A DNA stretch of 64,000 nt from Microtetraspora sp. NBRC 16547 (lineage in GTDB: Bacteria; Actinomycetota; Actinomycetes; Streptosporangiales; Streptosporangiaceae): the NCBI RefSeq assembly GCF_030268965.1, contig NZ_BSSE01000019.1:1-64000 (forward strand), read 5' to 3'. This document shows, piece after piece, positions 1-64,000 of the stretch. Both the position numbers and the translations under genes were made by a program. Under the pieces are notes generated by a model that saw only the letters and a list, made by a program, of their open reading frames with translations, did not search any database and was not told the origin of the DNA. Position 1 is the first letter of the stretch, and each line of letters starts with the position of its first letter.

Positions 1-117
1 TACGGCGGTTATAGCGGTAGGGAAACACCCGGTTACATTCCGAACCCGGAAGTTAAGCCTTCCAGCGCCGATGGTACTGCACTGGGGACGGTGTGGGAGA
101 GTAGGACGCCGCCGGAC
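1..117 (+). rRNA. rrf: 5S ribosomal RNA
   Basis: The stretch carries the conserved 5S core, including the segment around 40-60 with CCGAACCCGGAAG and the 3' segment GGGAGAGTAGGACGCCGCC. The ends form helix I: bases 3-8 pair exactly with 109-114. The first one or two bases may lie outside the window. It is the last gene of an rRNA operon that enters from the left. The length is right for a full actinobacterial 5S RNA. Confidence 0.95.
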
Positions 118-131
118 AATTTTTGTGAGGG

Positions 132-158
132 AGGGTCACCCGTTTTTGGGGTGGCCCT
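132..158 (+). terminator. rRNA operon terminator
   Basis: A 10-bp stem (132-141 with 149-158, one G-U pair) with a T-rich loop follows the 5S gene by 15 nt. T-rich sequence follows on the plus strand. It fits an intrinsic terminator for the rRNA operon. Confidence 0.75.
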
Positions 159-775
159 TTCTCTGTTTTCTGGGGTTGTTTTCTTTGTTTGTGGGGGTTC
201 CGGGTGCCGGGCCCCCTTTTTTGTTGCCCGTGGCTGGGGTGTGGTGCCGCTGGTTCTGGGGCGGGGTTTTCCGGGCCGGTAGCTAGTGGTTTGTGGCCTG
301 CTGGCTGGTGCTGTGGGCTGTGTCAGGGCTGCGGGGTTATGGGTGGGGTCGGATTCGCTTGTGCCGGCTGTGGTGTGGGTGTTTTGAGGGGTTCCGTGGT
401 GGGGCCTCTTTTTGGTTTTCCGGGTTGGTTTGGGTGCTTTCCGGAGTTCGCTTGCGGGTGGAGGCAGGGGTGCGGCGGGAGAGTGTGGCGCGGAGGCGGG
501 GGGTTGTGGAGGCCGGCGTAGGACCGTGCCAGCAACCACCGCGCCCGCGATGGCCGCGATCAGCGGCTCGTTGGAGGCCCGCTATCACGGCCGGCCGGAA
601 CAACCCCCCGTCGTAGCGCCTACGGACACCAGCCAGTTCATGGGGCCTACGGACACCAGCCAGCTGACGACCCGGCCTGTCCGAGTCGCCAGCTACGCCC
701 TTCGGCCCACTCCTGGAACAGGCTGTAGCCGAGGGCTTCCAGTAGCCATCGCCAACTGAGCAGGCGTCGGCGCAC
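159..775. other. gene-free G/T-skewed region
   Basis: No convincing gene was found. From about 160 to 530 the plus strand is strongly G- and T-rich and almost devoid of A in places, so reading frames on the other strand give proline- and threonine-rich low-complexity products. At 618-636 and 645-663 a 19-bp sequence is repeated exactly with a 27-bp period. The part from 530 to 760 looks like mixed, decayed sequence whose source I do not recognise. Confidence 0.6.
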
Positions 776-907
776 GGCTGGACGTTGCTGTTCCCCAACC
801 GGCATCCCTATGCGGGGGGAGATCAGCACTACGCCACCTATCTTGAGGACGGGTACGGCTTCGAGGTTGAACTCGTCGCCACCGGCACGGGACCGACACC
901 CGCCTGA
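776..907 (+). pseudogene. VOC/glyoxalase-family C-terminal remnant
   Basis: Frame 776-904 encodes 43 residues, from GWTLLFPNRHPYAGGDQHY to YLEDGYGFEVELVA, ending with TGA at 905-907. This matches the last strand of VOC (vicinal oxygen chelate) proteins, including the His and the metal-binding Glu of the closing GFEVELVA motif. A stop lies in frame just upstream (743-745), and the first 80-100 residues of the family are absent. I read it as the tail of a deleted gene between the rRNA operon and folC. Confidence 0.55.
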
Positions 908-1093
908 ACCGATCTGACGCTGGAATGGGCCCATTCGAGCACATTCCAGGGCCGGTGTCGCTGATGCTTCAACTCCTGGCACTATCTCCCTGGCCGTCAT
1001 TTTCACGTCGCGGTTCTGTCGTCGAATTCGTGCGGCTTTGGGCGCGTCGTCCTCGGGGACGGTGGTCATCCGGGCTGACAGTAAGGTTGATGC

Positions 1094-2407
1094 GTGGAGT
1101 ATCGAGAGGTCGAACAGGCCATCATGCGCAGGGGAGTCGAGTGGGATTTCACGCCCACCCTCGACCGGATCATCGCCCTGGTGGAGCTGCTCGGTGACCC
1201 TCACAAGGCATACCCGATCATTCATGTGGCCGGGACGAATGGCAAGACCAGCACCGCGCGCATGATCGAGGCGCTGCTACGGGAGCGCAATCTTCGGGTC
1301 GGCAGGTTCACCAGTCCCCACCTGAACTCCATGCGCGAGCGCATCAGCGTCGACGGCGAGCCCCTCTCGGAGGAGCGGTTCACCGAGGTTTACGAGGACA
1401 TCGCGCCCTATCTCGAGATCATCGACGCCAAGGTCGGGAAGCTCAGCTTCTTCGAGGTCCTCACCGGAATGGGCTTCGCCGCCTTCGCGGACACTCCGGT
1501 GGACGTCGCCGTGATCGAGACCGGCATGGGCGGGACCTGGGATGCCACCAACGTCGCCGACGGCGCGGTGTCGGTGATCACGCCGATCTCGCTGGACCAC
1601 ACGGACTATCTCGGCCCGGACATCGAGACGATCGCCGGGGAGAAGGCCGGCATCATCAAGGCCGATGCGACGGTCATACTCTCGCAGCAGCCGCTGGAGG
1701 CGGCGGAGGTCCTGATGCGTCGGGCCGTGGAGATGGGCGCGACGGTCGCACGGGAGGGCCTGGAGTACGGGGTCCTCCACCGTGAGCTCGGCATGGGCGG
1801 CCAGCTGCTCCAGCTGAAGGGCCTGAAGGGCGTCTACGAGGAGGTCTTCCTGCCTCTGTACGGCGCGCACCAGGCGAGCAACGCGGCGAGCGCGCTAGCC
1901 GCCGTGGAAGCCCTGAGCGCCGGCGACGAGCCGCTCGGTGACGATCTCGTCCGACAGGCGTTCGCGCGGGTGACGAGTCCGGGCCGGCTCGAGGTGGTCC
2001 GTGGAGGGCCGACGGTGGTTCTCGACGCCGCGCACAACCCCGGCGGCATGGAGGCGACCGTCGACGCGATCTCGGAGTCCTTCGGCTTCACCCGGCTCAT
2101 CGCCGTGGTCGCCGTCATGGCCGACAAGGACGTCGACACGATCCTGGAGCTCCTCGAGCCCATCGTCGAGGAGATCGTCGTGACGAGGAACACCTCGCCC
2201 CGGTCCATGTCGCCTGAGGATCTCGCGGAGAAGGCGGAGAGCGTCTTCGGGGCCGAGCGGGTCCACGAGGTGGCCCGGCTCGACGACGCGATCGACCTCG
2301 CGGTCGGTCTGGCGGACCAGGGCGACGAGTTCGGCTCCGGCGTGCTGATCACCGGTTCGGTCGTCACCGCCGGCGACGCCCGGATCCTGCTGAAGGCGGA
2401 CCGATGA
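1094..2407 (+). CDS. folC: folylpolyglutamate synthase / dihydrofolate synthase
   Basis: FolC is a Mur-ligase-family enzyme of the cytoplasm. It joins glutamate to dihydropteroate or folates, making folate polyglutamates. The P-loop AGTNGKTS is at residues 46-53. The Mur central domain (METGMGGTWDATN-like region, LDHTDYLG) and the C-terminal ligase domain with DAAHNPGG are present, and 437 residues is the usual size. The GTG start at 1094 is preceded by TAAGGT at 1082-1087, which fits a leaderless mRNA; the next ATG (1124) would remove conserved N-terminal residues. The stop overlaps the next gene (ATGA). In other actinomycetes valS usually precedes folC; here an rRNA operon does. Confidence 0.95.
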   Translation: MEYREVEQAIMRRGVEWDFTPTLDRIIALVELLGDPHKAYPIIHVAGTNGKTSTARMIEALLRERNLRVGRFTSPHLNSMRERISVDGEPLSEERFTEVYEDIAPYLEIIDAKVGKLSFFEVLTGMGFAAFADTPVDVAVIETGMGGTWDATNVADGAVSVITPISLDHTDYLGPDIETIAGEKAGIIKADATVILSQQPLEAAEVLMRRAVEMGATVAREGLEYGVLHRELGMGGQLLQLKGLKGVYEEVFLPLYGAHQASNAASALAAVEALSAGDEPLGDDLVRQAFARVTSPGRLEVVRGGPTVVLDAAHNPGGMEATVDAISESFGFTRLIAVVAVMADKDVDTILELLEPIVEEIVVTRNTSPRSMSPEDLAEKAESVFGAERVHEVARLDDAIDLAVGLADQGDEFGSGVLITGSVVTAGDARILLKADR

Positions 2408-2766
2408 GCAGCGCGCATGGTGAGGGCAAGTTCGAGGTGACCCCGGGAATGCGGCGTCTCGGTGCCAGCGTGCTGGGCATGGAGGCCATCGTCGTCGCAC
2501 TGTTCACCCCGGTCGCCATCGCGGTGGCGCACGTCGACACCACCGTTGCCGTGACCGTCGGCATCGGGCTGGCCATACTGTGCGTGCTGGCCGCGGGCAT
2601 GCTGAAGCGGCCCTCCGGCTACATCGCGGGCAGCGTCGTCCAGCTTCTGGCGATCGCCACCGGTTTCCTCGTCCCGACGATGTTCTTCCTCGGCGTGATC
2701 TTCACCGCGCTATGGATAACAGCGATATTCGTCGCTCGCCGTGTCGAAGGTGCGACGAAGCGCTAA
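2404..2766 (+). CDS. DUF4233 membrane protein
   Basis: The product is 120 residues with four hydrophobic segments and a short cytoplasmic head, and no catalytic motif is visible. Its place directly after folC, with a 4-nt ATGA overlap, is that of the DUF4233 family of actinobacteria, so it should be translated by coupling with FolC. The function is unknown. The gene end holds the -10 box of the following gene. Confidence 0.85.
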   Translation: MSSAHGEGKFEVTPGMRRLGASVLGMEAIVVALFTPVAIAVAHVDTTVAVTVGIGLAILCVLAAGMLKRPSGYIAGSVVQLLAIATGFLVPTMFFLGVIFTALWITAIFVARRVEGATKR

Positions 2767-2777
2767 AGTCGGCCAAC

Positions 2778-4301
2778 ATGGCCGTCCCCCCGATTCCGCA
2801 GGCCCGGACCGCCGTGGCGGTTCGTGCCGTACGCGTTCCTCTGTTGCTCGACGTCGTGCTCGGGCTCCTCGTCGCGGTCGCGCTGCCGCTGGCGATCGTC
2901 GCCATTCCGAACACCATCTCCGTGGTGGCCGCGCTGCTGCCGCCGGACGCATCGCAGGTCGCGATGGTGCGGGCGCACGGCCTGGCGCTGCCGGTCATGC
3001 TGCTGGCCGTGCCGCTCGCGGCGGTCGCCGTACGCCGGTTCCGTGCCGCGCCGATACTGGTGGTGGGGCTCACGCTGCTGGCCGCCGCGGACGCCGCGGG
3101 AGGCTACGCGGGGTCGACCTTCGTGGTCGGCGTGCTGCGTGTCCTCCACGGCATCGGCGCGGGCCTGCTGCTGCCCGCGACCCTCGTGGCCGCCTGGGAG
3201 CGTCCGCGGCGCAGGTTCCTGCTGCCGGTCTGGGCGGGGATGCTCGCGGCGAGCCTGGCCGGGGCCCAGGCCCTCGCGTTGTGGCCGCTGGCCAAGGCGA
3301 CTTCCTGGCAGGTCACCCTCCAGCCGTATCCGCTCCTGACCGGTGTCGCGCTGGCGCTCGCCGCCGTGTACCTCGTGCTCTGGATCGTGGCGGGAGACGG
3401 CGCGGACGGCTCCGACGCCGAACGACCGTCGGCGGCGGAGCTCCGCGGTGACCGGGGCAGGCTGACGCGGGCCGCGGTCCTCGCCGCGGGCATAGCGGCC
3501 CTGGCGGTCGGCATGACGTTCGACTGGCCGGCCGTCCTGGCCATCGCCGCGGCTGCCGTCGCGGTGATCGCCGTGCTGGGTCTGTGCGTGGTCACCAGGT
3601 TCGAGGAGCCGGGAGGGCGCACGCTGGCGTTCGCGAGTGTCGCGGTCGGCCTGGTGGTGCTCCCGACGGCCGCGCAGGCCACGTACCTCGAGATGGGCGG
3701 TGTGCGCGGCGGGCCGGGGCTCTCCGGTCTCTGGCTGCCCCTGACGCTGGCCGCCGTGGTGACGGTGGCCAGCGCATATGCCGCGAGTACGGTGGGCGAC
3801 AAGACCGCGGCGAAGCTCGTCGGCGGGGGTCTGGTGGCGATCGTGGCCGCGCTGTGTGCGATCAGGTTGCTCATCCCGACCTCGGTCGGTCTCGTGTTGG
3901 TGGTGCCGTTCTCGCTGCTTGCCGGGGGCGCGGCGGTGGCTCTGGTGGCCGCGCTGCGAACCGTCCGGGTCGGTACGGCGCTGTTCGGCCTGTCGCTCTG
4001 CTTCCCCGCGCTGCTCGGCGGATTCCTGTTGGGAACGGGCGTCCAGCGGTTGAGGATCGACGGCATCCGCAGCTCGGCGGCGGCGCAGCCGACGCTCGTC
4101 GCGGACGCGTTCCTCGACGCGCTGTGGATGTGGGCCCTGGTGGGCGGGTTCATCGTCGTGGGCATCATCGTGATGGCGTCGTGGCTGGGGCGGCGGGAAC
4201 CCGGGGCGGCGCGGCAGAACGCTCAGGTGTTGATCCCGTCCCCCACCCCTTCGCCCGAGGAGATGGGCGCGGGGAGCGGGGAAACCTCCTCAGACCGGTA
4301 A
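2778..4301 (+). CDS. MFS-like multi-pass membrane protein
   Basis: The product is 507 residues of almost continuous hydrophobic helices, about 14 segments, with short basic loops such as AWERPRRRF. It resembles MFS drug-exporter proteins in layout (RVLHGIGAGLLLPATL is a motif-C-like stretch), but the usual motif A is weak, so the substrate cannot be given. The frame is open far upstream into the previous gene. I chose ATG 2778 because TAAAGT (2764-2769) lies 8 nt before it, which fits a leaderless transcript, and because the upstream part overlaps DUF4233. A transporter-like gene at this spot next to ndk suggests a lineage-conserved neighbour. Confidence 0.75.
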   Translation: MAVPPIPQARTAVAVRAVRVPLLLDVVLGLLVAVALPLAIVAIPNTISVVAALLPPDASQVAMVRAHGLALPVMLLAVPLAAVAVRRFRAAPILVVGLTLLAAADAAGGYAGSTFVVGVLRVLHGIGAGLLLPATLVAAWERPRRRFLLPVWAGMLAASLAGAQALALWPLAKATSWQVTLQPYPLLTGVALALAAVYLVLWIVAGDGADGSDAERPSAAELRGDRGRLTRAAVLAAGIAALAVGMTFDWPAVLAIAAAAVAVIAVLGLCVVTRFEEPGGRTLAFASVAVGLVVLPTAAQATYLEMGGVRGGPGLSGLWLPLTLAAVVTVASAYAASTVGDKTAAKLVGGGLVAIVAALCAIRLLIPTSVGLVLVVPFSLLAGGAAVALVAALRTVRVGTALFGLSLCFPALLGGFLLGTGVQRLRIDGIRSSAAAQPTLVADAFLDALWMWALVGGFIVVGIIVMASWLGRREPGAARQNAQVLIPSPTPSPEEMGAGSGETSSDR

Positions 4302-4417
4302 GCTGCGGGTTGCACGGAGCACCCGAGCGAGCGCGGCCATGAGCACGCCTTGCTGCGGAGGGCCGACTTTTCGCAGCCGTCGCCGAGAACGGCTGAAGAT
4401 CAACAGAGGAGATTCTC

Positions 4418-4828
4418 GTGTCGGAGCGCACGCTTGTCCTGATCAAGCCGGACGGTGTCCGTCGTGGCCTCATCGGGGACGTCATCGGCCGCATCGAGCG
4501 CAAGGGCCTCAAGGTCGTGGCGATGGAACTGCGCACTCTTGACGCCGAGACCGCCAAGGCGCACTACGCCGAGCACGCCGAGCGTCCGTTCTTCGGCGAG
4601 CTGGTGGAGTTCATCACGTCCGCGCCGTTGGTCGCGCTCGTCGTGGAAGGTCCCCGGGCCATCGAGGCGTTCCGCGCGCTGGCCGGTCTGACCGACCCGG
4701 TGAAGTCGGCCCCCGGCACGATTCGCGGCGACCACGCTCTGGAGATCGGCGAGAACGTCGTCCACGGGTCCGACTCGCTCGAGTCCGCCGCCCGCGAGAT
4801 CAAGATCTTCTTCCCCGACCGCTTCTGA
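4418..4828 (+). CDS. ndk: nucleoside diphosphate kinase
   Basis: Ndk passes the gamma phosphate from ATP to other nucleoside diphosphates through a phosphohistidine. The active-site motif NVVHGSDS contains the catalytic His near residue 115, and the N-terminal segment [13 protein letters not shown] is diagnostic. At 136 residues the protein has the standard length. The GTG start at 4418 follows the ribosome site AGAGGAG. A strong hairpin terminator ends the unit 14 nt after the stop, so it is the last gene of its transcript. Confidence 0.97.
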
Positions 4829-4842
4829 GCGCTCGACCACAG

Positions 4843-4872
4843 GAGAGGCCCCGGCTCAAACCGGGGCCTCTC
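4843..4872 (+). terminator. ndk terminator
   Basis: A perfect 12-bp stem (4843-4854 with 4861-4872), loop CTCAAA, is followed by GTGTTTT. It separates ndk from the mre operon. Confidence 0.9.
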
Positions 4873-5023
4873 GTGTTTTCCCAGGTAGTGACGCTTTTGA
4901 TGGCCCTGGCCGGGAAGATTTTCCCGCTCGCTGAAGGCTCGATGTGCCGGGCCATGGGTACAGCAAGTTACGATTCGAGTGCGATGCGTTATCCCGCAAA
5001 CCACCTGAAAGGCCTTCTTCAGC

Positions 5024-6055
5024 ATGGGGAGCAAGCTGGCATTCCTGGGCCGTGACATGGCGGTTGACCTCGGCACGGCGAACACTCTGATCTACGTCCG
5101 AGGGCGCGGCATCGTTCTCAACGAGCCGTCCGTCGTAGCGATCAACAACTCCACCGGAAAGATCGTCGCGGTGGGGATCGAGGCGAAACGCATGATCGGG
5201 CGAACACCCGGAAACATCATCGCCGTCCGTCCCCTGCGTGACGGGGTGATCGCCGACTTCGACATCACCGAACGCATGCTGAGGTACTTCATCCAGCGCG
5301 TTCACAAGCGCCAGCGCTTCGCCAAGCCGCGCATCATCGTGGCGGTGCCCAGCGGAATCACGGGCGTCGAGCAGCGCGCGGTAAAGGAGGCCGGATATCA
5401 GGCGGGTGCCCGGAAGGTCTACATCGTCGAGGAGCCCATGGCGGCGGCCATCGGCGCGGGCCTTCCCGTTCACGAGCCCACCGGCAACATGGTGGTCGAC
5501 ATCGGCGGCGGCACCACCGAGGTCGCGATCATCTCGATGGGCGGCATCGTCACCTGCCAGTCGATCAGGGTCGGCGGCGACGAGCTGGACCAGGCGGTCG
5601 TGAACTTCGCCAAGAAGGAGTACTCCCTGATGCTCGGCGACCGGACCGCCGAGGAGGTGAAGATCGCCATCGGCTCGGCGTATCACGTCAGCGAGGAGCT
5701 CCATGCCGAGATCCGCGGCCGGGATCTCGTCACCGGACTGCCCAAGACCGTCGTGATCTCGGGAGAGGAGATCCGCCGGGCCACCGCGGAGCAGGTGAAC
5801 GCGATCGTGGACGCCGTCAAGACCACTTTGGACAGGTGCCCGCCGGAACTGTCGGGCGACCTCATGGACCGGGGCATCGCGCTCACCGGTGGCGGGGCCC
5901 TGCTCAAGGGCATGGAAGACCGGCTACGTGACGAGACCGGGATGCCGGTCCATCTCGTGGACAACGCCCTCGACTCCGTCGCTCTCGGCTCCGGCCGATG
6001 CGTGGAGGACTTCGAAGCGCTCCAGCAGGTGTTGGTGCCGGAACCCCGCCACTAA
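5024..6055 (+). CDS. mreB: rod shape-determining protein MreB
   Basis: MreB is the bacterial actin homologue that guides lateral wall synthesis. The phosphate-1 motif [11 protein letters not shown] is near residue 15, the phosphate-2 motif [12 protein letters not shown] is in the middle, and the adenosine motif [10 protein letters not shown] is near the C-terminus. At 343 residues it is full length. The ATG at 5024 has a weak upstream ribosome site (GAAAGG). It is the first gene of a five-gene elongation operon. In sporulating actinomycetes MreB can act mainly in spore-wall synthesis rather than rod elongation. Confidence 0.97.
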
Positions 6056-6066
6056 GGGGGCGCGTC

Positions 6067-7101
6067 ATGAGAGATTCCCGCCGCACCCGCCTGATCCTCG
6101 GAATCCTCCTCGCCGCCGCTCTGGTGCTGATCACCGTCGGTCATCGGAGCGGCGACGCGTCCGTCGCCGGGCCGCTGCGGCAGATCGCCTCCTCGGTGTT
6201 CGGCGCGGCGGAGCAGGCGAGCACGAAGGTGACGGAGCCGGTTTCGACATTCTTCTCGATGGTGACCGGCGCCCCGGGCGCCAAGGAGCGCATCGATGGG
6301 CTGAAGAAGGAGAACGCCCAGCTCAGGAGCAGGCTGGCCGCCGCCCAGTTGGACAGGGACAGGTCCAAGCAGCTCGACCGCATGCTCGGTCTGTCCGGTC
6401 TCGGCCACTACCGGGTCGTGCCCGCGCAGGTCATCGCGCGCCGGCACACCCCCGGTCTCGAGGACAACGTGGAGATCGACGTCGGCTCGCGGGACGGCGT
6501 GCGCCGGGACATGACCGTCCTGAACGGCGACGGCCTGGTGGGCCGGGTGATCCGGACCGGGCCGGGAACGTCGACCGTCATCCTTCTCACCGATCCCGGC
6601 TCGTCGGCGGGTGCCCGCCTGGAGGGCGGGCGCGAGCTCGGCGTCGTCAGCGGGCTCGGTGAGAACGGCAAGGACGGCAACCTGATCAGGCTGCGCCTGC
6701 TCGCCTCGACGGTGCCGTTGAAGAAGGGGCGGCGGATCGTCTCCTTCGGTTCGCAGAACGGAACGCCGTATGTGCCGGGTGTGCCCATCGGGGAGATCGA
6801 GCGGGTCCAGATGACGCCGGGGGAGGTGACCCGGACCGCCTATGCCAGGCCGTACGCCGACTTCTCCGCGCTTGACGTCGTGGGCGTCGTGGTCCGGGCC
6901 CCCGATCGCGACCCGCGTGACTCGGTCCTGCCGCAGGAGCCCGGGAGGGGCGTGCCCGGCAAGAAGGACAAAGGCAAGGACCACGGCAAGGACAAGTCCA
7001 AGGACAGATCCACGGGCCAGGCCAAGCGGCGGGACACGACCGGCGACTCGGGGGAGCCGGACCAGGCCGCCACGCCGCACCAGGACGAGGGGAGGGACTG
7101 A
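6067..7101 (+). CDS. mreC: rod shape-determining protein MreC
   Basis: MreC spans the membrane once and organises the elongasome from outside. A basic N-terminus and one helix (about residues 8-26) are followed by a coiled coil (RIDGLKKENAQLRSRL, about 75-110) and the two small beta barrels of the family. The last 50 residues are a charged, Lys/Asp-rich tail (coded from about 6955) that is longer than in many homologues and probably disordered. The ATG at 6067, after AAGGGGG, is preferred over an upstream in-frame start inside mreB. Confidence 0.95.
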   Translation: MRDSRRTRLILGILLAAALVLITVGHRSGDASVAGPLRQIASSVFGAAEQASTKVTEPVSTFFSMVTGAPGAKERIDGLKKENAQLRSRLAAAQLDRDRSKQLDRMLGLSGLGHYRVVPAQVIARRHTPGLEDNVEIDVGSRDGVRRDMTVLNGDGLVGRVIRTGPGTSTVILLTDPGSSAGARLEGGRELGVVSGLGENGKDGNLIRLRLLASTVPLKKGRRIVSFGSQNGTPYVPGVPIGEIERVQMTPGEVTRTAYARPYADFSALDVVGVVVRAPDRDPRDSVLPQEPGRGVPGKKDKGKDHGKDKSKDRSTGQAKRRDTTGDSGEPDQAATPHQDEGRD

Positions 7102-7106
7102 TCGGC

Positions 7107-7610
7107 ATGGCGCGTAACCTGCTCGCCGCGTTGCTCCTTTTCGTCGCCCTGGTCGTGCAGGTGACGGTGTTGAACCGGCTGCCGGTCAAGGTGGTCCCCG
7201 ACCTGGTCCTGCTGGTCGTGATCGTCCTGGCCGCGATGCGAGGCCCGCTCGATGGCGCGGTCATCGGTTTCTGCGCGGGCCTCGCGGCCGACATCCTGCC
7301 GCCCGCGGGAGAGTTGCTGGGACAGTACGCCCTGGTCATGTGCCTCACCGGCTTCGTGGCGGGGAGGCTGGCCGCGCACGCGCCGCTGTTCGCCACGCTG
7401 GTGTGCGCGGTTCTCGCTCCGGCTCTCACGGTGGGAGTCAGGGCCCTGGTCGCGGACGACGGTGTCGGCTGGACCTACCTGCGAACGGTGTGGCCCTGGG
7501 TGGCGCTGTGCAATCTGATCGCCGCCCCGGTTGTGTTGTGGGCGGTGCGGCGTCTCCTCCGCGAACGGCGACGGCAGACCGTACTGGTGCCCAGCTGGAG
7601 ACGGATATGA
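7107..7610 (+). CDS. mreD: rod shape-determining protein MreD
   Basis: MreD is a small integral membrane protein of the elongation complex. The product is 167 residues with five or six predicted helices and the opening pattern ARNLLAALLLFVALVVQVTVL typical of actinobacterial MreD. It begins 5 nt after mreC and ends 13 nt before mrdA. Sequence conservation in the family is low, so the call rests on size, topology and position. Confidence 0.92.
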   Translation: MARNLLAALLLFVALVVQVTVLNRLPVKVVPDLVLLVVIVLAAMRGPLDGAVIGFCAGLAADILPPAGELLGQYALVMCLTGFVAGRLAAHAPLFATLVCAVLAPALTVGVRALVADDGVGWTYLRTVWPWVALCNLIAAPVVLWAVRRLLRERRRQTVLVPSWRRI

Positions 7611-7623
7611 GCGAGGGGGTCGC

Positions 7624-9684
7624 ATGACCCGGATGCACACGCGGTTGATCGTTCTTCAGATTGTGGTCGTGTCCCTGATCGTGGTTCTCCTCGTACGGCT
7701 CTGGCAGGTCCAGATGGTACGAGGAAGGGAGTTCGTGGCGGTCGCGACCGAGACCCGTACCCGTGAAGTGGTGGTGCCGGCGTTGCGGGGGCAGATCCTC
7801 GACGCCATGGGCCGGCCGCTGGTGCGCAACAGCACCAGCCTGGTGGTCTCCGTGGATCGGACCACGTTTGAGCGGATGCCCGACGGCGGCGCCGCCGTGC
7901 TGGGCCGGTTGGGCAAGGTGCTCCGCATGTCGCCGGACAAGATCAAGCAGCAGATCCGTGCCTGCGGGCCGGGCGTTTCGCGGCCGTGCTGGCCGGGCTC
8001 GCCGTACCATCCGATCCCGGTGGACAGCCGGGTCACCCAGCGGCAGGCGCTGCAGATCCTGGAGCGGCAGGAGGACTTCCCCGGGGTCACGGCGGAGATC
8101 CAGGCGGTCCGCGACTACCCGGGAGGGACGGAAGCGGCCCAGTTGCTCGGCTACCTCCAGCCGGTCACCCAGAGCGAGCTGGAGAAGCGCGAGGGCCTCA
8201 AGGCCAGTTACTCCGGGGTCGACCTGGTGGGCCGTGACGGTCTGGAGGCCGTGTACGACGCCGAGCTGCGGGGCGAGTCGGGCCTGCGCCGGGTCCAGGT
8301 GGACCGGATGGGCAAGCAGATCGCGGTCACGCAGCAGAAGTCACCGACGACGGGCGACACGCTGGTCACCAGCATCGACACGCGGGTCCAGTCCATCGTC
8401 GAGAAGGCGGTGGCCGAAGCGGCGAAGAGCGTGGGGTCCGACGGCGCCGCGGGCGTGGTGCTCGACGTCAAGACCGGCCGGGTCGTCGCGATGGCCAGCG
8501 TGCCGACGTACAACCCGTCCGTGTGGGTGGGGGGTATCTCCGAGCACGATTACCAGCGCCTGCTGTCGAAGAAGTCCGGCAAGCCGCTGGTGTCGCGGGC
8601 GATCAACGGCACGTTCGCTCCGGGATCAACCTTCAAGATCTCCTCGGTTTCGGCGATGGTCGCGGACGGCTCCCCGCTGCACGGGACCTATCAGTGCCCG
8701 AGCTCGTTCAACGTCGCCGGCCGCGCGTTCGGCAACGCCGGCGGCATGAGCCTGGGCTCCATCTCACTGCACACCGCGCTGGTGAAGTCCTGCGACACGG
8801 TCTTCTACCGGGCGGGGTACGAACAGTGGTTGCGCGACGGCGGCAACAAGCCGAAGGCCAAGGTCAAGGAGCCCATGCCGAACATGGCCCGCGCCTACGG
8901 GTTCGGCCAGCGAACCGGCATCGACCTGCCGGGCGAGTCCCCGGGCCTCATCCCGGACCGCAGGTGGAAGGAGAACCTCTGGAAAGCCACCAAGATCGAG
9001 AATTGCAGGCGGGCGAAGACCGGCTTTCCGGAGATCAAGGATGAGGGACGGGCCGCGTTCGCCAAGCGACTGGCCAACGAGAACTGCCTCGAGGGCAACA
9101 TCTACCACGCTTACGAGGCGGCCAACTTCTCCATCGGCCAGGGTGACGTGCTCGTCACCCCGCTCCAGCTCGCCAGGGCGTATGCCGCGCTCGTCGGAGA
9201 CGGCAAGGTCCGCAGCCCCCGGGTGGGCCGGGCGCTGTTCCGCCCGGACGGCACGCTGGTCAAGGAGATCAAGGTTCCGGTCGTCGGGAAGCTGCCGATC
9301 AACAAGGAGACCCGGGACTACATCCGTAAGGCACTGAGCGAGGTGACGTCGGACGGCACCGCGGCGGGCGCGTTTCGCGGCTTCCCGATGAACGAGGTGA
9401 AAGTCGGTGGCAAGACCGGCACCGCCGAGGTGTGGGGCAAGCGGGACACCTCCTGGTTCGCCTCGTTCGCTCCCGCTGCGGACCCGCGGCTGGTGACCGT
9501 TGTGATGGTCTCGCAGGGCGGATTCGGCGCGGAGACGGCCGCCCCGGCGGTGAGGAGGATCTGGGAAGGCATCTACGGCCTGGGCAAGAACGACAACGGC
9601 AAGCCGCTGAAGGCCGCGCTGCCCTCCGGGCACCCCGTGGAGCGCCTGCCGGTCATCAGGCGGGACGGGACGGTCGCCCAATGA
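7624..9684 (+). CDS. mrdA: penicillin-binding protein 2 (elongation transpeptidase)
   Basis: This class B PBP cross-links peptidoglycan during elongation as partner of the SEDS protein RodA. An N-terminal membrane anchor is at about residues 8-28, followed by the PBP dimer domain and the transpeptidase domain. The active-site motifs are STFK (in APGSTFKISS), SCD (in VKSCDTVFY) and KTGTAE near the C-terminus. At 686 residues it is full length. ATG 7624 follows GCGAGGGGG; the frame is open further up but overlaps mreD. The stop overlaps rodA by ATGA. Confidence 0.96.
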   Translation: MTRMHTRLIVLQIVVVSLIVVLLVRLWQVQMVRGREFVAVATETRTREVVVPALRGQILDAMGRPLVRNSTSLVVSVDRTTFERMPDGGAAVLGRLGKVLRMSPDKIKQQIRACGPGVSRPCWPGSPYHPIPVDSRVTQRQALQILERQEDFPGVTAEIQAVRDYPGGTEAAQLLGYLQPVTQSELEKREGLKASYSGVDLVGRDGLEAVYDAELRGESGLRRVQVDRMGKQIAVTQQKSPTTGDTLVTSIDTRVQSIVEKAVAEAAKSVGSDGAAGVVLDVKTGRVVAMASVPTYNPSVWVGGISEHDYQRLLSKKSGKPLVSRAINGTFAPGSTFKISSVSAMVADGSPLHGTYQCPSSFNVAGRAFGNAGGMSLGSISLHTALVKSCDTVFYRAGYEQWLRDGGNKPKAKVKEPMPNMARAYGFGQRTGIDLPGESPGLIPDRRWKENLWKATKIENCRRAKTGFPEIKDEGRAAFAKRLANENCLEGNIYHAYEAANFSIGQGDVLVTPLQLARAYAALVGDGKVRSPRVGRALFRPDGTLVKEIKVPVVGKLPINKETRDYIRKALSEVTSDGTAAGAFRGFPMNEVKVGGKTGTAEVWGKRDTSWFASFAPAADPRLVTVVMVSQGGFGAETAAPAVRRIWEGIYGLGKNDNGKPLKAALPSGHPVERLPVIRRDGTVAQ

Positions 9685-10853
9685 TCCAGCAGTCGGCCGT
9701 GCGCAGCAGATCCTTCGCAAAGCGTGCGGTGGGGCGGGGATCGCCGATCAGGAAGATGGACGGCCTCATGCTGCTCGCGATCGCGGCGCTGTCCGTCATC
9801 GGGACACTCCTGGTCTGGTCGTCCACCCGGAGCTGGATGTCGGTGCAGCCGACCGCGCTGGCCAAGAAGCACGTGCTCAACATCCTCATCGGCGTGGCGC
9901 TGCTCGGCGCGGTCGCCATGATCGACTATCGCCGGCTGCGGACCGCCGCGCCCGTGGTGTTCGGTGCGGCGCTCATCGGCCTGCTGCTGGTCATCACACC
10001 GATGGGAGCGACGATCAACGGGCACCACTCGTGGATCACGCTCGGTGGCGGCTTCGCCGTGCAGCCGGCCGAGCTGGCCAAGCCCGCGCTTGTGCTGATA
10101 CTGGCGCGGTCCCTCGCCAAGCCGGCCGAGAGGACGGGCCGGCCCAGGCTGATCAGCGTGGCCCTCTGCCTCGCCGCCACCGGGATCACCACCATGCTGG
10201 TGATGCTCGAGCCGGATCTGGGCACCACGATGGTCCTCCTGGTGATCACAGGGGGGACCCTGATCTTGGCGGGACTGCGCAAGCGTTGGGTCGCATTGTT
10301 TCTGCTGCTCGGCGGCGCGGCGGCGGCGGCGGTGTGGTCCTTGGGGCTGCTGAAGCCGTACCAGGTGGCGCGCTTCACCGCGTTGATCAACCCGGCGAGT
10401 GACCCGCGAGGGGTCGGCTACAACAGCACGCAGGCGCTCGTCGCCATCGGTTCGGGGGAGCTTTTCGGGAAGGGCCTGTTCCACGGAGGGCAGACCACCG
10501 GCCGGTTCGTGCCGGAGCAGCACACCGACTTCATTTTCACCGTCGCGGGCGAGGAGCTCGGCTTCGTGGGCTCGGTCAGCGTGGTCCTCCTACTCGGCGT
10601 TGTGCTGCTGCGGGCCGTGCGCATCGCACGGCAGTGCGACGACAGGTTCGGGTCCCTGATCGCCGGGGGCATCGTCTGCTGGTTCGCCTTCCAGAGCTTC
10701 GTCAATGTCGGGATGACCATCGGGATCATGCCGATCACGGGCATCCCGCTGCCCTTCGTGTCCTACGGAGGCACGGCCATGTTCGCGAACATGATGGCCG
10801 TGGGCATGCTCCAGGCCATCCGCATCCGCGCCTACGACAGGCGCTCCGTCTGA
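9681..10853 (+). CDS. rodA: SEDS peptidoglycan glycosyltransferase RodA
   Basis: RodA polymerises lipid II in the membrane. The product is 390 residues with about ten helices. The conserved region around the catalytic Asp is seen as INPASDPRGVGYNSTQALVA, followed by GSGELFGKGLF and PEQHTDFIFTVAGEELG, and the closing PLPFVSYGG motif is near the C-terminus. It is translationally coupled to mrdA through a 4-nt overlap, so the polymerase and the transpeptidase are made together. Confidence 0.96.
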   Translation: MIQQSAVRSRSFAKRAVGRGSPIRKMDGLMLLAIAALSVIGTLLVWSSTRSWMSVQPTALAKKHVLNILIGVALLGAVAMIDYRRLRTAAPVVFGAALIGLLLVITPMGATINGHHSWITLGGGFAVQPAELAKPALVLILARSLAKPAERTGRPRLISVALCLAATGITTMLVMLEPDLGTTMVLLVITGGTLILAGLRKRWVALFLLLGGAAAAAVWSLGLLKPYQVARFTALINPASDPRGVGYNSTQALVAIGSGELFGKGLFHGGQTTGRFVPEQHTDFIFTVAGEELGFVGSVSVVLLLGVVLLRAVRIARQCDDRFGSLIAGGIVCWFAFQSFVNVGMTIGIMPITGIPLPFVSYGGTAMFANMMAVGMLQAIRIRAYDRRSV

Positions 10854-10920
10854 GATCACGCCGAGGGGCCTGTGGACGAGTGGACATGGGACGCTTTTCG
10901 AAGCGGATACGCTTGGAGCC

Positions 10921-12843
10921 ATGTCTGTCGAGTCACTGTTTCCTCGCCTGGAGCCGCTGCTGCCCAAGGTGCAGAAGCCGATCCAGTACGTCGGGGGTGA
11001 GCTCAACTCGACGGTCAAGGACTGGGACGAGGCGAGCGTCCGGTGGGCTCTGATGTACCCGGACGCCTATGAGGTCGGCCTGCCCAACCAGGGCGTGCAG
11101 ATCCTCTACGAGATTCTCAACGACCTGCCCGACACGATGGCGGAGCGCACCTATGCGGTCTGGCCGGACCTCGAGGCGCTCATGCGGGCCGAAGGCGTGC
11201 CCCAGTTCACCGTCGACGCCCACCGCCCGGTTCGCGCTTTCGACGTTCTCGGGGTGTCCTTCTCCACCGAGCTCGGTTACACCAACCTGCTGACCGCGCT
11301 CGACCTGGCGGGCATCCCGCTGGAGGCGGCCGAGCGGACGGATGAGGACCCGATCGTGCTGGCCGGCGGCCATGCCGCGTTCAATCCCGAGCCCATCGCC
11401 GAGTTCCTCGATGCCGCCGTCCTCGGCGACGGAGAGCAGATCGCGATCGCGATCTCCGAGGTCATCCGCGAGTGGAAGGGCGAGGGATCGCCGGGCGGCC
11501 GCGATGAGCTGCTGATGCGCCTCGCCTCCACCGGAGGTGTCTACGTCCCGAAGTTCTACGACGTCGAGTACCACCCGGACGGGCGCATCATGCGCGTCGT
11601 GCCGAACCGGCCCGGCGTGCCGACGCGGATCTTCAAGCACACCGTCATGGATCTCGACGAGTGGCCCTATCCGAAGAAGCCGCTCGTCCCGCTGGCCGAG
11701 ACCGTCCACGAGCGGTTCAGCGTGGAGATCTTCCGCGGTTGCACCCGTGGCTGCCGTTTCTGCCAGGCCGGGATGATCACCCGCCCGGTGCGGGAGCGGT
11801 CGATCACCACGATCGGCGACATGGTGGAGAACGGCATCCGCGAGTCCGGCTTCAACGAGGTCGGACTGCTGTCACTGTCCAGCGCCGACCACTCCGAGAT
11901 CGGCGACGTGGCCAAGGGCCTGGCCGACCGGTACGAGGGCACCAACACGTCGCTGTCGCTGCCGTCCACGCGAGTGGACGCGTTCAACATCGACCTGGCG
12001 AACGAGTTCTCCCGCAACGGGCGGCGTTCCGGGCTCACCTTCGCTCCCGAGGGCGGCTCAGAGCGCATGCGCAAGGTGATCAACAAGATGGTCACCGAGG
12101 AGGACCTCATTCGCACCGTCACCACGGCGTACAGCCAGGGCTGGCGACAGGTGAAGCTCTACTTCATGTGCGGCCTCCCAACGGAGGAGGACGTGGACGT
12201 CCTCGGCATCGCCGACCTGGCCAAGAAGGTCATCCGGGCGGGCCGTGAGGCGACCGGCTCCAGGGACGTGCGCTGCACCGTGTCGATCGGCGGGTTCGTG
12301 CCCAAGCCGCACACGCCGTTCCAGTGGGCCGCCCAGTGCGACCACGAGACCGTGGACCGCCGCCTCCGCGAGCTGCGCGACGAGCTGCGCGGCGACAAGG
12401 AGTACGGCCGGGCCATCGGCTACCGCTACCACGACGGCAAGCCGTCGATCGTGGAGGGGCTGCTCTCCCGGGGAGACCGCCGCGTCGCCCGCGTCATCCG
12501 GGCCGTCTGGGAGGGCGGCGGCCGGTTCGACGGCTGGAGCGAGCACTTCTCCTACGACCGCTGGAGGCAGGCGGCCGAGAAGGCACTGGCCGACGAGCCC
12601 GTGGACGTCGACTGGTACACCACGCGCGAGCGCGAGGAGCACGAGGTGCTCCCGTGGGACCACCTGGACGCCGGTCTCGACCGGGAGTGGCTCTGGCAGG
12701 ACTGGCAGGACGCCAAGGGCGACGTCGAGGTCGAGGACTGCCGTTGGACGCCCTGCTATGACTGCGGCGTCTGCCCGACCATGGGGACCGAGATCCAGAT
12801 CGGCCCCACCGGCAAGAAGCTGCTGCCCCTCACCGTGATCTGA
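10921..12843 (+). CDS. TIGR03960 family B12-binding radical SAM protein
   Basis: The product is 640 residues with a cobalamin-binding-like N-terminal half and a radical SAM core. The cluster motif CTRGCRFC places C274, C278 and C281 as ligands of the 4Fe-4S cluster. A second Cys group sits at the C-terminus (CYDCGVC), where an extra metal or cluster site is likely. The family is always found beside the next gene and the RNase E/ribosomal protein genes, but I know of no proven reaction; an RNA or protein modification is an inference. The ATG at 10921 lies 7 nt after TACGCT, so the mRNA is probably leaderless. Confidence 0.9.
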   Translation: MSVESLFPRLEPLLPKVQKPIQYVGGELNSTVKDWDEASVRWALMYPDAYEVGLPNQGVQILYEILNDLPDTMAERTYAVWPDLEALMRAEGVPQFTVDAHRPVRAFDVLGVSFSTELGYTNLLTALDLAGIPLEAAERTDEDPIVLAGGHAAFNPEPIAEFLDAAVLGDGEQIAIAISEVIREWKGEGSPGGRDELLMRLASTGGVYVPKFYDVEYHPDGRIMRVVPNRPGVPTRIFKHTVMDLDEWPYPKKPLVPLAETVHERFSVEIFRGCTRGCRFCQAGMITRPVRERSITTIGDMVENGIRESGFNEVGLLSLSSADHSEIGDVAKGLADRYEGTNTSLSLPSTRVDAFNIDLANEFSRNGRRSGLTFAPEGGSERMRKVINKMVTEEDLIRTVTTAYSQGWRQVKLYFMCGLPTEEDVDVLGIADLAKKVIRAGREATGSRDVRCTVSIGGFVPKPHTPFQWAAQCDHETVDRRLRELRDELRGDKEYGRAIGYRYHDGKPSIVEGLLSRGDRRVARVIRAVWEGGGRFDGWSEHFSYDRWRQAAEKALADEPVDVDWYTTREREEHEVLPWDHLDAGLDREWLWQDWQDAKGDVEVEDCRWTPCYDCGVCPTMGTEIQIGPTGKKLLPLTVI

Positions 12844-12945
12844 CAGGGGACTTCCGCGCGAGGCTTATCCTGAAAGACGACGGACCGACACCGGAAGGAC
12901 GATTTAACACTGAAACCCGTTCCTGATGGGCCCCCGCCCGCGCCC

Positions 12946-13677
12946 GTGGTGCAGCGCCTTCGCGTGCGCTACGCCAAGCGTGGACGGCTGCGCTTCACGA
13001 GCCACCGCGACATCTCCCGTGCCGTCGAAAGGGCGGTACGCCGAGCCGATATCCCGGTGGCGTACAGCGCGGGGTTCAGCCCCCATCCGAAGATCTCTTA
13101 TGCCGGCGCGGCCCCGACCGGGGTGGCGAGCGAGGCCGAGTACCTCGAGATCGGCGTGAACAGGCCGTGCGACCCGCACCGCGTCCGCGCCGACCTGGAC
13201 GCCTCGCTGCCGCCTGGTCTGGACGTGCTCGACGTGGTCGAGGCGCGCGACAGCGGCCTGGCCGACCGGCTGGAGGGCTCGGCGTGGGAGCTGCGGCTGC
13301 CCGGGGTGGATCCCGAGGTGGCCGCCAAGGCGGTCGAGGCATTCGTCACCGCCGACCGCGTGGAGGTCGAACGCCTGACCAAGAAGGGTCTGCGGCGGTT
13401 CGACGCACGCGAGGCGGTGCTGAGCCTGGCCGTTCAGGAAGGGGCGGCGAGAGCAGCAGGTCAGGAGCCGGATTGGCCGTGTGTCATACTTCGCATGGTC
13501 GTTCGGCACGCGACACCTGCCGTTCGACCCGATGACGTACTCACGGGACTGCGTCTTGTGGCGGGCTTCGCGCCGCTGTCACCCCCCGAGGTGACCAGGC
13601 TGGCGCAGGGGCCGCTCGACGCGACCGGTGAGCCCGCCGACCCGTTCGATTTCGATCGGGTGGGCGGAAACCGATAA
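12946..13677 (+). CDS. TIGR03936 / DUF2344 family protein
   Basis: The product has the family signature RVRYAKRGRLRFTSHRD at its start and FSPHPKISYAG further on. The family is often fused to or next to the TIGR03960 radical SAM protein, so the two likely act on the same substrate. GTG 12946 is the first standard start. An in-frame CTG at 12910, 10 nt after GGAAGG, would add a Pro-rich segment (LKPVPDGPPPAPV) that I recall in relatives, so the true N-terminus may be there. The function is unknown. Confidence 0.85.
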   Translation: MVQRLRVRYAKRGRLRFTSHRDISRAVERAVRRADIPVAYSAGFSPHPKISYAGAAPTGVASEAEYLEIGVNRPCDPHRVRADLDASLPPGLDVLDVVEARDSGLADRLEGSAWELRLPGVDPEVAAKAVEAFVTADRVEVERLTKKGLRRFDAREAVLSLAVQEGAARAAGQEPDWPCVILRMVVRHATPAVRPDDVLTGLRLVAGFAPLSPPEVTRLAQGPLDATGEPADPFDFDRVGGNR

Positions 13678-13780
13678 GACTTGCCGCCGAGGCACCGAAA
13701 GGGAGCCAGGCGGACCGCGAGAGACGAGAGCTCCCGTGCGGCGCGGAGACGTGCCCGGGAGCTGACGGGAGAGCGCCCGC

Positions 13781-16627
13781 ATGCTCGACAACGAGCCCAA
13801 TGCCGGGGCTGTGAGCCTTGGCAGCGATACGACGACAACTGACAGGACGGCAGGGGGGACGACGCGGAGCGGAGCCGGCAGCGGCAGCGCTCTGGCGCGC
13901 CGCCGTTCGGCGAGCCGGCCCGCTGGGCCGCCGCCTGAGCCCGAGGACACCCCATCGGCCGTGATCACCGTACCGGCCGCGGCGCCCGAGGCCGCCCAGC
14001 CGGAGGCACCGCAGGCGGAGCAGGAGCGACCGGAGGCCGCTCAGACCGAGGCCGCACGGGCGTCGGTGACCGAAGAGGCGAAGCCCAAGCGGGCCACCAG
14101 GCGCAAGACCACCGCCAAGGCGGCCGTGGAGTCCGCTGAGGAGGCCGAGTCGGCCAAGCCCACCCGGCGCACCCGCACCCGCAAGGCCGCCGAGGAGCCG
14201 GCCGGCGACACGACCGCGCAGCCGGTCGTCGAGGCCGGCGCGGAGTCCGGTGGCGAAACGGCGGTGAGCGGTGAGGAGGTCGCGGCGCCCACCCGGCCAC
14301 GCCGTACGCGCAAGGTGGCGGCGCCGGAACGATCCAGCGCCATGACCGCGGCGGAGGCCGAAGTGGCCACCGCGATGTCCCTGGCACTGCCGGACGTGGA
14401 CGACGTCCTCGCCGAGGAGGCCGAGGACCTCGGCGAGACCGAGACGATCGAGACCGCCGAGGAAGCTGAAGCCGGCGAGGAAGCCGGGACCGAGGACGCC
14501 CGCGCTGAGACGCCGGGGCACGGCGTGGTCGCCGACCCGTTCGGGCTGCACGCCCAGCGCGTGGCGGAGCCTCCGCCACTGACGTTCCAGGCCCCGGCCG
14601 CGGTGTTCCAGCCGCTGTTCCAGGCCCCGGACCCGTTCGCCGTTCCGGAGATCCGCACGCAACCGGCCGCACCCGCCGAGGAGGCGGTGGAGGAGCGGGC
14701 CGAGAGCGCGGAGACGGACGAGGGCGCCGAGCACGGCGAGGACGACGGCGAGGCGGGCGGCCGCCGCAGGCGGCGGCGCCGGGGTGGACGAGGCCGTGGT
14801 GCCAAGCCCCGTGACACCGAGGACGGCGAAGAGGACGAGAGCGTCTCCGCCGAGGCCGCGGAGGAGCCGGAGGGCGAGGAGCACGGCGAGACCGGCGAGG
14901 AGGAGACCGACGGCGACCAGGCCGGGTCGCGCCGCCGTCGCCGTCGCCGTCGCCGCGCCGGGGAGGAAGCTGATCTGACGATCGAAGATCAGCCCAACAC
15001 CGTGGTGCGGATCAGGGCGCCGAGGGCGACCCGGGCCACGTCCGTGGACGAGGTCCAGGGCGTACGCGGCTCGACCCGCCTGGAGGCCAAGAAGCAGCGC
15101 CGCCGCGAGGGGCGCGAGCTGGGCCGTCGCCGCCCGCCGATCATCACCGAGTCGGAGTTCCTGGCCCGGCGGGAGTCGGTCGAGCGCGTCATGGTGGTGC
15201 GCCGCCAGGGTGGCCGCACCCAGATCGCGGTCCTGGAGGACGGCATCCTCGTCGAGCACTACGTCGACCGGGAGGCGAGCCAGTCCTACGTCGGCAACGT
15301 TTACCTCGGCAAGGTGCAGAATGTGCTGCCCTCGATGGAGGCGGCGTTCATCGACATCGGCAAGGGCCGCAACGCCGTGCTGTACGCCGGTGAGGTCAAC
15401 TTCGACACCGCCGGGCTGGAGGGCCAGCCCAAGCGGATCGAGGCGGCGCTGAAGTCCGGTCAGTCCGTCCTGGTGCAGGTCACCAAGGACCCGATCGGGC
15501 ACAAGGGCGCGCGGCTGACCTCCCAGATCAGCTTGCCCGGCCGATACCTCGTCTACGTGCCGGACGGCTCGATGATGGGCATCTCCCGGAAGCTGCCCGA
15601 CAAGGAGCGGACACGGCTCAAGCAGATCCTGCGCAAGGTGATGCCGGAGAACGCCGGTGTGATCGTGCGCACGGCCGCCGAGGGCGCCTCCGAGGAGGAG
15701 CTCAGCCGCGACGTGGCCCGGCTGTCCGCGCAGTGGGAGAACATCCAGCGCAAGGCCAAGTCGGCCAGCCCGCCGGAGTTGCTCTCCGCCGAGCCCGACC
15801 TCACCGTCCGTGTGGTCCGGGACGTGTTCAACGAGGACTTCGCCTCACTTGTCGTCGAGGGCGACGACGTGTGGGAGACCGTGGACGAGTACGTCCAGTA
15901 CGTCGCCCCGCACCTGGCCGACCGTCTCTCCAAGTGGGAGGAGTCGGGCGACGTCTTCGCGAGCTACCGCGTGGACGAGCAGATCGCCAAGGCGATGGAA
16001 CGCAAGGTGTGGCTGCCCTCCGGCGGCTCCCTGGTGATCGACCGGACCGAGGCGATGACCGTCGTCGACGTCAACACTGGTAAGTTCACCGGCCAGGGCG
16101 GGAACCTCGAGGAGACCGTCACCCGCAACAACCTGGAGGCGGCCGAGGAGATCGTCCGCCAGCTCAGGCTGCGGGACGTCGGTGGCATCATCGTCATCGA
16201 CTTCATCGACATGGTGCTGGAGAGTAACCGGGACCTCGTGCTGCGGCGGCTGCTGGAGTGCTTGGCCCGGGACCGGACCAAGCACCAGGTGGCCGAGGTC
16301 ACGTCGCTGGGACTGGTCCAGATGACCCGCAAGCGGGTCGGCCAGGGCCTGCTTGATGCGTTCTCGACACCCTGTGATTGCTGTCACGGCCGTGGCGTCA
16401 TCATCTCGTCCGAACCGGTCGAGGCGAAGCCCGAGCCGCGGGGCACGCAGGGCAAGATGGCCATCGAGAAGGCCGTGGCCGAGAAGCTCTCGACAGGTGA
16501 AGGGGCGGTCGTCGCCGCGTCCGTCAACGGGCGTGACAGCGTCACCGATCCTCTCCACACAGGCGATGACGCTCTCGCCAGTCAGTCTCGGGGACGTCGC
16601 CGTTCCCGCAGGAAGACGGCAGAATAG
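13781..16627 (+). CDS. rne: ribonuclease E/G family endoribonuclease
   Basis: This enzyme starts mRNA decay and processes rRNA. The first 480 residues are an acidic, Ala/Glu-rich disordered arm with Arg-rich patches (GGRRRRRRRGGRGRG-like), which is the actinobacterial arrangement with the long tail at the N-terminus. The S1 RNA-binding domain begins near residue 503 (VGNVYLGKVQNVLPSM). The catalytic Mg ligands are D763 (VVDVNTGKF) and D807 (IVIDFIDM), and the Zn-link CDCC is near residue 865. At 948 residues it is complete. It precedes rplU-rpmA as in most actinobacteria. Confidence 0.95.
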   Translation: MLDNEPNAGAVSLGSDTTTTDRTAGGTTRSGAGSGSALARRRSASRPAGPPPEPEDTPSAVITVPAAAPEAAQPEAPQAEQERPEAAQTEAARASVTEEAKPKRATRRKTTAKAAVESAEEAESAKPTRRTRTRKAAEEPAGDTTAQPVVEAGAESGGETAVSGEEVAAPTRPRRTRKVAAPERSSAMTAAEAEVATAMSLALPDVDDVLAEEAEDLGETETIETAEEAEAGEEAGTEDARAETPGHGVVADPFGLHAQRVAEPPPLTFQAPAAVFQPLFQAPDPFAVPEIRTQPAAPAEEAVEERAESAETDEGAEHGEDDGEAGGRRRRRRRGGRGRGAKPRDTEDGEEDESVSAEAAEEPEGEEHGETGEEETDGDQAGSRRRRRRRRRAGEEADLTIEDQPNTVVRIRAPRATRATSVDEVQGVRGSTRLEAKKQRRREGRELGRRRPPIITESEFLARRESVERVMVVRRQGGRTQIAVLEDGILVEHYVDREASQSYVGNVYLGKVQNVLPSMEAAFIDIGKGRNAVLYAGEVNFDTAGLEGQPKRIEAALKSGQSVLVQVTKDPIGHKGARLTSQISLPGRYLVYVPDGSMMGISRKLPDKERTRLKQILRKVMPENAGVIVRTAAEGASEEELSRDVARLSAQWENIQRKAKSASPPELLSAEPDLTVRVVRDVFNEDFASLVVEGDDVWETVDEYVQYVAPHLADRLSKWEESGDVFASYRVDEQIAKAMERKVWLPSGGSLVIDRTEAMTVVDVNTGKFTGQGGNLEETVTRNNLEAAEEIVRQLRLRDVGGIIVIDFIDMVLESNRDLVLRRLLECLARDRTKHQVAEVTSLGLVQMTRKRVGQGLLDAFSTPCDCCHGRGVIISSEPVEAKPEPRGTQGKMAIEKAVAEKLSTGEGAVVAASVNGRDSVTDPLHTGDDALASQSRGRRRSRRKTAE

Positions 16628-16814
16628 GACGTCGTCTTTCCCCGGTGTTCCGCCCGGTTCGACCTGGGTACCGGTAATCCGGTACCCTAGTCAACCGGTG
16701 CGCCCGGTGGCGCGCCTGGCTTCGCGCGCCTACCTGGTTCGCCGGTCGTTTCATCGACAGCAGCTGGATGCGGGGCGCAGCATCTAAGCATTTAGCCAGA
16801 AGAAGGGTTCCGCG

Positions 16815-17129
16815 GTGTACGCGATCGTTCGTTGCGGCGGCAGGCAGCAGAAGGTCTCCGTCGGGGACGTCCTCGAGGTGGACAAGGTCGCCGGCGAGGT
16901 GGGCTCCTCGGTGTCGCTGCCGGCGGTGCTCGTCGTCAACGACGGCGATGTCACCACCGACGCTGCCACGCTTGACAGGTTCCAGGTGACCGCCGAGATC
17001 CTCGGCGAGACCAAGGGGCCGAAGATCCGCATTCTGAAGTACAAGAACAAGAGCGGCTACAAGAAGCGCCAGGGTCACCGCCAGCGGTACACCCAGGTCA
17101 AGGTCACCGGCATCAACCCCGGACAGTAA
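16815..17129 (+). CDS. rplU: 50S ribosomal protein L21
   Basis: L21 is a 23S rRNA-binding protein of the large subunit. The 104-residue sequence begins [18 protein letters not shown] and ends KVTGINPGQ, both typical. GTG 16815 is preceded by AGAAGGG at about 16799-16805. The 187-nt gap after rne contains TACCCT at 16683-16688 and may hold a separate promoter. It forms a unit with rpmA, 38 nt downstream. Confidence 0.97.
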
Positions 17130-17167
17130 GTATTTCCCGGGGGATGCCCCCCGAAAGGGAGTGAATC

Positions 17168-17425
17168 ATGGCACACAAGAAGGGCGCCTCGTCCACCCGG
17201 AACGGCCGCGACTCTAACGCGCAGCGTCTCGGTGTGAAGCGCTTCGGTGGTCAGCTTGTCAACGCGGGCGAGATCATCGTTCGCCAGCGCGGCACGCACT
17301 TCCACCCCGGTGACAACGTCGGCCGTGGCGGCGACGACACGCTGTTCGCCCTCGCGGCGGGCCACGTGCAGTTCGGCACCAAGCGGGGTCGCCGCGCGGT
17401 GAGCATCGTCCCGATCGCGGAGTGA
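17168..17425 (+). CDS. rpmA: 50S ribosomal protein L27
   Basis: L27 reaches into the peptidyl transferase centre. The 85-residue sequence begins [20 protein letters not shown] and has no N-terminal extension of the type cleaved in Firmicutes. The ribosome site GAAAGGGAG lies before ATG 17168. A terminator at 17447-17482 closes the rplU-rpmA unit. Confidence 0.97.
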
Positions 17426-17446
17426 ATCCGCTCGGTAAACGGTTGT

Positions 17447-17482
17447 AGATGAGGCGGATCGAATTCTCGGTCCGCCTCATCT
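17447..17482 (+). terminator. rpmA terminator
   Basis: A perfect 12-bp stem (17447-17458 with 17471-17482) has a 12-nt loop and is followed by CTTTTCTG. It separates the ribosomal protein unit from obg. Confidence 0.8.
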
Positions 17483-17539
17483 CTTTTCTGAGGGGCACCG
17501 CGGTGAGAGCGCGTCGGACCCCTCCCACGAGGGGAAGCA

Positions 17540-18892
17540 ATGGCTGATTTCGTCGATAACGTCATCCTCCACATCAAGGCGGGTGATGGCGGTCACGGCT
17601 GCGCTTCCATCCACCGGGAGAAGTTCAAACCGCTCGGCGGACCTGACGGCGGGAACGGCGGCCGCGGCGGTGATGTGATCCTTGAGGTGGATCCCAACAC
17701 GGCGACCCTGCTGGAGTACCACCACCGCCCGCACCGGCGGGCGGCCAACGGTAAGCAGGGCATGGGGTCGAACCGCGAGGGTGCCAACGGCGAGTCGGTC
17801 GTGCTGCGGGTCCCGAACGGCACCGTGGTGAAGGACGCCAGGACCGGCGAAGTGCTGGTCGACCTCGTCGGTGCGGGCACCCGCTACGTCGCAGCCCAGG
17901 GCGGCTTCGGCGGGTTGGGCAACGCGGCGCTGGCCAACGCCCGGCGCAAGGCCCCCGGCTTCGCGCTGCTGGGCGAGCCCGGCGACGAAGCCGAGATCAT
18001 GCTGGAGCTCAAGACCGTCGCCGACGTGGCGCTGGTCGGGTTCCCGAACGCCGGCAAGTCCTCCCTCGTCGCGGCGCTCTCGGCCGCCCGGCCGAAGATC
18101 GCCGACTATCCGTTCACCACCCTGATCCCCAATCTGGGCGTGGTGACCGCGGGGGACACCGTGTTCACCGTCGCCGACGTGCCCGGCCTGATCCCCGGCG
18201 CCTCGGAGGGCAAGGGGCTCGGCCACGAGTTCCTGCGGCATGTCGAGCGCTGCTCGACCATCGTCCACGTCCTCGACTGCGCCACCCTCGATCCCGGGCG
18301 CGACCCCCTGAGCGACTTCGACGTGATCGAGGCCGAGCTGGAGGCGTACGGCTCGCTCCAGGACCGGCCGCGGATGGTCGTGCTCAACAAGGTGGACGTG
18401 CCCGACGGGCGCGACCTGGCCGACATCGTCAAGCCCATGCTGGAGGAGCGCGGCCTGCGGGTCTTCGAGATCTCCGCGGCCTCCCACGAGGGCCTGACCC
18501 TCCTGGCGTACGCGATGGGCGAGATGGTGGCGCGGGCCCGGGCGGAGGCTCCGATCGAGGAGCCGACGCGCCTGGTCATCCGGCCGCGCCAGCTCGGCGA
18601 GACCGGTTTCACGGTCAGGCGGGTGGATGAGAACACCTTCCAGGTCACCGGCGAGAAGCCGGAGCGCTGGATCCGCCAGACCGACTTCACCAACGATGAG
18701 GCCGTGGGCTACCTCGCCGACCGCCTGGAACGGCTCGGCGTCGAGGAGGCGCTGGTCGAGGCGGGCGCCCAGGTCGGCGCCGAGGTCGTCATCGGTCCGA
18801 TGGAGGGCGGATACGTCTTCGACTGGCAGCCGTCCCAGGGCACGCAGACCCGGGTGGCCGGGCCGCGCGGCACGGACAGCAGACTCATCTGA
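17540..18892 (+). CDS. obg: GTPase Obg (CgtA)
   Basis: Obg is a GTPase linked to 50S assembly and, in actinomycetes, to the start of morphological differentiation. The glycine-rich Obg domain fills residues 1-157 ([14 protein letters not shown]). The G domain has G1 GFPNAGKS, G3 DVPG and G4 NKVD. A C-terminal OCT domain follows (about 345-425), with a short tail. At 450 residues it is full length. ATG 17540 has GAGGGGAA upstream. proB starts 15 nt after the stop, so obg-proB-proA are probably one transcript. Confidence 0.97.
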
Positions 18893-18907
18893 GAGGGGGA
18901 TCGGCGG

Positions 18908-20026
18908 ATGAGCAGGGACCGGGTCGGTACGGCCGCGCGGCTGGTCGTCAAAGTGGGGTCGTCGTCGCTGACGACTCCACAGGGCATGATCGACGTGGAC
19001 CGTGTGGACGCGCTGGTCGACGTGCTGGCCGCGCGCCGCCTGGCCGGCGCGCAGATCGTGCTGGTCTCCTCCGGGGCGATCGCGGCGGGGCTCGGCCCGC
19101 TGGGACTCAAGAGCCGTCCCAAGGACCTGGCCACCCAGCAGGCGGCCGCCTCCGTCGGCCAGGGCGTTCTCGTCGCCCGTTACACCTCGTCCTTCGCACG
19201 GTACGGCCTGCGCGTCGGGCAGGTGCTGCTGACCGCGGACGACATGATGCGCAGATCGCACTACCGCAACGCGCGGCGTACGCTGGCGCGGCTGCTGGAG
19301 CTCGGCATCGTGCCCGTCGTCAACGAGAACGACACCGTGGCGACCGACGAGATCCGTTTCGGCGACAACGACCGGCTCGCCGCCCTGGTCGCCCATGCCA
19401 CGTACGCCGACGCCATGGTCCTGCTCTCCGACGTGGACGCCCTGTACGACGGGGATCCGCGCAAGGAGGGCGCCCGGCGGATCACCGAGGTCCGTGGCCC
19501 CGAGGACCTGGAGGGCGTCGAGCTGGGCACGTCCGGCCGGGTCGGCACCGGCGGCATGGTCACCAAGGTGCAGGCCGCCCGGATCGCCACGGGCGCCGGA
19601 GTCCCCGTGGTCCTCACCGCGGCCGCCCACGCCGCGCACGCGCTGGCCGGTGACGACGTGGGCACGTACTTCCATCCCGTCGGCCGGCATCCCGGCACCC
19701 GGCTGCTCTGGCTGGCCCACGCCGCCACCGGCCAGGGGCGGCTCCACCTCGACCCCGGCGCGGTCGAGGCGGTCGTCGGGCGGCGCAAGTCCCTGCTGCC
19801 TGCGGGGGTCGTGAAGGTCGAGGGCGACTTCTCCGCCGGCGACCCGGTGGACCTGTGCGGCCCGGCCGGCACCGTCGTGGCTCGCGGCCTGGTCAACTAC
19901 GACGCGAGCGAGATCCCCGAGCTGCTCGGCCGGTCCACCCGCGAACTGGCCAAGGCGCTCGGTCCGGAATACGAACGCGAGCTGATCCACCGGGACCACA
20001 TCGTCATACTGGGGCACCATCACTAG
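18908..20026 (+). CDS. proB: glutamate 5-kinase
   Basis: ProB phosphorylates glutamate in the first step of proline synthesis and is usually inhibited by proline. The amino-acid-kinase domain begins at residues 10-18 with VVKVGSSSL and has the NENDTVAT and GTGGMVTK motifs. A C-terminal PUA domain is present (about residues 285-372). At 372 residues it is a full two-domain ProB. GAGAGGGG precedes ATG 18908. Confidence 0.96.
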
Positions 20027-20042
20027 TTCTGGAGTGCGGAGC

Positions 20043-21299
20043 ATGTCTGAGGTAGAAGACTTCCTGAAGGTCGCCCGAGCGGCGAAGGACGCCGCCACCG
20101 TGCTGGCGCCGCTGCCGCGCGCGCCGAAGGACCTCGCGCTCCGCGCCGTCGCGGACGCCCTGGTGGCCCGCTCGGCCGAGATCATCGAGGCCAACGCCGT
20201 CGACGTGGAGAAGGCCCGTGCGGGCGGCGTGTCCGAGGCGATGATCGACCGGCTCCGGCTCGACGCCGGCCGGATCGAGAAGATCGCGGCAGCCGTACGG
20301 GAGGTGGCGGACCTGCCCGACCCCGTGGGCGAGGTGGTCCGGGGCAGCACGCTGCCGAACGGGCTGGAGCTGCGTCAGGTGCGGGTGCCGCTCGGCGTCA
20401 TCGGAATCATCTACGAGGGCCGGCCCAACGTGACCGTGGACGCCGCGGCCCTGTGCCTCAAGAGCGGCAACGCCGTGCTGCTGCGCGGGTCGTCCAGCGC
20501 GTACTCGTCGAACACCGTTCTCGTGCGGATCATGCAGGAGGCGCTGGCCGCGACGGAGGTGCCCGCTGCCGCCGTGCAGCTCGTGCCGGGCCAGACGCGC
20601 GAGTCGGCCAAGCTCCTGATGCGGGCCCGCGGCCTGGTGGACGTACTGATCCCGCGCGGCGGCGCGTCGCTGATCAACAGCGTGGTCGAGGAGTCCACCG
20701 TCCCCGTCATCGAGACCGGCGTGGGCAACTGCCACGTCTACGTGGACGCCGACGCCGACATCGAGACCGCGCTCACGATCCTGGTCAACGCCAAGGCGCA
20801 GCGGCCCTCGGTGTGCAACGCGGCCGAGACGCTCCTCGTGCATGCCGACATCGCCGCCGAGTTCCTGCCGAAGGCGCTCACGGCGCTCAAGGACGCGGGT
20901 GTGACCGTCCACGGCGACGAGCGGGTGCGCGCGCACGACGCCGGTGTCGTGGCGGCGAGCGAGGAGGACTTCTTCACCGAGTACCTCTCGCTGGACATCG
21001 CCGCCGCTGTCGTCGACTCCCTCGACGACGCCGTCCGGCACATCAGGACGTACGGATCGGGCCACACCGACGCGATCGTCACCCGTTCACAGGGCGCGGC
21101 GCGTAGGTTCGTGGCGACCGTGGACTCGGCCGCCGTCGCGGTCAACGCCTCCACTCGGTTCACCGACGGCGGTGAGTTCGGGTTCGGCGCCGAGATCGGC
21201 ATCTCGACCCAGAAGCTGCACGCCCGCGGCCCGATGGGTCTGCCCGAGCTCACCTCCACCAAGTGGATCTACACCGGCGACGGGCACGTCCGCGGTTAG
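20043..21299 (+). CDS. proA: gamma-glutamyl phosphate reductase
   Basis: ProA reduces glutamyl 5-phosphate with NADPH to the semialdehyde, the second step of proline synthesis. It belongs to the aldehyde dehydrogenase superfamily; the catalytic Cys is in the motif [12 protein letters not shown], and the cofactor-site motif IYEGRPNVT is present. ATG 20043 with GGAG 8 nt upstream is preferred over the in-frame GTG at 20034. The protein is 418 residues, full length, and lies 16 nt after proB. Confidence 0.96.
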
Positions 21300-21309
21300 G
21301 GAGTGTCGG

Positions 21310-21341
21310 ACACGACCAAGGTGGCTGGTGCTAGGTCGTGT
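21310..21341 (+). terminator. possible proA terminator
   Basis: An 8-bp perfect stem (21310-21317 with 21334-21341) encloses 16 nt and lies 10 nt after proA. There is no T run, so the call is weak. The region is convergent with the LuxR-type gene. Confidence 0.35.
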
Positions 21342-21391
21342 GCCGTTCGGGGTGTTCCCGGCCGGCCCCGTTCCGGCCGGAGCTGTTCCGG

Positions 21392-22066
21392 TCACACGCG
21401 GGCGAGGATGGGGCGCGAGCCGAGCCCCGCGTCCCTGGCCCGCAACGCGGCGTCCGTCCGGCTCGGCGCCTCCAGCTTGTTGAGGACGTTGCTGACGTGG
21501 TTGCGCACGGTCTTGGGCGCCAGGCGCAGCTGACGGGCGATCTCCGCGTTGGAGTGGCCGTCGGCCAGGTGCTCGAGGATCTCGTGCTCGCGCTGGGTCA
21601 ACCCCGGAAAGGGCGTCTGCGCCGCCGGGGCGCTGAGCTGGGCCAGCAGCCGGGCTCCCACGCCCCGGCCGAACACCATCTGCCCCAGTGCGACGGAGCG
21701 GACCGCCGCCGCGATCTCGCCGGGGCTGGCGCACTTGAGCAGGTGCCCGTATGTCCCGGCCCGGAGCGCGGTGAGCAGGCCCCCTTCGGCATCGCCCGTG
21801 CCCAGCGTGATGATCCGTACGGCGGGGCACCTGCGGGTCAGGTAGTCCACGGCGTCCGGCATGGCGGCGTCGATGAGCGCGACGTCCGGGCGGAGCCGTA
21901 CGGCGAGTCGGATCGCGTCGAGGGACTCCGAAGCGGTTCCCACGACGGCGATGTCCGGAACCTCGTGCAGCGCGAACTTGATCCCCTCGGCGTACAGGGG
22001 ATGCTCGTCGGCCACCACGACAGTGACATGCCGGGTGCCCCTCCCGGCTGAGTGGTCGGTGTCCAT
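21392..22066 (-). CDS. LuxR-family response regulator (NarL type)
   Basis: A receiver domain (about residues 12-130) has the acidic pair DE near the start, a phospho-acceptor Asp in VALIDAAMPD and the conserved Lys in HLLKCASP. A LuxR/GerE helix-turn-helix follows (about 155-215: LTQREHEILEHLADGHSNAEIA). The 224-residue layout is that of NarL regulators. No histidine kinase is adjacent, so it is an orphan in this window. It lies opposite to its neighbours, in the block that separates proA from nadD. Confidence 0.88.
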   Translation of the reverse strand: MDTDHSAGRGTRHVTVVVADEHPLYAEGIKFALHEVPDIAVVGTASESLDAIRLAVRLRPDVALIDAAMPDAVDYLTRRCPAVRIITLGTGDAEGGLLTALRAGTYGHLLKCASPGEIAAAVRSVALGQMVFGRGVGARLLAQLSAPAAQTPFPGLTQREHEILEHLADGHSNAEIARQLRLAPKTVRNHVSNVLNKLEAPSRTDAALRARDAGLGSRPILARV

Positions 22067-22235
22067 TGGAGTGAACCACCGCTTTCTTGGTTGCCTTCTC
22101 CCGATGACGACCGCACGCCCCCGGCGTGGCGGCCCACTCCCAAGAATCGTCCAGGGCGCTTGTAAATAACTTGGGGTTGAACAGCAGAGCGGCCAATATT
22201 GCGCAAAGTAATCAGCGTGTCACTAAGGGGCGGCG

Positions 22236-22427
22236 GTGTGGTGGGGCTTGGCTGTGCCCATGGAAATTGTGGTCGCCCTTGGCATGGCGGTCGCGGTGGT
22301 CGTCGCCGCCGACCGGCTCATGCTGTGGCTGGAGAGCCGGGGGCACGTCAATTGGCGGCGCACCGGGCCCAGGAGGCTGAATGCGGAGCCTGAGACGGAG
22401 CTGGAGCTCCTGTTGAAGGACTCGTGA
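22236..22427 (+). CDS. small membrane protein
   Basis: The product is 63 residues with one strong N-terminal helix (VVALGMAVAVVVAADRLMLWL) and a basic then acidic tail (WRRTGPRRLNAEPETELE). GTG 22236 is chosen because AAGGGG lies 5 nt upstream; an internal ATG at 22260 also exists. The stop overlaps the DoxX start (TGATG), so the two are coupled and may form a complex. I do not recognise a family. Confidence 0.7.
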   Translation: MWWGLAVPMEIVVALGMAVAVVVAADRLMLWLESRGHVNWRRTGPRRLNAEPETELELLLKDS

Positions 22428-22864
22428 TGAAGCGGGCGCTCTACGCCGTCGCCGCGCTGGTCGGCCGGTCGGTGCTCGGAATCATCTTCATCACGCACGG
22501 CTGGGAGAAGTACGGCAACGGGGTCGACGCCACGGCCGCGATGTTCGCCGAGGCAGGCGTCCCGCTGCCGCGTGTCTCGGCGGTGTTCGCCATCGTGGCC
22601 GAGCTGGGCGGGGGCTCCCTGCTCATCCTGGGGCTGCTCACGTCCCTCGCGGGGATCGCGGTCGGCATGGTGGCGGCGGGGGCCTTCCTCTACGTCCACG
22701 TGCCGCACGGGGCCGGCGACGGCGGCCTGGAACTGGTTCTGGCGCTCGGCGCGCTGGCGCTGGTCATCGCGGTCGCCGGACCGGGCTGGCTCAGCCTCGA
22801 TCACCTGCTCGTCCCACGCATCTTGGGGCGTCGCCGCCAGGAGGCCGTCCCCGCGTCGGTCTGA
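22427..22864 (+). CDS. DoxX family membrane protein
   Basis: The product is 145 residues with four helices and the DoxX opening pattern RSVLGIIFITHGWEKYGNG, then an AELGGG segment in the second helix. DoxX proteins are membrane components tied to quinone or thiol redox, but the exact role varies. ATG 22427 with GAAGGA 6 nt upstream is better than the overlapping GTG at 22424. It is translated with the preceding small membrane protein. Confidence 0.88.
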   Translation: MKRALYAVAALVGRSVLGIIFITHGWEKYGNGVDATAAMFAEAGVPLPRVSAVFAIVAELGGGSLLILGLLTSLAGIAVGMVAAGAFLYVHVPHGAGDGGLELVLALGALALVIAVAGPGWLSLDHLLVPRILGRRRQEAVPASV

Positions 22865-22928
22865 TATCCGTTCCGCCCGGCGTGCCTCCCCGGATTTGTC
22901 CGCGGAGGCCGCTAAGGTTGTCCCTCCT

Positions 22929-24437
22929 ATGGGTGGACGTCTGGGGCGGGTCGGCGCCTACGCGCTGCTGGAGCGGCTGGGCCGGGGCGGTATGGGCGAG
23001 GTCTACCTCGCGGCCAACCGCCGGGGCGAGCAGGTCGCCGTCAAGATGCTCCGCGACCCGCTCGGGGACGATCCGGACGCCCGATTACGTCTTGAGCGCG
23101 AGGTGCGGGCGCTGCGCCGGGTGGAGAGTCCGTACGTCGCGCAGGTGCTGGACGCCGACCTGTCGGGTGACCGGCCCTACCTCGTGATGGAGCACATCGC
23201 GGGCGAGACCCTGCTCGACGCCGTGCGCCGCAGGGGCCCGCTTCCCGAGTGCGAGCTGATTACGTTGGCCCAGGACCTTGCGACGGCGTTGGCGATCACG
23301 CATGCCGCCGGTGTGGTCCACCGTGACCTCAAGCCGGCGAACGTCCTGATGGGCGTGGACGGGCCGGTGCTGATCGACTTCGGCATCGCCCAGGTCCTCG
23401 ACGCGACGAGGCTGACCATGACGGGGACCTTCCTCGGCACCCCCGGGTACTCGGCGCCCGAGCTGTTCGCCGACGAGACGGTGGGGCAGCCGGCCGACGT
23501 TCACGCGTGGGCGGCGACGGTGGCCTTCGCTGCCACCGGTCGGCCCACCTTCGGCCGGGGGACCGTCGAGTCCCAGATGTACGCGATCCTGCACGGCCAG
23601 GCCGACCTCGCCGGGGTACCCGCCGCGCTGCTGCCCCTGATCCGGGCGGCGCTGCACCGCGACCCGGCCAGGCGTCCCACGGCCGCCGTCCTCGCCGACA
23701 GGCTGGCCCTGCTCGCCCGCGCCTCTGCCGAGCCTGCGCCCACACCCACGCTCGCGTCCGCGCCCGTGACCCGCAGACGGCGCCGCGCCGCTCAGAAGGA
23801 GCACGTCCGCCACGCCGCCAAGGAGGAGCGGCGGCCCGGCCGCTCGGCCACGGAGGAGCGGGCCGCGCGGCGTTCCGGGACGGCGCTGCCCGCCGAGGCA
23901 AGGCCGGACGGCGTGCGGGGCCTTCCCCGCGGAAGCGCCACGCTTCTGGTGCTCGCGCTACTCGCGGTGCCGTGCGTGGTGGCGTCGCTGGTCTACCCTC
24001 TCGCCACCTTCGCGATCACGGGGACGCTCGTGGTGCTCACCCGGGCCCTGTGGAGCGGCCACTGCCTGGTGCGCAAACGCGAGTCGCCCCGGGCGCGGGG
24101 ACTCCTGCGAGTGCTGACCTTTCCCCTGACCCTGGCGGGATCACTCGTCTCAGCGGTGGCCTGGCCGGGCCTGCCCGCCGCGGCCGTGGCCTTCGCCGCG
24201 CTCTGGCTCACGGCCGGGGCACGCCTGGAGCCCGAATGGTGGACCCAGGCGGTGCCCGTGACGGTCGCGGGGGTCGCCTTCGGCATCGTCACCGGCTGGA
24301 TCATCGGCCGTGAGGTCGAGCGCGTCGGCGCTCGGGTGCCCGAGCTGCGGCGAGAGGGGCTGCGGGCGCTCGCCGTGCTCGGCGGCTTCGTCGCGTTGTG
24401 CGCGGCGGCCGTACGAGCGGTGGCGTTCTTCGTCTAG
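22929..24437 (+). CDS. membrane-anchored Ser/Thr protein kinase (Hanks type)
   Basis: An N-terminal kinase domain has the Gly loop GRGGMGEVY (residues 18-26), the ATP lysine K39, HRDLKPANV (131-139) and the DFG motif (150-152), followed by GTPGYSAPE. All catalytic residues are present, so it should be active. Residues 280-340 are a basic linker rich in Arg and Lys. About four helices form the C-terminal third, which lacks any PASTA domain. ATG 22929 begins the conserved part; the frame is open upstream through doxX but that part has no kinase sequence. A TAAGGT box is 10 nt before the start. Confidence 0.92.
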   Translation: MGGRLGRVGAYALLERLGRGGMGEVYLAANRRGEQVAVKMLRDPLGDDPDARLRLEREVRALRRVESPYVAQVLDADLSGDRPYLVMEHIAGETLLDAVRRRGPLPECELITLAQDLATALAITHAAGVVHRDLKPANVLMGVDGPVLIDFGIAQVLDATRLTMTGTFLGTPGYSAPELFADETVGQPADVHAWAATVAFAATGRPTFGRGTVESQMYAILHGQADLAGVPAALLPLIRAALHRDPARRPTAAVLADRLALLARASAEPAPTPTLASAPVTRRRRRAAQKEHVRHAAKEERRPGRSATEERAARRSGTALPAEARPDGVRGLPRGSATLLVLALLAVPCVVASLVYPLATFAITGTLVVLTRALWSGHCLVRKRESPRARGLLRVLTFPLTLAGSLVSAVAWPGLPAAAVAFAALWLTAGARLEPEWWTQAVPVTVAGVAFGIVTGWIIGREVERVGARVPELRREGLRALAVLGGFVALCAAAVRAVAFFV

Positions 24438-24511
24438 CTTCGTCTGCTTCCGTTGGCCGCCACCGGCTTCCTGGGCCCGTGGCGTCGCCCTGGGCGTTCG
24501 GCTCTCCCCAT

Positions 24512-24661
24512 GGGCGAACGTGTTGCTGTGCTGCCCCGGGGGATGACCCCCGGAACCTCCAGCGTCTAGCTGTCTCTGCGGGCGAACGTGTTGCTGTGCT
24601 GCCCCGGGGGATGACCCCCGGAACCTCCAGCGTCTAGCTGTCCCTGCGGGCGAACTTGTTG
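24512..24661. repeat. 68-bp tandem duplication with hairpin
   Basis: Two copies (24512-24579 and 24580-24647) differ at a single base. A third, 14-base partial copy starts at 24648 inside the M48 gene. Each full unit contains a GC-rich hairpin (CCGGGGG, loop ATGA, CCCCCGG), followed by a copy of the last codons and stop of the M48 gene on the minus strand. The unit therefore arose by duplicating the end of that gene with its terminator-like hairpin. The rest of 24438-24511 holds nothing I can name. Confidence 0.85.
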
Positions 24662-25644
24662 AAGATGCGCTCTCCGGCGTGGACCGCGCCCTCGGCGACG
24701 TCGCGCAGGACGCCGATGAAGGGGTCCTGGGACTGGGACCACGACTCGCGGTAGGAGTTGGCGGCGGCCTTGACCTCTTCGGAGATCTTGGCGTTGGCGT
24801 CGTCGGCGCGGCGCGGGTAGTTCCCGGCCAGGATGTCGGCGTACTCGCCGTCACGGCGCCAGCGGTCGAGCTCGGCGACGCGGGTGACCGCGAACGGGTG
24901 TGTCGTGCCGAGGAGGTTGAGGACCTTGAGCAGGCCGTCGCGGACGTCACCGCCGGTGTCGTACTCGCGGGCCTGGTCGAGGAACGCCTCGATGTTCATC
25001 TCGTGCAGGCGCGAGCCTCCGGCGAGCTTCATCAGCGCGCGCAGCGCGGCGTCGGGGTCCTGCCCGGCGAGCAGGCCACCGCGGTCGGCCGACATCTCGG
25101 CCTTGCGCTGCCACTCCTCCAGTGCGGCCACGATGACCCGCAGGCCGATGTAACCGAGCGGGATCCACGCCACGCGGGTGGCCAGGCGGGTGAGGATCTG
25201 CAGCATCGTGCCGTAGACGGCGTGACCCGACAGGATGTGCGAGGTCTCGTGCCCGATGACGAACCGGAGCTCCTCCTCGTCCATCAGGTCGAGCAACCCG
25301 GTGGAGACCACGATGAACGGCTCGTCGAAGCCGATGGCCATGGCGTACACCTGGGGGTCCTGCTGCACGTAGATCTCGGGGATCCGGTGCAGGTCGAGGA
25401 TGTATGCGCTGTCGCGGCCCATGTCGTAGAGCCCGCGGAACTGCGTGTCCGTCGTGCGCACCGCGGACGCCAGGAACATCAGGCGCAGGCGGCGCTCGTT
25501 GAACAGCCCGGACATGCGCTTGAGCACCGAGTCGAACCCGCTGAGCGAGCGCATCGCGACGAGCGCGGAACGGTCTGCGGGGTGTTCGTAGGCGCGGGAG
25601 CTGATGCCGGGCAGCTGCACGCGATTGCGATCGGGAGTGGTCAT
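24634..25644 (-). CDS. M48 family zinc metalloprotease
   Basis: The product is 336 residues. The zinc site HETSH (H132, E133, H136) is followed by SGH, and the third ligand is probably the Glu in [11 protein letters not shown], as in the HtpX/Ste24 class. One or two hydrophobic stretches (about 145-170) may insert in the membrane. ATG 25644 has TAGCAT 7 nt upstream, so I prefer it to the ATG three codons earlier (25653). It is divergent from nadD. Its 3' end is duplicated just downstream. Confidence 0.9.
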
Positions 25645-25749
25645 GTTCCGCATGCTATGTCGGTGGAACCCAGCGCGCGCGAGAGCACCGGAGAGCGTTT
25701 TAGAGGGGTACCTCCGGTCTCGTGTGGCTTGCAGGCTAGGGTCCGTTCC

Positions 25750-26361
25750 ATGAGAAATGGGGCGGCGACCAGACGGCTGGGCATCATGGGAGGGACATTC
25801 GACCCGATCCACCATGGTCACCTCGTGGCCGCCAGCGAGGTCGCGCACCACTTCCAACTGGACGAAGTGGTGTTCGTGCCGACCGGGCAGCCGTGGCAGA
25901 AGGCCCACAAGACGGTCACGGCCGCCGAGGACCGCTATCTGATGACGGTCATCGCGACGGCGTCGAATCCCCGCTTCTCGGTGAGCCGCGTCGACATCGA
26001 CCGCCCGGGGCCGACCTACACGATCGATACGTTGCGCGACATCTCGGCCCGTTACGGGCCGGACGTGGAGCTGTACTTCATCACCGGCGCCGACGCCTTG
26101 GCGCAGATTCTGAGCTGGCGCGACGTGGACGAGCTGTTCAGGATCGCCCACTTCGTCGGCTGTGACCGGCCGGGGCACGCCCTCCTCGACCCCGGCCTGC
26201 CGGAGGGAAAGGTGAGCCTGATCGAGATCCCGGCGCTGTCGATCTCCTCGACCGAGTGTCGTGAGCGGGTCGCCGCGGGTGAGCCCATCTGGTACCTCGT
26301 GCCCGACGGAATCGTCCAGTACATCAACAAGCGGGGCCTCTACCGGGATCCAGCACGCTGA
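25750..26361 (+). CDS. nadD: nicotinate mononucleotide adenylyltransferase
   Basis: NadD adenylates nicotinate mononucleotide in NAD synthesis. The nucleotidyltransferase motif [10 protein letters not shown] is at residues 15-24 and the ISSTECR motif is near the C-terminus. The 203-residue protein is full length. ATG 25750 lies exactly 7 nt after TAGGGT (25737-25742), so the mRNA is probably leaderless. In actinobacteria nadD normally leads into rsfS; here a pair of gene remnants lies between them. Confidence 0.96.
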
Positions 26362-26397
26362 GCAGCGCATATGCCGGCCGGACCCGGCCCCCTAGGA

Positions 26398-26709
26398 TCA
26401 GATCTCGCGCCTGAGCGGGGAGAAGAAGAGCGGCAGCCAGCTGAGCGACATGCAGGCCGCTCCGGCCCACAAGGTCGCGCGGACGCCCCAGAGCTCCCCG
26501 ACCAGCCCGGCGAGCAGGCCGCCGGCGCCGAGCGCGCCCATCAGGAGCAGCCGCATCGTGGCCGTCATCCGGCCGAGCATCGCGTCCGGCGTGACCTCCT
26601 GCCGGAAGCTGACCAGGAGCACGTTGTTCAGGCCGGTCCGGTACGTCAGCACGAACCAGGCCGCGGCGGCGAGCCAGATCCAGCCTCCCCGGTCGAGCAG
26701 CGGCACCAG
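26398..26709 (-). pseudogene. MFS transporter, C-terminal fragment
   Basis: About 104 residues remain, from LVPLLDRGGW to LPLFFSPLRREI, containing the last four helices of an MFS exporter with the loop motif FRQEVTPDAMLGRM that is frequent in EntS-like exporters. The first 300 residues are missing. Upstream the frame runs into the coding strand of the ArsR remnant. It is not expected to make a working transporter. Confidence 0.8.
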
Positions 26710-26712
26710 GAG

Positions 26713-27153
26713 CGCTGGGACGGCGAGACGCTGCGGGTGCCCAACGCGTACGTCTCGGGTGTGCGACCGCTGCGCGGGCTCGGTCTCCTGCTGGTGCCGT
26801 CGGTGTTCAGCTGGCCGCGGATCTTCTCGGTCACCTGCCCGCCGTGGCAGCCCACGGTCCGCTATCCGCCGCCCGGGATCGCGACGCTGTGGGAACGCGG
26901 GGAGGCGGATGTCCCTGAGGCGCTGGCCGCGGTCCTCGGCAGGAGCAGGGCGCGGCTGCTGGCCGAGCTCGACCAGCCCGCCTCCACCCAGGACCTCGCG
27001 GCGCGCCTCGGCCTGTCGGAGGCGGGCGCCAACAAGCATCTGACCGCGCTGCGCAGGGCGGGCCTGTGCACCGCCCACCGCACCGGGCGTTATGTTCTTT
27101 ATGCCCGCTCGGCCGTCGCCGAGGCGTTGCTCACGGGGTCACCGGGTGGTTGA
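26713..27153 (+). pseudogene. ArsR-family regulator, C-terminal fragment
   Basis: From RWDGETLRVPN onward about 146 residues match the second half of ArsR-type regulators with a DUF5937-like N-terminal region: GLLLVPSVFSWP, PPWQPTVRYPPPGIATLWE and a winged helix (LLAELDQPASTQDLAARLGLSEAGANKHL). The first half is missing, and no ribosome site stands at the break. The frame continues open upstream only as antisense of the MFS fragment. Such regulators are usually divergent from an MFS gene, which fits a deletion that removed both 5' ends. Confidence 0.78.
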
Positions 27154-27340
27154 TCGGCGCCACTCCGGGCCGCTTGCCCGGGGTCGGAATCGGGAGGCCG
27201 GTGGCGTACGTTGATACGGCGGGACCGCGTCCGGATAGGGTCGGGCGCGAAAATGGGATTGAATCACCCACCGCCCCGTGGGCACTCTTGGAAGAGCCGA
27301 TCGAGACTCGTGCCCCGGCAATGGAGGACAGAACCACATC

Positions 27341-27745
27341 GTGACCGTATCTGAGAGATCGCTTCAGCTCGTGAAAGTGGCCGCCGAGGCCGCCGCGGAG
27401 AAGCTGGCCGACGACATCATCGCCTATGACGTGAGCGAGCAGCTCGTCATCACCGACGCGTTCGTGCTCTGCTCCGCCTCCAACGACCGTCAAGTCCGCG
27501 CGATCGTGGACGAGATCGAGGACAGGCTCCGCATCGAGGCCGACGCCAAGCCGGTCCGGCGCGAGGGCGAGCGTGAGGGGCGCTGGGTGCTCCTCGACTA
27601 CATCGACATCGTCGTCCACGTCCAGCACGAAGAGGAGCGCACCTTCTACGCCCTGGAGCGGCTCTGGAAGGACTGCCCCTCGATCGAGCTTCCGGAGAGC
27701 GTCACCAAGGTGGCCGCGCAGCGGGCCGGCGGGGCGGCCCGGTGA
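27341..27745 (+). CDS. rsfS: ribosomal silencing factor RsfS
   Basis: RsfS binds L14 and blocks subunit joining when nutrients are short. The 134-residue product has the family core: ITDAFVLCSASNDRQVRAIVDEIE, then EGREGRWVLLDYIDIVVHVQ. GTG 27341 lies 11 nt after GGAGGA. The histidine phosphatase follows after 34 nt in the same direction. Confidence 0.95.
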   Translation: MTVSERSLQLVKVAAEAAAEKLADDIIAYDVSEQLVITDAFVLCSASNDRQVRAIVDEIEDRLRIEADAKPVRREGEREGRWVLLDYIDIVVHVQHEEERTFYALERLWKDCPSIELPESVTKVAAQRAGGAAR

Positions 27746-27779
27746 CCGAACGCCTCGAGCCGGCGGTGGGGAGGCCCGC

Positions 27780-28415
27780 ATGAGCCGGCGGGTGGTCTGC
27801 CTGCGCCACGGCCAGACGAAGTGGAACGTCGAGCAACGTTTCCAGGGGCACAGCGACATCCCGCTGGACCCGACCGGGGTGGCCCAGGCAGCGCGGGCGG
27901 CGTCTCTGCTGGCCGCGCTGAACCCGACGGCGATCGTCTCCTCGCACCTGCAGCGCGCCTACGACACGGGGACGGCGCTCGGCCGGCTCACCGGCCTCGG
28001 CGTGCTGGTGGACAAGGAGCTGCGGGAACGCGGCGGCGGCGCGTGGGAGGGGCTGACCCGCGAGGAGATCAAGGCGGGGTGGCCGGTCGAGTTCGAAGCA
28101 TGGGAGGCCCCCGGCGGCGAGGCCGTGGCGGAGGTCGCCGACCGTGTCTCGGAGGCGATCCGGCGCTGGGTCGACCAGCTCCCCGACGACGGCCTCCTCG
28201 TCGTCGCCTCCCACGGAGCGGCGCTACGGCTCGGCATCGCCCGGCTCCTCGGGTTGCCCGAGGAGCTGTGGCCCGCCCTGGGCGGCCTCGGCAACTGCTC
28301 GTGGTCCGTCCTGGAGGAGGGCCGGCGGGGGTGGCGGCTGCTCGAACACAATGCGGGAACGCTTCCCGAGCCCGTGAACAGCGACGACAGGCCCGAGGCG
28401 GTCGTCGACCGCTGA
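27780..28415 (+). CDS. histidine phosphatase (phosphoglycerate mutase-like)
   Basis: The product is 211 residues with the phosphohistidine motif LRHGQTKWN (residues 7-15), the acid motif ELRERGGGAWEG and the second His in ASHGAAL. These identify the branch-1 histidine phosphatase fold. Homologues beside rsfS are often annotated as glucosyl-3-phosphoglycerate phosphatase, but the substrate cannot be read from sequence. ATG 27780 begins the conserved part, with GGGGAGG 5 nt upstream. Confidence 0.92.
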   Translation: MSRRVVCLRHGQTKWNVEQRFQGHSDIPLDPTGVAQAARAASLLAALNPTAIVSSHLQRAYDTGTALGRLTGLGVLVDKELRERGGGAWEGLTREEIKAGWPVEFEAWEAPGGEAVAEVADRVSEAIRRWVDQLPDDGLLVVASHGAALRLGIARLLGLPEELWPALGGLGNCSWSVLEEGRRGWRLLEHNAGTLPEPVNSDDRPEAVVDR

Positions 28416-28441
28416 CGCGCGCGGCTGCCGTCAGGTGTCGA

Positions 28442-28470
28442 TTAGGTAAACGGCAAATGGTCGCTATATG
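28442..28470 (+). promoter_or_regulatory. tRNA-Ala promoter 1
   Basis: TTAGGT (28442-28447) and TATATG (28465-28470) are separated by 17 nt, a standard housekeeping sigma layout. Transcription would start about 35 nt before the tRNA. Confidence 0.65.
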
Positions 28471-28511
28471 CTCCTCGGGCGCCGCGTCGAGAAGACTCGA
28501 AGCGGTGACCA

Positions 28512-28584
28512 GGGGCTATAGCGCAGCTGGTAGCGCACCTCCATGGCATGGAGGGGGTCTGGGGTTCGAATCCCCATAGCTCCA
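28512..28584 (+). tRNA. tRNA-Ala (GGC), copy 1
   Basis: All four arms fold. The acceptor GGGGCTA pairs with TAGCTCC (one G-U), the anticodon stem CCTCC/GGAGG encloses ATGGCAT (anticodon GGC), and GGTTCGAATCC forms the T arm. The discriminator is A; CCA is not encoded (CCC follows). Confidence 0.97.
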
Positions 28585-28745
28585 CCCGATCACTCACGGT
28601 CGAGGGCGGCCGGTAAACCCTTCGGCGCCCTGTGCCGCCAGGTCGGTTCGATCAGTCGCGAAAGCCGCTCAAGCCGCTCGGGCGCGATGTTTGGGGGCCG
28701 GAGGCGAAATCGGGGGCGGCCGCAGGTGGCGATAGCCTACTGGCC

Positions 28746-28772
28746 ATGCTCCCGACCCCTGACGCGCGATGA
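28746..28772 (+). CDS. possible leaderless 8-codon leader peptide
   Basis: ATG 28746 lies exactly 7 nt after TAGCCT (28733-28738). It opens an 8-residue frame, MLPTPDAR, whose stop TGA (28770-28772) overlaps the start ATG of the next gene (28769) as ATGA. This would allow ribosomes that load on the leaderless end to reinitiate on the membrane protein gene, which has no ribosome site of its own. It is seen from the sequence only and is not proven. Confidence 0.4.
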   Translation: MLPTPDAR

Positions 28773-29125
28773 TCGCTGCCTATTCCGGCTGGCTGATCGG
28801 CGCCGCCCTGCTGCTCGCCCTGATCAGTCTGATCACGGCGATCCGGAACCGGCCCATGGGCATCGTTCTGCTCGCCGGGCTCGCCCTGCTCGAGGTTGCC
28901 CTGCTCGTCCAGGCCGGCCTGGCGGTGACGCGGTTGTCCGAGCTGGAGCAGGAGACGGCCACGTTCGTCGGCTACCTCGCCGGGACCGTCGTGATCCCGC
29001 CCGCCGCCGTCTGGTGGGGCAAGGCGGAGCGCACCCGCTGGGGGCCGGGCGTCATCGCGGTCGCAGGTTTCACGGTCGCCGTCATGACGGGACGGCTCCT
29101 CCAGCTCTGGAACGGCACGGCATGA
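28769..29125 (+). CDS. four-helix membrane protein
   Basis: The product is 118 residues with about four helices and few polar loops (IRNRPMG; KAERTRWG). I do not recognise a family. It lacks a ribosome site; its start overlaps a putative leader peptide. Its own stop overlaps the next gene by ATGA, so the two membrane proteins are made together and may pair. Confidence 0.72.
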   Translation: MIAAYSGWLIGAALLLALISLITAIRNRPMGIVLLAGLALLEVALLVQAGLAVTRLSELEQETATFVGYLAGTVVIPPAAVWWGKAERTRWGPGVIAVAGFTVAVMTGRLLQLWNGTA

Positions 29126-29502
29126 GCGCACCGGTGGCATCGGGGCCGGGACGGGTCCTCATCGCCGTCTATGGCGTGTTCGCCCTCGCGGCCACCGCCC
29201 GCGCCGCCGTGCAGATCGCGACGAAGTTCGACGAGGCGCCGCTGGCGTACCTGCTGTCGGCGGTCGCCGCCGTGGTCTACATCGTGCTGACGGTGGCCCT
29301 GGCCCGTGGCAGGCGACGGCTCGCCCTGGCGGCGTGCCTGGTCGAGCTCTCCGGGGTGCTGGTCGTCGGCACGCTGAGCCTCATCGACTCCGCGGCGTTC
29401 CCGCACGCCACGGTCTGGTCGGGCTACGGCGCCGGTTATCTCTTCGTGCCGCTCGTCCTGCCGGTTCTCGGGCTGTTCTGGCTGCGCCGCCGGACGTCGT
29501 GA
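29122..29502 (+). CDS. four-helix membrane protein
   Basis: The product is 126 residues with four predicted helices, a basic loop (ARGRRRLAL) and the C-terminal motif PVLGLFWLRRRTS. It is coupled to the preceding gene by a 4-nt overlap. Pairs of this sort occur in actinomycetes as conserved integral membrane proteins without known role. The start at ATG 29122 is set by the overlap; the frame is open further upstream without matching sense. Confidence 0.7.
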   Translation: MSAPVASGPGRVLIAVYGVFALAATARAAVQIATKFDEAPLAYLLSAVAAVVYIVLTVALARGRRRLALAACLVELSGVLVVGTLSLIDSAAFPHATVWSGYGAGYLFVPLVLPVLGLFWLRRRTS

Positions 29503-29624
29503 CGGAAGTGCGCGGCGCGGCCGAGACCGTCGGCACGTGACGATCCGCACTGTCGAACCCGACTAGACGGGGTCAGCGAGGGCAGGGCAATCCTCCGAAG
29601 CCGCGAGGACAGGAGGAGACGGGC

Positions 29625-30086
29625 ATGAGCTCGATCGAACACTCGGTCAACGTGAACATCCCGGTGCGCACCGCGTACAACCAGTGGACGCAGTTCGAGA
29701 GCTTCCCCGAGTTCATGGAAGGCGTGGACTGCGTCAAGCAGGTCACCGACACCCGGACGTACTGGATGGTCGAGATCGGCGGGGTGCGGCGCGAGTTCGA
29801 CGCGGAGATCACCGAGCAGCATCCGGACGAGCGGGTCACCTGGCGCTCCCTGGACCGGCCGCGCCAGTCCGGGGTGGTGACGTTCCACCGCCTCGACGAC
29901 GATCACTGCCGGGTCACGCTCAGGCTGGAGTACGACCCCGAGGGCGTGGCGGAGACGGCGGCCGACCTGCTGCAGATCGTACGGAGACGGGTCAGGGGCG
30001 ACTTGGAGCGATTCAAGACCTTCATCGAGGCGCGCGGCACCGAGACCGGTGGCTGGCGCGGCGACATCCCCGCAGCCCACCAGTAG
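29625..30086 (+). CDS. SRPBCC-family protein (polyketide cyclase-like)
   Basis: The product is 153 residues with the SRPBCC pattern: SSIEHSVNVNIPVRTAYNQWTQFESFPEFM at the start, then the strand ITEQHPDERVTWRS and the long C-terminal helix. Proteins with this exact opening bind hydrophobic ligands in a helix-grip fold and are common in actinomycetes; the ligand is unknown. AGGAGGAGAC gives a strong ribosome site before ATG 29625. Confidence 0.85.
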   Translation: MSSIEHSVNVNIPVRTAYNQWTQFESFPEFMEGVDCVKQVTDTRTYWMVEIGGVRREFDAEITEQHPDERVTWRSLDRPRQSGVVTFHRLDDDHCRVTLRLEYDPEGVAETAADLLQIVRRRVRGDLERFKTFIEARGTETGGWRGDIPAAHQ

Positions 30087-30178
30087 GGCGGATCCGGAAC
30101 GAGTGTCGGCGCCAACACGGTGCTGGTGGTACGGCAGTGTTTGCGGTTCATGTCGGGAATGGGCGCTCTGGTACAGTT

Positions 30179-30201
30179 GTCGAATCATAGGATGAATCGA
30201 C
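30179..30201 (+). promoter_or_regulatory. candidate operator of the NimT-like exporter
   Basis: A 10-bp inverted repeat, GTCGAATCAT and ATGAATCGAC, matches at 9 of 10 positions around a 3-bp spacer. It lies 25 nt before the start of the exporter, just after TACAGT (30172-30177). A repressor site is plausible; the protein is not known. Confidence 0.4.
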
Positions 30202-30225
30202 GCTGAAAAGAGGGTTGTCACCGGC

Positions 30226-31416
30226 ATGACCGCCGTCGTCGCACGCAGGGGCCGAACCGGATCGGTCGCCTGGCTCGTCGGGCTCGGTATCGTTCTCGCG
30301 GCGCTCAATCTGCGAACCGCCGTGACCAGTCTGGGTCCCGTGCTCGATCAGGTGAGTGCGGGCCTCGGCATGTCGGGCGTGGTGAGCGGGCTGCTCACGA
30401 CGCTGCCGGTGCTCTGCTTCGCCTTCTTCGGGGCGTTGACCCCGGCGCTCTCCCACCGTGTGGGCGAGCACCGCCTCCTCCTGTCCGCGCTCGTCCTCCT
30501 CGGCGTGGGGCTGTGGCTCCGCTCCGCGGTGAACACCTCGGGCGTGTTCCTCGCGGCCAGCGTGGTGGCGCTGTCCGGCGGCGCGATCGGCAACGTGCTG
30601 ATCCCGACGCTGATCAAGCGCCATTTCCCCGCGCGGGCCGGGATGATGACCACTGTCTACTCGACGGCCCTGGCCGTCGGGACCATGCTCGCCGCCGCCG
30701 CGACCGTGCCCATCCAGCGGGCCGCGGGCGGCAACTGGCACGTGGCACTCGGTGTGTGGGCGGCCCTGGCCGCCGTTTCCGCCATTCCGTGGCTTGCGCT
30801 CCTGCGCAGTGAGCCGGAGCGGCACCGGGTCCGCGGGACGGGACCGGGCGAACTGGTCCGCAGCAGGCTGGCCTGGGCGATCGCCGCATACTTCGGCACC
30901 CAGTCCCTCATCGCGTACGTCATGTTCGGCTGGCTTCCCCAGCTGCTGCAGGACAACGGTTACACGCCGGATCAGGCGGGGACGGTCCTCGCGGTGTTCA
31001 CCGGTCTGGGCATCCCGATCTCGATGCTCGTGCCGGCGCTCGCCGCACGGATGAGCGACCAGCGGCTCCTGGTCATCGCGTTCGGGGCCGCGTACGTGAT
31101 CGGGTTCGCCGGACTGCTCACGGGGAAGGCGCTCTGGGCGTGGACGATCGTCGTGGGCGTGGGCATGGGTTCCTTCCCGCTCGCGCTGGCGATGCTCGCG
31201 CTGCGCGCCCGCACGGCCGAGGCCACGGCGGCGCTGTCCGCCTTCGGGCAGAGCGCGGGCTACCTGATCGCCGGCGCCGGACCGCTCGCCGTGGGCGTGC
31301 TGTATGAGGTCAGCGGCGGCTGGACGATCCCGTTCGTGCTGCTGTTCGCGGTGGTGGCCGCCCAGATGGTGGCCGGTTGGTACGCGGGCGCGCAGAGGGT
31401 CATCGAGGACGAGTAG
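30226..31416 (+). CDS. MFS transporter, CynX/NimT family
   Basis: The product is 396 residues with 12 helices. The N-terminal pattern LNLRTAVTSLGPVLDQVS and the central RHFPARAGMMTTVYSTALAVGTMLAAAATVP are characteristic of the CynX/NimT group (cyanate or 2-nitroimidazole transporters). The substrate here is unknown. A stretch of AAAAGAGGG precedes ATG 30226. A candidate operator sits just upstream. The region after the stop turns AT-rich (about 31510-31640), unlike the rest of the window. Confidence 0.88.
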   Translation: MTAVVARRGRTGSVAWLVGLGIVLAALNLRTAVTSLGPVLDQVSAGLGMSGVVSGLLTTLPVLCFAFFGALTPALSHRVGEHRLLLSALVLLGVGLWLRSAVNTSGVFLAASVVALSGGAIGNVLIPTLIKRHFPARAGMMTTVYSTALAVGTMLAAAATVPIQRAAGGNWHVALGVWAALAAVSAIPWLALLRSEPERHRVRGTGPGELVRSRLAWAIAAYFGTQSLIAYVMFGWLPQLLQDNGYTPDQAGTVLAVFTGLGIPISMLVPALAARMSDQRLLVIAFGAAYVIGFAGLLTGKALWAWTIVVGVGMGSFPLALAMLALRARTAEATAALSAFGQSAGYLIAGAGPLAVGVLYEVSGGWTIPFVLLFAVVAAQMVAGWYAGAQRVIEDE

Positions 31417-31643
31417 CGACGAGTAGCACCGTGCGGCCTGCGTCCCTTCGGGGGCGGCGCAAGCCGTACGACTGCGGAGAATCCGCCGGGAGCCGCCCGG
31501 CGGCTCCGCTGTATTCGCACACAGAAATGCGATATTTATCAAACAGTATCCGGTAATTTATTTCTCTCTGTTATGATTGAAGAATCCGCTATGGGCGATC
31601 AATAGCATTGCGGGCGTAATTCCGATCCGAAAGGAATTCGCCT

Positions 31644-31993
31644 GTGTGCTATGACGCCGGTGCCGTGCCGCCGATCCATGGGGCGCTCGTCACGACCGCC
31701 ATATCCGCCCGACTGCCGTTGACCTCCGCCGACGGCGCCGAATTCGCGGCGTACCTTTCCTGTCCGGGGCGGGCGTCCGGTGTGGGCGTGCTGGTGCTGC
31801 CCGACAACCGCGGGCTGTCCGGTTTCTACGAGCAGTTCACCGTACGGCTCGCCGAGCAGGGGCACCACGCGCTCGCGATCGACTACTTCGGCCGTACGGC
31901 GGGCACGGGTTCGCCGACGCCTGCGCGGACGCCTGGACGCGCGCGCTCGCGTTTCTCGACGGAAATCGCCCGGCCGCATCGGGCGGGGCGTAA
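31644..31993 (+). pseudogene. dienelactone hydrolase with internal deletion
   Basis: Frame 1 (from GTG 31644) gives the DLH N-terminus: MCYDAGAVPPIHGA, LTSADGAEFAAYL, GVGVLVLPDNRGLSGFYEQF, DYFGRTAG, about 88 residues. At about 31907-31910 the sequence jumps to another frame that gives the DLH C-terminus, FADACADAWTRALAFLDGN, ending at TAA 31991. About 110-130 central residues, including the catalytic Cys, Asp and His region, are gone. The ribosome site GAAAGGA and start remain intact, so the loss looks recent. Confidence 0.82.
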
Positions 31994-32014
31994 GAGTCGG
32001 GCGGGGCGTAAGAG
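31979..32014. repeat. 18-bp tandem repeat at the hydrolase stop
   Basis: TCGGGCGGGGCGTAAGAG occurs twice in tandem (31979-31996 and 31997-32014) without mismatch. The first copy holds the stop codon of the broken hydrolase. Confidence 0.85.
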
Positions 32015-32020
32015 AGTGGC

Positions 32021-32051
32021 CGCCCGAGGCGACCTGACCTCGCCTCGGGCG
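32021..32051 (+). terminator. hairpin after the broken hydrolase
   Basis: A perfect 12-bp stem (32021-32032 with 32040-32051) with a 7-nt loop. It lacks a T run but stands where the hydrolase transcript should end. Confidence 0.5.
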
Positions 32052-32353
32052 ACCACCATGCAAGAGTACGGCCTGAGCCGCTCTTCGGAAATTCCCTTCG
32101 GCAGTCCATTGCCCAGAATATTGATTCGGTCCTGAAATGGGGAGTTCCAACGAGTTCCAGCCGGAAGCGTTCGGACGTAAACCCGCGTGCGCGGTGCCGC
32201 GTCCCGCGATAACGTGCACGCGTGCGATCGATCATCTCCCCGCCGCCCGCCCGATAGCGGGCGGACCCTCTCGTGAGCCGGACCCGGGTGGTCTGGCCGG
32301 TGGTGGCTGCCCGCTCTCCGGGCCCTTCTCACCACTCACCATGAGAGACATCG
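32052..32353. other. gene-free upstream region of the EamA gene
   Basis: No gene was found. The first 90 bases are moderately AT-rich. GATAAC (about 32206-32211) could be a -10 box for the EamA gene. Several short GC-rich inverted repeats lie in 32240-32330, but I see no riboswitch I can name. Confidence 0.4.
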
Positions 32354-33394
32354 ATGACGCACGTTCCTGCCCTGCCCGTACGGCGGGGCCTGATCTTCGT
32401 GTCCGCCGCCGGGATCGCCTGGGGAACCGGGGGAGCGGTCGGCGACTTCCTGCGGCGGGCGGGAGATCTCAGCCCCGTGGCCGTCACCTTCTGGCGATTC
32501 CTCATCGGGGCCGCGCTCCTGCTCGCGGTGACGTTCCTCGGCCGCCCGGCGAGCGCCCGCCGGGCCAACCCGCTCCGGTCGTGGCGGATGATCCTTGCGC
32601 TCGGCGCGACCATGGCGATCTCGCAGGTCTCGTACTTCGCGGCGATCGCCGAGAGCGGTGTCGCCCTCGCCACGATGATCACCATGGGGGCGAACCCCCT
32701 GTTCGTCGCGGCCGGAGGTCGGCTCCTTCTCGGCGAGCGGCTGAGCCGCGCCGCGAAGGCGGGCGTCGGCGCGGCCGTCGCGGGTCTGGCCATGCTGGCC
32801 GGAGGTCCGGGCGAGTTCTCCCCGGCGGGCGTGGGATACGCCGTGCTGTCCGCGGCGGCATACGCGGCGATGACGCTGCTGAGCGGTCCCGCGCGGCCCG
32901 GTCGGCCGGATCAGCCCGATCAGCCCGAGCAGCCCGATCAGCTGGATCAAGGGGTTCAGGAGGGTCAAGCGGATCGGCGGGATCAGCTGGGGCGGCGGGA
33001 TCGGCCTGGTCAGGGGACGCCCGGTGACTCGGTGGCCTGGTCCTTCGCGGCCGGCGCCGTCTGTCTGCTGCCCCTCGCGATGGCTCGCGGCGTCCTCCCC
33101 TCCGGTGGGGACACGGGCGCGGCGGTGCTGTCGCTGGCCTATCTGGGCGTCGTCCCGACCGCGCTCGCGTACGGGCTGTTTTTCGCCGGTCTGGGCGCGG
33201 TCAGCGGCACCACGGCGGCGGTCGTCGCCCTGGTGGAGCCGCTGGTCGCCGCGCTCATCGGCGTCCTCCTGCTGGGTGAGCACCTCACCGCGCTCCAGCT
33301 CGCCGGTGGTGTGCTGCTGATGGCCGCCGTCTACCGGCTGGCGCGGGCCGAACTCACCACCGGCCCGGCGGGGGCGGTCGACGGGGAGAAGTAG
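32354..33394 (+). CDS. EamA (DMT) family transporter with long central loop
   Basis: The product is 346 residues with ten helices in two EamA repeats (about 10-145 and 225-335). The second repeat ends with VALVEPLVAALIGVLLLGE, typical of the family. Such proteins export metabolites, but the substrate is unknown. Between the halves is a polar insert of about 40 residues built on RPDQPDQPEQPDQLDQ (32899-33015), which is unusual and repeat-derived. ATG 32354 begins shortly before the first helix. The gene end overlaps a stub of an SMP-30 gene on the other strand. Confidence 0.88.
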   Translation: MTHVPALPVRRGLIFVSAAGIAWGTGGAVGDFLRRAGDLSPVAVTFWRFLIGAALLLAVTFLGRPASARRANPLRSWRMILALGATMAISQVSYFAAIAESGVALATMITMGANPLFVAAGGRLLLGERLSRAAKAGVGAAVAGLAMLAGGPGEFSPAGVGYAVLSAAAYAAMTLLSGPARPGRPDQPDQPEQPDQLDQGVQEGQADRRDQLGRRDRPGQGTPGDSVAWSFAAGAVCLLPLAMARGVLPSGGDTGAAVLSLAYLGVVPTALAYGLFFAGLGAVSGTTAAVVALVEPLVAALIGVLLLGEHLTALQLAGGVLLMAAVYRLARAELTTGPAGAVDGEK

Positions 33395-33501
33395 TGGATC
33401 TCCGCCGCCGGGATGTCCACCCAGAGCAGCTCGCCCGTCTCCGGGAGCCACGTGGGTCCTTCGGCGACCTGGGCGTGCGTTCTCGACGCGATTTCAACCA
33501 T
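33391..33501 (-). pseudogene. SMP-30/gluconolactonase N-terminal stub
   Basis: From ATG 33501 the minus strand reads MVEIASRTHAQVAEGPTWLP, then ETGELLWVDIPAAEIHY. This is the first blade of the SMP-30/regucalcin fold, including the metal-ligand Glu of AEGPTW. After about 37 codons homology stops at the end of the convergent EamA gene; the remaining 240 residues are missing. The start overlaps the end of the FAD oxidoreductase gene by 8 nt, so it was once the third gene of the sigma-factor operon. Confidence 0.7.
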
Positions 33502-34669
33502 GGATTCGGAGCCTGGCCGAGCGATCCCTTCCAGACAGCGCGGCCGCCGCCGCTTCGAGTGCGCTGTGGACGGACACCTCGCCGAGCATGCCGGGAGCGG
33601 CCACGGAGTCGCCCGCGAGCCAGACGCCGTCGCCCCGGTCGATCGCGGGCCGGTCCCGCCAGGTCAGCCCGGGAAGGTCGAGCGCGCCGGTCCGGCCCGC
33701 CGCCACGGCGTCGCGCCGCCAGGTCAGGCGGTCCCGCCAGTCCGGCAGGCCGAGGTCGGCGATCCGCTCCAGCCTCGCGACCGCCGCGGCCTTCGACTCA
33801 CCCGGCCGCATCGGCATCTCCAGCTGGACCAGGCTCTCGCCGCGAGGCGCGAGCGTCGGATCGGGCAGCGAGTACCGTTCGAGGAAGCCGCCCTCGTCCA
33901 GATCAGAGACCATGAACAGGTCGTCCGGCCGCCGGCGTACGGCCAGGTCGAGCAGGACGGAACGGCCGCTCTCCCAGCGGAGGGTTTCGTCCCCGAGCAG
34001 GTTCCTGGCCGCGTGCAGCGACGTGGCCACGATCACCGGACCGGCGGGGAGTTCGTCGACCCGCGAGCCGGTCTCGACGCGCACCCCCAGGCCGCGCGCG
34101 TGCTCGGCCATCCGGTCGATGACCCGCCCCCAGCCGCCGATGACGTAGCGGACCGTGGGATAGCGCGGCGAGAAGGCGCGCGTGAGGCGTTCCCAGACGA
34201 AGGCCGCGGACAGCCTGCCCGGATCGGCGTCGTAGGTGACGACGCCGAGCACGCCCGCGGCGGCGCGCGTGGGCTCCGCGCCGAACCGGCGGCCGGCCCA
34301 CGAACGGAAGTTCTCGTCCACGGGCGCGCGCACCCCCCGCCTGGCGGTCATGGCGAGCAGGCCCAGCGGCGGCCGCGCCGTCAGCCGGTCGCGGTACCTG
34401 AACCTGCTCCGGGCCAGTGCCTTCAGCGGCAGGCTCACGTACGGCTGGACCAGCTTCCGCTCCGCCAGCCACCTGAACGGCGCGCCGTCGTAGAAGACGT
34501 GCGTGCCGTCGTTCGCGACGTACGGCGCGGCGGAGGACCGGGCGCGGCCGCCGAGGGTCCGGTGCGCCTCGTGCAGGGTGACGGCCGCGCCGCCCTCGGC
34601 GCACGCGATCGCCGCGGTCAGCCCGGCCAGTCCGCCGCCGATGATGGTGATGGTGATGTTTTCGCTCAT
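33494..34669 (-). CDS. FAD-dependent oxidoreductase (amine oxidase / phytoene desaturase-like)
   Basis: The product is 391 residues. The FAD dinucleotide motif is GGGLAGLTAAIACAEGG (11-27), followed by the acidic HEAHRTLGGRARS segment that binds the ribose. The C-terminal FAD motif is DGVWLAGDSVAAPGMLGE. The overall pattern resembles the flavin amine oxidase and carotenoid desaturase superfamily, but the substrate is unknown. It starts inside the stop of the sigma factor gene (ATGA), so it is a cotranscribed target or partner of that regulator. Confidence 0.87.
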   Translation of the reverse strand: MSENITITIIGGGLAGLTAAIACAEGGAAVTLHEAHRTLGGRARSSAAPYVANDGTHVFYDGAPFRWLAERKLVQPYVSLPLKALARSRFRYRDRLTARPPLGLLAMTARRGVRAPVDENFRSWAGRRFGAEPTRAAAGVLGVVTYDADPGRLSAAFVWERLTRAFSPRYPTVRYVIGGWGRVIDRMAEHARGLGVRVETGSRVDELPAGPVIVATSLHAARNLLGDETLRWESGRSVLLDLAVRRRPDDLFMVSDLDEGGFLERYSLPDPTLAPRGESLVQLEMPMRPGESKAAAVARLERIADLGLPDWRDRLTWRRDAVAAGRTGALDLPGLTWRDRPAIDRGDGVWLAGDSVAAPGMLGEVSVHSALEAAAAALSGRDRSARLRIHG

Positions 34670-35580
34670 GTACTCCAGGACGTGCCGCCGGTCGTAATTC
34701 GTGACATCTTCTCCGGATTGGCGATGAGATAGACGGACTCGATCTTGCCGTCCGAGACGACGAGGGAGATCACGGTGACGGCGCGGCCCTCGGCGGTCGC
34801 CACGAGCGCCGGGCCGCCGTTGATATCGGTGATCTCCAAGCCGATCGAGGTGAGGTCGCCCGCCCCGATCGAGCTCAGGAACCGGCCGACCCCTTCCTCG
34901 GACGCGATGGCCATGAGGAACCGTGCGACGTGATCCCGCCCGGTCATCACCCTCAGCGGCGCCTTCGCCTTGCCGCCCCCGTCGCCGACCAGCGTGACGT
35001 CCGCGGTCAGGAGCTCCATGAGGCCGTGCAGGTCGCCTTCGGCGCAGGCGCAGGCGAAGCGCTCGGTCACCCGCCTGCGCTCCCGCCGGTCCACGTCGAA
35101 CCGTGGCCTGCGCGCCTGCACGTGGTCGCGGGCCCGCCTGGCGAGCTGCCGGACGGCGGGTTCGCCTCGGCCCAGGATCCCGGCGATCTCCGCGTACGAG
35201 AAGCCGAACGCCTCACGCAACACGAACACCGCGCGCTCCAGCGGTGACAGCGTCTCCAGCACGACCAGCAGCGCGAGCTCCACGCTGTCGGCCAGGCCGG
35301 CGCGTTCCGCCGCGTCCGGCGCGGTGCTGACCGGTTCGGGGAGCCACGGGCCGACGTACTCCTCGCGCCGTGCCCTGACCCGCCGCAACCGGTCGATCGC
35401 CAGGTTCGTGGTCACGCGCACGAGGTACGCCCTGGGGTTCTCGATCTCTCCCGCGTCCACCTCGGACCAGCGCAGCCACGCGTCCTGCACCACGTCCTCG
35501 GCGTCGGCCGCGCTGCCCAGGATGCGGTACGCCACCCCGGTGAGCAGGTCACGGTGACGGACGAACAGTTCGGTGCTCAT
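34666..35580 (-). CDS. ECF41-type sigma factor with SnoaL-like C-terminal domain (SigJ-like)
   Basis: Sigma region 2 (about 5-70) and region 4 (about 100-155) are joined by a linker with the WLPEP motif (79-83). A SnoaL/NTF2-like domain (170-290) carries DGGGK (200-204) and NPEKM (from 288). WLPEP, DGGGK and an NPDKL-like motif mark the ECF41 group, in which the C-terminal domain acts in cis as regulator in place of an anti-sigma factor. ECF41 genes are usually linked to a COE gene (carboxymuconolactone decarboxylase, oxidoreductase or epimerase); here the partner is an FAD oxidoreductase. Confidence 0.9.
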   Translation of the reverse strand: MSTELFVRHRDLLTGVAYRILGSAADAEDVVQDAWLRWSEVDAGEIENPRAYLVRVTTNLAIDRLRRVRARREEYVGPWLPEPVSTAPDAAERAGLADSVELALLVVLETLSPLERAVFVLREAFGFSYAEIAGILGRGEPAVRQLARRARDHVQARRPRFDVDRRERRRVTERFACACAEGDLHGLMELLTADVTLVGDGGGKAKAPLRVMTGRDHVARFLMAIASEEGVGRFLSSIGAGDLTSIGLEITDINGGPALVATAEGRAVTVISLVVSDGKIESVYLIANPEKMSRITTGGTSWST

Positions 35581-35589
35581 AAGACCTCA

Positions 35590-35617
35590 GACCTATCACG
35601 GGCCCGCCGGCGTGACA
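35590..35617 (-). promoter_or_regulatory. possible ECF41-dependent promoter
   Basis: On the minus strand TGTCACG (35617-35611) is followed after 17 nt by GGTC (35593-35590). The known ECF41 consensus is TGTCACA at -35 and CGTC at -10. The match is close and would make the sigma operon self-activated. Confidence 0.4.
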
Positions 35618-35630
35618 TCGCGGCTTTCGG

Positions 35631-35659
35631 TTACCGTCCAGCGCGCCGATTCCTATACA
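35631..35659 (+). promoter_or_regulatory. tRNA-Ala promoter 2
   Basis: TTACCG (35631-35636) and TATACA (35654-35659) are 17 nt apart, and the tRNA starts 16 nt after the -10 box. Confidence 0.75.
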
Positions 35660-35675
35660 CTTACTGGCGTCGCAA

Positions 35676-35748
35676 GGGGCTATAGCGCAGCTGGTAGCGC
35701 ACCTCCATGGCATGGAGGGGGTCTGGGGTTCGAGTCCCCATAGCTCCA
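35676..35748 (+). tRNA. tRNA-Ala (GGC), copy 2
   Basis: It differs from copy 1 only at one T-loop base (CGAG for CGAA after GGTT). It has the same anticodon loop ATGGCAT and the same discriminator A, and CCA is not encoded (CTC follows). Confidence 0.97.
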
Positions 35749-35759
35749 CTCATTTGATC

Positions 35760-35801
35760 AGGGCCGACGGTGTTCCAGGAAAGGGACGACCTGTCGGCCT
35801 T
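35760..35801 (+). terminator. terminator of tRNA-Ala copy 2
   Basis: GGGCCGAC (35761-35768) pairs with GTCGGCCT (35793-35800), one G-U, with further pairing inside. TCGTCGTTTT follows. Confidence 0.5.
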
Positions 35802-35851
35802 CGTCGTTTTCCGGCCGGTTCGCTGCCGAAGCCGCCTCTCTGGGCCGTAAC

Positions 35852-36742
35852 ATGCCGATCATGCTGAGGCGGCGGTCTCTCCTGATGTCATTGCTCCTCG
35901 TCGCCGGGTGCGCCGCACCCCGGACGGAGCATTCCGCGGGCACGTGGCCCGTCACGGCGGGCGTGGGTGCGGCGCCCGCGCCGTCCGGCGAGCCGTCCGC
36001 CACACGGGCGACCCCGGAGCCGTCTCCGGTCGCGTCTTCGTCGGCGGCTCCCGGGAGATCCCCGTCGCCGCGTCCGCGCGATCTCGTACGCCACGGGTCG
36101 CGGAAGTCGACCATGGTCGCGCTGACCTTCGACGCCGACATGACGACCTACATGGAGAAGCAGCTCGACCGGGGCGAGGTGGACTCGTACGCCAACCCCC
36201 GCCTGATCGCGGAGCTGCGACGGCTCAAGGTGCCCGCGACGATCTTCATGACCGGGCTGTGGATCGAGCGCTATCCCCGTGTCGCGGCCGGGCTCGCCGC
36301 CGATCCGCTGTTCGAGGTGGCCGACCACTCCTACGACCACGAGGCGTTCAGCACCCCCTGTTACGGCCTCGGCCGTACCGGCGACATGCGGCTGAGCCTC
36401 CGCAGGACCGAGGCCCTGCTCGACCGGCTCAACCCCGGCCATCCGCGGTTCTTCCGGTTCCCCGGAGGCTGCTACGACAAGGCGGCGCTGAAGGCGGTCG
36501 CCGCCGAGGGCCTGACACCCGTCCAGTGGGACGTGGTCGGCGGGGACGCGTTCGCGACCTCGCCGGACGCGATCGTCAAGCAGACCCTCGACCACGTGCG
36601 CGGCGGCTCGATCGTCGTCCTCCACCTCGGCGGCGGCAAGCCCTCGGGGCTGACCGACAAAGCGCTCCCCGCCATCGTCCGAGGACTCAGGGAGCGGGGA
36701 CTCCGCCCGGTCACGCTCTCCACGCTGGTGGGCCGTCCGTAG
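35852..36742 (+). CDS. lipoprotein polysaccharide deacetylase (NodB domain)
   Basis: The signal peptide ends in the lipobox LVAGC (Cys at residue 20), so the protein is attached to the outer face of the membrane. A Pro/Ser-rich linker (25-75) leads to a NodB domain: motif 1 TFDADM, metal motif HSYDHEAF, motif 3 RFPGGCYD and a late VVLHLGG. These fit a metal-dependent carbohydrate esterase acting on peptidoglycan or another glycan. The 'TFDADM' variant in place of TFDDG is seen in related actinomycete proteins. Start options are ATG 35852 and 35861. Confidence 0.88.
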   Translation: MPIMLRRRSLLMSLLLVAGCAAPRTEHSAGTWPVTAGVGAAPAPSGEPSATRATPEPSPVASSSAAPGRSPSPRPRDLVRHGSRKSTMVALTFDADMTTYMEKQLDRGEVDSYANPRLIAELRRLKVPATIFMTGLWIERYPRVAAGLAADPLFEVADHSYDHEAFSTPCYGLGRTGDMRLSLRRTEALLDRLNPGHPRFFRFPGGCYDKAALKAVAAEGLTPVQWDVVGGDAFATSPDAIVKQTLDHVRGGSIVVLHLGGGKPSGLTDKALPAIVRGLRERGLRPVTLSTLVGRP

Positions 36743-36823
36743 CTCCAGTCCCGCCGTCCGGCACCGGTTCCGGGTTTGAGGGGGCCCGGGGCGTTTTCGC
36801 GAGGGGGAGACGGCCCGACGCGT

Positions 36824-36833
36824 ATCACGTGAT
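36824..36833. promoter_or_regulatory. palindrome upstream of the VWA gene
   Basis: ATCACGTGAT is a perfect 10-bp palindrome about 90 nt before the VWA lipoprotein gene, in a 183-nt intergenic region. It may be a regulator site; nothing else supports this. Confidence 0.3.
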
Positions 36834-36925
36834 GGGCACGGTTTGCCGTCGCTTGCGTGACGGGCCCGGCCATGCCGTACCGGATGGCGTCGTAAAGGGC
36901 GAACGGGAGCCGACGGAGGTGCCGG

Positions 36926-38377
36926 ATGAAGCCACGTTTGTCAGTCCTTATGGGGATCGCCCTGCTGTCAGTTCTTCTCGCCGCCTGCGGCGGAGGCGAG
37001 ACCCCGTCAGCGGCCGGACGGGCCGCGCCCGGCGACCAGGCGGCCGTGGCCCCGAGGCGGGAACGCGACGCCACGGCCGAGCAGATCTCGACGTTCGCGC
37101 TCGACGTCGACACCGCGTCGTACGGCTACGCGCGCCGGGCCATCCAGGAGGGGCGGCTGCCCGAACAGGCCCAGGTGAGAACCGAGGAGTTCGTCAACTC
37201 CTTCGAGCAGGACTACGCCGAGCCGGACGACAACGGCTTCGCCGTACACGTCGACGGGGCCAGGACGAACGGCGCCACGCTGGTCCGGGTGGGGCTGCGC
37301 ACGCGCGGCCTCGCCAAGGAGCAGCGCCGGCCGGCCAACCTGACGTTCGTGGTGGATGTCTCCGGGTCCATGGCTGAGACCGGCCGGCTCGACCTCGTCC
37401 GCGCCGCCCTGCACACGCTCGTCGACCAGCTCATGCCGGGGGACCAGGTATCGATCGTGTCCTTCAGCCACTCGGCCCGCCTGATCAACCCCATGGTCCC
37501 GATGACGGAGCGCCCGCGGCTCCACGCCGCCATCGACGAGCTGCGCACCGAGGGATCCACCAACCTGGAGGACGGCCTCGTCACGGGATACCAGGAGGCG
37601 TCCCGAACCTTCCGCTCCGTGGCCACCAACCGGGTGATCCTGCTCTCCGACGGTCTCGCGAACACCGGCGAGACCGAGTGGCGGGCCATCCTCGACCGGG
37701 TGAGTGACTACGCGGGCAAGCAGATCACCCTGCTCTGCGTCGGTGTCGGCCGTGAGTACGGCGACCAGCTGATGGAGCAGCTCGCCGACAACGGGGACGG
37801 CTCCGCCGTCTACGTGAGCTCGCAGGAACAGGCGCGCGAGGTCTTCGTCGAACGGCTTCCCGCCAACCTCGACCTGCGTGCCCGCGACGCCAAGGCGCAG
37901 GTCGTGTTCAACCCGGCGACCGTCGAGTCGTACAGCCTGCTCGGATACGAGAACCGGGAGCTCGCGCCGGAGGACTTCCGCGACGACTCGCGTGACGGCG
38001 GGGAGGTCGGCCCCGGTCACTCCGTGACCGCCCTCTACTGGGTACGGCTCCGAGCCGGGGCGTCCGGGCAGCTCGCGACGGCCACGGTCCGCTGGCTCGA
38101 CCCCGACAGCCGCAGGCCCGCCGAGATCAGCCGCGCGGTGGACACGCGTGACGTGCGCGGCGATCTGTGGACTTCGGCGCCGCTCCGGCTCCAGGTCGAC
38201 GCGGCGGCCGCCGCCTTCGCCGACTACCTGCGCGCTCCGTGGGCGGGACGCGGTGAGCGGTTCGGCCTGGGACTGGAGGAGCTGGAGGCCCACGGATCCC
38301 GTCTCGCGGCCGCCACCGAGGACCGCGACGTGGCCGAGCTGGCCGACCTGATCCGCCGGACGCGGTCCCTCGGCTGA
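36926..38377 (+). CDS. VWA-domain lipoprotein (YfbK-like)
   Basis: The signal peptide has the lipobox LLAAC (Cys at residue 21). Residues 45-110 (STFALDVDTASYGYARR) match the N-terminal domain found before VWA in the YfbK group. The VWA domain has the metal site DVSGSMAETG, the Thr in EGSTNLEDG and LLSDGLANTG. A C-terminal DUF3520-like region closes the protein (483 residues). All MIDAS residues are present. The role is unknown; a surface adhesion or scaffold function is inferred. GGAGGT precedes ATG 36926. Confidence 0.9.
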   Translation: MKPRLSVLMGIALLSVLLAACGGGETPSAAGRAAPGDQAAVAPRRERDATAEQISTFALDVDTASYGYARRAIQEGRLPEQAQVRTEEFVNSFEQDYAEPDDNGFAVHVDGARTNGATLVRVGLRTRGLAKEQRRPANLTFVVDVSGSMAETGRLDLVRAALHTLVDQLMPGDQVSIVSFSHSARLINPMVPMTERPRLHAAIDELRTEGSTNLEDGLVTGYQEASRTFRSVATNRVILLSDGLANTGETEWRAILDRVSDYAGKQITLLCVGVGREYGDQLMEQLADNGDGSAVYVSSQEQAREVFVERLPANLDLRARDAKAQVVFNPATVESYSLLGYENRELAPEDFRDDSRDGGEVGPGHSVTALYWVRLRAGASGQLATATVRWLDPDSRRPAEISRAVDTRDVRGDLWTSAPLRLQVDAAAAAFADYLRAPWAGRGERFGLGLEELEAHGSRLAAATEDRDVAELADLIRRTRSLG

Positions 38378-38381
38378 TCGG

Positions 38382-38410
38382 TTACAGCCTTGGTCGGAAA
38401 GTCCTATACA
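38382..38410 (+). promoter_or_regulatory. tRNA-Ala promoter 3
   Basis: TTACAG (38382-38387) and TATACA (38405-38410) are 17 nt apart. The -10 surroundings TCCTATACACT equal those of promoter 2, so copies 2 and 3 are a duplication. A decoy CAAGGGG at 38425-38431 precedes the real tRNA start by 27 nt. Confidence 0.75.
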
Positions 38411-38454
38411 CTGGCGTGGCGCCGCAAGGGGAAACCCGCCGCGGGCGTCACCAA

Positions 38455-38527
38455 GGGGCTATAGCGCAGCTGGTAGCGCACCTCCATGGCATGGAGGGGG
38501 TCTGGGGTTCGAGTCCCCATAGCTCCA
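38455..38527 (+). tRNA. tRNA-Ala (GGC), copy 3
   Basis: Its 73 nt are identical to copy 2. Unlike the other two copies it is followed by an encoded CCA (38528-38530). A perfect terminator hairpin lies just downstream. Confidence 0.97.
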
Positions 38528-38535
38528 CCAGAGAA

Positions 38536-38568
38536 AACGCCCTGTTCCTGATCGAGGAACAGGGCGTT
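38536..38568 (+). terminator. terminator of tRNA-Ala copy 3
   Basis: A perfect 14-bp stem (38536-38549 with 38555-38568) with loop GATCG, followed by CGTGTTGTT. Confidence 0.85.
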
Positions 38569-38698
38569 CGTGTTGTTGGGCGCCGATAATCCGTTTGCCG
38601 TGCCGCGCCCCGTCCTCGTGGCGTGAGCCCGGAATCGGATGCCCCGGCTTAAGGCGGGCCGGGTTTCGTCCTGGCAGGCATGAGCCTCGGCATGGATC

Positions 38699-38725
38699 GG
38701 CCCCGCACGGCTCAGGTGCGGGGCC
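38699..38725 (-). terminator. terminator of the ABC export operon
   Basis: A perfect 10-bp stem (38699-38708 with 38716-38725), 7-nt loop, lies 8 nt after the stop of the permease gene on the minus strand. No T run is present. Confidence 0.6.
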
Positions 38726-38733
38726 TTCTCGCG

Positions 38734-40251
38734 CTACGGCCTGCGGCCGCGGAGGAGGAAGCCGCCGACGGTCAGGACGGTCGCGACCGCCTGGGCCGTC
38801 AGGAAGCCGGCCGTCTGCGCGGGATGGAGCAGCAGGGCAGCGAGCGCGGGGGCGCAGCCGAGCACGGCCAGGTCGATCCCGGTGAGGCCCCAGAAGAGGG
38901 GGCCCAGCGGGACCGGACCGCCGGGGGTGTCGAGCACCGGCAGCGAGTGGTCGATCGGCCCGCGCCCCGCCATCCGCAGCGCGGCGACGGCAATCGGCGG
39001 CGCGCACAGTGGAGCGAAGGCCCACCACGACGCGCCCGCCGCGACGCCCGGCCCGACGAGGCCGAGGGCGGCGAGCGCGGCGGCCAGCCACGCGGCGGCG
39101 AGCAGCGCGGGCGGGATCGCCCGCGCGGCCCTCGCCGCCTGCCGCGAGACTCCGGCCAGCCGGATCAGGGTGGGGTTCTCGCTGTCGCGGCGGGCCCCCG
39201 CCGTCGCCGAGGCTGCGGCGGTGAGGGCGCCCGCGAGCAGCGTGACCGCGACGGGCGGCGTGATCCCGCCGGTGGCGACGGCGGCCAGCGCGGGGAACGC
39301 CGCAGCCGCGAGCAGCGCCGCCAGGCGGGCGGGGCGGCGGCCGAGCCGGCGCGCCTCCACCCAGGCCAGCGCGAGGGGCGCGGGCAGGTGCGGCCAGGGC
39401 CGCGAGCGCAGCCGTCGGGCACGCCAGTGATTGTCCTCGGCGATCCACGTGAGCAGCCCGGGCTCCAGCGTGACGATCGCGTCCGTGGCCTGGCCGACCC
39501 GGGCCGACGAGGCGATCACCGCCCGGGAGGGGAAGCGGGACAACGCCCGCCACGCCCGTACGGCGAGGCCGGTCGCCGCGAGACAGGCCGCCGCGGCGGC
39601 GCCGACGATCGCGCTCGCCGGGACGCGCGGGAGCGCGGTGAGCAGCGAGCGCCAGGGGAGCGCCGCGCCGCTCGCCGCCGCGAGCCCGGCGACGATCGCG
39701 AGGGTCGCGAGCACGGCGAGCGCGACCCCCAGCCAGTCCGACTCCTGGTCCCCCCGCTGGGCCAGCACGGCCGTGGCGACCCCGCCGACGCAGGCGGCGA
39801 CGGCGATGAGGACGGTGCCGGCCACCCGGAGCGTGGCGAGGTCCGGGACCCCGAGCACGACGAGGACGGTGACGCCCAGCACCGCTCCGGCGACGACCGA
39901 CGCGACAAGCAGCCGCACCGCGGCGGGCCGCAGCACGGCCCGCCGGGTGAGCGGCGACGGCACCAGCCAGGCGGCGTCCGCGGAGGAGACCGTGATCGGT
40001 CCGATGAGGCGAGCCAGGGCGATCAACCCCGTATAGGCGAGGACGACGAGGGCGAGACCCGTGCCGATCGTGGCCGGGTCCGCCGTGGCGGCCGGCGCCA
40101 CGATGCGGTTCCATGCCCGGGACAGCGGCTCGGCGGCGACCGCGCCGAGCACCACGGTGGCGAGGGCCAGCGTGTACCGGTCCTGCCAGGTGCGCTCGCG
40201 CTTCGCCCGAGGGGCGCGGATGATCGAGCGGGCGGAGGCGAGGGCGTTCAC
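38734..40251 (-). CDS. ABC exporter membrane subunit (DUF6297-like)
   Basis: The product is 505 residues with about 12 hydrophobic segments in Ala/Leu-rich sequence and no domain motif beyond membrane helices. GTG 40251 overlaps the stop of the ATPase gene (GTGA), so the two are coupled and this is very likely its membrane partner. In size and context it resembles the DUF6297 proteins of actinomycetes. The upstream open frame is antisense of the ATPase gene. The substrate is unknown. Confidence 0.75.
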   Translation of the reverse strand: MNALASARSIIRAPRAKRERTWQDRYTLALATVVLGAVAAEPLSRAWNRIVAPAATADPATIGTGLALVVLAYTGLIALARLIGPITVSSADAAWLVPSPLTRRAVLRPAAVRLLVASVVAGAVLGVTVLVVLGVPDLATLRVAGTVLIAVAACVGGVATAVLAQRGDQESDWLGVALAVLATLAIVAGLAAASGAALPWRSLLTALPRVPASAIVGAAAAACLAATGLAVRAWRALSRFPSRAVIASSARVGQATDAIVTLEPGLLTWIAEDNHWRARRLRSRPWPHLPAPLALAWVEARRLGRRPARLAALLAAAAFPALAAVATGGITPPVAVTLLAGALTAAASATAGARRDSENPTLIRLAGVSRQAARAARAIPPALLAAAWLAAALAALGLVGPGVAAGASWWAFAPLCAPPIAVAALRMAGRGPIDHSLPVLDTPGGPVPLGPLFWGLTGIDLAVLGCAPALAALLLHPAQTAGFLTAQAVATVLTVGGFLLRGRRP

Positions 40252-40904
40252 CGCGCGGCTCCGGCGGCCAGCCGTCCGGAGGACAGGACGGTGTGCCGCG
40301 CCCCGGTCGCCTCGATGAGGCCGGGATCGTGGCTGGCCATGACGACGGTCCCTCCGCTCCGGGCGTACTCGGTCAGGATCCCGGCCAGCCGGGTGCGGAA
40401 GGCGGTGTCGAGGCCGTGCTCCGGCTCGTCCAGCAGGAGCAGGCGGCTGGGCCGTACGAGCGCGGAGGCCAGGCACAGCCGCTGTCGCTGGCCGGTGGAG
40501 AGGGTCAGCGGGACGGCGTCGGCCCGTTCGGTGAGCCCGCAGCGCTCCAGGACCTGGGCGACGTCCGGCCAGGCGTCGTCCACCGGCTCGTGCGTGACCC
40601 GGATCAGCTCGACGTGCTCGCGTACGGTCAGTCCGGGATACCACGCCGGTTCGGCGGCGACCAGGGCGACCGCGCGCCAGAACGCGGCGTCGTCGCTCGG
40701 CGGCGTGCCGAAGACGGAGACCTCGCCGGAGGTCGGCGGCCGCAGGCCGGCCAGGCAGCGCAGCAGGGTGGACTTTCCCGTCCCGTTCTCGCCCGCGACG
40801 GCGACGATCTCTCCCTGACGGACGGTGAGATCGACGCCGCGCAGGACGGGGTTCGCCCCCAGCACGATGTGAAGATCCTTGACATCGATGATCGGCTCAG
40901 GCAC
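40248..40904 (-). CDS. ABC transporter ATP-binding protein
   Basis: The product is 218 residues, one nucleotide-binding domain. Walker A is GENGTGKST (about 38-46), the signature is LSTGQ, Walker B is LLLLDEP and the switch His is in MASHDP. The protein has the form of a small exporter ATPase (CcmA type). GTG 40904 lies 6 nt after TAGGCT, which fits a leaderless start. It heads a two-gene operon with the membrane subunit. Confidence 0.92.
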   Translation of the reverse strand: MPEPIIDVKDLHIVLGANPVLRGVDLTVRQGEIVAVAGENGTGKSTLLRCLAGLRPPTSGEVSVFGTPPSDDAAFWRAVALVAAEPAWYPGLTVREHVELIRVTHEPVDDAWPDVAQVLERCGLTERADAVPLTLSTGQRQRLCLASALVRPSRLLLLDEPEHGLDTAFRTRLAGILTEYARSGGTVVMASHDPGLIEATGARHTVLSSGRLAAGAAR

Positions 40905-41049
40905 GACCCGAGCCTAGCCAAATCGGGGCGCCGGTCAGCGGGGGCCGGGGACGCGGGATCGCGGGCGTGCTGTGCCTGGCAGACGCCCTGATGTCGGCGC
41001 GGATCGGCGCGAAGGTGAGCGAGCCGCGGAGGGCTGGAATCCTGGTGGG

Positions 41050-41727
41050 ATGAACCAATGGGTCCTCCCCCTCGTCGTCCGGATCGAACGTGCCGCTCCC
41101 CCCGAGCGCACCGACGCGCTGGAGGCGGCGGCGCACGCGGTGCTGAACCTGCTCGATCAGGAGGAATGGTCCGAGCCGATCGCGCAGTGGGAGCGCATCG
41201 GGATCAGGAAGGTAGTCCGCCGGGCGCGGGGAGCCGAGTGGCGCCGCGTCCTCGATCTGCCGGGAATCACGGTGGGGGTGCGGACGGCCGAGGTGCGTGT
41301 GCACCCGCCGGTGCCGCTCGATGACTGGCCCAGGGATCTGCAGCGGCTTCAGGTTTCCGGCACCGATCTGACCGATTCCGGCGTTTCGGACGGGCCGGAT
41401 CGGGAGGGTGTGGTCCTCTGGGTGAACCCGCACCTGGAGATGACCGCGGGCAAGGCGATGGCGCAGGCGGGACACGGCGCGCAGCTCGCCTGGTGGGGCA
41501 GTGACCGGCAGGCCAGGGACGCCTGGCGCGGCAAGGGGCTGGCGGTGGCCGTGCGCACCGCGTCGCCCGAGCTGTGGGCGTCCTTGGTGGACAGCGGCCT
41601 GCCCGCGGTGCGGGACGCCGGCTTCACGGAGATCGAGCCGGGGTCGGTCACGGTGATCGCCGACGCCCCCTGGCTCCGGCTTGGCGGCTTCCGCCCCGAG
41701 GGCTGGGGGCCGCTCCGCGCCACATGA
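41050..41727 (+). CDS. peptidyl-tRNA hydrolase, PTH2 family
   Basis: The product is 225 residues. An N-terminal region of about 115 residues of unknown fold precedes a PTH2 domain whose signature is HLEMTAGKAMAQAGHGAQLAW, with a late ADAPWLRLGGF. PTH2 enzymes free tRNA from stalled peptidyl-tRNA and are common in archaea and eukaryotes; actinobacteria often hold one in addition to Pth. Start ATG 41050 is chosen because upstream codons look non-coding. Confidence 0.82.
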   Translation: MNQWVLPLVVRIERAAPPERTDALEAAAHAVLNLLDQEEWSEPIAQWERIGIRKVVRRARGAEWRRVLDLPGITVGVRTAEVRVHPPVPLDDWPRDLQRLQVSGTDLTDSGVSDGPDREGVVLWVNPHLEMTAGKAMAQAGHGAQLAWWGSDRQARDAWRGKGLAVAVRTASPELWASLVDSGLPAVRDAGFTEIEPGSVTVIADAPWLRLGGFRPEGWGPLRAT

Positions 41728-41764
41728 TCCTCGTTCCCGAAGTGTGATGGGGATCGCGCCCGAA

Positions 41765-41776
41765 ATATCGCGATAT
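41765..41776. promoter_or_regulatory. 12-bp palindrome in a promoter region
   Basis: ATATCGCGATAT is a perfect 12-bp palindrome, 4 nt before the -10 box TACGCT (41781-41786) of the next gene. Its place between -35 and -10 would suit a repressor site. Confidence 0.4.
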
Positions 41777-41793
41777 GCCGTACGCTCCCGATC

Positions 41794-42780
41794 GTGTCAC
41801 CTGGGGACTATGGGACGAAAGCTGTTCCGACGTACGTCGCGGCCGAAGCGGAGACGACGCCGCTGCCGAAGATCGTGGTCCCCGCGCCCCCACCGCCGCC
41901 CCGCGGCGGCAAGGGGCTCGGCGACCTGCCGATGCACGTCGTCTACAAGTCGATCGCGGCCGTGACGGCCGTCGCGGCGGCGGGTGTCGCCGGATTCGTC
42001 TTGTTGAGCGGCGGGGAGGACGACGCCTCCGCGACCTCGGCGATCGCCGCCCGCTCCGCGGTGGCGAGCCCGCCCGCGAGCGTTCCCACCACGAGTGCTG
42101 CCACCACGGGGGGCCCGGCCGCGACTCCGATGACGACTCCAGTCGCGTCCCCCCTGGTCGCCTCGCCCGCGGCCTCTTCCCTCGCCTCGCCCGCGACCAC
42201 GCCCGGGGCGGTCACGGCCGTCATGCAGGCCGCGCTCTCCGACCCCCGGATCCCGGCCCTGCCCGAGCGAGACCGGCAGCTGGGCCGCCTGTACGGCATG
42301 GCGGCGAAGACCCGGGGCGCGCTGAAGGACGAGCGGTCCGGGGTCGCCTTCCCCCGGTTCGCCGAGGAGTGGAAGCTCACCCCGGCCAGCCCCTTCGCCA
42401 CCCGCCAGATGCTGCCCAAGATCAAGGGCACGTCTTTCCGTGGCATGCTGGTGTCCTGCCTGGTGCCGATCCCGGTGCAGGCGAGTCCCAGGGACACCGC
42501 CTTCCTCGCCGCCAGGTGGACGCTGAACCACCACCCCTCAGGAGCGACGATCAGGTGGACCGCGTCGCAGCCGATCACGGTCGGCGAGCGGGACGGCTGG
42601 CTGCTCGGCTACACCGTGAACTACACGATCAAGGGCAAGCAGCGGAAGGCGGCGGCGGCCCTCGCCCTGGTCGACGTGCCGAAAGACAAGCCCGCGCTAG
42701 TGTTTGTGACCATCCCTGACACCCAGAGGAAGCACTGGCGCGACATTAATACCGTCATGTCGCGAATTCGCGTGCTTTAA
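41794..42780 (+). CDS. membrane-anchored protein with extracytoplasmic domain (paralogue of 61421-63349)
   Basis: The product is 328 residues: a short Pro-rich cytoplasmic part with PAPPPPPRGGKG, one helix (about 50-70), a Ser/Thr/Pro/Ala-rich linker (75-140) and an outer domain. The outer domain shares FATRQ near residue 208, a closing strand pattern and the final DINTVMSRIRVL with the C-terminus of the protein at 61421-63349. GTG 41794 lies exactly 7 nt after TACGCT, so it is probably leaderless. No known domain was recognised. Confidence 0.75.
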   Translation: MSPGDYGTKAVPTYVAAEAETTPLPKIVVPAPPPPPRGGKGLGDLPMHVVYKSIAAVTAVAAAGVAGFVLLSGGEDDASATSAIAARSAVASPPASVPTTSAATTGGPAATPMTTPVASPLVASPAASSLASPATTPGAVTAVMQAALSDPRIPALPERDRQLGRLYGMAAKTRGALKDERSGVAFPRFAEEWKLTPASPFATRQMLPKIKGTSFRGMLVSCLVPIPVQASPRDTAFLAARWTLNHHPSGATIRWTASQPITVGERDGWLLGYTVNYTIKGKQRKAAAALALVDVPKDKPALVFVTIPDTQRKHWRDINTVMSRIRVL

Positions 42781-42830
42781 GAGGCGCCTCTCCGGGGATG
42801 ATTACGGCCATCCGAATCGGGGGGATCGAT

Positions 42831-43328
42831 ATGTCGAATCTGATCGCTGTCGCGTACGACGACGTCGCCACCGCGAACAGCGTCCGGGACAAGCTCTTCG
42901 AGCTGCAGAAGCAGAACCTGATCATGCTGGCGGACGCGGCCGTCGCGGAGCGGACCCAAGACGGCAAGATCAAGCTGCACCAGTCGACCAGCACGACCGG
43001 AGTCGGCGCCATGGGCGGCGCGCTCTGGGGCGGTCTCATCGGACTCATCTTCTTCATGCCGCTCATCGGCATGGCCGTGGGTGCCGCGTCAGGCGCCGCG
43101 GCGGGCTCGATGACCGACGTGGGCGTGGACGACAAGTTCATGAAGCAGGTCGGCGAGGAGCTCAGGCCGGGCTCCGCCGCGCTCTTCCTGCTCGTCACGC
43201 AGGTCACGCCGGACAAGGTCATCCCTCAGATCGCGCCGTACGGCGGGAAGATCATCCACACCTCGCTGTCCAACCAGGCCGAGGAGAACCTGCGCCAGGC
43301 GATCGCGGGTGCCACCCGCCAAGGCTGA
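42831..43328 (+). CDS. DUF1269 family protein
   Basis: The product is 165 residues: an N-terminal soluble part (SNLIAVAYDDVATANSVRDKL), a glycine-rich hydrophobic middle (GAMGGALWGGLIGLIFFMP, about 70-105) and a C-terminal soluble part ending SLSNQAEENLRQAI. This is the DUF1269 membrane-associated family of unknown function. ATG 42831 after GGGGGGA is better than the upstream ATG at 42798. A 15-bp stem terminator follows. Confidence 0.9.
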   Translation: MSNLIAVAYDDVATANSVRDKLFELQKQNLIMLADAAVAERTQDGKIKLHQSTSTTGVGAMGGALWGGLIGLIFFMPLIGMAVGAASGAAAGSMTDVGVDDKFMKQVGEELRPGSAALFLLVTQVTPDKVIPQIAPYGGKIIHTSLSNQAEENLRQAIAGATRQG

Positions 43329-43366
43329 GATCGTCCGCCGTTCCCGCGCGGGACGGGCGTCCGTAA

Positions 43367-43399
43367 GACGGGGGTCCCGGTCAAACCGGGACCCCCGTC
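43367..43399 (+). terminator. DUF1269 gene terminator
   Basis: A perfect 15-bp stem (43367-43381 with 43385-43399) with a 3-nt loop, followed by CTATTCCCC. It stands 38 nt after the stop. Confidence 0.85.
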
Positions 43400-43483
43400 C
43401 TATTCCCCTAGCCGAGGGAAGTGAGCATGGCCGGTGTCCAGGGCCGGGCCGTACAGCGAACGCGCCCACTAAACTCGGGTTCC

Positions 43484-44080
43484 GTGACCGAACTCGTCCT
43501 CGCCTCCGCGTCCCCGGCCCGCCTCGGAGTCCTACGCGCCGCCGGCCTCGATCCGAAGGTGATCGTCAGCGGCGTGGACGAGGACGCGATCACCGCGGAC
43601 ACCCCCGCCGCCCTGTGCCTGGCTCTCGCCGAGGCCAAGGCCGCCGTCGTCGCGGCCACTCTCGAGGCCGGCCTCGTCGTCGGCTGCGACTCCGTGCTGG
43701 AGCTCGACGGCGTCGCGTACGGCAAGCCGTCGTCGCCGGAGGACGCCGTGTCGCGCTGGCGGTCGATGCGAGGGAGGACCGGCCGCCTGCTCACCGGCCA
43801 CTGCGTCATCGACGTGGTGTCGGGCCGCAGGGCCGCCGATGTGGGGGTGACGGTCGTTCGGTTCGGCACCCCGACGGACGACGAGATCTCGGCCTACGTC
43901 GCCAGCGGGGAGCCGCTGAGGGTGGCGGGCGCGTTCACCCTCGACGGCCTCGGCGGGTGGTTCGTCGACGGCATCGACGGCGACCACGGCAACGTCCTCG
44001 GCATCTCCCTTCCGCTGCTCCGCCGCCTGCTCGCGGCGGTCGGCGTCCCCGTCACGCGCCTCTGGCCCACGGCGGGCTGA
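43484..44080 (+). CDS. maf: Maf-like nucleotide pyrophosphatase
   Basis: Maf proteins hydrolyse non-canonical or excess nucleoside triphosphates. The N-terminal motif [19 protein letters not shown] holds the conserved S-P-R-like set, and the central Asp and Lys are in [11 protein letters not shown] and GKP. The 198-residue protein is full length. GTG 43484 lies 8 nt after TAAACT (43470-43475), so the message is probably leaderless; the in-frame start at 43421 would add non-conserved residues. EI24 follows in the same direction. Confidence 0.92.
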
Positions 44081-44137
44081 CCTCCCGCGGGTCCGGCGCG
44101 ATCGCGGAGCATGATCCGAGACGCTAGCCTGCCGGAC

Positions 44138-44914
44138 ATGAGCGACATCGTACGGCCGGTCCGGCGAGAGGCCGGCGGCCTCATGAGCGGCGTCGGCTGT
44201 GCTTTCAAGGGTCTCGGCTGGGTGGCGCGGCATCCCCGGTGGTGGCTGTTCGGCCTGATCCCCGCGCTGATCGCGTTCGTCCTGTACGCCTTCGCCCTGG
44301 TGTGGCTCGGCACGCACGCCGGTGACCTCGCCGAGTGGGCGACCCCGTTCGCGGACGGCTGGGGCTGGCGGGACGTCTTCCGGACGCTCGTCGGCATCCT
44401 GTTCTTCGTGGGCGGCCTCGCCTTCGCGGTGCTCACCTATGCCGCGGTGACCCTGGCCATCGGCGAGCCCTTCTACGAGAAGCTGTCGGAGAAGGTCGAG
44501 GAGGACCGCGGCGGCCTTCCCGACGCCGTCGAAGCGCCCTTCTGGCGGTCGCTGGGACGGTCCATCCGCGACAGCCTCATCACGCTCTTTTACGTGCTGC
44601 TGTTCACGATCCCGCTGTTCGTGCTCGGCTTCGTGCCGGTGATCGGCCAGACCGTCGTGCCCGTGCTCGGCGCGATCGTCTCCGGCTTCTTCCTCACCGT
44701 GGAGCTGACCGCCCTGCCGCTGGAACGACGCGGCATCCCGCGCAAGGAGCGTTTCGCCCTGCTGCGCGGGGACAAGGGGGCCACCCTCGGCTTCGGCGTG
44801 CTCCTCTTCCTGGCGTTCCTGGTGCCCCTCGTGGCCGTCGTCCTCATGCCGGCCGCGGTGGCGGGCGCCGCGATGCTGGTGCGCGAGCGGCTGGTTCCTC
44901 CACAGCGGGCCTGA
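44138..44914 (+). CDS. EI24 / CysZ-like membrane protein
   Basis: The product is 258 residues with about six helices. The pattern GLGWVARHPRWWLFGLIPALI and ELTALPLERRGI is that of the EI24 domain, which includes the sulfate permease CysZ. Sulfate uptake is not supported by neighbours, so the role is open. ATG 44138 lies exactly 7 nt after TAGCCT (44125-44130), which supports it over ATG 44111. Confidence 0.88.
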   Translation: MSDIVRPVRREAGGLMSGVGCAFKGLGWVARHPRWWLFGLIPALIAFVLYAFALVWLGTHAGDLAEWATPFADGWGWRDVFRTLVGILFFVGGLAFAVLTYAAVTLAIGEPFYEKLSEKVEEDRGGLPDAVEAPFWRSLGRSIRDSLITLFYVLLFTIPLFVLGFVPVIGQTVVPVLGAIVSGFFLTVELTALPLERRGIPRKERFALLRGDKGATLGFGVLLFLAFLVPLVAVVLMPAAVAGAAMLVRERLVPPQRA

Positions 44915-44974
44915 TATCCCCAGAAACCCGTTCGGCCGTTCGGCGGGGGAGCGCGTCGGCGACGCTTTCGGTCC

Positions 44975-46045
44975 ATGACCTCCATCTCGACCCTCGTGCT
45001 CTCCACCCCCGCCGACATCCTCGCGGCCGTGCCGTACCTCCTCGGGTTCCACCCGCAGGACAGCCTGGTCGTGGCGGCGTTCGCGGGGAGCGCGCTGCGC
45101 GTGACCACCCGCTGGGACCTGCCACTCGGGCCGAGGGCGCTCGACCCGCTGGCCGCGCTGCTGCGGCGCGAGCCGATGACCATGGCCGTGCTCGCAGGGT
45201 ACGGCCCGGCCGCCCTCGTGACCCCCGCGATCGACGAGGCCACCCGGCTGCTCCGCGAGGCCGGGGTTCAGGTCGCCGAGGCGCTCCGCGCCGACGCCGG
45301 GCGCTACTGGTCCTATGTCTGCGCCCAGGCGGACTGCTGCCCGCCCGAGGGCACGGCGTACGACCCGGTGTCCGGCCGCGTCGCCGCCGAGGCCGTCGTG
45401 CACGGCCTGGTCGCGCTGCCCGACCGGCGCAGCCTGGCACGCTCGGTCGAGTCCTATGGCGGGCTCGGCCGGGTGGCGATGGGCCAGGCAACGCGACGGG
45501 TCGTGGCGGAGACCCGCACCCTGCTCACCTTGGCGGAGCGGCCCGACGAGACCGCCGCCGCGTTCGTGGCCGCCGGGCTCGCGCGCGTCCGGTCGGCGAT
45601 CGGCCGCTACGACTCCGGGGGCCGCCTCGACGACGAGGAGGCCGCGCGGCTCGGCCTCGACCTGATCGTCATCCGGGTCCGGGACGAGGCGTGGGCGCTG
45701 ATCGACGATGGGCCGGCCCACCTCGCCCTCTGGCGGGACCTCACCCGGTGCCTGGAGCCGCGTTTCGTCGCTCCAGCCGCCTCCCTGCTCGCTGCGGCGG
45801 CGTGGCGCGGCGGGGACTGCGCCCTCGCCGGTCTCGCGCTGGAGCGCGCGCTGGCCGCCGACCCGGCGTACTCGATGGCGAATCTGCTCTGCCAGGCCCT
45901 GCGGCACCTGCTTCCCCCCGACGCCCTGCGCGAGCGCATGCCGGCGCCGGAGGAGCTGGACGCGCAGATGGGCCGTCCGCGGATGAGCTGGCTGGTGCCG
46001 TTGCTCGCGATGCTCGGTGAGGAGCCCTCCCTCCTGGCCGGATAG
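44975..46045 (+). CDS. DUF4192 family protein
   Basis: The product is 356 residues and begins with the family signature LVLSTPADILAAVPYLLGFHPQDSLVVAAF. The middle has a Cys pair (CAQADCCPPEG) that is common in this actinobacterial family; the C-terminal part is helical. The function is unknown. It is convergent with the next gene, with 13 nt between the stops. Confidence 0.9.
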   Translation: MTSISTLVLSTPADILAAVPYLLGFHPQDSLVVAAFAGSALRVTTRWDLPLGPRALDPLAALLRREPMTMAVLAGYGPAALVTPAIDEATRLLREAGVQVAEALRADAGRYWSYVCAQADCCPPEGTAYDPVSGRVAAEAVVHGLVALPDRRSLARSVESYGGLGRVAMGQATRRVVAETRTLLTLAERPDETAAAFVAAGLARVRSAIGRYDSGGRLDDEEAARLGLDLIVIRVRDEAWALIDDGPAHLALWRDLTRCLEPRFVAPAASLLAAAAWRGGDCALAGLALERALAADPAYSMANLLCQALRHLLPPDALRERMPAPEELDAQMGRPRMSWLVPLLAMLGEEPSLLAG

Positions 46046-46058
46046 ATCGGCCGGAGCG

Positions 46059-46412
46059 TCACGGCTCGGTCTGCCGCCGCTCCAGCTCCCGGCGGCGCTC
46101 GTTGTACGCGCGCATCCGGGCCGGATAGCCGGTGAGCTGCACGTCGTACACCGGCAGCGCGAGGTCCCTGGCGACGCGGCCGATCACGGCCGGCGACCCG
46201 ACACGGCGGCGGGTCCACTCGCCGTCGTGCGCCACGGCGACGGCGGTGGTGTCGGTGGCGAACGTCTCCGGCTCCACGTAGAACTCGACGCCGCGCCGCG
46301 ACTTGGCGAACGCGATCAGCGCCTCAATGTCGTCATCCGTGGCCTCGCGGTCGAACTTGGCGACCCGTGGGCCGCGCAGTCGCCTGATGCCGTAACGATC
46401 TCGCCATCTCAT
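46059..46412 (-). CDS. hypothetical basic protein
   Basis: The product is 117 residues, soluble and rich in Arg, beginning MRWRDRYGIRRLRGPRVAKF. The part EALIAFAKSRRGVEFYVEPET and the following VAVAHDGEWTRR suggest an alpha/beta fold, but I do not recognise a family. ATG 46412 is preceded by AAGGGG and by TATATA 6 nt upstream, so both a leadered and a leaderless start are possible. The longer upstream frame looks non-coding. Confidence 0.65.
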   Translation of the reverse strand: MRWRDRYGIRRLRGPRVAKFDREATDDDIEALIAFAKSRRGVEFYVEPETFATDTTAVAVAHDGEWTRRRVGSPAVIGRVARDLALPVYDVQLTGYPARMRAYNERRRELERRQTEP

Positions 46413-46669
46413 ACCCCTTATATACCGTTCCCCACCGTCAATCCGGGGGCCCAAGCGGCGATCAGTGACCCAACGGATAGGGGGTTCTCGGGGGAGACGT
46501 CCGGGATATCCCCGATGGACCGCGGCGGCCGCTCGGGCCGAGGATGGAGGGCGAGACGCTCTTCCGCCCACGCGGCGAGGCAGACTCGAAGGAGAGGCAG
46601 ACAGGTCGCGGCCGTCCCGGCGCTCACGAGCGTCCGGCACGGTCGCGCCATCGACGGAGGTAGGCATTG

Positions 46670-47308
46670 ATGCCGGCGGCAGCGACACCATCTTGGTCCG
46701 GGCGCACGCCCATCCACCCCGAGTTGAGGGTCACGAACCAGGACCGTGACCAGGTGGTCGAGCACGTCAAGGCGGCCTACGCGGAGGGCCGGCTGGACAA
46801 GTTCGAGATGGACGAGCGGCTGCACCAGGCGATGACCGCCCGCACGCACGCCGACCTCATCCCGATCATGGACGACCTGTACGGCGTCCAGGCCGCCGCG
46901 TACACGCCCCCGCCCGGGCCCGCGGTGCCGCCGAGCCGTCAGGCGCGGGCCGCGGGATACCACCCGCGGGCCGGATACCCCGGCGCCGTGCCCGTCGATG
47001 GCGGCGACCGGGTGGGCGGAGCGGCGGCGCACCTGCTGACACTGTGCGGCCTGTTCGTGGTGGGCCCACTGATCATGCTGCTGACCGCCGGCCGCACCTC
47101 GCCGTTCATCAGGAGGCACGCGGCCGAGTCGCTCAACTTCCACCTCACCGTGTTGGGGGCGACCCTGCTGCTGCCCTTCACCGTCGTCGGACTGGTACTC
47201 ATCCCGTTCATATGGATCCTGGGCTTCGTGCTCGCCGTCGTCGGCGGCGTCTCGGCCATCGCCGGCGGCGACTTCCGCTACCCCCTGACGGTCCGCCTCG
47301 TGAAGTGA
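46670..47308 (+). CDS. DUF1707 and DUF4870 domain membrane protein
   Basis: An N-terminal DUF1707 domain (about 10-70: ELRVTNQDRDQVVEHVKAA, then EGRLDKFEMDERLHQAMTAR) is followed by a Pro-rich linker and a DUF4870 region with three helices (AESLNFHLTV is its signature). Both domains are common in actinobacteria, without a defined role. ATG 46670 has GGAGGT 8 nt upstream, better than the overlapping TTG. It is convergent with the DNA ligase gene. Confidence 0.88.
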   Translation: MPAAATPSWSGRTPIHPELRVTNQDRDQVVEHVKAAYAEGRLDKFEMDERLHQAMTARTHADLIPIMDDLYGVQAAAYTPPPGPAVPPSRQARAAGYHPRAGYPGAVPVDGGDRVGGAAAHLLTLCGLFVVGPLIMLLTAGRTSPFIRRHAAESLNFHLTVLGATLLLPFTVVGLVLIPFIWILGFVLAVVGGVSAIAGGDFRYPLTVRLVK

Positions 47309-47391
47309 CGCCAGGGCCGCCCCGGTAAGGGAACGCCGTCTTGGAGAGCCTGGGTGCCCGTCGTCGCCACCGTCATCTTCGCTCTGGCGGG

Positions 47392-48936
47392 TCAGGGCAT
47401 GAGGGCGCGGAGCGTCGACACGGTGTCGGCCTCCTCGGGCCGCTTGTCCGGCCGGTAGCGCAGCACACGCGCGAATCGCAGCGCCATTCCGCCCGGATAG
47501 CGGGTCGACCGCTGCACCCCGTCGAAGGCGATCTCCACCACGAGCTCGGGCTTCACCCTGACCACCCAGTCGTCGGCCGGTCCCTCGGCCAAGCGGAGGA
47601 ACTGCTCGGTCTGCCAGGCCAGCAGCTCGTCGGTGAGACCCTTGAAGGTCTTGCCGAGCATCACGAAGCCGCCGGTCTCCGGGTCGAGCGCGCCCAGGTG
47701 GAGGTTGGACAGCCAGCCCTCGCGCCGCCCGCTGCCCCACTCGGCCGCCAGCACGACGAGGTCCAGCGTGTGCCGGGGCTTCACCTTGACCCATCCCGCT
47801 CCGCGCCGGCCCGCGGCGTACGGCGCCTGGAGCGACTTGGCCACCACTCCCTCATGGCCCCGGCGTACGGCGTCGGCGAAGAACGCCTCGCCCGCCTCGG
47901 CGTCGGCCGTGACGAGGCGGGGCGCGACGATCTCGGCGGGCACGGCCCCGGCCAGCACGGAATGCCGATCCTCGGCGGGCAGGTCGAGCAGGTCCGCGCC
48001 GCCCACCCGGAGGGCGTCGAAGAAGAAGACGCTCAGCGGCACCGCGGCCCGGGCGGTCTCGACGTCGGTCCTGCTCGCGACCCGGCCCGAGGTGACCTGG
48101 AACGGCTCGGGCCGCCCGTCCGGCCGCAACGCGATGACCTCGCCGTCGAGCACGAGGTCGCGCTCCGGCAGCCGGAGCAGAGCCTCGACCAGCTCGGGCA
48201 CCTGCGGTGTGATCTCCTCCAGCGTGCGGGTGAAGACGCCGACCCGGTCGCCGGACCGGTGGGCCTGCACGCGCACGCCGTCGAGCTTCCACTCCAGCGC
48301 CGCCGGGCCGCCGATCTTCTCCAGCGCCGCGGTGACGGACGGCGCGCTCTGCGCGAGCATGGGAGCGACCGGCCGTCCCACCTCCAGATGGAACGCGCGC
48401 AGCTCCTCGACCCCGCCGCGCAGGGCGGCGGCGCCCACGGCGGGCAGCCAGCCGCGCAGCGTCAGCGCCCTCCTGATCTCGGTCGTGGGGATGCTCGCCG
48501 CCTTGGCGAGCGCTTCGATCATCACGCCGTCGAGGGCGCCCTGGCGCAGCTCGCCCCGGATCAGCCGCTGGAGGAAGGACTGCTCCTGGCGGGTCGCCGC
48601 GCTGAACAGCTCGTCGACGAGCGCCCTGCGCGCCGTCTGCGACCCGGGGCCGGACTGGGCCTTGATCCGCTCGAAGAAGGAGTCGACCTGGGTCAGGGTG
48701 GCCGTGGCGACCTGGCGCGGCTCGGGAGCCTCGCTGAGGGTGCGCGGGCCCACGCCGATCTGGCGCTGGGGGATCTCACCGGAGAGGTAGGCGATCGCGA
48801 TCTCGGCTTCCTCGGGCGACACCCTGCCGAGGAGCTCGGCCAGATGTGCGATCTTGGCCAGTCGGGCCGAGTCCGCCGCCACGGCCGCGGACGTCCGGGC
48901 AAGGTCGATCAGCAACACATCGTCATCCTGCCTCAC
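47392..48936 (-). CDS. ATP-dependent DNA ligase (LigB type)
   Basis: The N-terminal DNA-binding domain (1-190) is followed by the adenylation domain with the AMP-lysine motif EWKLDGVRVQ, then motif III (FFFDALRVGG), motif IV (EGVVAKS) and the motif V VKVKP, and an OB fold. At 514 residues it is full length. This is the ATP-dependent ligase B type carried by many actinobacteria in addition to NAD-dependent LigA; a repair role is likely. GTG 48936 is the longest start, but GTG 48918 (MLLIDLARTS) matches the usual N-terminus better. Confidence 0.92.
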   Translation of the reverse strand: MRQDDDVLLIDLARTSAAVAADSARLAKIAHLAELLGRVSPEEAEIAIAYLSGEIPQRQIGVGPRTLSEAPEPRQVATATLTQVDSFFERIKAQSGPGSQTARRALVDELFSAATRQEQSFLQRLIRGELRQGALDGVMIEALAKAASIPTTEIRRALTLRGWLPAVGAAALRGGVEELRAFHLEVGRPVAPMLAQSAPSVTAALEKIGGPAALEWKLDGVRVQAHRSGDRVGVFTRTLEEITPQVPELVEALLRLPERDLVLDGEVIALRPDGRPEPFQVTSGRVASRTDVETARAAVPLSVFFFDALRVGGADLLDLPAEDRHSVLAGAVPAEIVAPRLVTADAEAGEAFFADAVRRGHEGVVAKSLQAPYAAGRRGAGWVKVKPRHTLDLVVLAAEWGSGRREGWLSNLHLGALDPETGGFVMLGKTFKGLTDELLAWQTEQFLRLAEGPADDWVVRVKPELVVEIAFDGVQRSTRYPGGMALRFARVLRYRPDKRPEEADTVSTLRALMP

Positions 48937-48970
48937 GGCACCGCCGTCTGCCCATCCGGGGCCCCGGCGG

Positions 48971-50458
48971 TCAGCTGTAGTGGCGCAGCTCAGGCCACAG
49001 GGCCGTCCATGACGTCACCGGGTCGCGGCACACGGTGACGGGCACGCCCTGCTCCTCTCCGGCCATGCCGTCGATGGACGCGGTCCGATCGCAGCGGGCG
49101 AACCGCCCGGTCAGAAAGGACGACGGGGCTCCCACCACGACCGCGACGCGGGCCGTCTCGGGTGGCGGCCCCCACCAGTAGAGCTCATTGTGCGGGCTGT
49201 GGACCGGGGGCAGGTCGTACGTCCCGGCCCACCGGTCCAGCGCTCCCGCCTCGCCGTAATTGCTCGCCAGCAGTACGGCCCTGGCCCGGTCCCGCGCCGG
49301 AAGGGCCCGTACGACCGCGGCCACCTGGGCGGCGAACCCCGGCCAGCCCACCGACTCGCGGGCCACCTCGTTCGCCAGGGCGACCGGGGTGCCGCGCAGC
49401 GAGGCGGCCGGGATGACCGGAAGGGCGAAGACGACGTTGTTGAGCGCGCCGAGAGCGACCGCCGCCACGACGAGTACCCGCCGCCGGTGCCGCCCGGTCA
49501 GCCATTCCACCGTGGGCGCGCAACCAGCGGCGAAGAGCAGGAGGAGCAGTCCGGCCACATAGTCGGGCCGCCCTCCCGAATAGAGGGCGAGCGCGCAGCA
49601 CAGCGGATAGGCGATCGCCGCCGACCGGGTGACGCGGTCCCGCCAGAGCCGGATCCACCCGGCGACCATGACGGGGATGAGCGGCCAGCTCACCAGCACG
49701 AGCTGCAGCGGGACGAACGTGACGCGGTTGTCGGCTCCCTCGTCGATCTTCAGGGCGGCCGCCATCTGCAGTTGGGGCCATTCGTGCGTCGACTGGTAGA
49801 CCACGTTCGGGGCGGCGATCGCCAGCGCGAACAGCGCGCCGAGCCAGAGGCGCGGGTCGCGCAGCACCGCCCGGGGCCCGGCCAGCAGGAGCCCGGCGCC
49901 GACGCCGATGAGCAGGAGCACGATGAGCTGCCGGTTGTAGGCGGCCACGCCCACCACCGCCCCGGCGGCGAACCACCAGCGGCCGTCCCCGCGCAGCAAG
50001 GCGCGCAGGATGAACAGGATCGCCGCCGTCCACAGCGGCAGGTCCAGGGTCAGGGTCAGCAGCGCGTGCCCGGCGACCAGCGGGAACAGGCCGGTCGCGG
50101 TGCCCGCCGCGGCGAGGATCTGCGCGGTACGGCTCCCGCCGAGTTCGCGGGCCACGCAGGCCACGAGGACGACGAGGACCCCGGTCAGCAGCGCGGGGAC
50201 GACGCGCAGCGCGGCGACGGTGTCACCGAAAAGCGCGGTGGAGATCCGGGCCACCAGCGGCGTGAGTGGCGGCGTGTCGAAATAGCCGAGCCGGTGGTGC
50301 TGCCCGAGCAGGCGGAAGTAGAGCTCGTCGCGGTGGTAGCCGTACCAGGGGCTGACCGCGAGCAGGACGCCGGTGACGGCGAGCGCGACGGCGCCGACGG
50401 GCCGGAGGGCGAAGCGGGGAACGGGGGGTCCCTGGCGGATCTCGGTGATCGTGACCAC
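48971..50458 (-). CDS. GT39-like membrane glycosyltransferase (PMT/ArnT superfamily)
   Basis: The product is 495 residues with about 11 helices. The first outer loop holds the GYHRDELYFRL motif with the Asp-Glu pair expected for the catalytic base of this superfamily, then GYFDTPPLTPL. The C-terminal third is a soluble outer domain (SNYGEAGALDRW to CRDPVTSW). These enzymes use polyprenyl-phosphate sugars on wall glycans or proteins; the acceptor is unknown. GTG 50458 is chosen because the upstream frame becomes antisense of other sequence. Confidence 0.82.
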   Translation of the reverse strand: MVTITEIRQGPPVPRFALRPVGAVALAVTGVLLAVSPWYGYHRDELYFRLLGQHHRLGYFDTPPLTPLVARISTALFGDTVAALRVVPALLTGVLVVLVACVARELGGSRTAQILAAAGTATGLFPLVAGHALLTLTLDLPLWTAAILFILRALLRGDGRWWFAAGAVVGVAAYNRQLIVLLLIGVGAGLLLAGPRAVLRDPRLWLGALFALAIAAPNVVYQSTHEWPQLQMAAALKIDEGADNRVTFVPLQLVLVSWPLIPVMVAGWIRLWRDRVTRSAAIAYPLCCALALYSGGRPDYVAGLLLLLFAAGCAPTVEWLTGRHRRRVLVVAAVALGALNNVVFALPVIPAASLRGTPVALANEVARESVGWPGFAAQVAAVVRALPARDRARAVLLASNYGEAGALDRWAGTYDLPPVHSPHNELYWWGPPPETARVAVVVGAPSSFLTGRFARCDRTASIDGMAGEEQGVPVTVCRDPVTSWTALWPELRHYS

Positions 50459-50496
50459 GTGACCATAATCGACGCGATGATCCCGGATCGGAACCC

Positions 50497-50545
50497 CCGG
50501 GCGCGGGCCTTCACACGCGACGCGCGTGTGAAGGCCCGCGCCCGG
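50497..50545 (-). terminator. 23-bp stem terminator between fkpA-type and GT39-like genes
   Basis: A perfect 23-bp stem (50497-50519 with 50523-50545) with loop ACG lies 6 nt after the FKBP stop on the minus strand. It is unusually long, lacks a T run and isolates the FKBP gene from the glycosyltransferase gene. Confidence 0.75.
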
Positions 50546-50550
50546 TCGGA

Positions 50551-50925
50551 TCAGCTCACGTCGAGCAGGTCCACCACGAAGATCAGCGTCTCGCCCGGCT
50601 TGATGACGTTGCCGGCGCCGCGGTTGCCGTACCCGAGGTGCGGCGGGATGGTCAGCCGGCGGCGCCCGCCCACCTTCATCCCGGCGACGCCCTGGTCCCA
50701 GCCGGCGATGACCCGGCCGCCGCCCAGCGGGAACTGGAAGGCCGAGCCGCGGTTCCACGACGCGTCGAACTCCTCGCCGGTCGAGAACGTGACGCCGACG
50801 TAGTGCACGCTTACGGTGTGTCCCGGCTTGGCCTCCGGGCCGTCCCCTTCGATGAGATCGACGATCTCCAGGTCCGCGGGCGGAGCGCCCTCGGGGAAGT
50901 CGATCTCGGGCTTTTCCAGTGCCAC
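50551..50925 (-). CDS. FKBP-type peptidyl-prolyl isomerase
   Basis: The product is 124 residues, one cytoplasmic FKBP domain with VSVHYVGVTFSTGEEFDASW, the FQFPLGGGRVIAGWDQGVAGM core and YGNRG near the end. The key aromatic and Asp residues of the active site are present. There is no signal peptide. GTG 50925 has AAGGAGA upstream (minus strand). It is a single-gene unit. Confidence 0.94.
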   Translation of the reverse strand: MALEKPEIDFPEGAPPADLEIVDLIEGDGPEAKPGHTVSVHYVGVTFSTGEEFDASWNRGSAFQFPLGGGRVIAGWDQGVAGMKVGGRRRLTIPPHLGYGNRGAGNVIKPGETLIFVVDLLDVS

Positions 50926-51036
50926 CTGGCTCTCCTTGTCGTGGTCGCGTCACTCGGGGCCCGGGCCCCATGCCCAGGCCAACCGGATGACTCTACCGGG
51001 CATCGCCCGGCGGTCCGGGACGCATGGGAGAGTTCG

Positions 51037-53130
<2,094 letters not shown>

Positions 53131-54252
53131 TCAGGCCAGCACTCCCTTCTCCCGCAACGCGGTCGCGGCCGCGTCGTCCAGCCCCCAGGCGCCGAGGTCG
53201 AGCAGGCGGGTGGCGGGAGCGAGGTCGCTCCGTCCCGCCCCCAGCAGCCGGGGCGTGGGCGCCGGCTGCGTCATCCCGTCGACCTCGACGAAGGCGCCGC
53301 GCGCCTCGTTGTGCGGGTGGCGCACGGCCTCGGCCATCGAGAGCACCGGGGACACGCAGGCGTCTGACCCCTCGAAGACCGCCTCCCACTCGGCCCGCGT
53401 CCTCGTGCGGAACTCGGCGGCCAGCCGCTCGCGGATCTCCGGCCAGTTGGCCCGGTCGTCGCGGTCGGGAAGGTCGGCGAGGCCCATCTTCGCCACCATC
53501 TCGGCCCAGAACTGCGGCTCCAGCGCGCCCACGGCGAGGAACCCGCCGTCCGCGGTCTCGTAGGTGTCGTACATCGGGGCGCCGGTGTCCAGCAGGTTGG
53601 TGCCGCGCGGGCCCCAGAGGCCGGCCTGCACGGCGTGGTAGAACATCGCGAACAGGGTGGCCGCGCCGTCGACCATGGCGGCGTCGATCACCCGGCCGCG
53701 CCCGGTCCGCTCCCGCTCGAAGAGCGCGAGCAGGACGCCGTACGCGAGCATGAGGCCGCCGCCGGCGAAGTCGCCCAGGATGTTGATCGGCGGGGTGGGC
53801 CTGCCTCCCTCGCGGCCGAGCATCGACAGCGTGCCGGAGACGGCGATGTAGTCGATGTCGTGGCCGGCCCTCGGCGCCAGCGGGCCGTCCTGGCCCCACC
53901 CGGTCATCCGGCCGTACACCAGCCGCTCGTTCACGGCGTGCAGGTCGGCCGGGCCGATGCCGAGCCGCTCGGCCACCCCCGGCCGGAACACCTCGATGAC
54001 CACGTCCGCGTTGGCGGCGAGCGTCTTGAACGCCGCGACGCCCTCGGGCGACTTCAGATCGAGCCCGATCGTGCGCTTGCCCCGGTCCATCACGTCCCGG
54101 CGCGGCCGGTCGCTCACCGCGGCCACCCGGTCGACGCGCAGGACCTCCGCGCCGTGGTCGGCCAGCATCATCCCCGCGAACGGCCCGGGGGCGAGACCGG
54201 CGAGTTCCAGCACGCGCACCCCGGCCAGTGGGCCCTTCCCCGGTTCACTCAT
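53131..54252 (-). CDS. family III CoA-transferase, alpha-methylacyl-CoA racemase type
   Basis: The product is 373 residues, beginning GPLAGVRVLELAGLAPGPFAGMMLADHGAEV, the family hallmark. The segment RAGHDIDYIAVSG carries the His typical of AMACR-like racemases; the Asp in PMYDTYETADGGF and the Glu region that follow complete the pattern. Such enzymes invert 2-methyl branched acyl-CoAs before beta-oxidation. A strong AGGAGG site precedes ATG 54252. It is divergent from the branched fatty acid genes, which fits methyl-branched lipid turnover. Confidence 0.88.
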   Translation of the reverse strand: MSEPGKGPLAGVRVLELAGLAPGPFAGMMLADHGAEVLRVDRVAAVSDRPRRDVMDRGKRTIGLDLKSPEGVAAFKTLAANADVVIEVFRPGVAERLGIGPADLHAVNERLVYGRMTGWGQDGPLAPRAGHDIDYIAVSGTLSMLGREGGRPTPPINILGDFAGGGLMLAYGVLLALFERERTGRGRVIDAAMVDGAATLFAMFYHAVQAGLWGPRGTNLLDTGAPMYDTYETADGGFLAVGALEPQFWAEMVAKMGLADLPDRDDRANWPEIRERLAAEFRTRTRAEWEAVFEGSDACVSPVLSMAEAVRHPHNEARGAFVEVDGMTQPAPTPRLLGAGRSDLAPATRLLDLGAWGLDDAAATALREKGVLA

Positions 54253-54441
54253 CGGAGCCTCCTCGGCGTCACGTCCGTATGGCCGCCAAGTAGAACAAGG
54301 TTCGGTCTGCCGGTGCAAGCCGAGGTGGGGGGCGGATTTCCCGGCACCCCCTGGCGGATCATCGATGTCGGAGCCCTGATAGTTTTCACGGGCTTAACGT
54401 GTCCGGTCTGGTCTGCGATGGTTTCCAGGGATACCGTGCCC

Positions 54442-54456
54442 TAGAGACGATCTCTA
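54442..54456 (+). promoter_or_regulatory. candidate operator of the tmsAB operon
   Basis: TAGAGA (54442-54447) and TCTCTA (54451-54456) form a perfect 6-bp inverted repeat around CGA. It is 20 nt before the tmsA start, where a promoter is expected. Confidence 0.4.
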
Positions 54457-54476
54457 ACATTCCTGGGGGTGGTTTC

Positions 54477-55847
54477 ATGCCCGAGCGCACGGCCAGTATG
54501 ACCGCCCATCACAAGGCGGTCGAGCAGATCAGGGAGTCGTACGCCGCGATTCCCGAAGGCGCCGCGCCCCGGTTGGCCAAGGCCACCACGAACCTGTTCC
54601 GCTTCCGCGAGCCGACCAAGACGGCCAGGCTCTCCGCGCGCGATCTCGACCAGGTCATCGAGGTGGATCCCGAGACCATGACGGCCGAGGTCCAGGGGAT
54701 GACGACGTACGAGAACCTCGTCGACGCCACCCTGCCGTACGGCCTGATGCCGTGCGTCGTGCCGCAGCTCAAGACGATCACGCTGGGCGGCGCGGTGACC
54801 GGGCTCGGGATCGAGTCCAGCAGCTTCAGGGACGGCCTGCCGCACGAGTCGGTCGAGGAGCTGGAGGTCCTGACCGGCGACGGCAGGATCGTCGTCGCCC
54901 GCGCGGACAACGAGCACGCCGACCTGTTCCGCTCCTTCCCGAACTCGTACGGCACGCTGGGCTACGCCCTGCGGATCCGGATCAAGCTGGCCCCGGTCAA
55001 GCCGTTCGTCCGGCTGACCCACGTGAGGTTCACCGACGCGGCCAAGTGCATGCTCGCCCTGCAGGAGATCTGCCAGAGCGGCGAGCACGACGGCGAGCGG
55101 GTCGACTTCGTCGACGGGACCTACTTCGGGCCCGACGAGCTCTACATCACCGTCGGCACGTTCGCCGACAAGGCGCCCTACGCCTCCGACTACACGGGGA
55201 TGCGCATCTACTACCAGTCGCTGCGGACCCGCACCCGCGACTGGCTCACCGTCCGTGACTACCTGTGGCGCTGGGACACCGACTGGTTCTGGTGCTCGCG
55301 CGCGTTCGGGGTGCAGCAGCCGTTGGTCCGCTCGCTCCTGCCGCGCCGCTGGCTCCGCTCCGACGTCTACCGGCGGCTCGTCGGCCTCGACCAGAGGTAC
55401 GGCGTGACCGCGCGGCTGGACCGCTGGCGGAACAATCCGGTGCAGGAGTCGGTCATCCAGGACGTCGAGGTGCCGGTCGAGCGGGGGGCGGAGTTCCTGG
55501 AGTTCTTCCAGGAGCAGGTCGGCATGACGCCCGTCTGGATGTGCCCGCTCAAGGCGACGGGGGAGTGGTCGCTCTACCCGCTGGAGCCCGGGCGGCTCTA
55601 TGTGAACTTCGGCTTCTGGGGAATGGTGCCGCTGCCCCGGGGCGCGCACGACGGTCATCACAACCGCTTGATCGAAAACGCCGTGCACGAGCTGGAGGGG
55701 CACAAGTCCCTCTACTCCACCTCCTTCTACGAGCGGGAGGAGTTCTGGCGGCTGTACAACGGGGACGCCTACTGGCCGGTCAAACGCTCCTACGACCCCG
55801 GTGGGCGGTTACTCAACCTGTATGAGAAGTGTGTACGGGGAAGGTGA
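54477..55847 (+). CDS. tmsA: FAD-binding oxidoreductase, 10-methylene fatty acid reductase (TmsA-like)
   Basis: The product is 456 residues of the VAO/DHCR24 type. The FAD domain has the PP segment CVVPQLKTITLGGAVTGLGIES and the following SSSFRDGLPHESVEELEVL, which equals the DHCR24-like flavoproteins. The pairing with a cyclopropane-synthase-like methyltransferase 3 nt downstream is that of tmsA-tmsB (bfaA/bfaB) in mycobacteria and Thermomonospora, where TmsB makes 10-methylene acyl phospholipids from oleoyl chains and TmsA reduces them to 10-methyl chains. ATG 54477 follows GGGGGTGG. No terminal membrane helix is seen. Confidence 0.85.
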   Translation: MPERTASMTAHHKAVEQIRESYAAIPEGAAPRLAKATTNLFRFREPTKTARLSARDLDQVIEVDPETMTAEVQGMTTYENLVDATLPYGLMPCVVPQLKTITLGGAVTGLGIESSSFRDGLPHESVEELEVLTGDGRIVVARADNEHADLFRSFPNSYGTLGYALRIRIKLAPVKPFVRLTHVRFTDAAKCMLALQEICQSGEHDGERVDFVDGTYFGPDELYITVGTFADKAPYASDYTGMRIYYQSLRTRTRDWLTVRDYLWRWDTDWFWCSRAFGVQQPLVRSLLPRRWLRSDVYRRLVGLDQRYGVTARLDRWRNNPVQESVIQDVEVPVERGAEFLEFFQEQVGMTPVWMCPLKATGEWSLYPLEPGRLYVNFGFWGMVPLPRGAHDGHHNRLIENAVHELEGHKSLYSTSFYEREEFWRLYNGDAYWPVKRSYDPGGRLLNLYEKCVRGR

Positions 55848-55850
55848 TGC

Positions 55851-57110
55851 ATGAAACTCGCCGAGATCTTCGAGAAGATCGTTGGCCCGAACGCGGACGT
55901 GCAGTTCGTCGCATATGACGGGAGCAAGGCGGGTCCCCCCACCGCCGACGTCCGTGTCGAAGTGAAGTCGCCCATCGCGGTCGCGTATCTCGCACAGGCC
56001 CCGGGAGAGCTCGGTATGGCCCGGGCGTACGTCTCCGGCCACATCGACGTCCACGGCGACATGTACGAGCTGCTCAACCGGATGTGGTCGCTGACGCTCA
56101 ACGACCTCCCGCTCAGCGAGAAGATCGCCGCGGTCCGCGCCCTCGGCACCAAGCCGCTGCTGATGCGGGTGCCCCCGCCGCCCCAGGAGATGCGGCGCAG
56201 CACGCTGGCCCGGCTCGGCAGCAGGCACGCCAAGCAGCGCGACGCCGAGGCGATCCACCACCACTACGACGTCTCCAACCAGTTCTACGAGTGGGTGCTC
56301 GGCCCCTCCATGGCGTACACATGTGCGGTCTTCCCGTCCGCGGACGCCACGCTGGAGGAGGCGCAGTACGCCAAGTTCGACCTGGTGGCCAAGAAGCTCG
56401 ACCTCCAGCCGGGCATGCGCCTGCTCGACATCGGCTGCGGCTGGGGCGGCATGGTCATGCACGCCTCCCGCGAGTACGGCGTGAAGAGCCTCGGCGTCAC
56501 GCTCTCCCGGCAGCAGGCCGAGTACGCGCAGAAGGCGATCGCCGAGGCCGGCCTGTCCGAGCTGGCCGAGGTCCGCTTCATGGACTACCGCGACGTCAAG
56601 GAGTCCAGCTTCGACCGGGTCAGCTCGATCGGCCTCACCGAGCACATCGGCAAGGACAACCTGCCGTCATACTTCTCGTTCCTGTACAGCAAGCTCAAGG
56701 CGGGCGGGCGGCTGCTCAACCACTGCATCACCCGGCCGACCGGCAAGGAGAAGACGATCAACAAGGGCGGTTTCATCAACCGCTACGTCTTCCCGGACGG
56801 CGAGCTGGAATCGACCGGCCACCTCGTCCGCCAGATGGAGGACACCGGCTTCGAGATCCGCCACCAGGAGAACCTCCGAGAGCACTACGCCCTCACGCTC
56901 CGCGAGTGGTGCGCCAACCTCGACGCCCACTGGGACGAGGCGGTCCGTGAGGTCGGCCGGGGCACGGCCCGGGTGTGGCGGCTCTACATGGCCGGGTGCG
57001 TCGTCGGGTTCGAGCGGAACAAGGTCCAGCTCCACCAGGTCCTCGGCGTCAAGCTCGACCGCGACGCGAACTCCCACGTGGCGCTCCGCCCGTCGCTCGA
57101 CTGGCCCTGA
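55851..57110 (+). CDS. tmsB: SAM-dependent fatty acyl phospholipid methyltransferase (TmsB-like)
   Basis: The product is 419 residues of the cyclopropane fatty acid synthase family. An N-terminal lipid-binding part is followed by HHHYDVSNQFYEWVLGPSMAYTCAVF, the SAM motif LLDIGCGWGGM (about residue 190), and the SIGLTEHIG and HCITRP segments. It follows tmsA in one operon (3 nt apart, ribosome site GGAAGGTG), which marks it as the enzyme that adds the methyl branch at C10 rather than a plain cyclopropane synthase. The Glu of LTEHIG is the expected active-site acid. Confidence 0.88.
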   Translation: MKLAEIFEKIVGPNADVQFVAYDGSKAGPPTADVRVEVKSPIAVAYLAQAPGELGMARAYVSGHIDVHGDMYELLNRMWSLTLNDLPLSEKIAAVRALGTKPLLMRVPPPPQEMRRSTLARLGSRHAKQRDAEAIHHHYDVSNQFYEWVLGPSMAYTCAVFPSADATLEEAQYAKFDLVAKKLDLQPGMRLLDIGCGWGGMVMHASREYGVKSLGVTLSRQQAEYAQKAIAEAGLSELAEVRFMDYRDVKESSFDRVSSIGLTEHIGKDNLPSYFSFLYSKLKAGGRLLNHCITRPTGKEKTINKGGFINRYVFPDGELESTGHLVRQMEDTGFEIRHQENLREHYALTLREWCANLDAHWDEAVREVGRGTARVWRLYMAGCVVGFERNKVQLHQVLGVKLDRDANSHVALRPSLDWP

Positions 57111-57155
57111 GCCGGGCGGAGGCCGTTCGTGGTCTTCGACGCGCCGTCGTGACCG

Positions 57156-58679
57156 CTACCGCAGCTCGCGCTTGAGGATCTTGCCGGTAGCGGTCATGGG
57201 CAGGGCGTCGCGGAACTCGATGATCCGCGGGTACTTGTAGGCCGCCATCGTCTCGCGGCACCAGGCGACCAGCGCGTCCTCGGTGACCGTCGCGCCCGCG
57301 TTGCGGATGATGTACGCCTTGATCTCCTCGCCGTGCGAGTCGTGCGGAACGCCGACGACCGCGGCGAGCGAGACGTCTTCGTGGGTCATCAGCACCTCCT
57401 CGATCTCGCGCGGGTAGACGTTGAAGCCGCCCCGGATGATCATGTCCTTGGCGCGGTCGACGATGAAGTAGTAGCCGTCCTCGTCGCGCCTGGCCACGTC
57501 ACCGGTGCGGAACCAGCCATCGTTCATGACCTCTGCTGTCGCCTCGGGCCGGTTGAAGTAGCCCTTCATGACGTTGTGGCCGCGGACGGCGATCTCGCCG
57601 AGCTCGTCCTGGGTGTTCCACTCGGCGTCGACGAGCTTCATCTCCACGCCCCAGATGGGGGTGCCGATCGAGCCCGGCTTCATCGGCCGGCCCGGCTGGT
57701 TGAAGGACGCCACCGGCGAGGTCTCGGACAGGCCGTACCCTTCGAGAACGCCGATGCCGAAGGTGGCCGAGAAGTCCTTCAGCACCTCCACGGGGATCGC
57801 CGCGCCGCCGGAGACGGCGGTGACCAGGGTGGAGGGCACCTCGGCGGCGCCGGTGTGGATCGCGGTCAGCATCGCCCAGTACATCGTGGGCACGCCGGCG
57901 AACATCGTGACCTTCTCCGCCGCCATCAGCTTGAGGGCGTCCACCGGCTCGAACCGGGGCACGAGCACCAGCGCGGCGCGCCGCCGGAACCCGACGTTCA
58001 TCATCGTGGTCTGGCCGAACGAGTGGAACAGCGGCAGCGTGGCCAGGAAGACGTCGTCACCCTGGCGGGGGAACATCTCGTCGCTGACCATGGCGTTGAG
58101 CAGCATGTTCTGGTGGCTGAGCTCGGCGCCCTTGGGCTGCCCGGTGGTGCCGCTGGTGTAGAGGATGACGGCGGTGTCGTCCGGCGCCGTCTGCACCGTC
58201 TGGAACTCGCCGGACACCCCGTCGAGCGCGGCCCAGAAGGTCTCGCCGTACTGCGACTCGGTGGCGAACGCCTGCGCGGGCAGCACGACGAAGTGCTCGG
58301 CGCCGGACTCCTCGAAGCCCTTGAGGCCGCGCTCGCCGAGCGGGAGCTCGGGGGTGCCCTCGAAGCAGAAGAACGCCTTCGCATCGGAGTCGTCGAGGTG
58401 GTAGGCGATCTCCCGCGACTGGAGCAGCACGTTCAGCGGGACGACGGTCGCGCCCGCCTTGAGGATGCCGAAGTAGACGAAGGGGAAGTAGGGAAGGTTG
58501 GGGCAGGCCAGCGCCACCTTGTCGCCCTTGCCGATGCCCCGGAAGACGAGCAGGTTCGCCACCTGGTTGGCGATGGTGTTGACGAGGGAGTAGGGCAGGC
58601 GCAGATCTCCGAAGACGACGGCGGTCCGGTCCGGGGTTTCCCGGGCGCTGTCCTCGAGCACGACAGAGAGATTGAGCAT
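57156..58679 (-). CDS. long-chain fatty acid CoA ligase
   Basis: The product is 507 residues of the ANL superfamily. The P-loop is LYTSGTTGQPKGAELSH, followed by EGYGLSETSPV, GWFRTGDVARRDEDGYYF, the hinge KDMIIRGGFNVYPREIEE and the catalytic Lys in PMTATGKILKREL. It activates fatty acids with ATP and CoA. ATG 58679 follows GAGGAG. A TetR-type palindrome in its promoter region suggests lipid-responsive repression. It faces the tmsAB operon and is divergent from the P450. Confidence 0.93.
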   Translation of the reverse strand: MLNLSVVLEDSARETPDRTAVVFGDLRLPYSLVNTIANQVANLLVFRGIGKGDKVALACPNLPYFPFVYFGILKAGATVVPLNVLLQSREIAYHLDDSDAKAFFCFEGTPELPLGERGLKGFEESGAEHFVVLPAQAFATESQYGETFWAALDGVSGEFQTVQTAPDDTAVILYTSGTTGQPKGAELSHQNMLLNAMVSDEMFPRQGDDVFLATLPLFHSFGQTTMMNVGFRRRAALVLVPRFEPVDALKLMAAEKVTMFAGVPTMYWAMLTAIHTGAAEVPSTLVTAVSGGAAIPVEVLKDFSATFGIGVLEGYGLSETSPVASFNQPGRPMKPGSIGTPIWGVEMKLVDAEWNTQDELGEIAVRGHNVMKGYFNRPEATAEVMNDGWFRTGDVARRDEDGYYFIVDRAKDMIIRGGFNVYPREIEEVLMTHEDVSLAAVVGVPHDSHGEEIKAYIIRNAGATVTEDALVAWCRETMAAYKYPRIIEFRDALPMTATGKILKRELR

Positions 58680-58709
58680 CGCCGCTCCTCGGTTCCTTGG
58701 GGGGTTACA

Positions 58710-58725
58710 TACCGACCGGTTGGTA
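58710..58725. promoter_or_regulatory. TetR-type operator before the acyl-CoA ligase gene
   Basis: TACCGACCGGTTGGTA is an inverted repeat matching at 7 of 8 positions, with the ACCGACCGGT core common in sites of TetR-family lipid regulators. It lies 31 nt upstream of the ligase start codon and between the divergent ligase and P450 genes. Confidence 0.55.
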
Positions 58726-58852
58726 ACACACCGTACTAGTAGATCGCCCCGAATGTCATGATCGTAAGGACATCTGGCGGAGGCCGGAGGGGTGTGGCAC
58801 TATCGAAAACCGAACGCGATTCCAGTCCCTCACAGGCCCGGAGGCCCGGCCC

Positions 58853-60124
58853 ATGACGACTCAGCCCGCGGATCGCACGCCGATCAGGTCGGCGGCCGAT
58901 GTCAACCTGACCGACTGGGACTTCTGGGCCCGGCCCATCGCGGAGCGTGAGCACGCCTTCCGCCTGCTGCGCGACCTGGAGGTGCCCGCCTTCTACGCCG
59001 AACCGGAGCTGTCGTTCGCGCCGGCGGGCCCCGGCTACCACGCCCTCGTACGGCACGCCGACATCGTCGAGGTGAGCCGGAACCCCGAGGTCTTCTGCTC
59101 GGGCGACGGCGGCGCGACCAACATCGTCGACATGCCGGCCGAGTTCGTCGAGTACTTCGGCTCGATGATCAGCATGGACGACCCCCGGCACGCCCGGCTG
59201 CGCCGGATCGTCTCGCGGGCGTTCACGCCGAGGATGATCAAGCAGTTCGAGGCCGACGTGGAGGCGGCGGCCGTCCGCATCGTGGACGAACTGCTGGCGA
59301 AGGGGCCGGGATGCGACTTCGTCGCCGAGGTGGCCGCCCGCCTGCCCTTGAAGATCATCTGCGACATGATGGGGATCCCGGAGCGGGACTACGGGTTCGT
59401 CTTCGACCGGTCGAACATCATCCTCGGCGCCTCCGACCCGGAGTACGTCAGTGACCCGGAGGCCATCGCCACCGCGCTGCTCACCGCCGGGATGGACCTG
59501 CAGCAGCTCGTCCAGGACCTGGCCGCGCACCGCACGGAGAACCCGACGGGAGACCTCACGTCCTCCCTCGTCAACGCCAACATCGACGGCGAGCGGCTGA
59601 CCGCGCAGGAGCTCGGCTCGTTCTTCATCCTGCTCGTCGTCGCGGGCAACGAGACCACCCGCAACGCCATCTCGTACGGCATGCGCCTGCTCACGCTCAA
59701 CCCGGAGCAGAGGAGACTCTGGACGGAGGATTTCGCCGGGCGGACGCCGGGCGCGGTCGAGGAGATCGTCCGGCTTGCGTCACCGGTCAACTACATGCGC
59801 CGCAAGGTCACCCGCGACCATGAGATGAACGGCCACCTGTACCGGCAGGGCGAGAAGGTCGTCCTCTACTACTGGTCCGCGAACCGGGACGAGTCGGTCT
59901 TCACCGATCCGCTCCAGTTCGACATCCTCCGCGACCCCAACCCGCACCTCGGCTTCGGCGGGCCCGGCCCGCACTTCTGCCTCGGCGCCCACCTGGCCCG
60001 GCGGGAGATCAGCGTCATGTTCCGCGAGCTGCTCACCCGCGTCCCGCGGATCGAGGCTGGCGAGCCGGAGATTCTCTTCTCCAGCTTCATCAACGGCACC
60101 AAGCACATGACCTGCACGTTCTGA
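58853..60124 (+). CDS. cytochrome P450 (CYP125/CYP124-like)
   Basis: The product is 423 residues. The I-helix oxygen motif is AGNETTRNAI, the ExxR motif is EEIVR, and the heme segment is FGGPGPHFCLGAHLARRE with Cys 376 as the iron ligand. The FGGxGxHxC spacing and length match the actinobacterial CYP124/125/142 group that oxidises the ends of sterol side chains or methyl-branched lipids. The substrate is inferred from neighbours only. No redox partner gene is adjacent. GGAGG is upstream of ATG 58853. Confidence 0.92.
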   Translation: MTTQPADRTPIRSAADVNLTDWDFWARPIAEREHAFRLLRDLEVPAFYAEPELSFAPAGPGYHALVRHADIVEVSRNPEVFCSGDGGATNIVDMPAEFVEYFGSMISMDDPRHARLRRIVSRAFTPRMIKQFEADVEAAAVRIVDELLAKGPGCDFVAEVAARLPLKIICDMMGIPERDYGFVFDRSNIILGASDPEYVSDPEAIATALLTAGMDLQQLVQDLAAHRTENPTGDLTSSLVNANIDGERLTAQELGSFFILLVVAGNETTRNAISYGMRLLTLNPEQRRLWTEDFAGRTPGAVEEIVRLASPVNYMRRKVTRDHEMNGHLYRQGEKVVLYYWSANRDESVFTDPLQFDILRDPNPHLGFGGPGPHFCLGAHLARREISVMFRELLTRVPRIEAGEPEILFSSFINGTKHMTCTF

Positions 60125-60247
60125 CCGGCTCGGCCGGCGGTGCCGGTTCCCGAGCGACCAGGCACCTTCCTGAGCTCGCAGTTCAGGCCGTTTCGTCCGA
60201 CACCGCAGTGGGACTGCCGCCAGGAACGACAGCTTGCTGATCAAGCG

Positions 60248-60622
60248 CTAGGGCGCCCATGTCTCCAACGCGAGCAGATCGCGCATCGACACCATGCCCA
60301 CCAGACGCCCGTTCTCGTCCACCGGCATGTGCCGCACTCCGGCCTCCAGCATTCGGAGGGCGACGTCACGGGTGTCCTCGTCCAAGCGCGCGGTCCGTAG
60401 CTCCATCGAGGCGCACGCGGCGGCGTTCACCGTGGTGGGGTCCCGGTACGTGGCCAGCGCCCTCGTCAGGTCACGCTCCGTGATCACCCCTGTGACCCGC
60501 TCGCCTTCCAGTACGGCCAGCGCGCCGACGTTCTTCTCCATCATCTGTCGCGCCACCTCGGGCAGCCGCTCATCGGCCTGGCATCCGAAGACCATCGGAC
60601 GGTAGACGTTCCTGATGCGCAT
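60248..60622 (-). CDS. CBS domain pair protein
   Basis: The product is 124 residues, two CBS motifs and nothing else: VGALAVLEGERVTGVITERDL (about 32-52) and VRHMPVDENGRLVGMVSMRDLL (about 95-116). Such pairs bind adenine nucleotides as energy sensors. The target is unknown. AGGAGGG precedes ATG 60622. It is convergent with the P450 gene and divergent from the acetyltransferase. Confidence 0.92.
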   Translation of the reverse strand: MRIRNVYRPMVFGCQADERLPEVARQMMEKNVGALAVLEGERVTGVITERDLTRALATYRDPTTVNAAACASMELRTARLDEDTRDVALRMLEAGVRHMPVDENGRLVGMVSMRDLLALETWAP

Positions 60623-60803
60623 CGTCCCTCCTCTGGAGCCGTCTATTCAGAGAAGCACACCCCGTACGGAGATCCGCACGACAGGGTGGCTACCCGGCGC
60701 CGAAGTCGTGAACCCCCTCGGCACGGCCGTACGAATCCGGAGCGCGGATTCGGAGAGGGGCACGTCCCAGAAGCCCCGTTAGTGTACGTACCAAACGTTC
60801 GTT

Positions 60804-61412
60804 ATGAACACGCCCGGAGGTCCGGTGTTCGCTCTCCCCCTCACCTCGCACGCCGAGCTGCGGCCGCTTGAGTCCTGGATGGCCGAGGAGTTCCTCGACC
60901 ACATGGATCGGGCGCGCGAGCACATCTCGCCATGGGTCTCGCCGACGTTCGCCGCCGCGGACCTCGCCGAGGCACGTGCGCTGCTGCGGCGCTACGCCGA
61001 CCTGCGGGCCCGGGACGCGGGCGGCATCTGGGGAATCTGGCTGGAGGGCACCCTCGTCGGCGGCGTGCTGTTCGTGTCGTTCGACGCCGCCCTGGGCGTC
61101 TGCGAGGCGGGGTGCTGGCTCGAACCCGGCGCGGAGGGGCGAGGGCTGGTCACCCGTGCCGTCGAGCGGATCGTCGACTGGGCCGTGCTGGAGCGCGGCA
61201 TCCAGCGTGTCGAGTGGCGAACCAACGCCGAGAACACGCCCAGCATCAACGTCGCCAAGCGGCTGGGCATGACCCTCGACGGCACCCTGCGGCAGGTCTA
61301 TCCGTCCGGTGATCGGCGTATCGACATCGAGGTCTGGTCGGTACTCGCCGGCGAGTGGCGGTCGCACCGAACACAGGCCGCCGCGGACACGGCCGAGACG
61401 ATCGATTCCTGA
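60804..61412 (+). CDS. GNAT acetyltransferase (RimJ/RimL type)
   Basis: The product is 202 residues. The pattern LTSHAELRPLESWMAEE, GGIWGIWLEGTLVGGV, the CoA loop EPGAEGRGLVTRAVERIVDW and EWRTNAENTPSINVAKRLGM is that of N-terminal protein or ribosomal protein acetyltransferases. The start ATG 60804 overlaps an imperfect 16-bp palindrome (60789-60804, 6 of 8 positions), a possible repressor site. The gene is convergent with the large membrane protein gene, and the stops are 8 nt apart. Confidence 0.88.
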   Translation: MNTPGGPVFALPLTSHAELRPLESWMAEEFLDHMDRAREHISPWVSPTFAAADLAEARALLRRYADLRARDAGGIWGIWLEGTLVGGVLFVSFDAALGVCEAGCWLEPGAEGRGLVTRAVERIVDWAVLERGIQRVEWRTNAENTPSINVAKRLGMTLDGTLRQVYPSGDRRIDIEVWSVLAGEWRSHRTQAAADTAETIDS

Positions 61413-61421
61413 TCGATCGTC
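61397..61421. terminator. bidirectional hairpin across convergent gene ends
   Basis: GACGATCGAT (61397-61406) pairs with ATCGATCGTC (61412-61421). The stem includes the last codons and stop of the acetyltransferase gene and reaches the stop of the opposite gene, so one hairpin may end both transcripts. Confidence 0.6.
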
Positions 61422-63349
61422 TAGCCGACCGGGCGGATCTGCTTGAAGACCGTGTTGATGTCGGGCAGCAGCTCGTCCTTCTGCTTGGGCACCTGCATGT
61501 AGACGATGGTCGGAAGGTCGCCGCCGGCGTTCAGCGCCGCGACGACCGCCGTCGTCTGCTCGGAACCGTTCTTCACCGTGAAGGCGATGAGCTCGCCGGT
61601 CATGCCGCCCCGCGACACCCGCTGCTGGGCCGCCTTGGAGACCTTGTTGTCCTTGTCGAAGAGCTTCTGCCGCGTCTGGAACATCACCGAGTTGATCACG
61701 GGCCCGAGGTCGTCCTCGGAGGTGTACTTCCCGGCCAGGGACTGCGCCAGCGGGCCGGTCATCACCTGGGCGAACTGTAGCTTGCCCTCCGGGGTCGTCC
61801 CGGCCGGGACGTACTGCCGGGTGGCGAAGCCGTACGTGTCCTGGATGTGCTGGGTGCGCTGGTCGAGCTGCCAGGGGCCGCCGAGCTTGGGTAGCGTGAT
61901 CTGCCCGGCCGAGTCGGTGACCGTACCGGAGACGGGGGACGGCGTGCCCTTGTACGTCGGCAGGGGCAGCGACTGCGGCTTGGCCGCGACCGGCGCCGAC
62001 TGCTTGGCGGACGGCTTCGCGGACGGCTTGGTATCGGCTGGCGCGTCGCCGGAGCTCAGCGGGCCGGAGACGAACGCCCACACCAGCGCGGCGATCAGCG
62101 CGACGACCACCGATCCGATCAGCGCGAACAGCCAGATCGGCCGCCCGCCCTCGTCGTCGTAGTAGTCGTCGGGCCCGCGCTCACCCTCGGGGCCGAAGAC
62201 GGTGTTCCACAGCTCCTCCTGGCGGTGCGCCGGAGGCGTCTTGGGGCCGCTGATCTGGCCGGCCGTGACGAACGGGCGGTACGGGTCGGCCGGGTCCATG
62301 CCCTCCTGCGGCCGGTCGAACGGCCCGGCCGCTCCGGGGAAGCCGGACGGGGCAGCCGTGGGGGAGCCGGGAGGAGCGGACGGAGCAGGTGCGGCGGGGG
62401 CGGCCTGCGGGTACGCGGCCGGCGCGGGCATCGACATCGTGGCCTCGGCCGCCAGGCCGCCGTACGGCGGACGGTCGCCGCTCAGCGGGTCCATCCGCGG
62501 CGCGGTGCCCTGGCCCAGGGGGTCCTGGCTCAAGGGGTCGGACCGCAGCGGGTCGTGCCGCATCGGATCCATGTGGTCCTGTCGCAGGGGGTCCGGGCGC
62601 ACGCCCAGCGGATCCTCACGCAGCGGGTCGGGACGCAGCGGATCGGGACGGAGAGGATCGGGACGCATGGGGTCGTGCCGGAGCCCATCGGGGCGCGTGA
62701 CATCCGGACGGGCGGAATCCGCGCGTACGGGGTCGGGCCACATGGGCTCCGGTCGCATGGGGTCGGACCGCAGCGGGCCGGACAGCGGGTCGGGGCGCGT
62801 GGGATCCGGGCGCGTGCCCAGCGGGTCGGCGCCGTACGACGCCGGGGGCTGCGGCAGGAAGGGGTCGGCGCCGGTCGCGTGCTGCGAGGACTGCGGCATG
62901 CCGTACGGGTCGTCCGAGCGCGTGTCGCCGTACGAGGCCAGGGGCGGCGGCAGGAACGCGCTCCGCTCCTCCCTGCCGTAGGGCTGGGCCGACGACGGGT
63001 GCTGCCCGGCGCGGTGTGGTGACTGGTCCGCGCCCGGGTCGGCCGGGTCGAAGGACCGGGCCGACGGCGTGAAAGAAGAGGCCGCGGGGACCTCGGGCCA
63101 GGCCGGTGAAACCTCCGGCCACGCCGGGGTCCGCTGCGGCTCGCTGTGCTCCGAGGGCATGGTACCTCCCGAGATCATGCCCGAATTGGGTGCGCCTGGC
63201 ATGATCTCATGCGAACCTGGGGGCGCCGCACGGAAACCAGAGAATGCTCCGCGGAATTGCTCGCCCGTCGGGTCGGTCGGCGGGTCCTGCATCGGAAGGT
63301 CCGACTGCGGGAAATCCGGGCCCGATCCCGGCTGGACTGAGTTCACCAC
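61421..63349 (-). CDS. membrane-anchored protein with DPLR repeats (paralogue of 41794-42780)
   Basis: The product is 642 residues. The first 400 are cytoplasmic and low-complexity, with a run of five-residue repeats of the type RPDPL (coded in about 62520-62840 by a 15-bp unit). A single helix (about 425-447: PIWLFALIGSVVVALI) is followed by a Lys/Ala/Ser/Pro linker and an outer domain of about 150 residues. That domain shares FATRQ and the ending DINTVFKQIR with the protein at 41794-42780. GTG 63349 is the longest start. No known domain was recognised. Confidence 0.8.
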   Translation of the reverse strand: MVNSVQPGSGPDFPQSDLPMQDPPTDPTGEQFRGAFSGFRAAPPGSHEIMPGAPNSGMISGGTMPSEHSEPQRTPAWPEVSPAWPEVPAASSFTPSARSFDPADPGADQSPHRAGQHPSSAQPYGREERSAFLPPPLASYGDTRSDDPYGMPQSSQHATGADPFLPQPPASYGADPLGTRPDPTRPDPLSGPLRSDPMRPEPMWPDPVRADSARPDVTRPDGLRHDPMRPDPLRPDPLRPDPLREDPLGVRPDPLRQDHMDPMRHDPLRSDPLSQDPLGQGTAPRMDPLSGDRPPYGGLAAEATMSMPAPAAYPQAAPAAPAPSAPPGSPTAAPSGFPGAAGPFDRPQEGMDPADPYRPFVTAGQISGPKTPPAHRQEELWNTVFGPEGERGPDDYYDDEGGRPIWLFALIGSVVVALIAALVWAFVSGPLSSGDAPADTKPSAKPSAKQSAPVAAKPQSLPLPTYKGTPSPVSGTVTDSAGQITLPKLGGPWQLDQRTQHIQDTYGFATRQYVPAGTTPEGKLQFAQVMTGPLAQSLAGKYTSEDDLGPVINSVMFQTRQKLFDKDNKVSKAAQQRVSRGGMTGELIAFTVKNGSEQTTAVVAALNAGGDLPTIVYMQVPKQKDELLPDINTVFKQIRPVG

Positions 63350-63482
63350 AGCGAAGAGAGTAAACTAAAGGGACAAAGAGGTCACAGCGGAGCTATCACC
63401 ATCGCGTATCGCTCGTCTAGAGGCGAACGCCGTCCGGTAGATCCTGAAGCGACGCTCTTGCCGTCTGCGCTACCCTTGGTAT

Positions 63483-63527
63483 ATGCGCGCCGCGACCCTG
63501 CTTACTTGGCCGCATCGTCAGGGCTGA
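63483..63527 (+). CDS. leuS leader peptide
   Basis: ATG 63483 opens [14 protein letters not shown] and stops at TGA 63525-63527. Codons 6 and 7 are CTG CTT, two adjacent Leu codons, as expected for an attenuation leader that senses charged tRNA-Leu. TACCCT (63471-63476) lies 6 nt before the ATG, so the leader is probably translated from a leaderless RNA end. A terminator-like hairpin stands between it and leuS. Confidence 0.55.
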
Positions 63528-63567
63528 TTCCCCTCGATGCGGCTGCCCCTCGCGCGAAGCGGGGGGC
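63510..63567 (+). terminator. leuS attenuator hairpins
   Basis: A perfect 8-bp stem (63510-63517 with 63535-63542) begins in the codons after the Leu pair. The next hairpin (63545-63553 with 63559-63567, one G-U) is GC-rich and followed by TTTGTTGT, as in a terminator. Ribosome position on the leader could choose between structures. Confidence 0.5.
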
Positions 63568-63627
63568 TTTGTTGTGAGCGGGCGCCCTCACCGTGCCTTT
63601 AAGGAAAGCATCCCTTCGGGAGTTGAC

Positions 63628-64000
63628 GTGGACGAGCTGGTGTACGACCCGCAGGCGCTGCAGGCCAAGTGGCTGCGGCGCTGGGAGGAGCTGAACCCCT
63701 TCGCGGCGGTGGAGGACGCGGCGGACACCCGGCCGCGCAGGTACATGCTCGACATGTTCGCCTACCCGTCGGGCGACCTCCACATGGGGCACGGCGAGGT
63801 GTTCGCCATCGGCGACGTGATCGCGCGCTACTGGTTCCAGAAGGGCTACAACGTCCTGCACCCCGTCGGCTGGGACTCCTTCGGCCTGCCCGCGGAGAAC
63901 GCCGCGATCAAGCGTGACGCGCACCCCGCCGAGTGGACCTACGCCAACATCGAGACCCAGGCGAACTCGTTCAAGCGTTACGCGGTCTCCTTCGACTGGT
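63628..64000 (+). CDS. leuS: leucyl-tRNA synthetase, N-terminal part
   Basis: LeuS charges tRNA-Leu. The visible 124 residues include [20 protein letters not shown] with the HIGH motif as HMGH (residues 52-55), and [14 protein letters not shown], which is specific for LeuRS. The gene runs out of the window. GTG 63628 is preceded by CGGGAG. Upstream lie a leader peptide and an attenuator-like hairpin. Confidence 0.95.

Follow-up and report, generated by a model that had tools for sequence, protein, structure and literature searches.

Gene and leader organization at the leuS locus

The stretch of DNA that was analyzed (64,000 nt, hereafter the window) ends within leuS, and a compact leader stands directly ahead of this gene. 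The features of the leader and the gene start are as follows.

63471..63476, + strand: -10 element TACCCT (TA...T), read from the sequence, 6 nt ahead of the leader ATG
63483..63527, + strand: leader frame of 14 codons plus TGA, read from the sequence and with homologous frames in relatives; probably leaderless
63498..63503, + strand: control codons CTG CTT (Leu-Leu), read from the sequence
63501..63503, + strand: CTT, its first base 8 nt ahead of the GCCGC of arm 1 (63509); putative stalling codon
63508..63517, + strand: first stem, arm 1 GGCCGCATCG, from folding and helix covariation
63535..63544, + strand: first stem, arm 2 CGATGCGGCT, from folding and helix covariation
63545..63567, + strand: intrinsic terminator hairpin, abutting arm 2 directly, from folding, with 5 of 7 pairs changed on both sides
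63568..63575, + strand: U-rich tract TTTGTTGT, read from the sequence
63618..63622, + strand: GGGAG, read from the sequence, putative leuS ribosome-binding site
63628..64000, + strand: leuS, first 124 codons, running off the window; partial match to TIGR00396 leuS_bact

The leader frame reads ATG CGC GCC GCG ACC CTG CTT ACT TGG CCG CAT CGT CAG GGC TGA. A preliminary description of this DNA had reported a -10 element, a 14-codon frame with CTG CTT, a stem, and a terminator with a T-rich tail before leuS, and all of these were read in the sequence. The stem itself was thus recovered, while its reported length of 8 bp was too short, as it extends to 9-10 bp (10 bp with one G-U pair). The leader fold was better than 200 of 200 shuffles (z -2.98). 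Short ATG or GTG frames placed 5-7 nt after TA...T were encountered four times in the whole window on both strands, and adjacent Leu codons were found in only one of them, the leuS leader frame, which has a terminator after it; the terminator was looked for behind this frame alone among the four.

The first 124 residues of leuS matched TIGR00396 leuS_bact with an E value of 1.5e-43 (partial protein), and the closest named relative among the matches listed was Microtetraspora glauca, with 99% over the leuS fragment. Judging from relatives, leuS probably starts at GTG 63628; its frame is already open from GTG 63574. All 60 relatives' genomes that were examined yielded a leuS match; some matched only through the longer LeuS type or another synthetase.

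Several other features of the window were noted. Beside leuS lies a divergent frame of 642 aa (61421-63349, - strand), whose N-terminal half contains degenerate DPLRPDPMR-like repeats, with 15/30-bp DNA repeats at 62606-62696 and a hydrophobic segment after the repeat half. Three tRNA-Ala(GGC) calls were made on one strand within about 10 kb (28512-28586, 35676-35749, and 38455-38530), the last two with equal Rfam scores; so many close copies of one tRNA seem odd. A 5S rRNA occupies the start of the window (1-117; Rfam).

Control codon, spacing, and stem covariation

Leaders were parsed at 111 loci, which yielded 104 distinct sequences. An in-frame Leu pair and the TA...T box served as detection criteria, and their presence in the set is in part a result of selection; codon identity and the 8-nt distance were not used. 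All 104 distinct leaders contained a run of 2-4 Leu codons (the Leu pair being a search criterion), which ended in CTT in 90 cases and in CTC in 14. Among 102 leaders (the set without L012 and L042), the codon with its first base 8 nt before the stem GCC was CTT 92 times, CTC 10 times, and never CTG. CTT is a rare codon in the leuS coding parts from 80 loci, where it accounted for 18 of 3935 Leu codons (0.46%) and CTG for 3461. By codon-anticodon rules, CTC and CTT are expected to be read by the same tRNA. An isoacceptor explanation of the CTT preference was rejected on this ground, and a reading of CTT as a slow codon is likelier because CTC should share its tRNA. Control codons of the regulated amino acid that adjoin the first stem are expected of a classical attenuator, and they are present here.

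Of the 104 distinct leaders, 94 have 6 nt between the -10 element and the start codon and 10 have 7 nt, in searches that allowed 3-8 or 5-7 nt. In the preliminary description, the start codon coincides with the presumed transcription start, and every distinct leader has a spacing that agrees with this. From the same spacing, we infer a leaderless frame with transcription starting at ATG 63483. For comparison, a mean spacing of 6.3 nt between the -10 element and the transcription start is given for Streptomyces lividans (PMC8079986).

A covariance model (R1) was built from such leaders. It matched the window leader at 73.2 bits (E 6.7e-18), although an identical sequence (L002) is in the R1 seed. 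Among the 30 best R1 matches, chosen without an open reading frame test, the control codon was in frame with the start in 29, and in the 30th (L214) a second start is in frame. This frame check counts as supporting evidence only, since leaders of this kind went into R1 and nearly the same peptide is encoded by 20 of the 30.

Covariation was assessed in an alignment of 60 distinct leaders (A1), in which 95.5% of 1080 cells were paired and 12 of 18 pairs had changed on both sides. Cells with a double change numbered 108, compared to 24.2 for shuffled alignments (none of 500 reached 108) and 2-16 in slid controls. The foot of the first stem, GCCGC/GCGGC, had the identical pair in 101, 102, 102, 97, and 101 of 102 leaders, an invariance partly built in through the arm-1 anchor motif GC[CT][AG]C, which 102 of the 104 leaders carry. 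The pairs above the foot were mostly variable in these 102 leaders. This block alignment, which also underlies the consensus folds below, omits L042 and L048, as do the simulated-stall folds, and loops of more than 16 nt were shortened in it. The gap between the first stem and the terminator was 0-2 nt in all 104 distinct leaders, where up to 5 nt was allowed. The layout of a leader-peptide attenuator, as first proposed for this DNA, is thus upheld by conserved Leu codons and by two conserved stems that covary.

Conservation and loss in Streptosporangiaceae

The Streptosporangiaceae sample comprised the best 80 of 562 leuS loci, restricted to named loci that carry a Streptosporangiaceae genus or title. 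In 62 of these 80 loci, leuS is preceded by the leader frame together with the stem and the terminator, a count made after reading by eye, with L055 left out and L121 (GTG start) taken in. R1, which was seeded from some of them, scored the identical 62 loci at 60-97 bits. Conservation of the short frame with its Leu codons, which the preliminary description had proposed as a check, is seen in this family.

The 18 loci without a working leader (L053-L066, L068, L072, L073, and L083) belong to Microbispora (11), Planotetraspora (5), and Sphaerimonospora (2). All 18 retain the TGCGCTA box of the -10 element, and an ATG within 24 nt of the start of this box was gone in 17. The first stem is altered in these loci. 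No downstream 8-nt stretch with more than 5 T was found in any of the 18, and a CCCC..GGGG hairpin remnant persists in 11, which indicates that the loss is not total. R1 gave 17-31 bits in 6 of the 18 and no match at E <= 0.1 in the other 12. Because more distant families have the leader unit, its absence from the three genera is read as a loss, and by sequence comparison they appear to be natural losses of the attenuator with the promoter-like box kept.

In Microbispora hainanensis (L054), the leader ATG and CTG CTG survive about 140 nt before leuS, and the frame has no stop in the stretch that was read; it is open for 182 codons and extends across the leuS start region, resembling a fusion of leader and leuS. 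In 8 further relatives' loci (L021, L023-L027, L030, and L031), no leader was found by script, and the CGCTAACCT box was kept.

Distribution of the leader among actinobacteria

Outside the named set, the upstream regions examined came from many families of the class, and a leader was found by script in 12 of 17 extra relatives. Among the remaining five, L035 (MRSDRLVLT) looked similar by eye, L038 ends at a contig edge, and no leader was seen in L041, L043, and L046. A scan of 83 more upstream regions returned 30 leaders, with two matches (L161 and L164) left out as their frames lie 450 nt upstream. R1 matched 38 of 92 loci (40 of 94 with two genomes counted twice). Across the class, an R1 match at E <= 0.01 was obtained in 205 of 296 genomes, a total that includes other genes, and 112 listed matches in 111 genomes exceeded 52 bits; the gene downstream of R1 matches was checked for fetched loci only.

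The leader was encountered before the short LeuS type and also before a longer LeuS type of about 40% identity (for example L196 and L198-L200), and in one genome it stands ahead of each type (L034 and L212). These sequence comparisons show that the leuS leader is shared widely among actinobacteria. In another genome, two leuS genes of different type lie in tandem (G037 contig 124; L206 and L211), with a Leu leader MQAVQLLLSGPR before the first.

Related leaders before cimA, ilvB, and leuC

Of the lower-scoring places matched by R1, 20 were read, and they lie before 10 cimA-like genes, 4 leuS, 4 ilvB-like genes, and 1 leuC, with 1 running off the contig. These genes were named by eye from their N-termini, except that L249 was assigned through overlap with a cimA match, and one ilvB and one leuC were named by NCBIfam (partial proteins).

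One such leader lies in the same genome, outside the window (G000 C41:474-582; L244), where MFYGLLIIGRRAG with CTG CTC ATT ATC is followed by a stem and a terminator. The gene after it is the citramalate synthase gene cimA (TIGR00977, E 1e-173). In 35 of 50 cimA upstream regions (30 + 20 loci), a leader with an Ile-containing Ile/Leu/Val run was found together with a GC-rich stem, which a terminator follows at a distance of 0-2 nt; 14 of the 50 had no leader and 1 had no stem. The distance from the last run codon to the stem was 8 nt in 19 of the 35 (range 4-11), a looser rule than that of leuS. No papers on a cimA leader were among the matches listed, as judged by title and the start of the abstract.

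Ile/Leu/Val leaders before acetolactate synthase genes (ilvB-like) were likewise matched by R1 (L255, L257, L258, and L261). A MRTVLLLLSGRDETSF leader without a clear U tract precedes leuC (L267).

Search for an antiterminator

The preliminary description had inferred that the two hairpins exclude other structures. Mutual exclusion between the two is not supported, as folds of the free leader contain the first stem alongside the terminator. In a classical attenuator, an antiterminator would compete with the terminator, and no conserved or stall-dependent one was found by folding tests; pseudoknots, kinetics, and proteins lie outside the scope of these tests. Pairing of arm 2 with the 5' arm or loop of the terminator (2:3 pairing) reached -5.10 kcal/mol in leaders' own combinations and -5.04 in swapped ones (sd 0.11), with 58 of 200 swaps as good, in a test that is blind to invariant pairing. 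Among 48 diverse leaders, the same 2:3 pairing gave -4.34 for own, -4.33 for swapped, and -4.51 for shuffled loops; the diverse set of 46 or 48 leaders includes Streptosporangiaceae-like rows (L002 or L012, L133, and L134).

When the ribosome was masked, the RNAalifold consensus retained the upper first stem and the terminator only, with no alternative. Under a simulated stall, terminator pairing probability had a mean of 0.969 and a lowest value of 0.744 across 102 leaders. In the free leader, the mean was 0.931, and the value was below 0.5 in 4 of the 102. The extent to which the terminator 5' arm was held by upstream sequence during a simulated stall was 0.249 for own and 0.259 for swapped combinations.

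Three candidate pairings and likenesses were rejected. Arm 2 with the apical segment of the terminator looked good by eye as an antiterminator in several leaders and failed against swaps and shuffles. In a few free folds (L107, L114, L120, and L127), the Leu codons pair with the 3' arm of the terminator; reasoning by hand gave CTC as the better partner there, at odds with the preference for CTT. A likeness of arm 1 to tRNA-Leu was also considered, and it fails in Streptosporangiaceae with a differing upper stem.

Comparison with known systems

The leuS attenuator and its leaderless start are already known in kind from Streptomyces. In 2005, Seliverstov et al. (PMC1262725) predicted 'classical attenuators' upstream of the leuS genes in S. 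avermitilis and S. coelicolor, and the 2021 reannotation of S. lividans describes leuL2 with the peptide MRAVRLLLSEPR, leaderless by RNA-seq and with a hairpin and then a U stretch downstream (PMC8079986). No further papers on a leuS attenuator were among the matches listed, as judged by title and the start of the abstract; leuS is mentioned four times in PMC3896937 and not at all in PMC13236596.

A Leu-rich short frame upstream of leuS and a hairpin with a U stretch before the gene are present in the window, as expected of a leuL2-type attenuator. The leader resembles leuL2 in that leuS is preceded by a Leu-rich peptide, a hairpin, and a terminator with a U-rich tract; a leaderless start, which the -10 spacing suggests here, was mapped by its 5' end in S. 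lividans (PMC8079986). The leuL2 peptide of S. lividans is the same as the peptide of locus L200 in our set. An antiterminator, which PMC1262725 states for leuS of Streptomyces, was not detected here. The window leader also differs from leuL2 in belonging to another family, in preceding the shorter LeuS type, and in having two Leu codons rather than three.

Work by Canestrari in 2020 reportedly presented mycobacterial leaderless short open reading frames encoding polycysteine as amino-acid-responsive attenuators. Like the leader proposed here, these would be leaderless attenuators; they differ from it in using cysteine and in serving other operons. In Corynebacterium glutamicum ilvBNC (PMC11857589), the leader start is one nt from the transcript start and a three-hairpin region precedes this branched-chain amino acid operon, which is similar to the present case; however, the antiterminator there overlaps the terminator and is supported by mutations, whereas none was found here. 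The LEU element of actinobacterial leuA likewise has a leader peptide with Leu codons upstream of a leucine gene, yet it is described as a pseudoknot in which the Leu codons pair with a Shine-Dalgarno box (PMC1262725), and S. lividans leuL1 lacks a typical terminator (PMC8079986). Unlike both of these, the leuS leader has a terminator.

Proposed mechanism and alternative explanations

Taking the sequence evidence together, the leuS leader is very probably a transcription attenuator that senses Leu-tRNA through a ribosome on a leaderless peptide and is homologous to Streptomyces leuL2. Transcription would start at the A of the leader ATG, and a 70S ribosome would load on the 5' end and translate the short peptide with its Leu run; in the normal state, the transcript would end at the terminator. 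A shortage of charged tRNA-Leu would make the ribosome stall with CTT in its A site. The leading edge of a ribosome lies about 13 nt downstream of the A-site codon (footprint). The edge of the stalled ribosome would then reach 5 nt into arm 1 and open the five nearly invariant foot pairs GCCGC/GCGGC. Once the base of this stem, which adjoins the terminator, is open, RNA polymerase may read through into leuS.

The alternatives differ in what they would require of the stems and of the frame. In a textbook attenuator, the stalled ribosome would free arm 2 to pair with the 5' arm of the terminator, as Seliverstov et al. (PMC1262725) state for leuS in S. avermitilis and S. coelicolor and as modelled, with mutational support for the overlapping antiterminator and terminator, for C. 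glutamicum ilvBNC (PMC11857589). In single leaders, L200 and L209 among them, 6-7 pairs of this kind are possible; however, this pairing was no better than in swapped or shuffled sequences and was absent from the masked consensus folds, the terminator kept a pairing probability of at least 0.744 under the simulated stall in 102 of 102 leaders, and the gap of 0-2 nt between arm 2 and the terminator in all 104 leaves no spacer. We regard such a 2:3 antiterminator as possible and on the unlikely side. An attenuator plan for the whole class that needs no antiterminator is still more doubtful and is offered as speculation: a leaderless ribosome on a rare U-ending codon at a set spacing (CTT, 8 nt ahead of the stem) would open the nearly invariant foot of a stem stacked directly on the terminator, termination would be prevented by the break in the stack or by a factor on the freed GCGGC, and the plan would recur ahead of leuS with Leu codons, ahead of cimA with Ile codons, and ahead of ilvB with Ile/Leu/Val codons.

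Readings without a sensing ribosome fare considerably worse. That the terminator forms at any ribosome position in the folding models would suit a constitutive terminator with an incidental short frame and a leuS gene not regulated by Leu, which is nevertheless improbable given the conservation at the level of codons, the fixed distance from codon to stem, the keeping of the frame, and the fact that, in one group of genera, the start codon, the first stem, and the U tract have decayed. An overlapping promoter (TTGCCG at 63458-63463 and TATATG at 63480-63485, spaced by 17) would place the start near 63492, inside the frame, and give no leaderless peptide. The same two elements occur in the four nearest relatives (L049-L052), and the TTGCCG -35 part occurs in L003-L005 as well. 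TTGCCG was, however, not seen at this place in the leaders of other genera examined, and TA...T stands 6-7 nt before the start in all 104 leaders (partly a search criterion); this second promoter, not seen beyond the nearest relatives, was rejected as very improbable. The position of the leader RNA before an aminoacyl-tRNA synthetase gene could also suggest a T-box-like element or another Rfam riboswitch instead of a translated leader. This is the least credible explanation, as the start codon stands at the expected transcription start with the control codon in frame, and the Rfam search gave E 3.7 as its best match in 62000-64000 (permissive) and none near the leader at the gathering threshold.

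For the preferred ribosome-dependent attenuator, these comparisons extend a device known from a few Streptomyces to many actinobacterial families. They also give it a strict, testable geometry, consisting of a rare CTT, a distance of 8 nt, five nearly invariant pairs, and a stem that lies directly against the terminator. Should the lack of an antiterminator be genuine, attenuation would work here outside the textbook scheme, and the supply of Leu or Ile may be tunable in antibiotic producers through short leaders.
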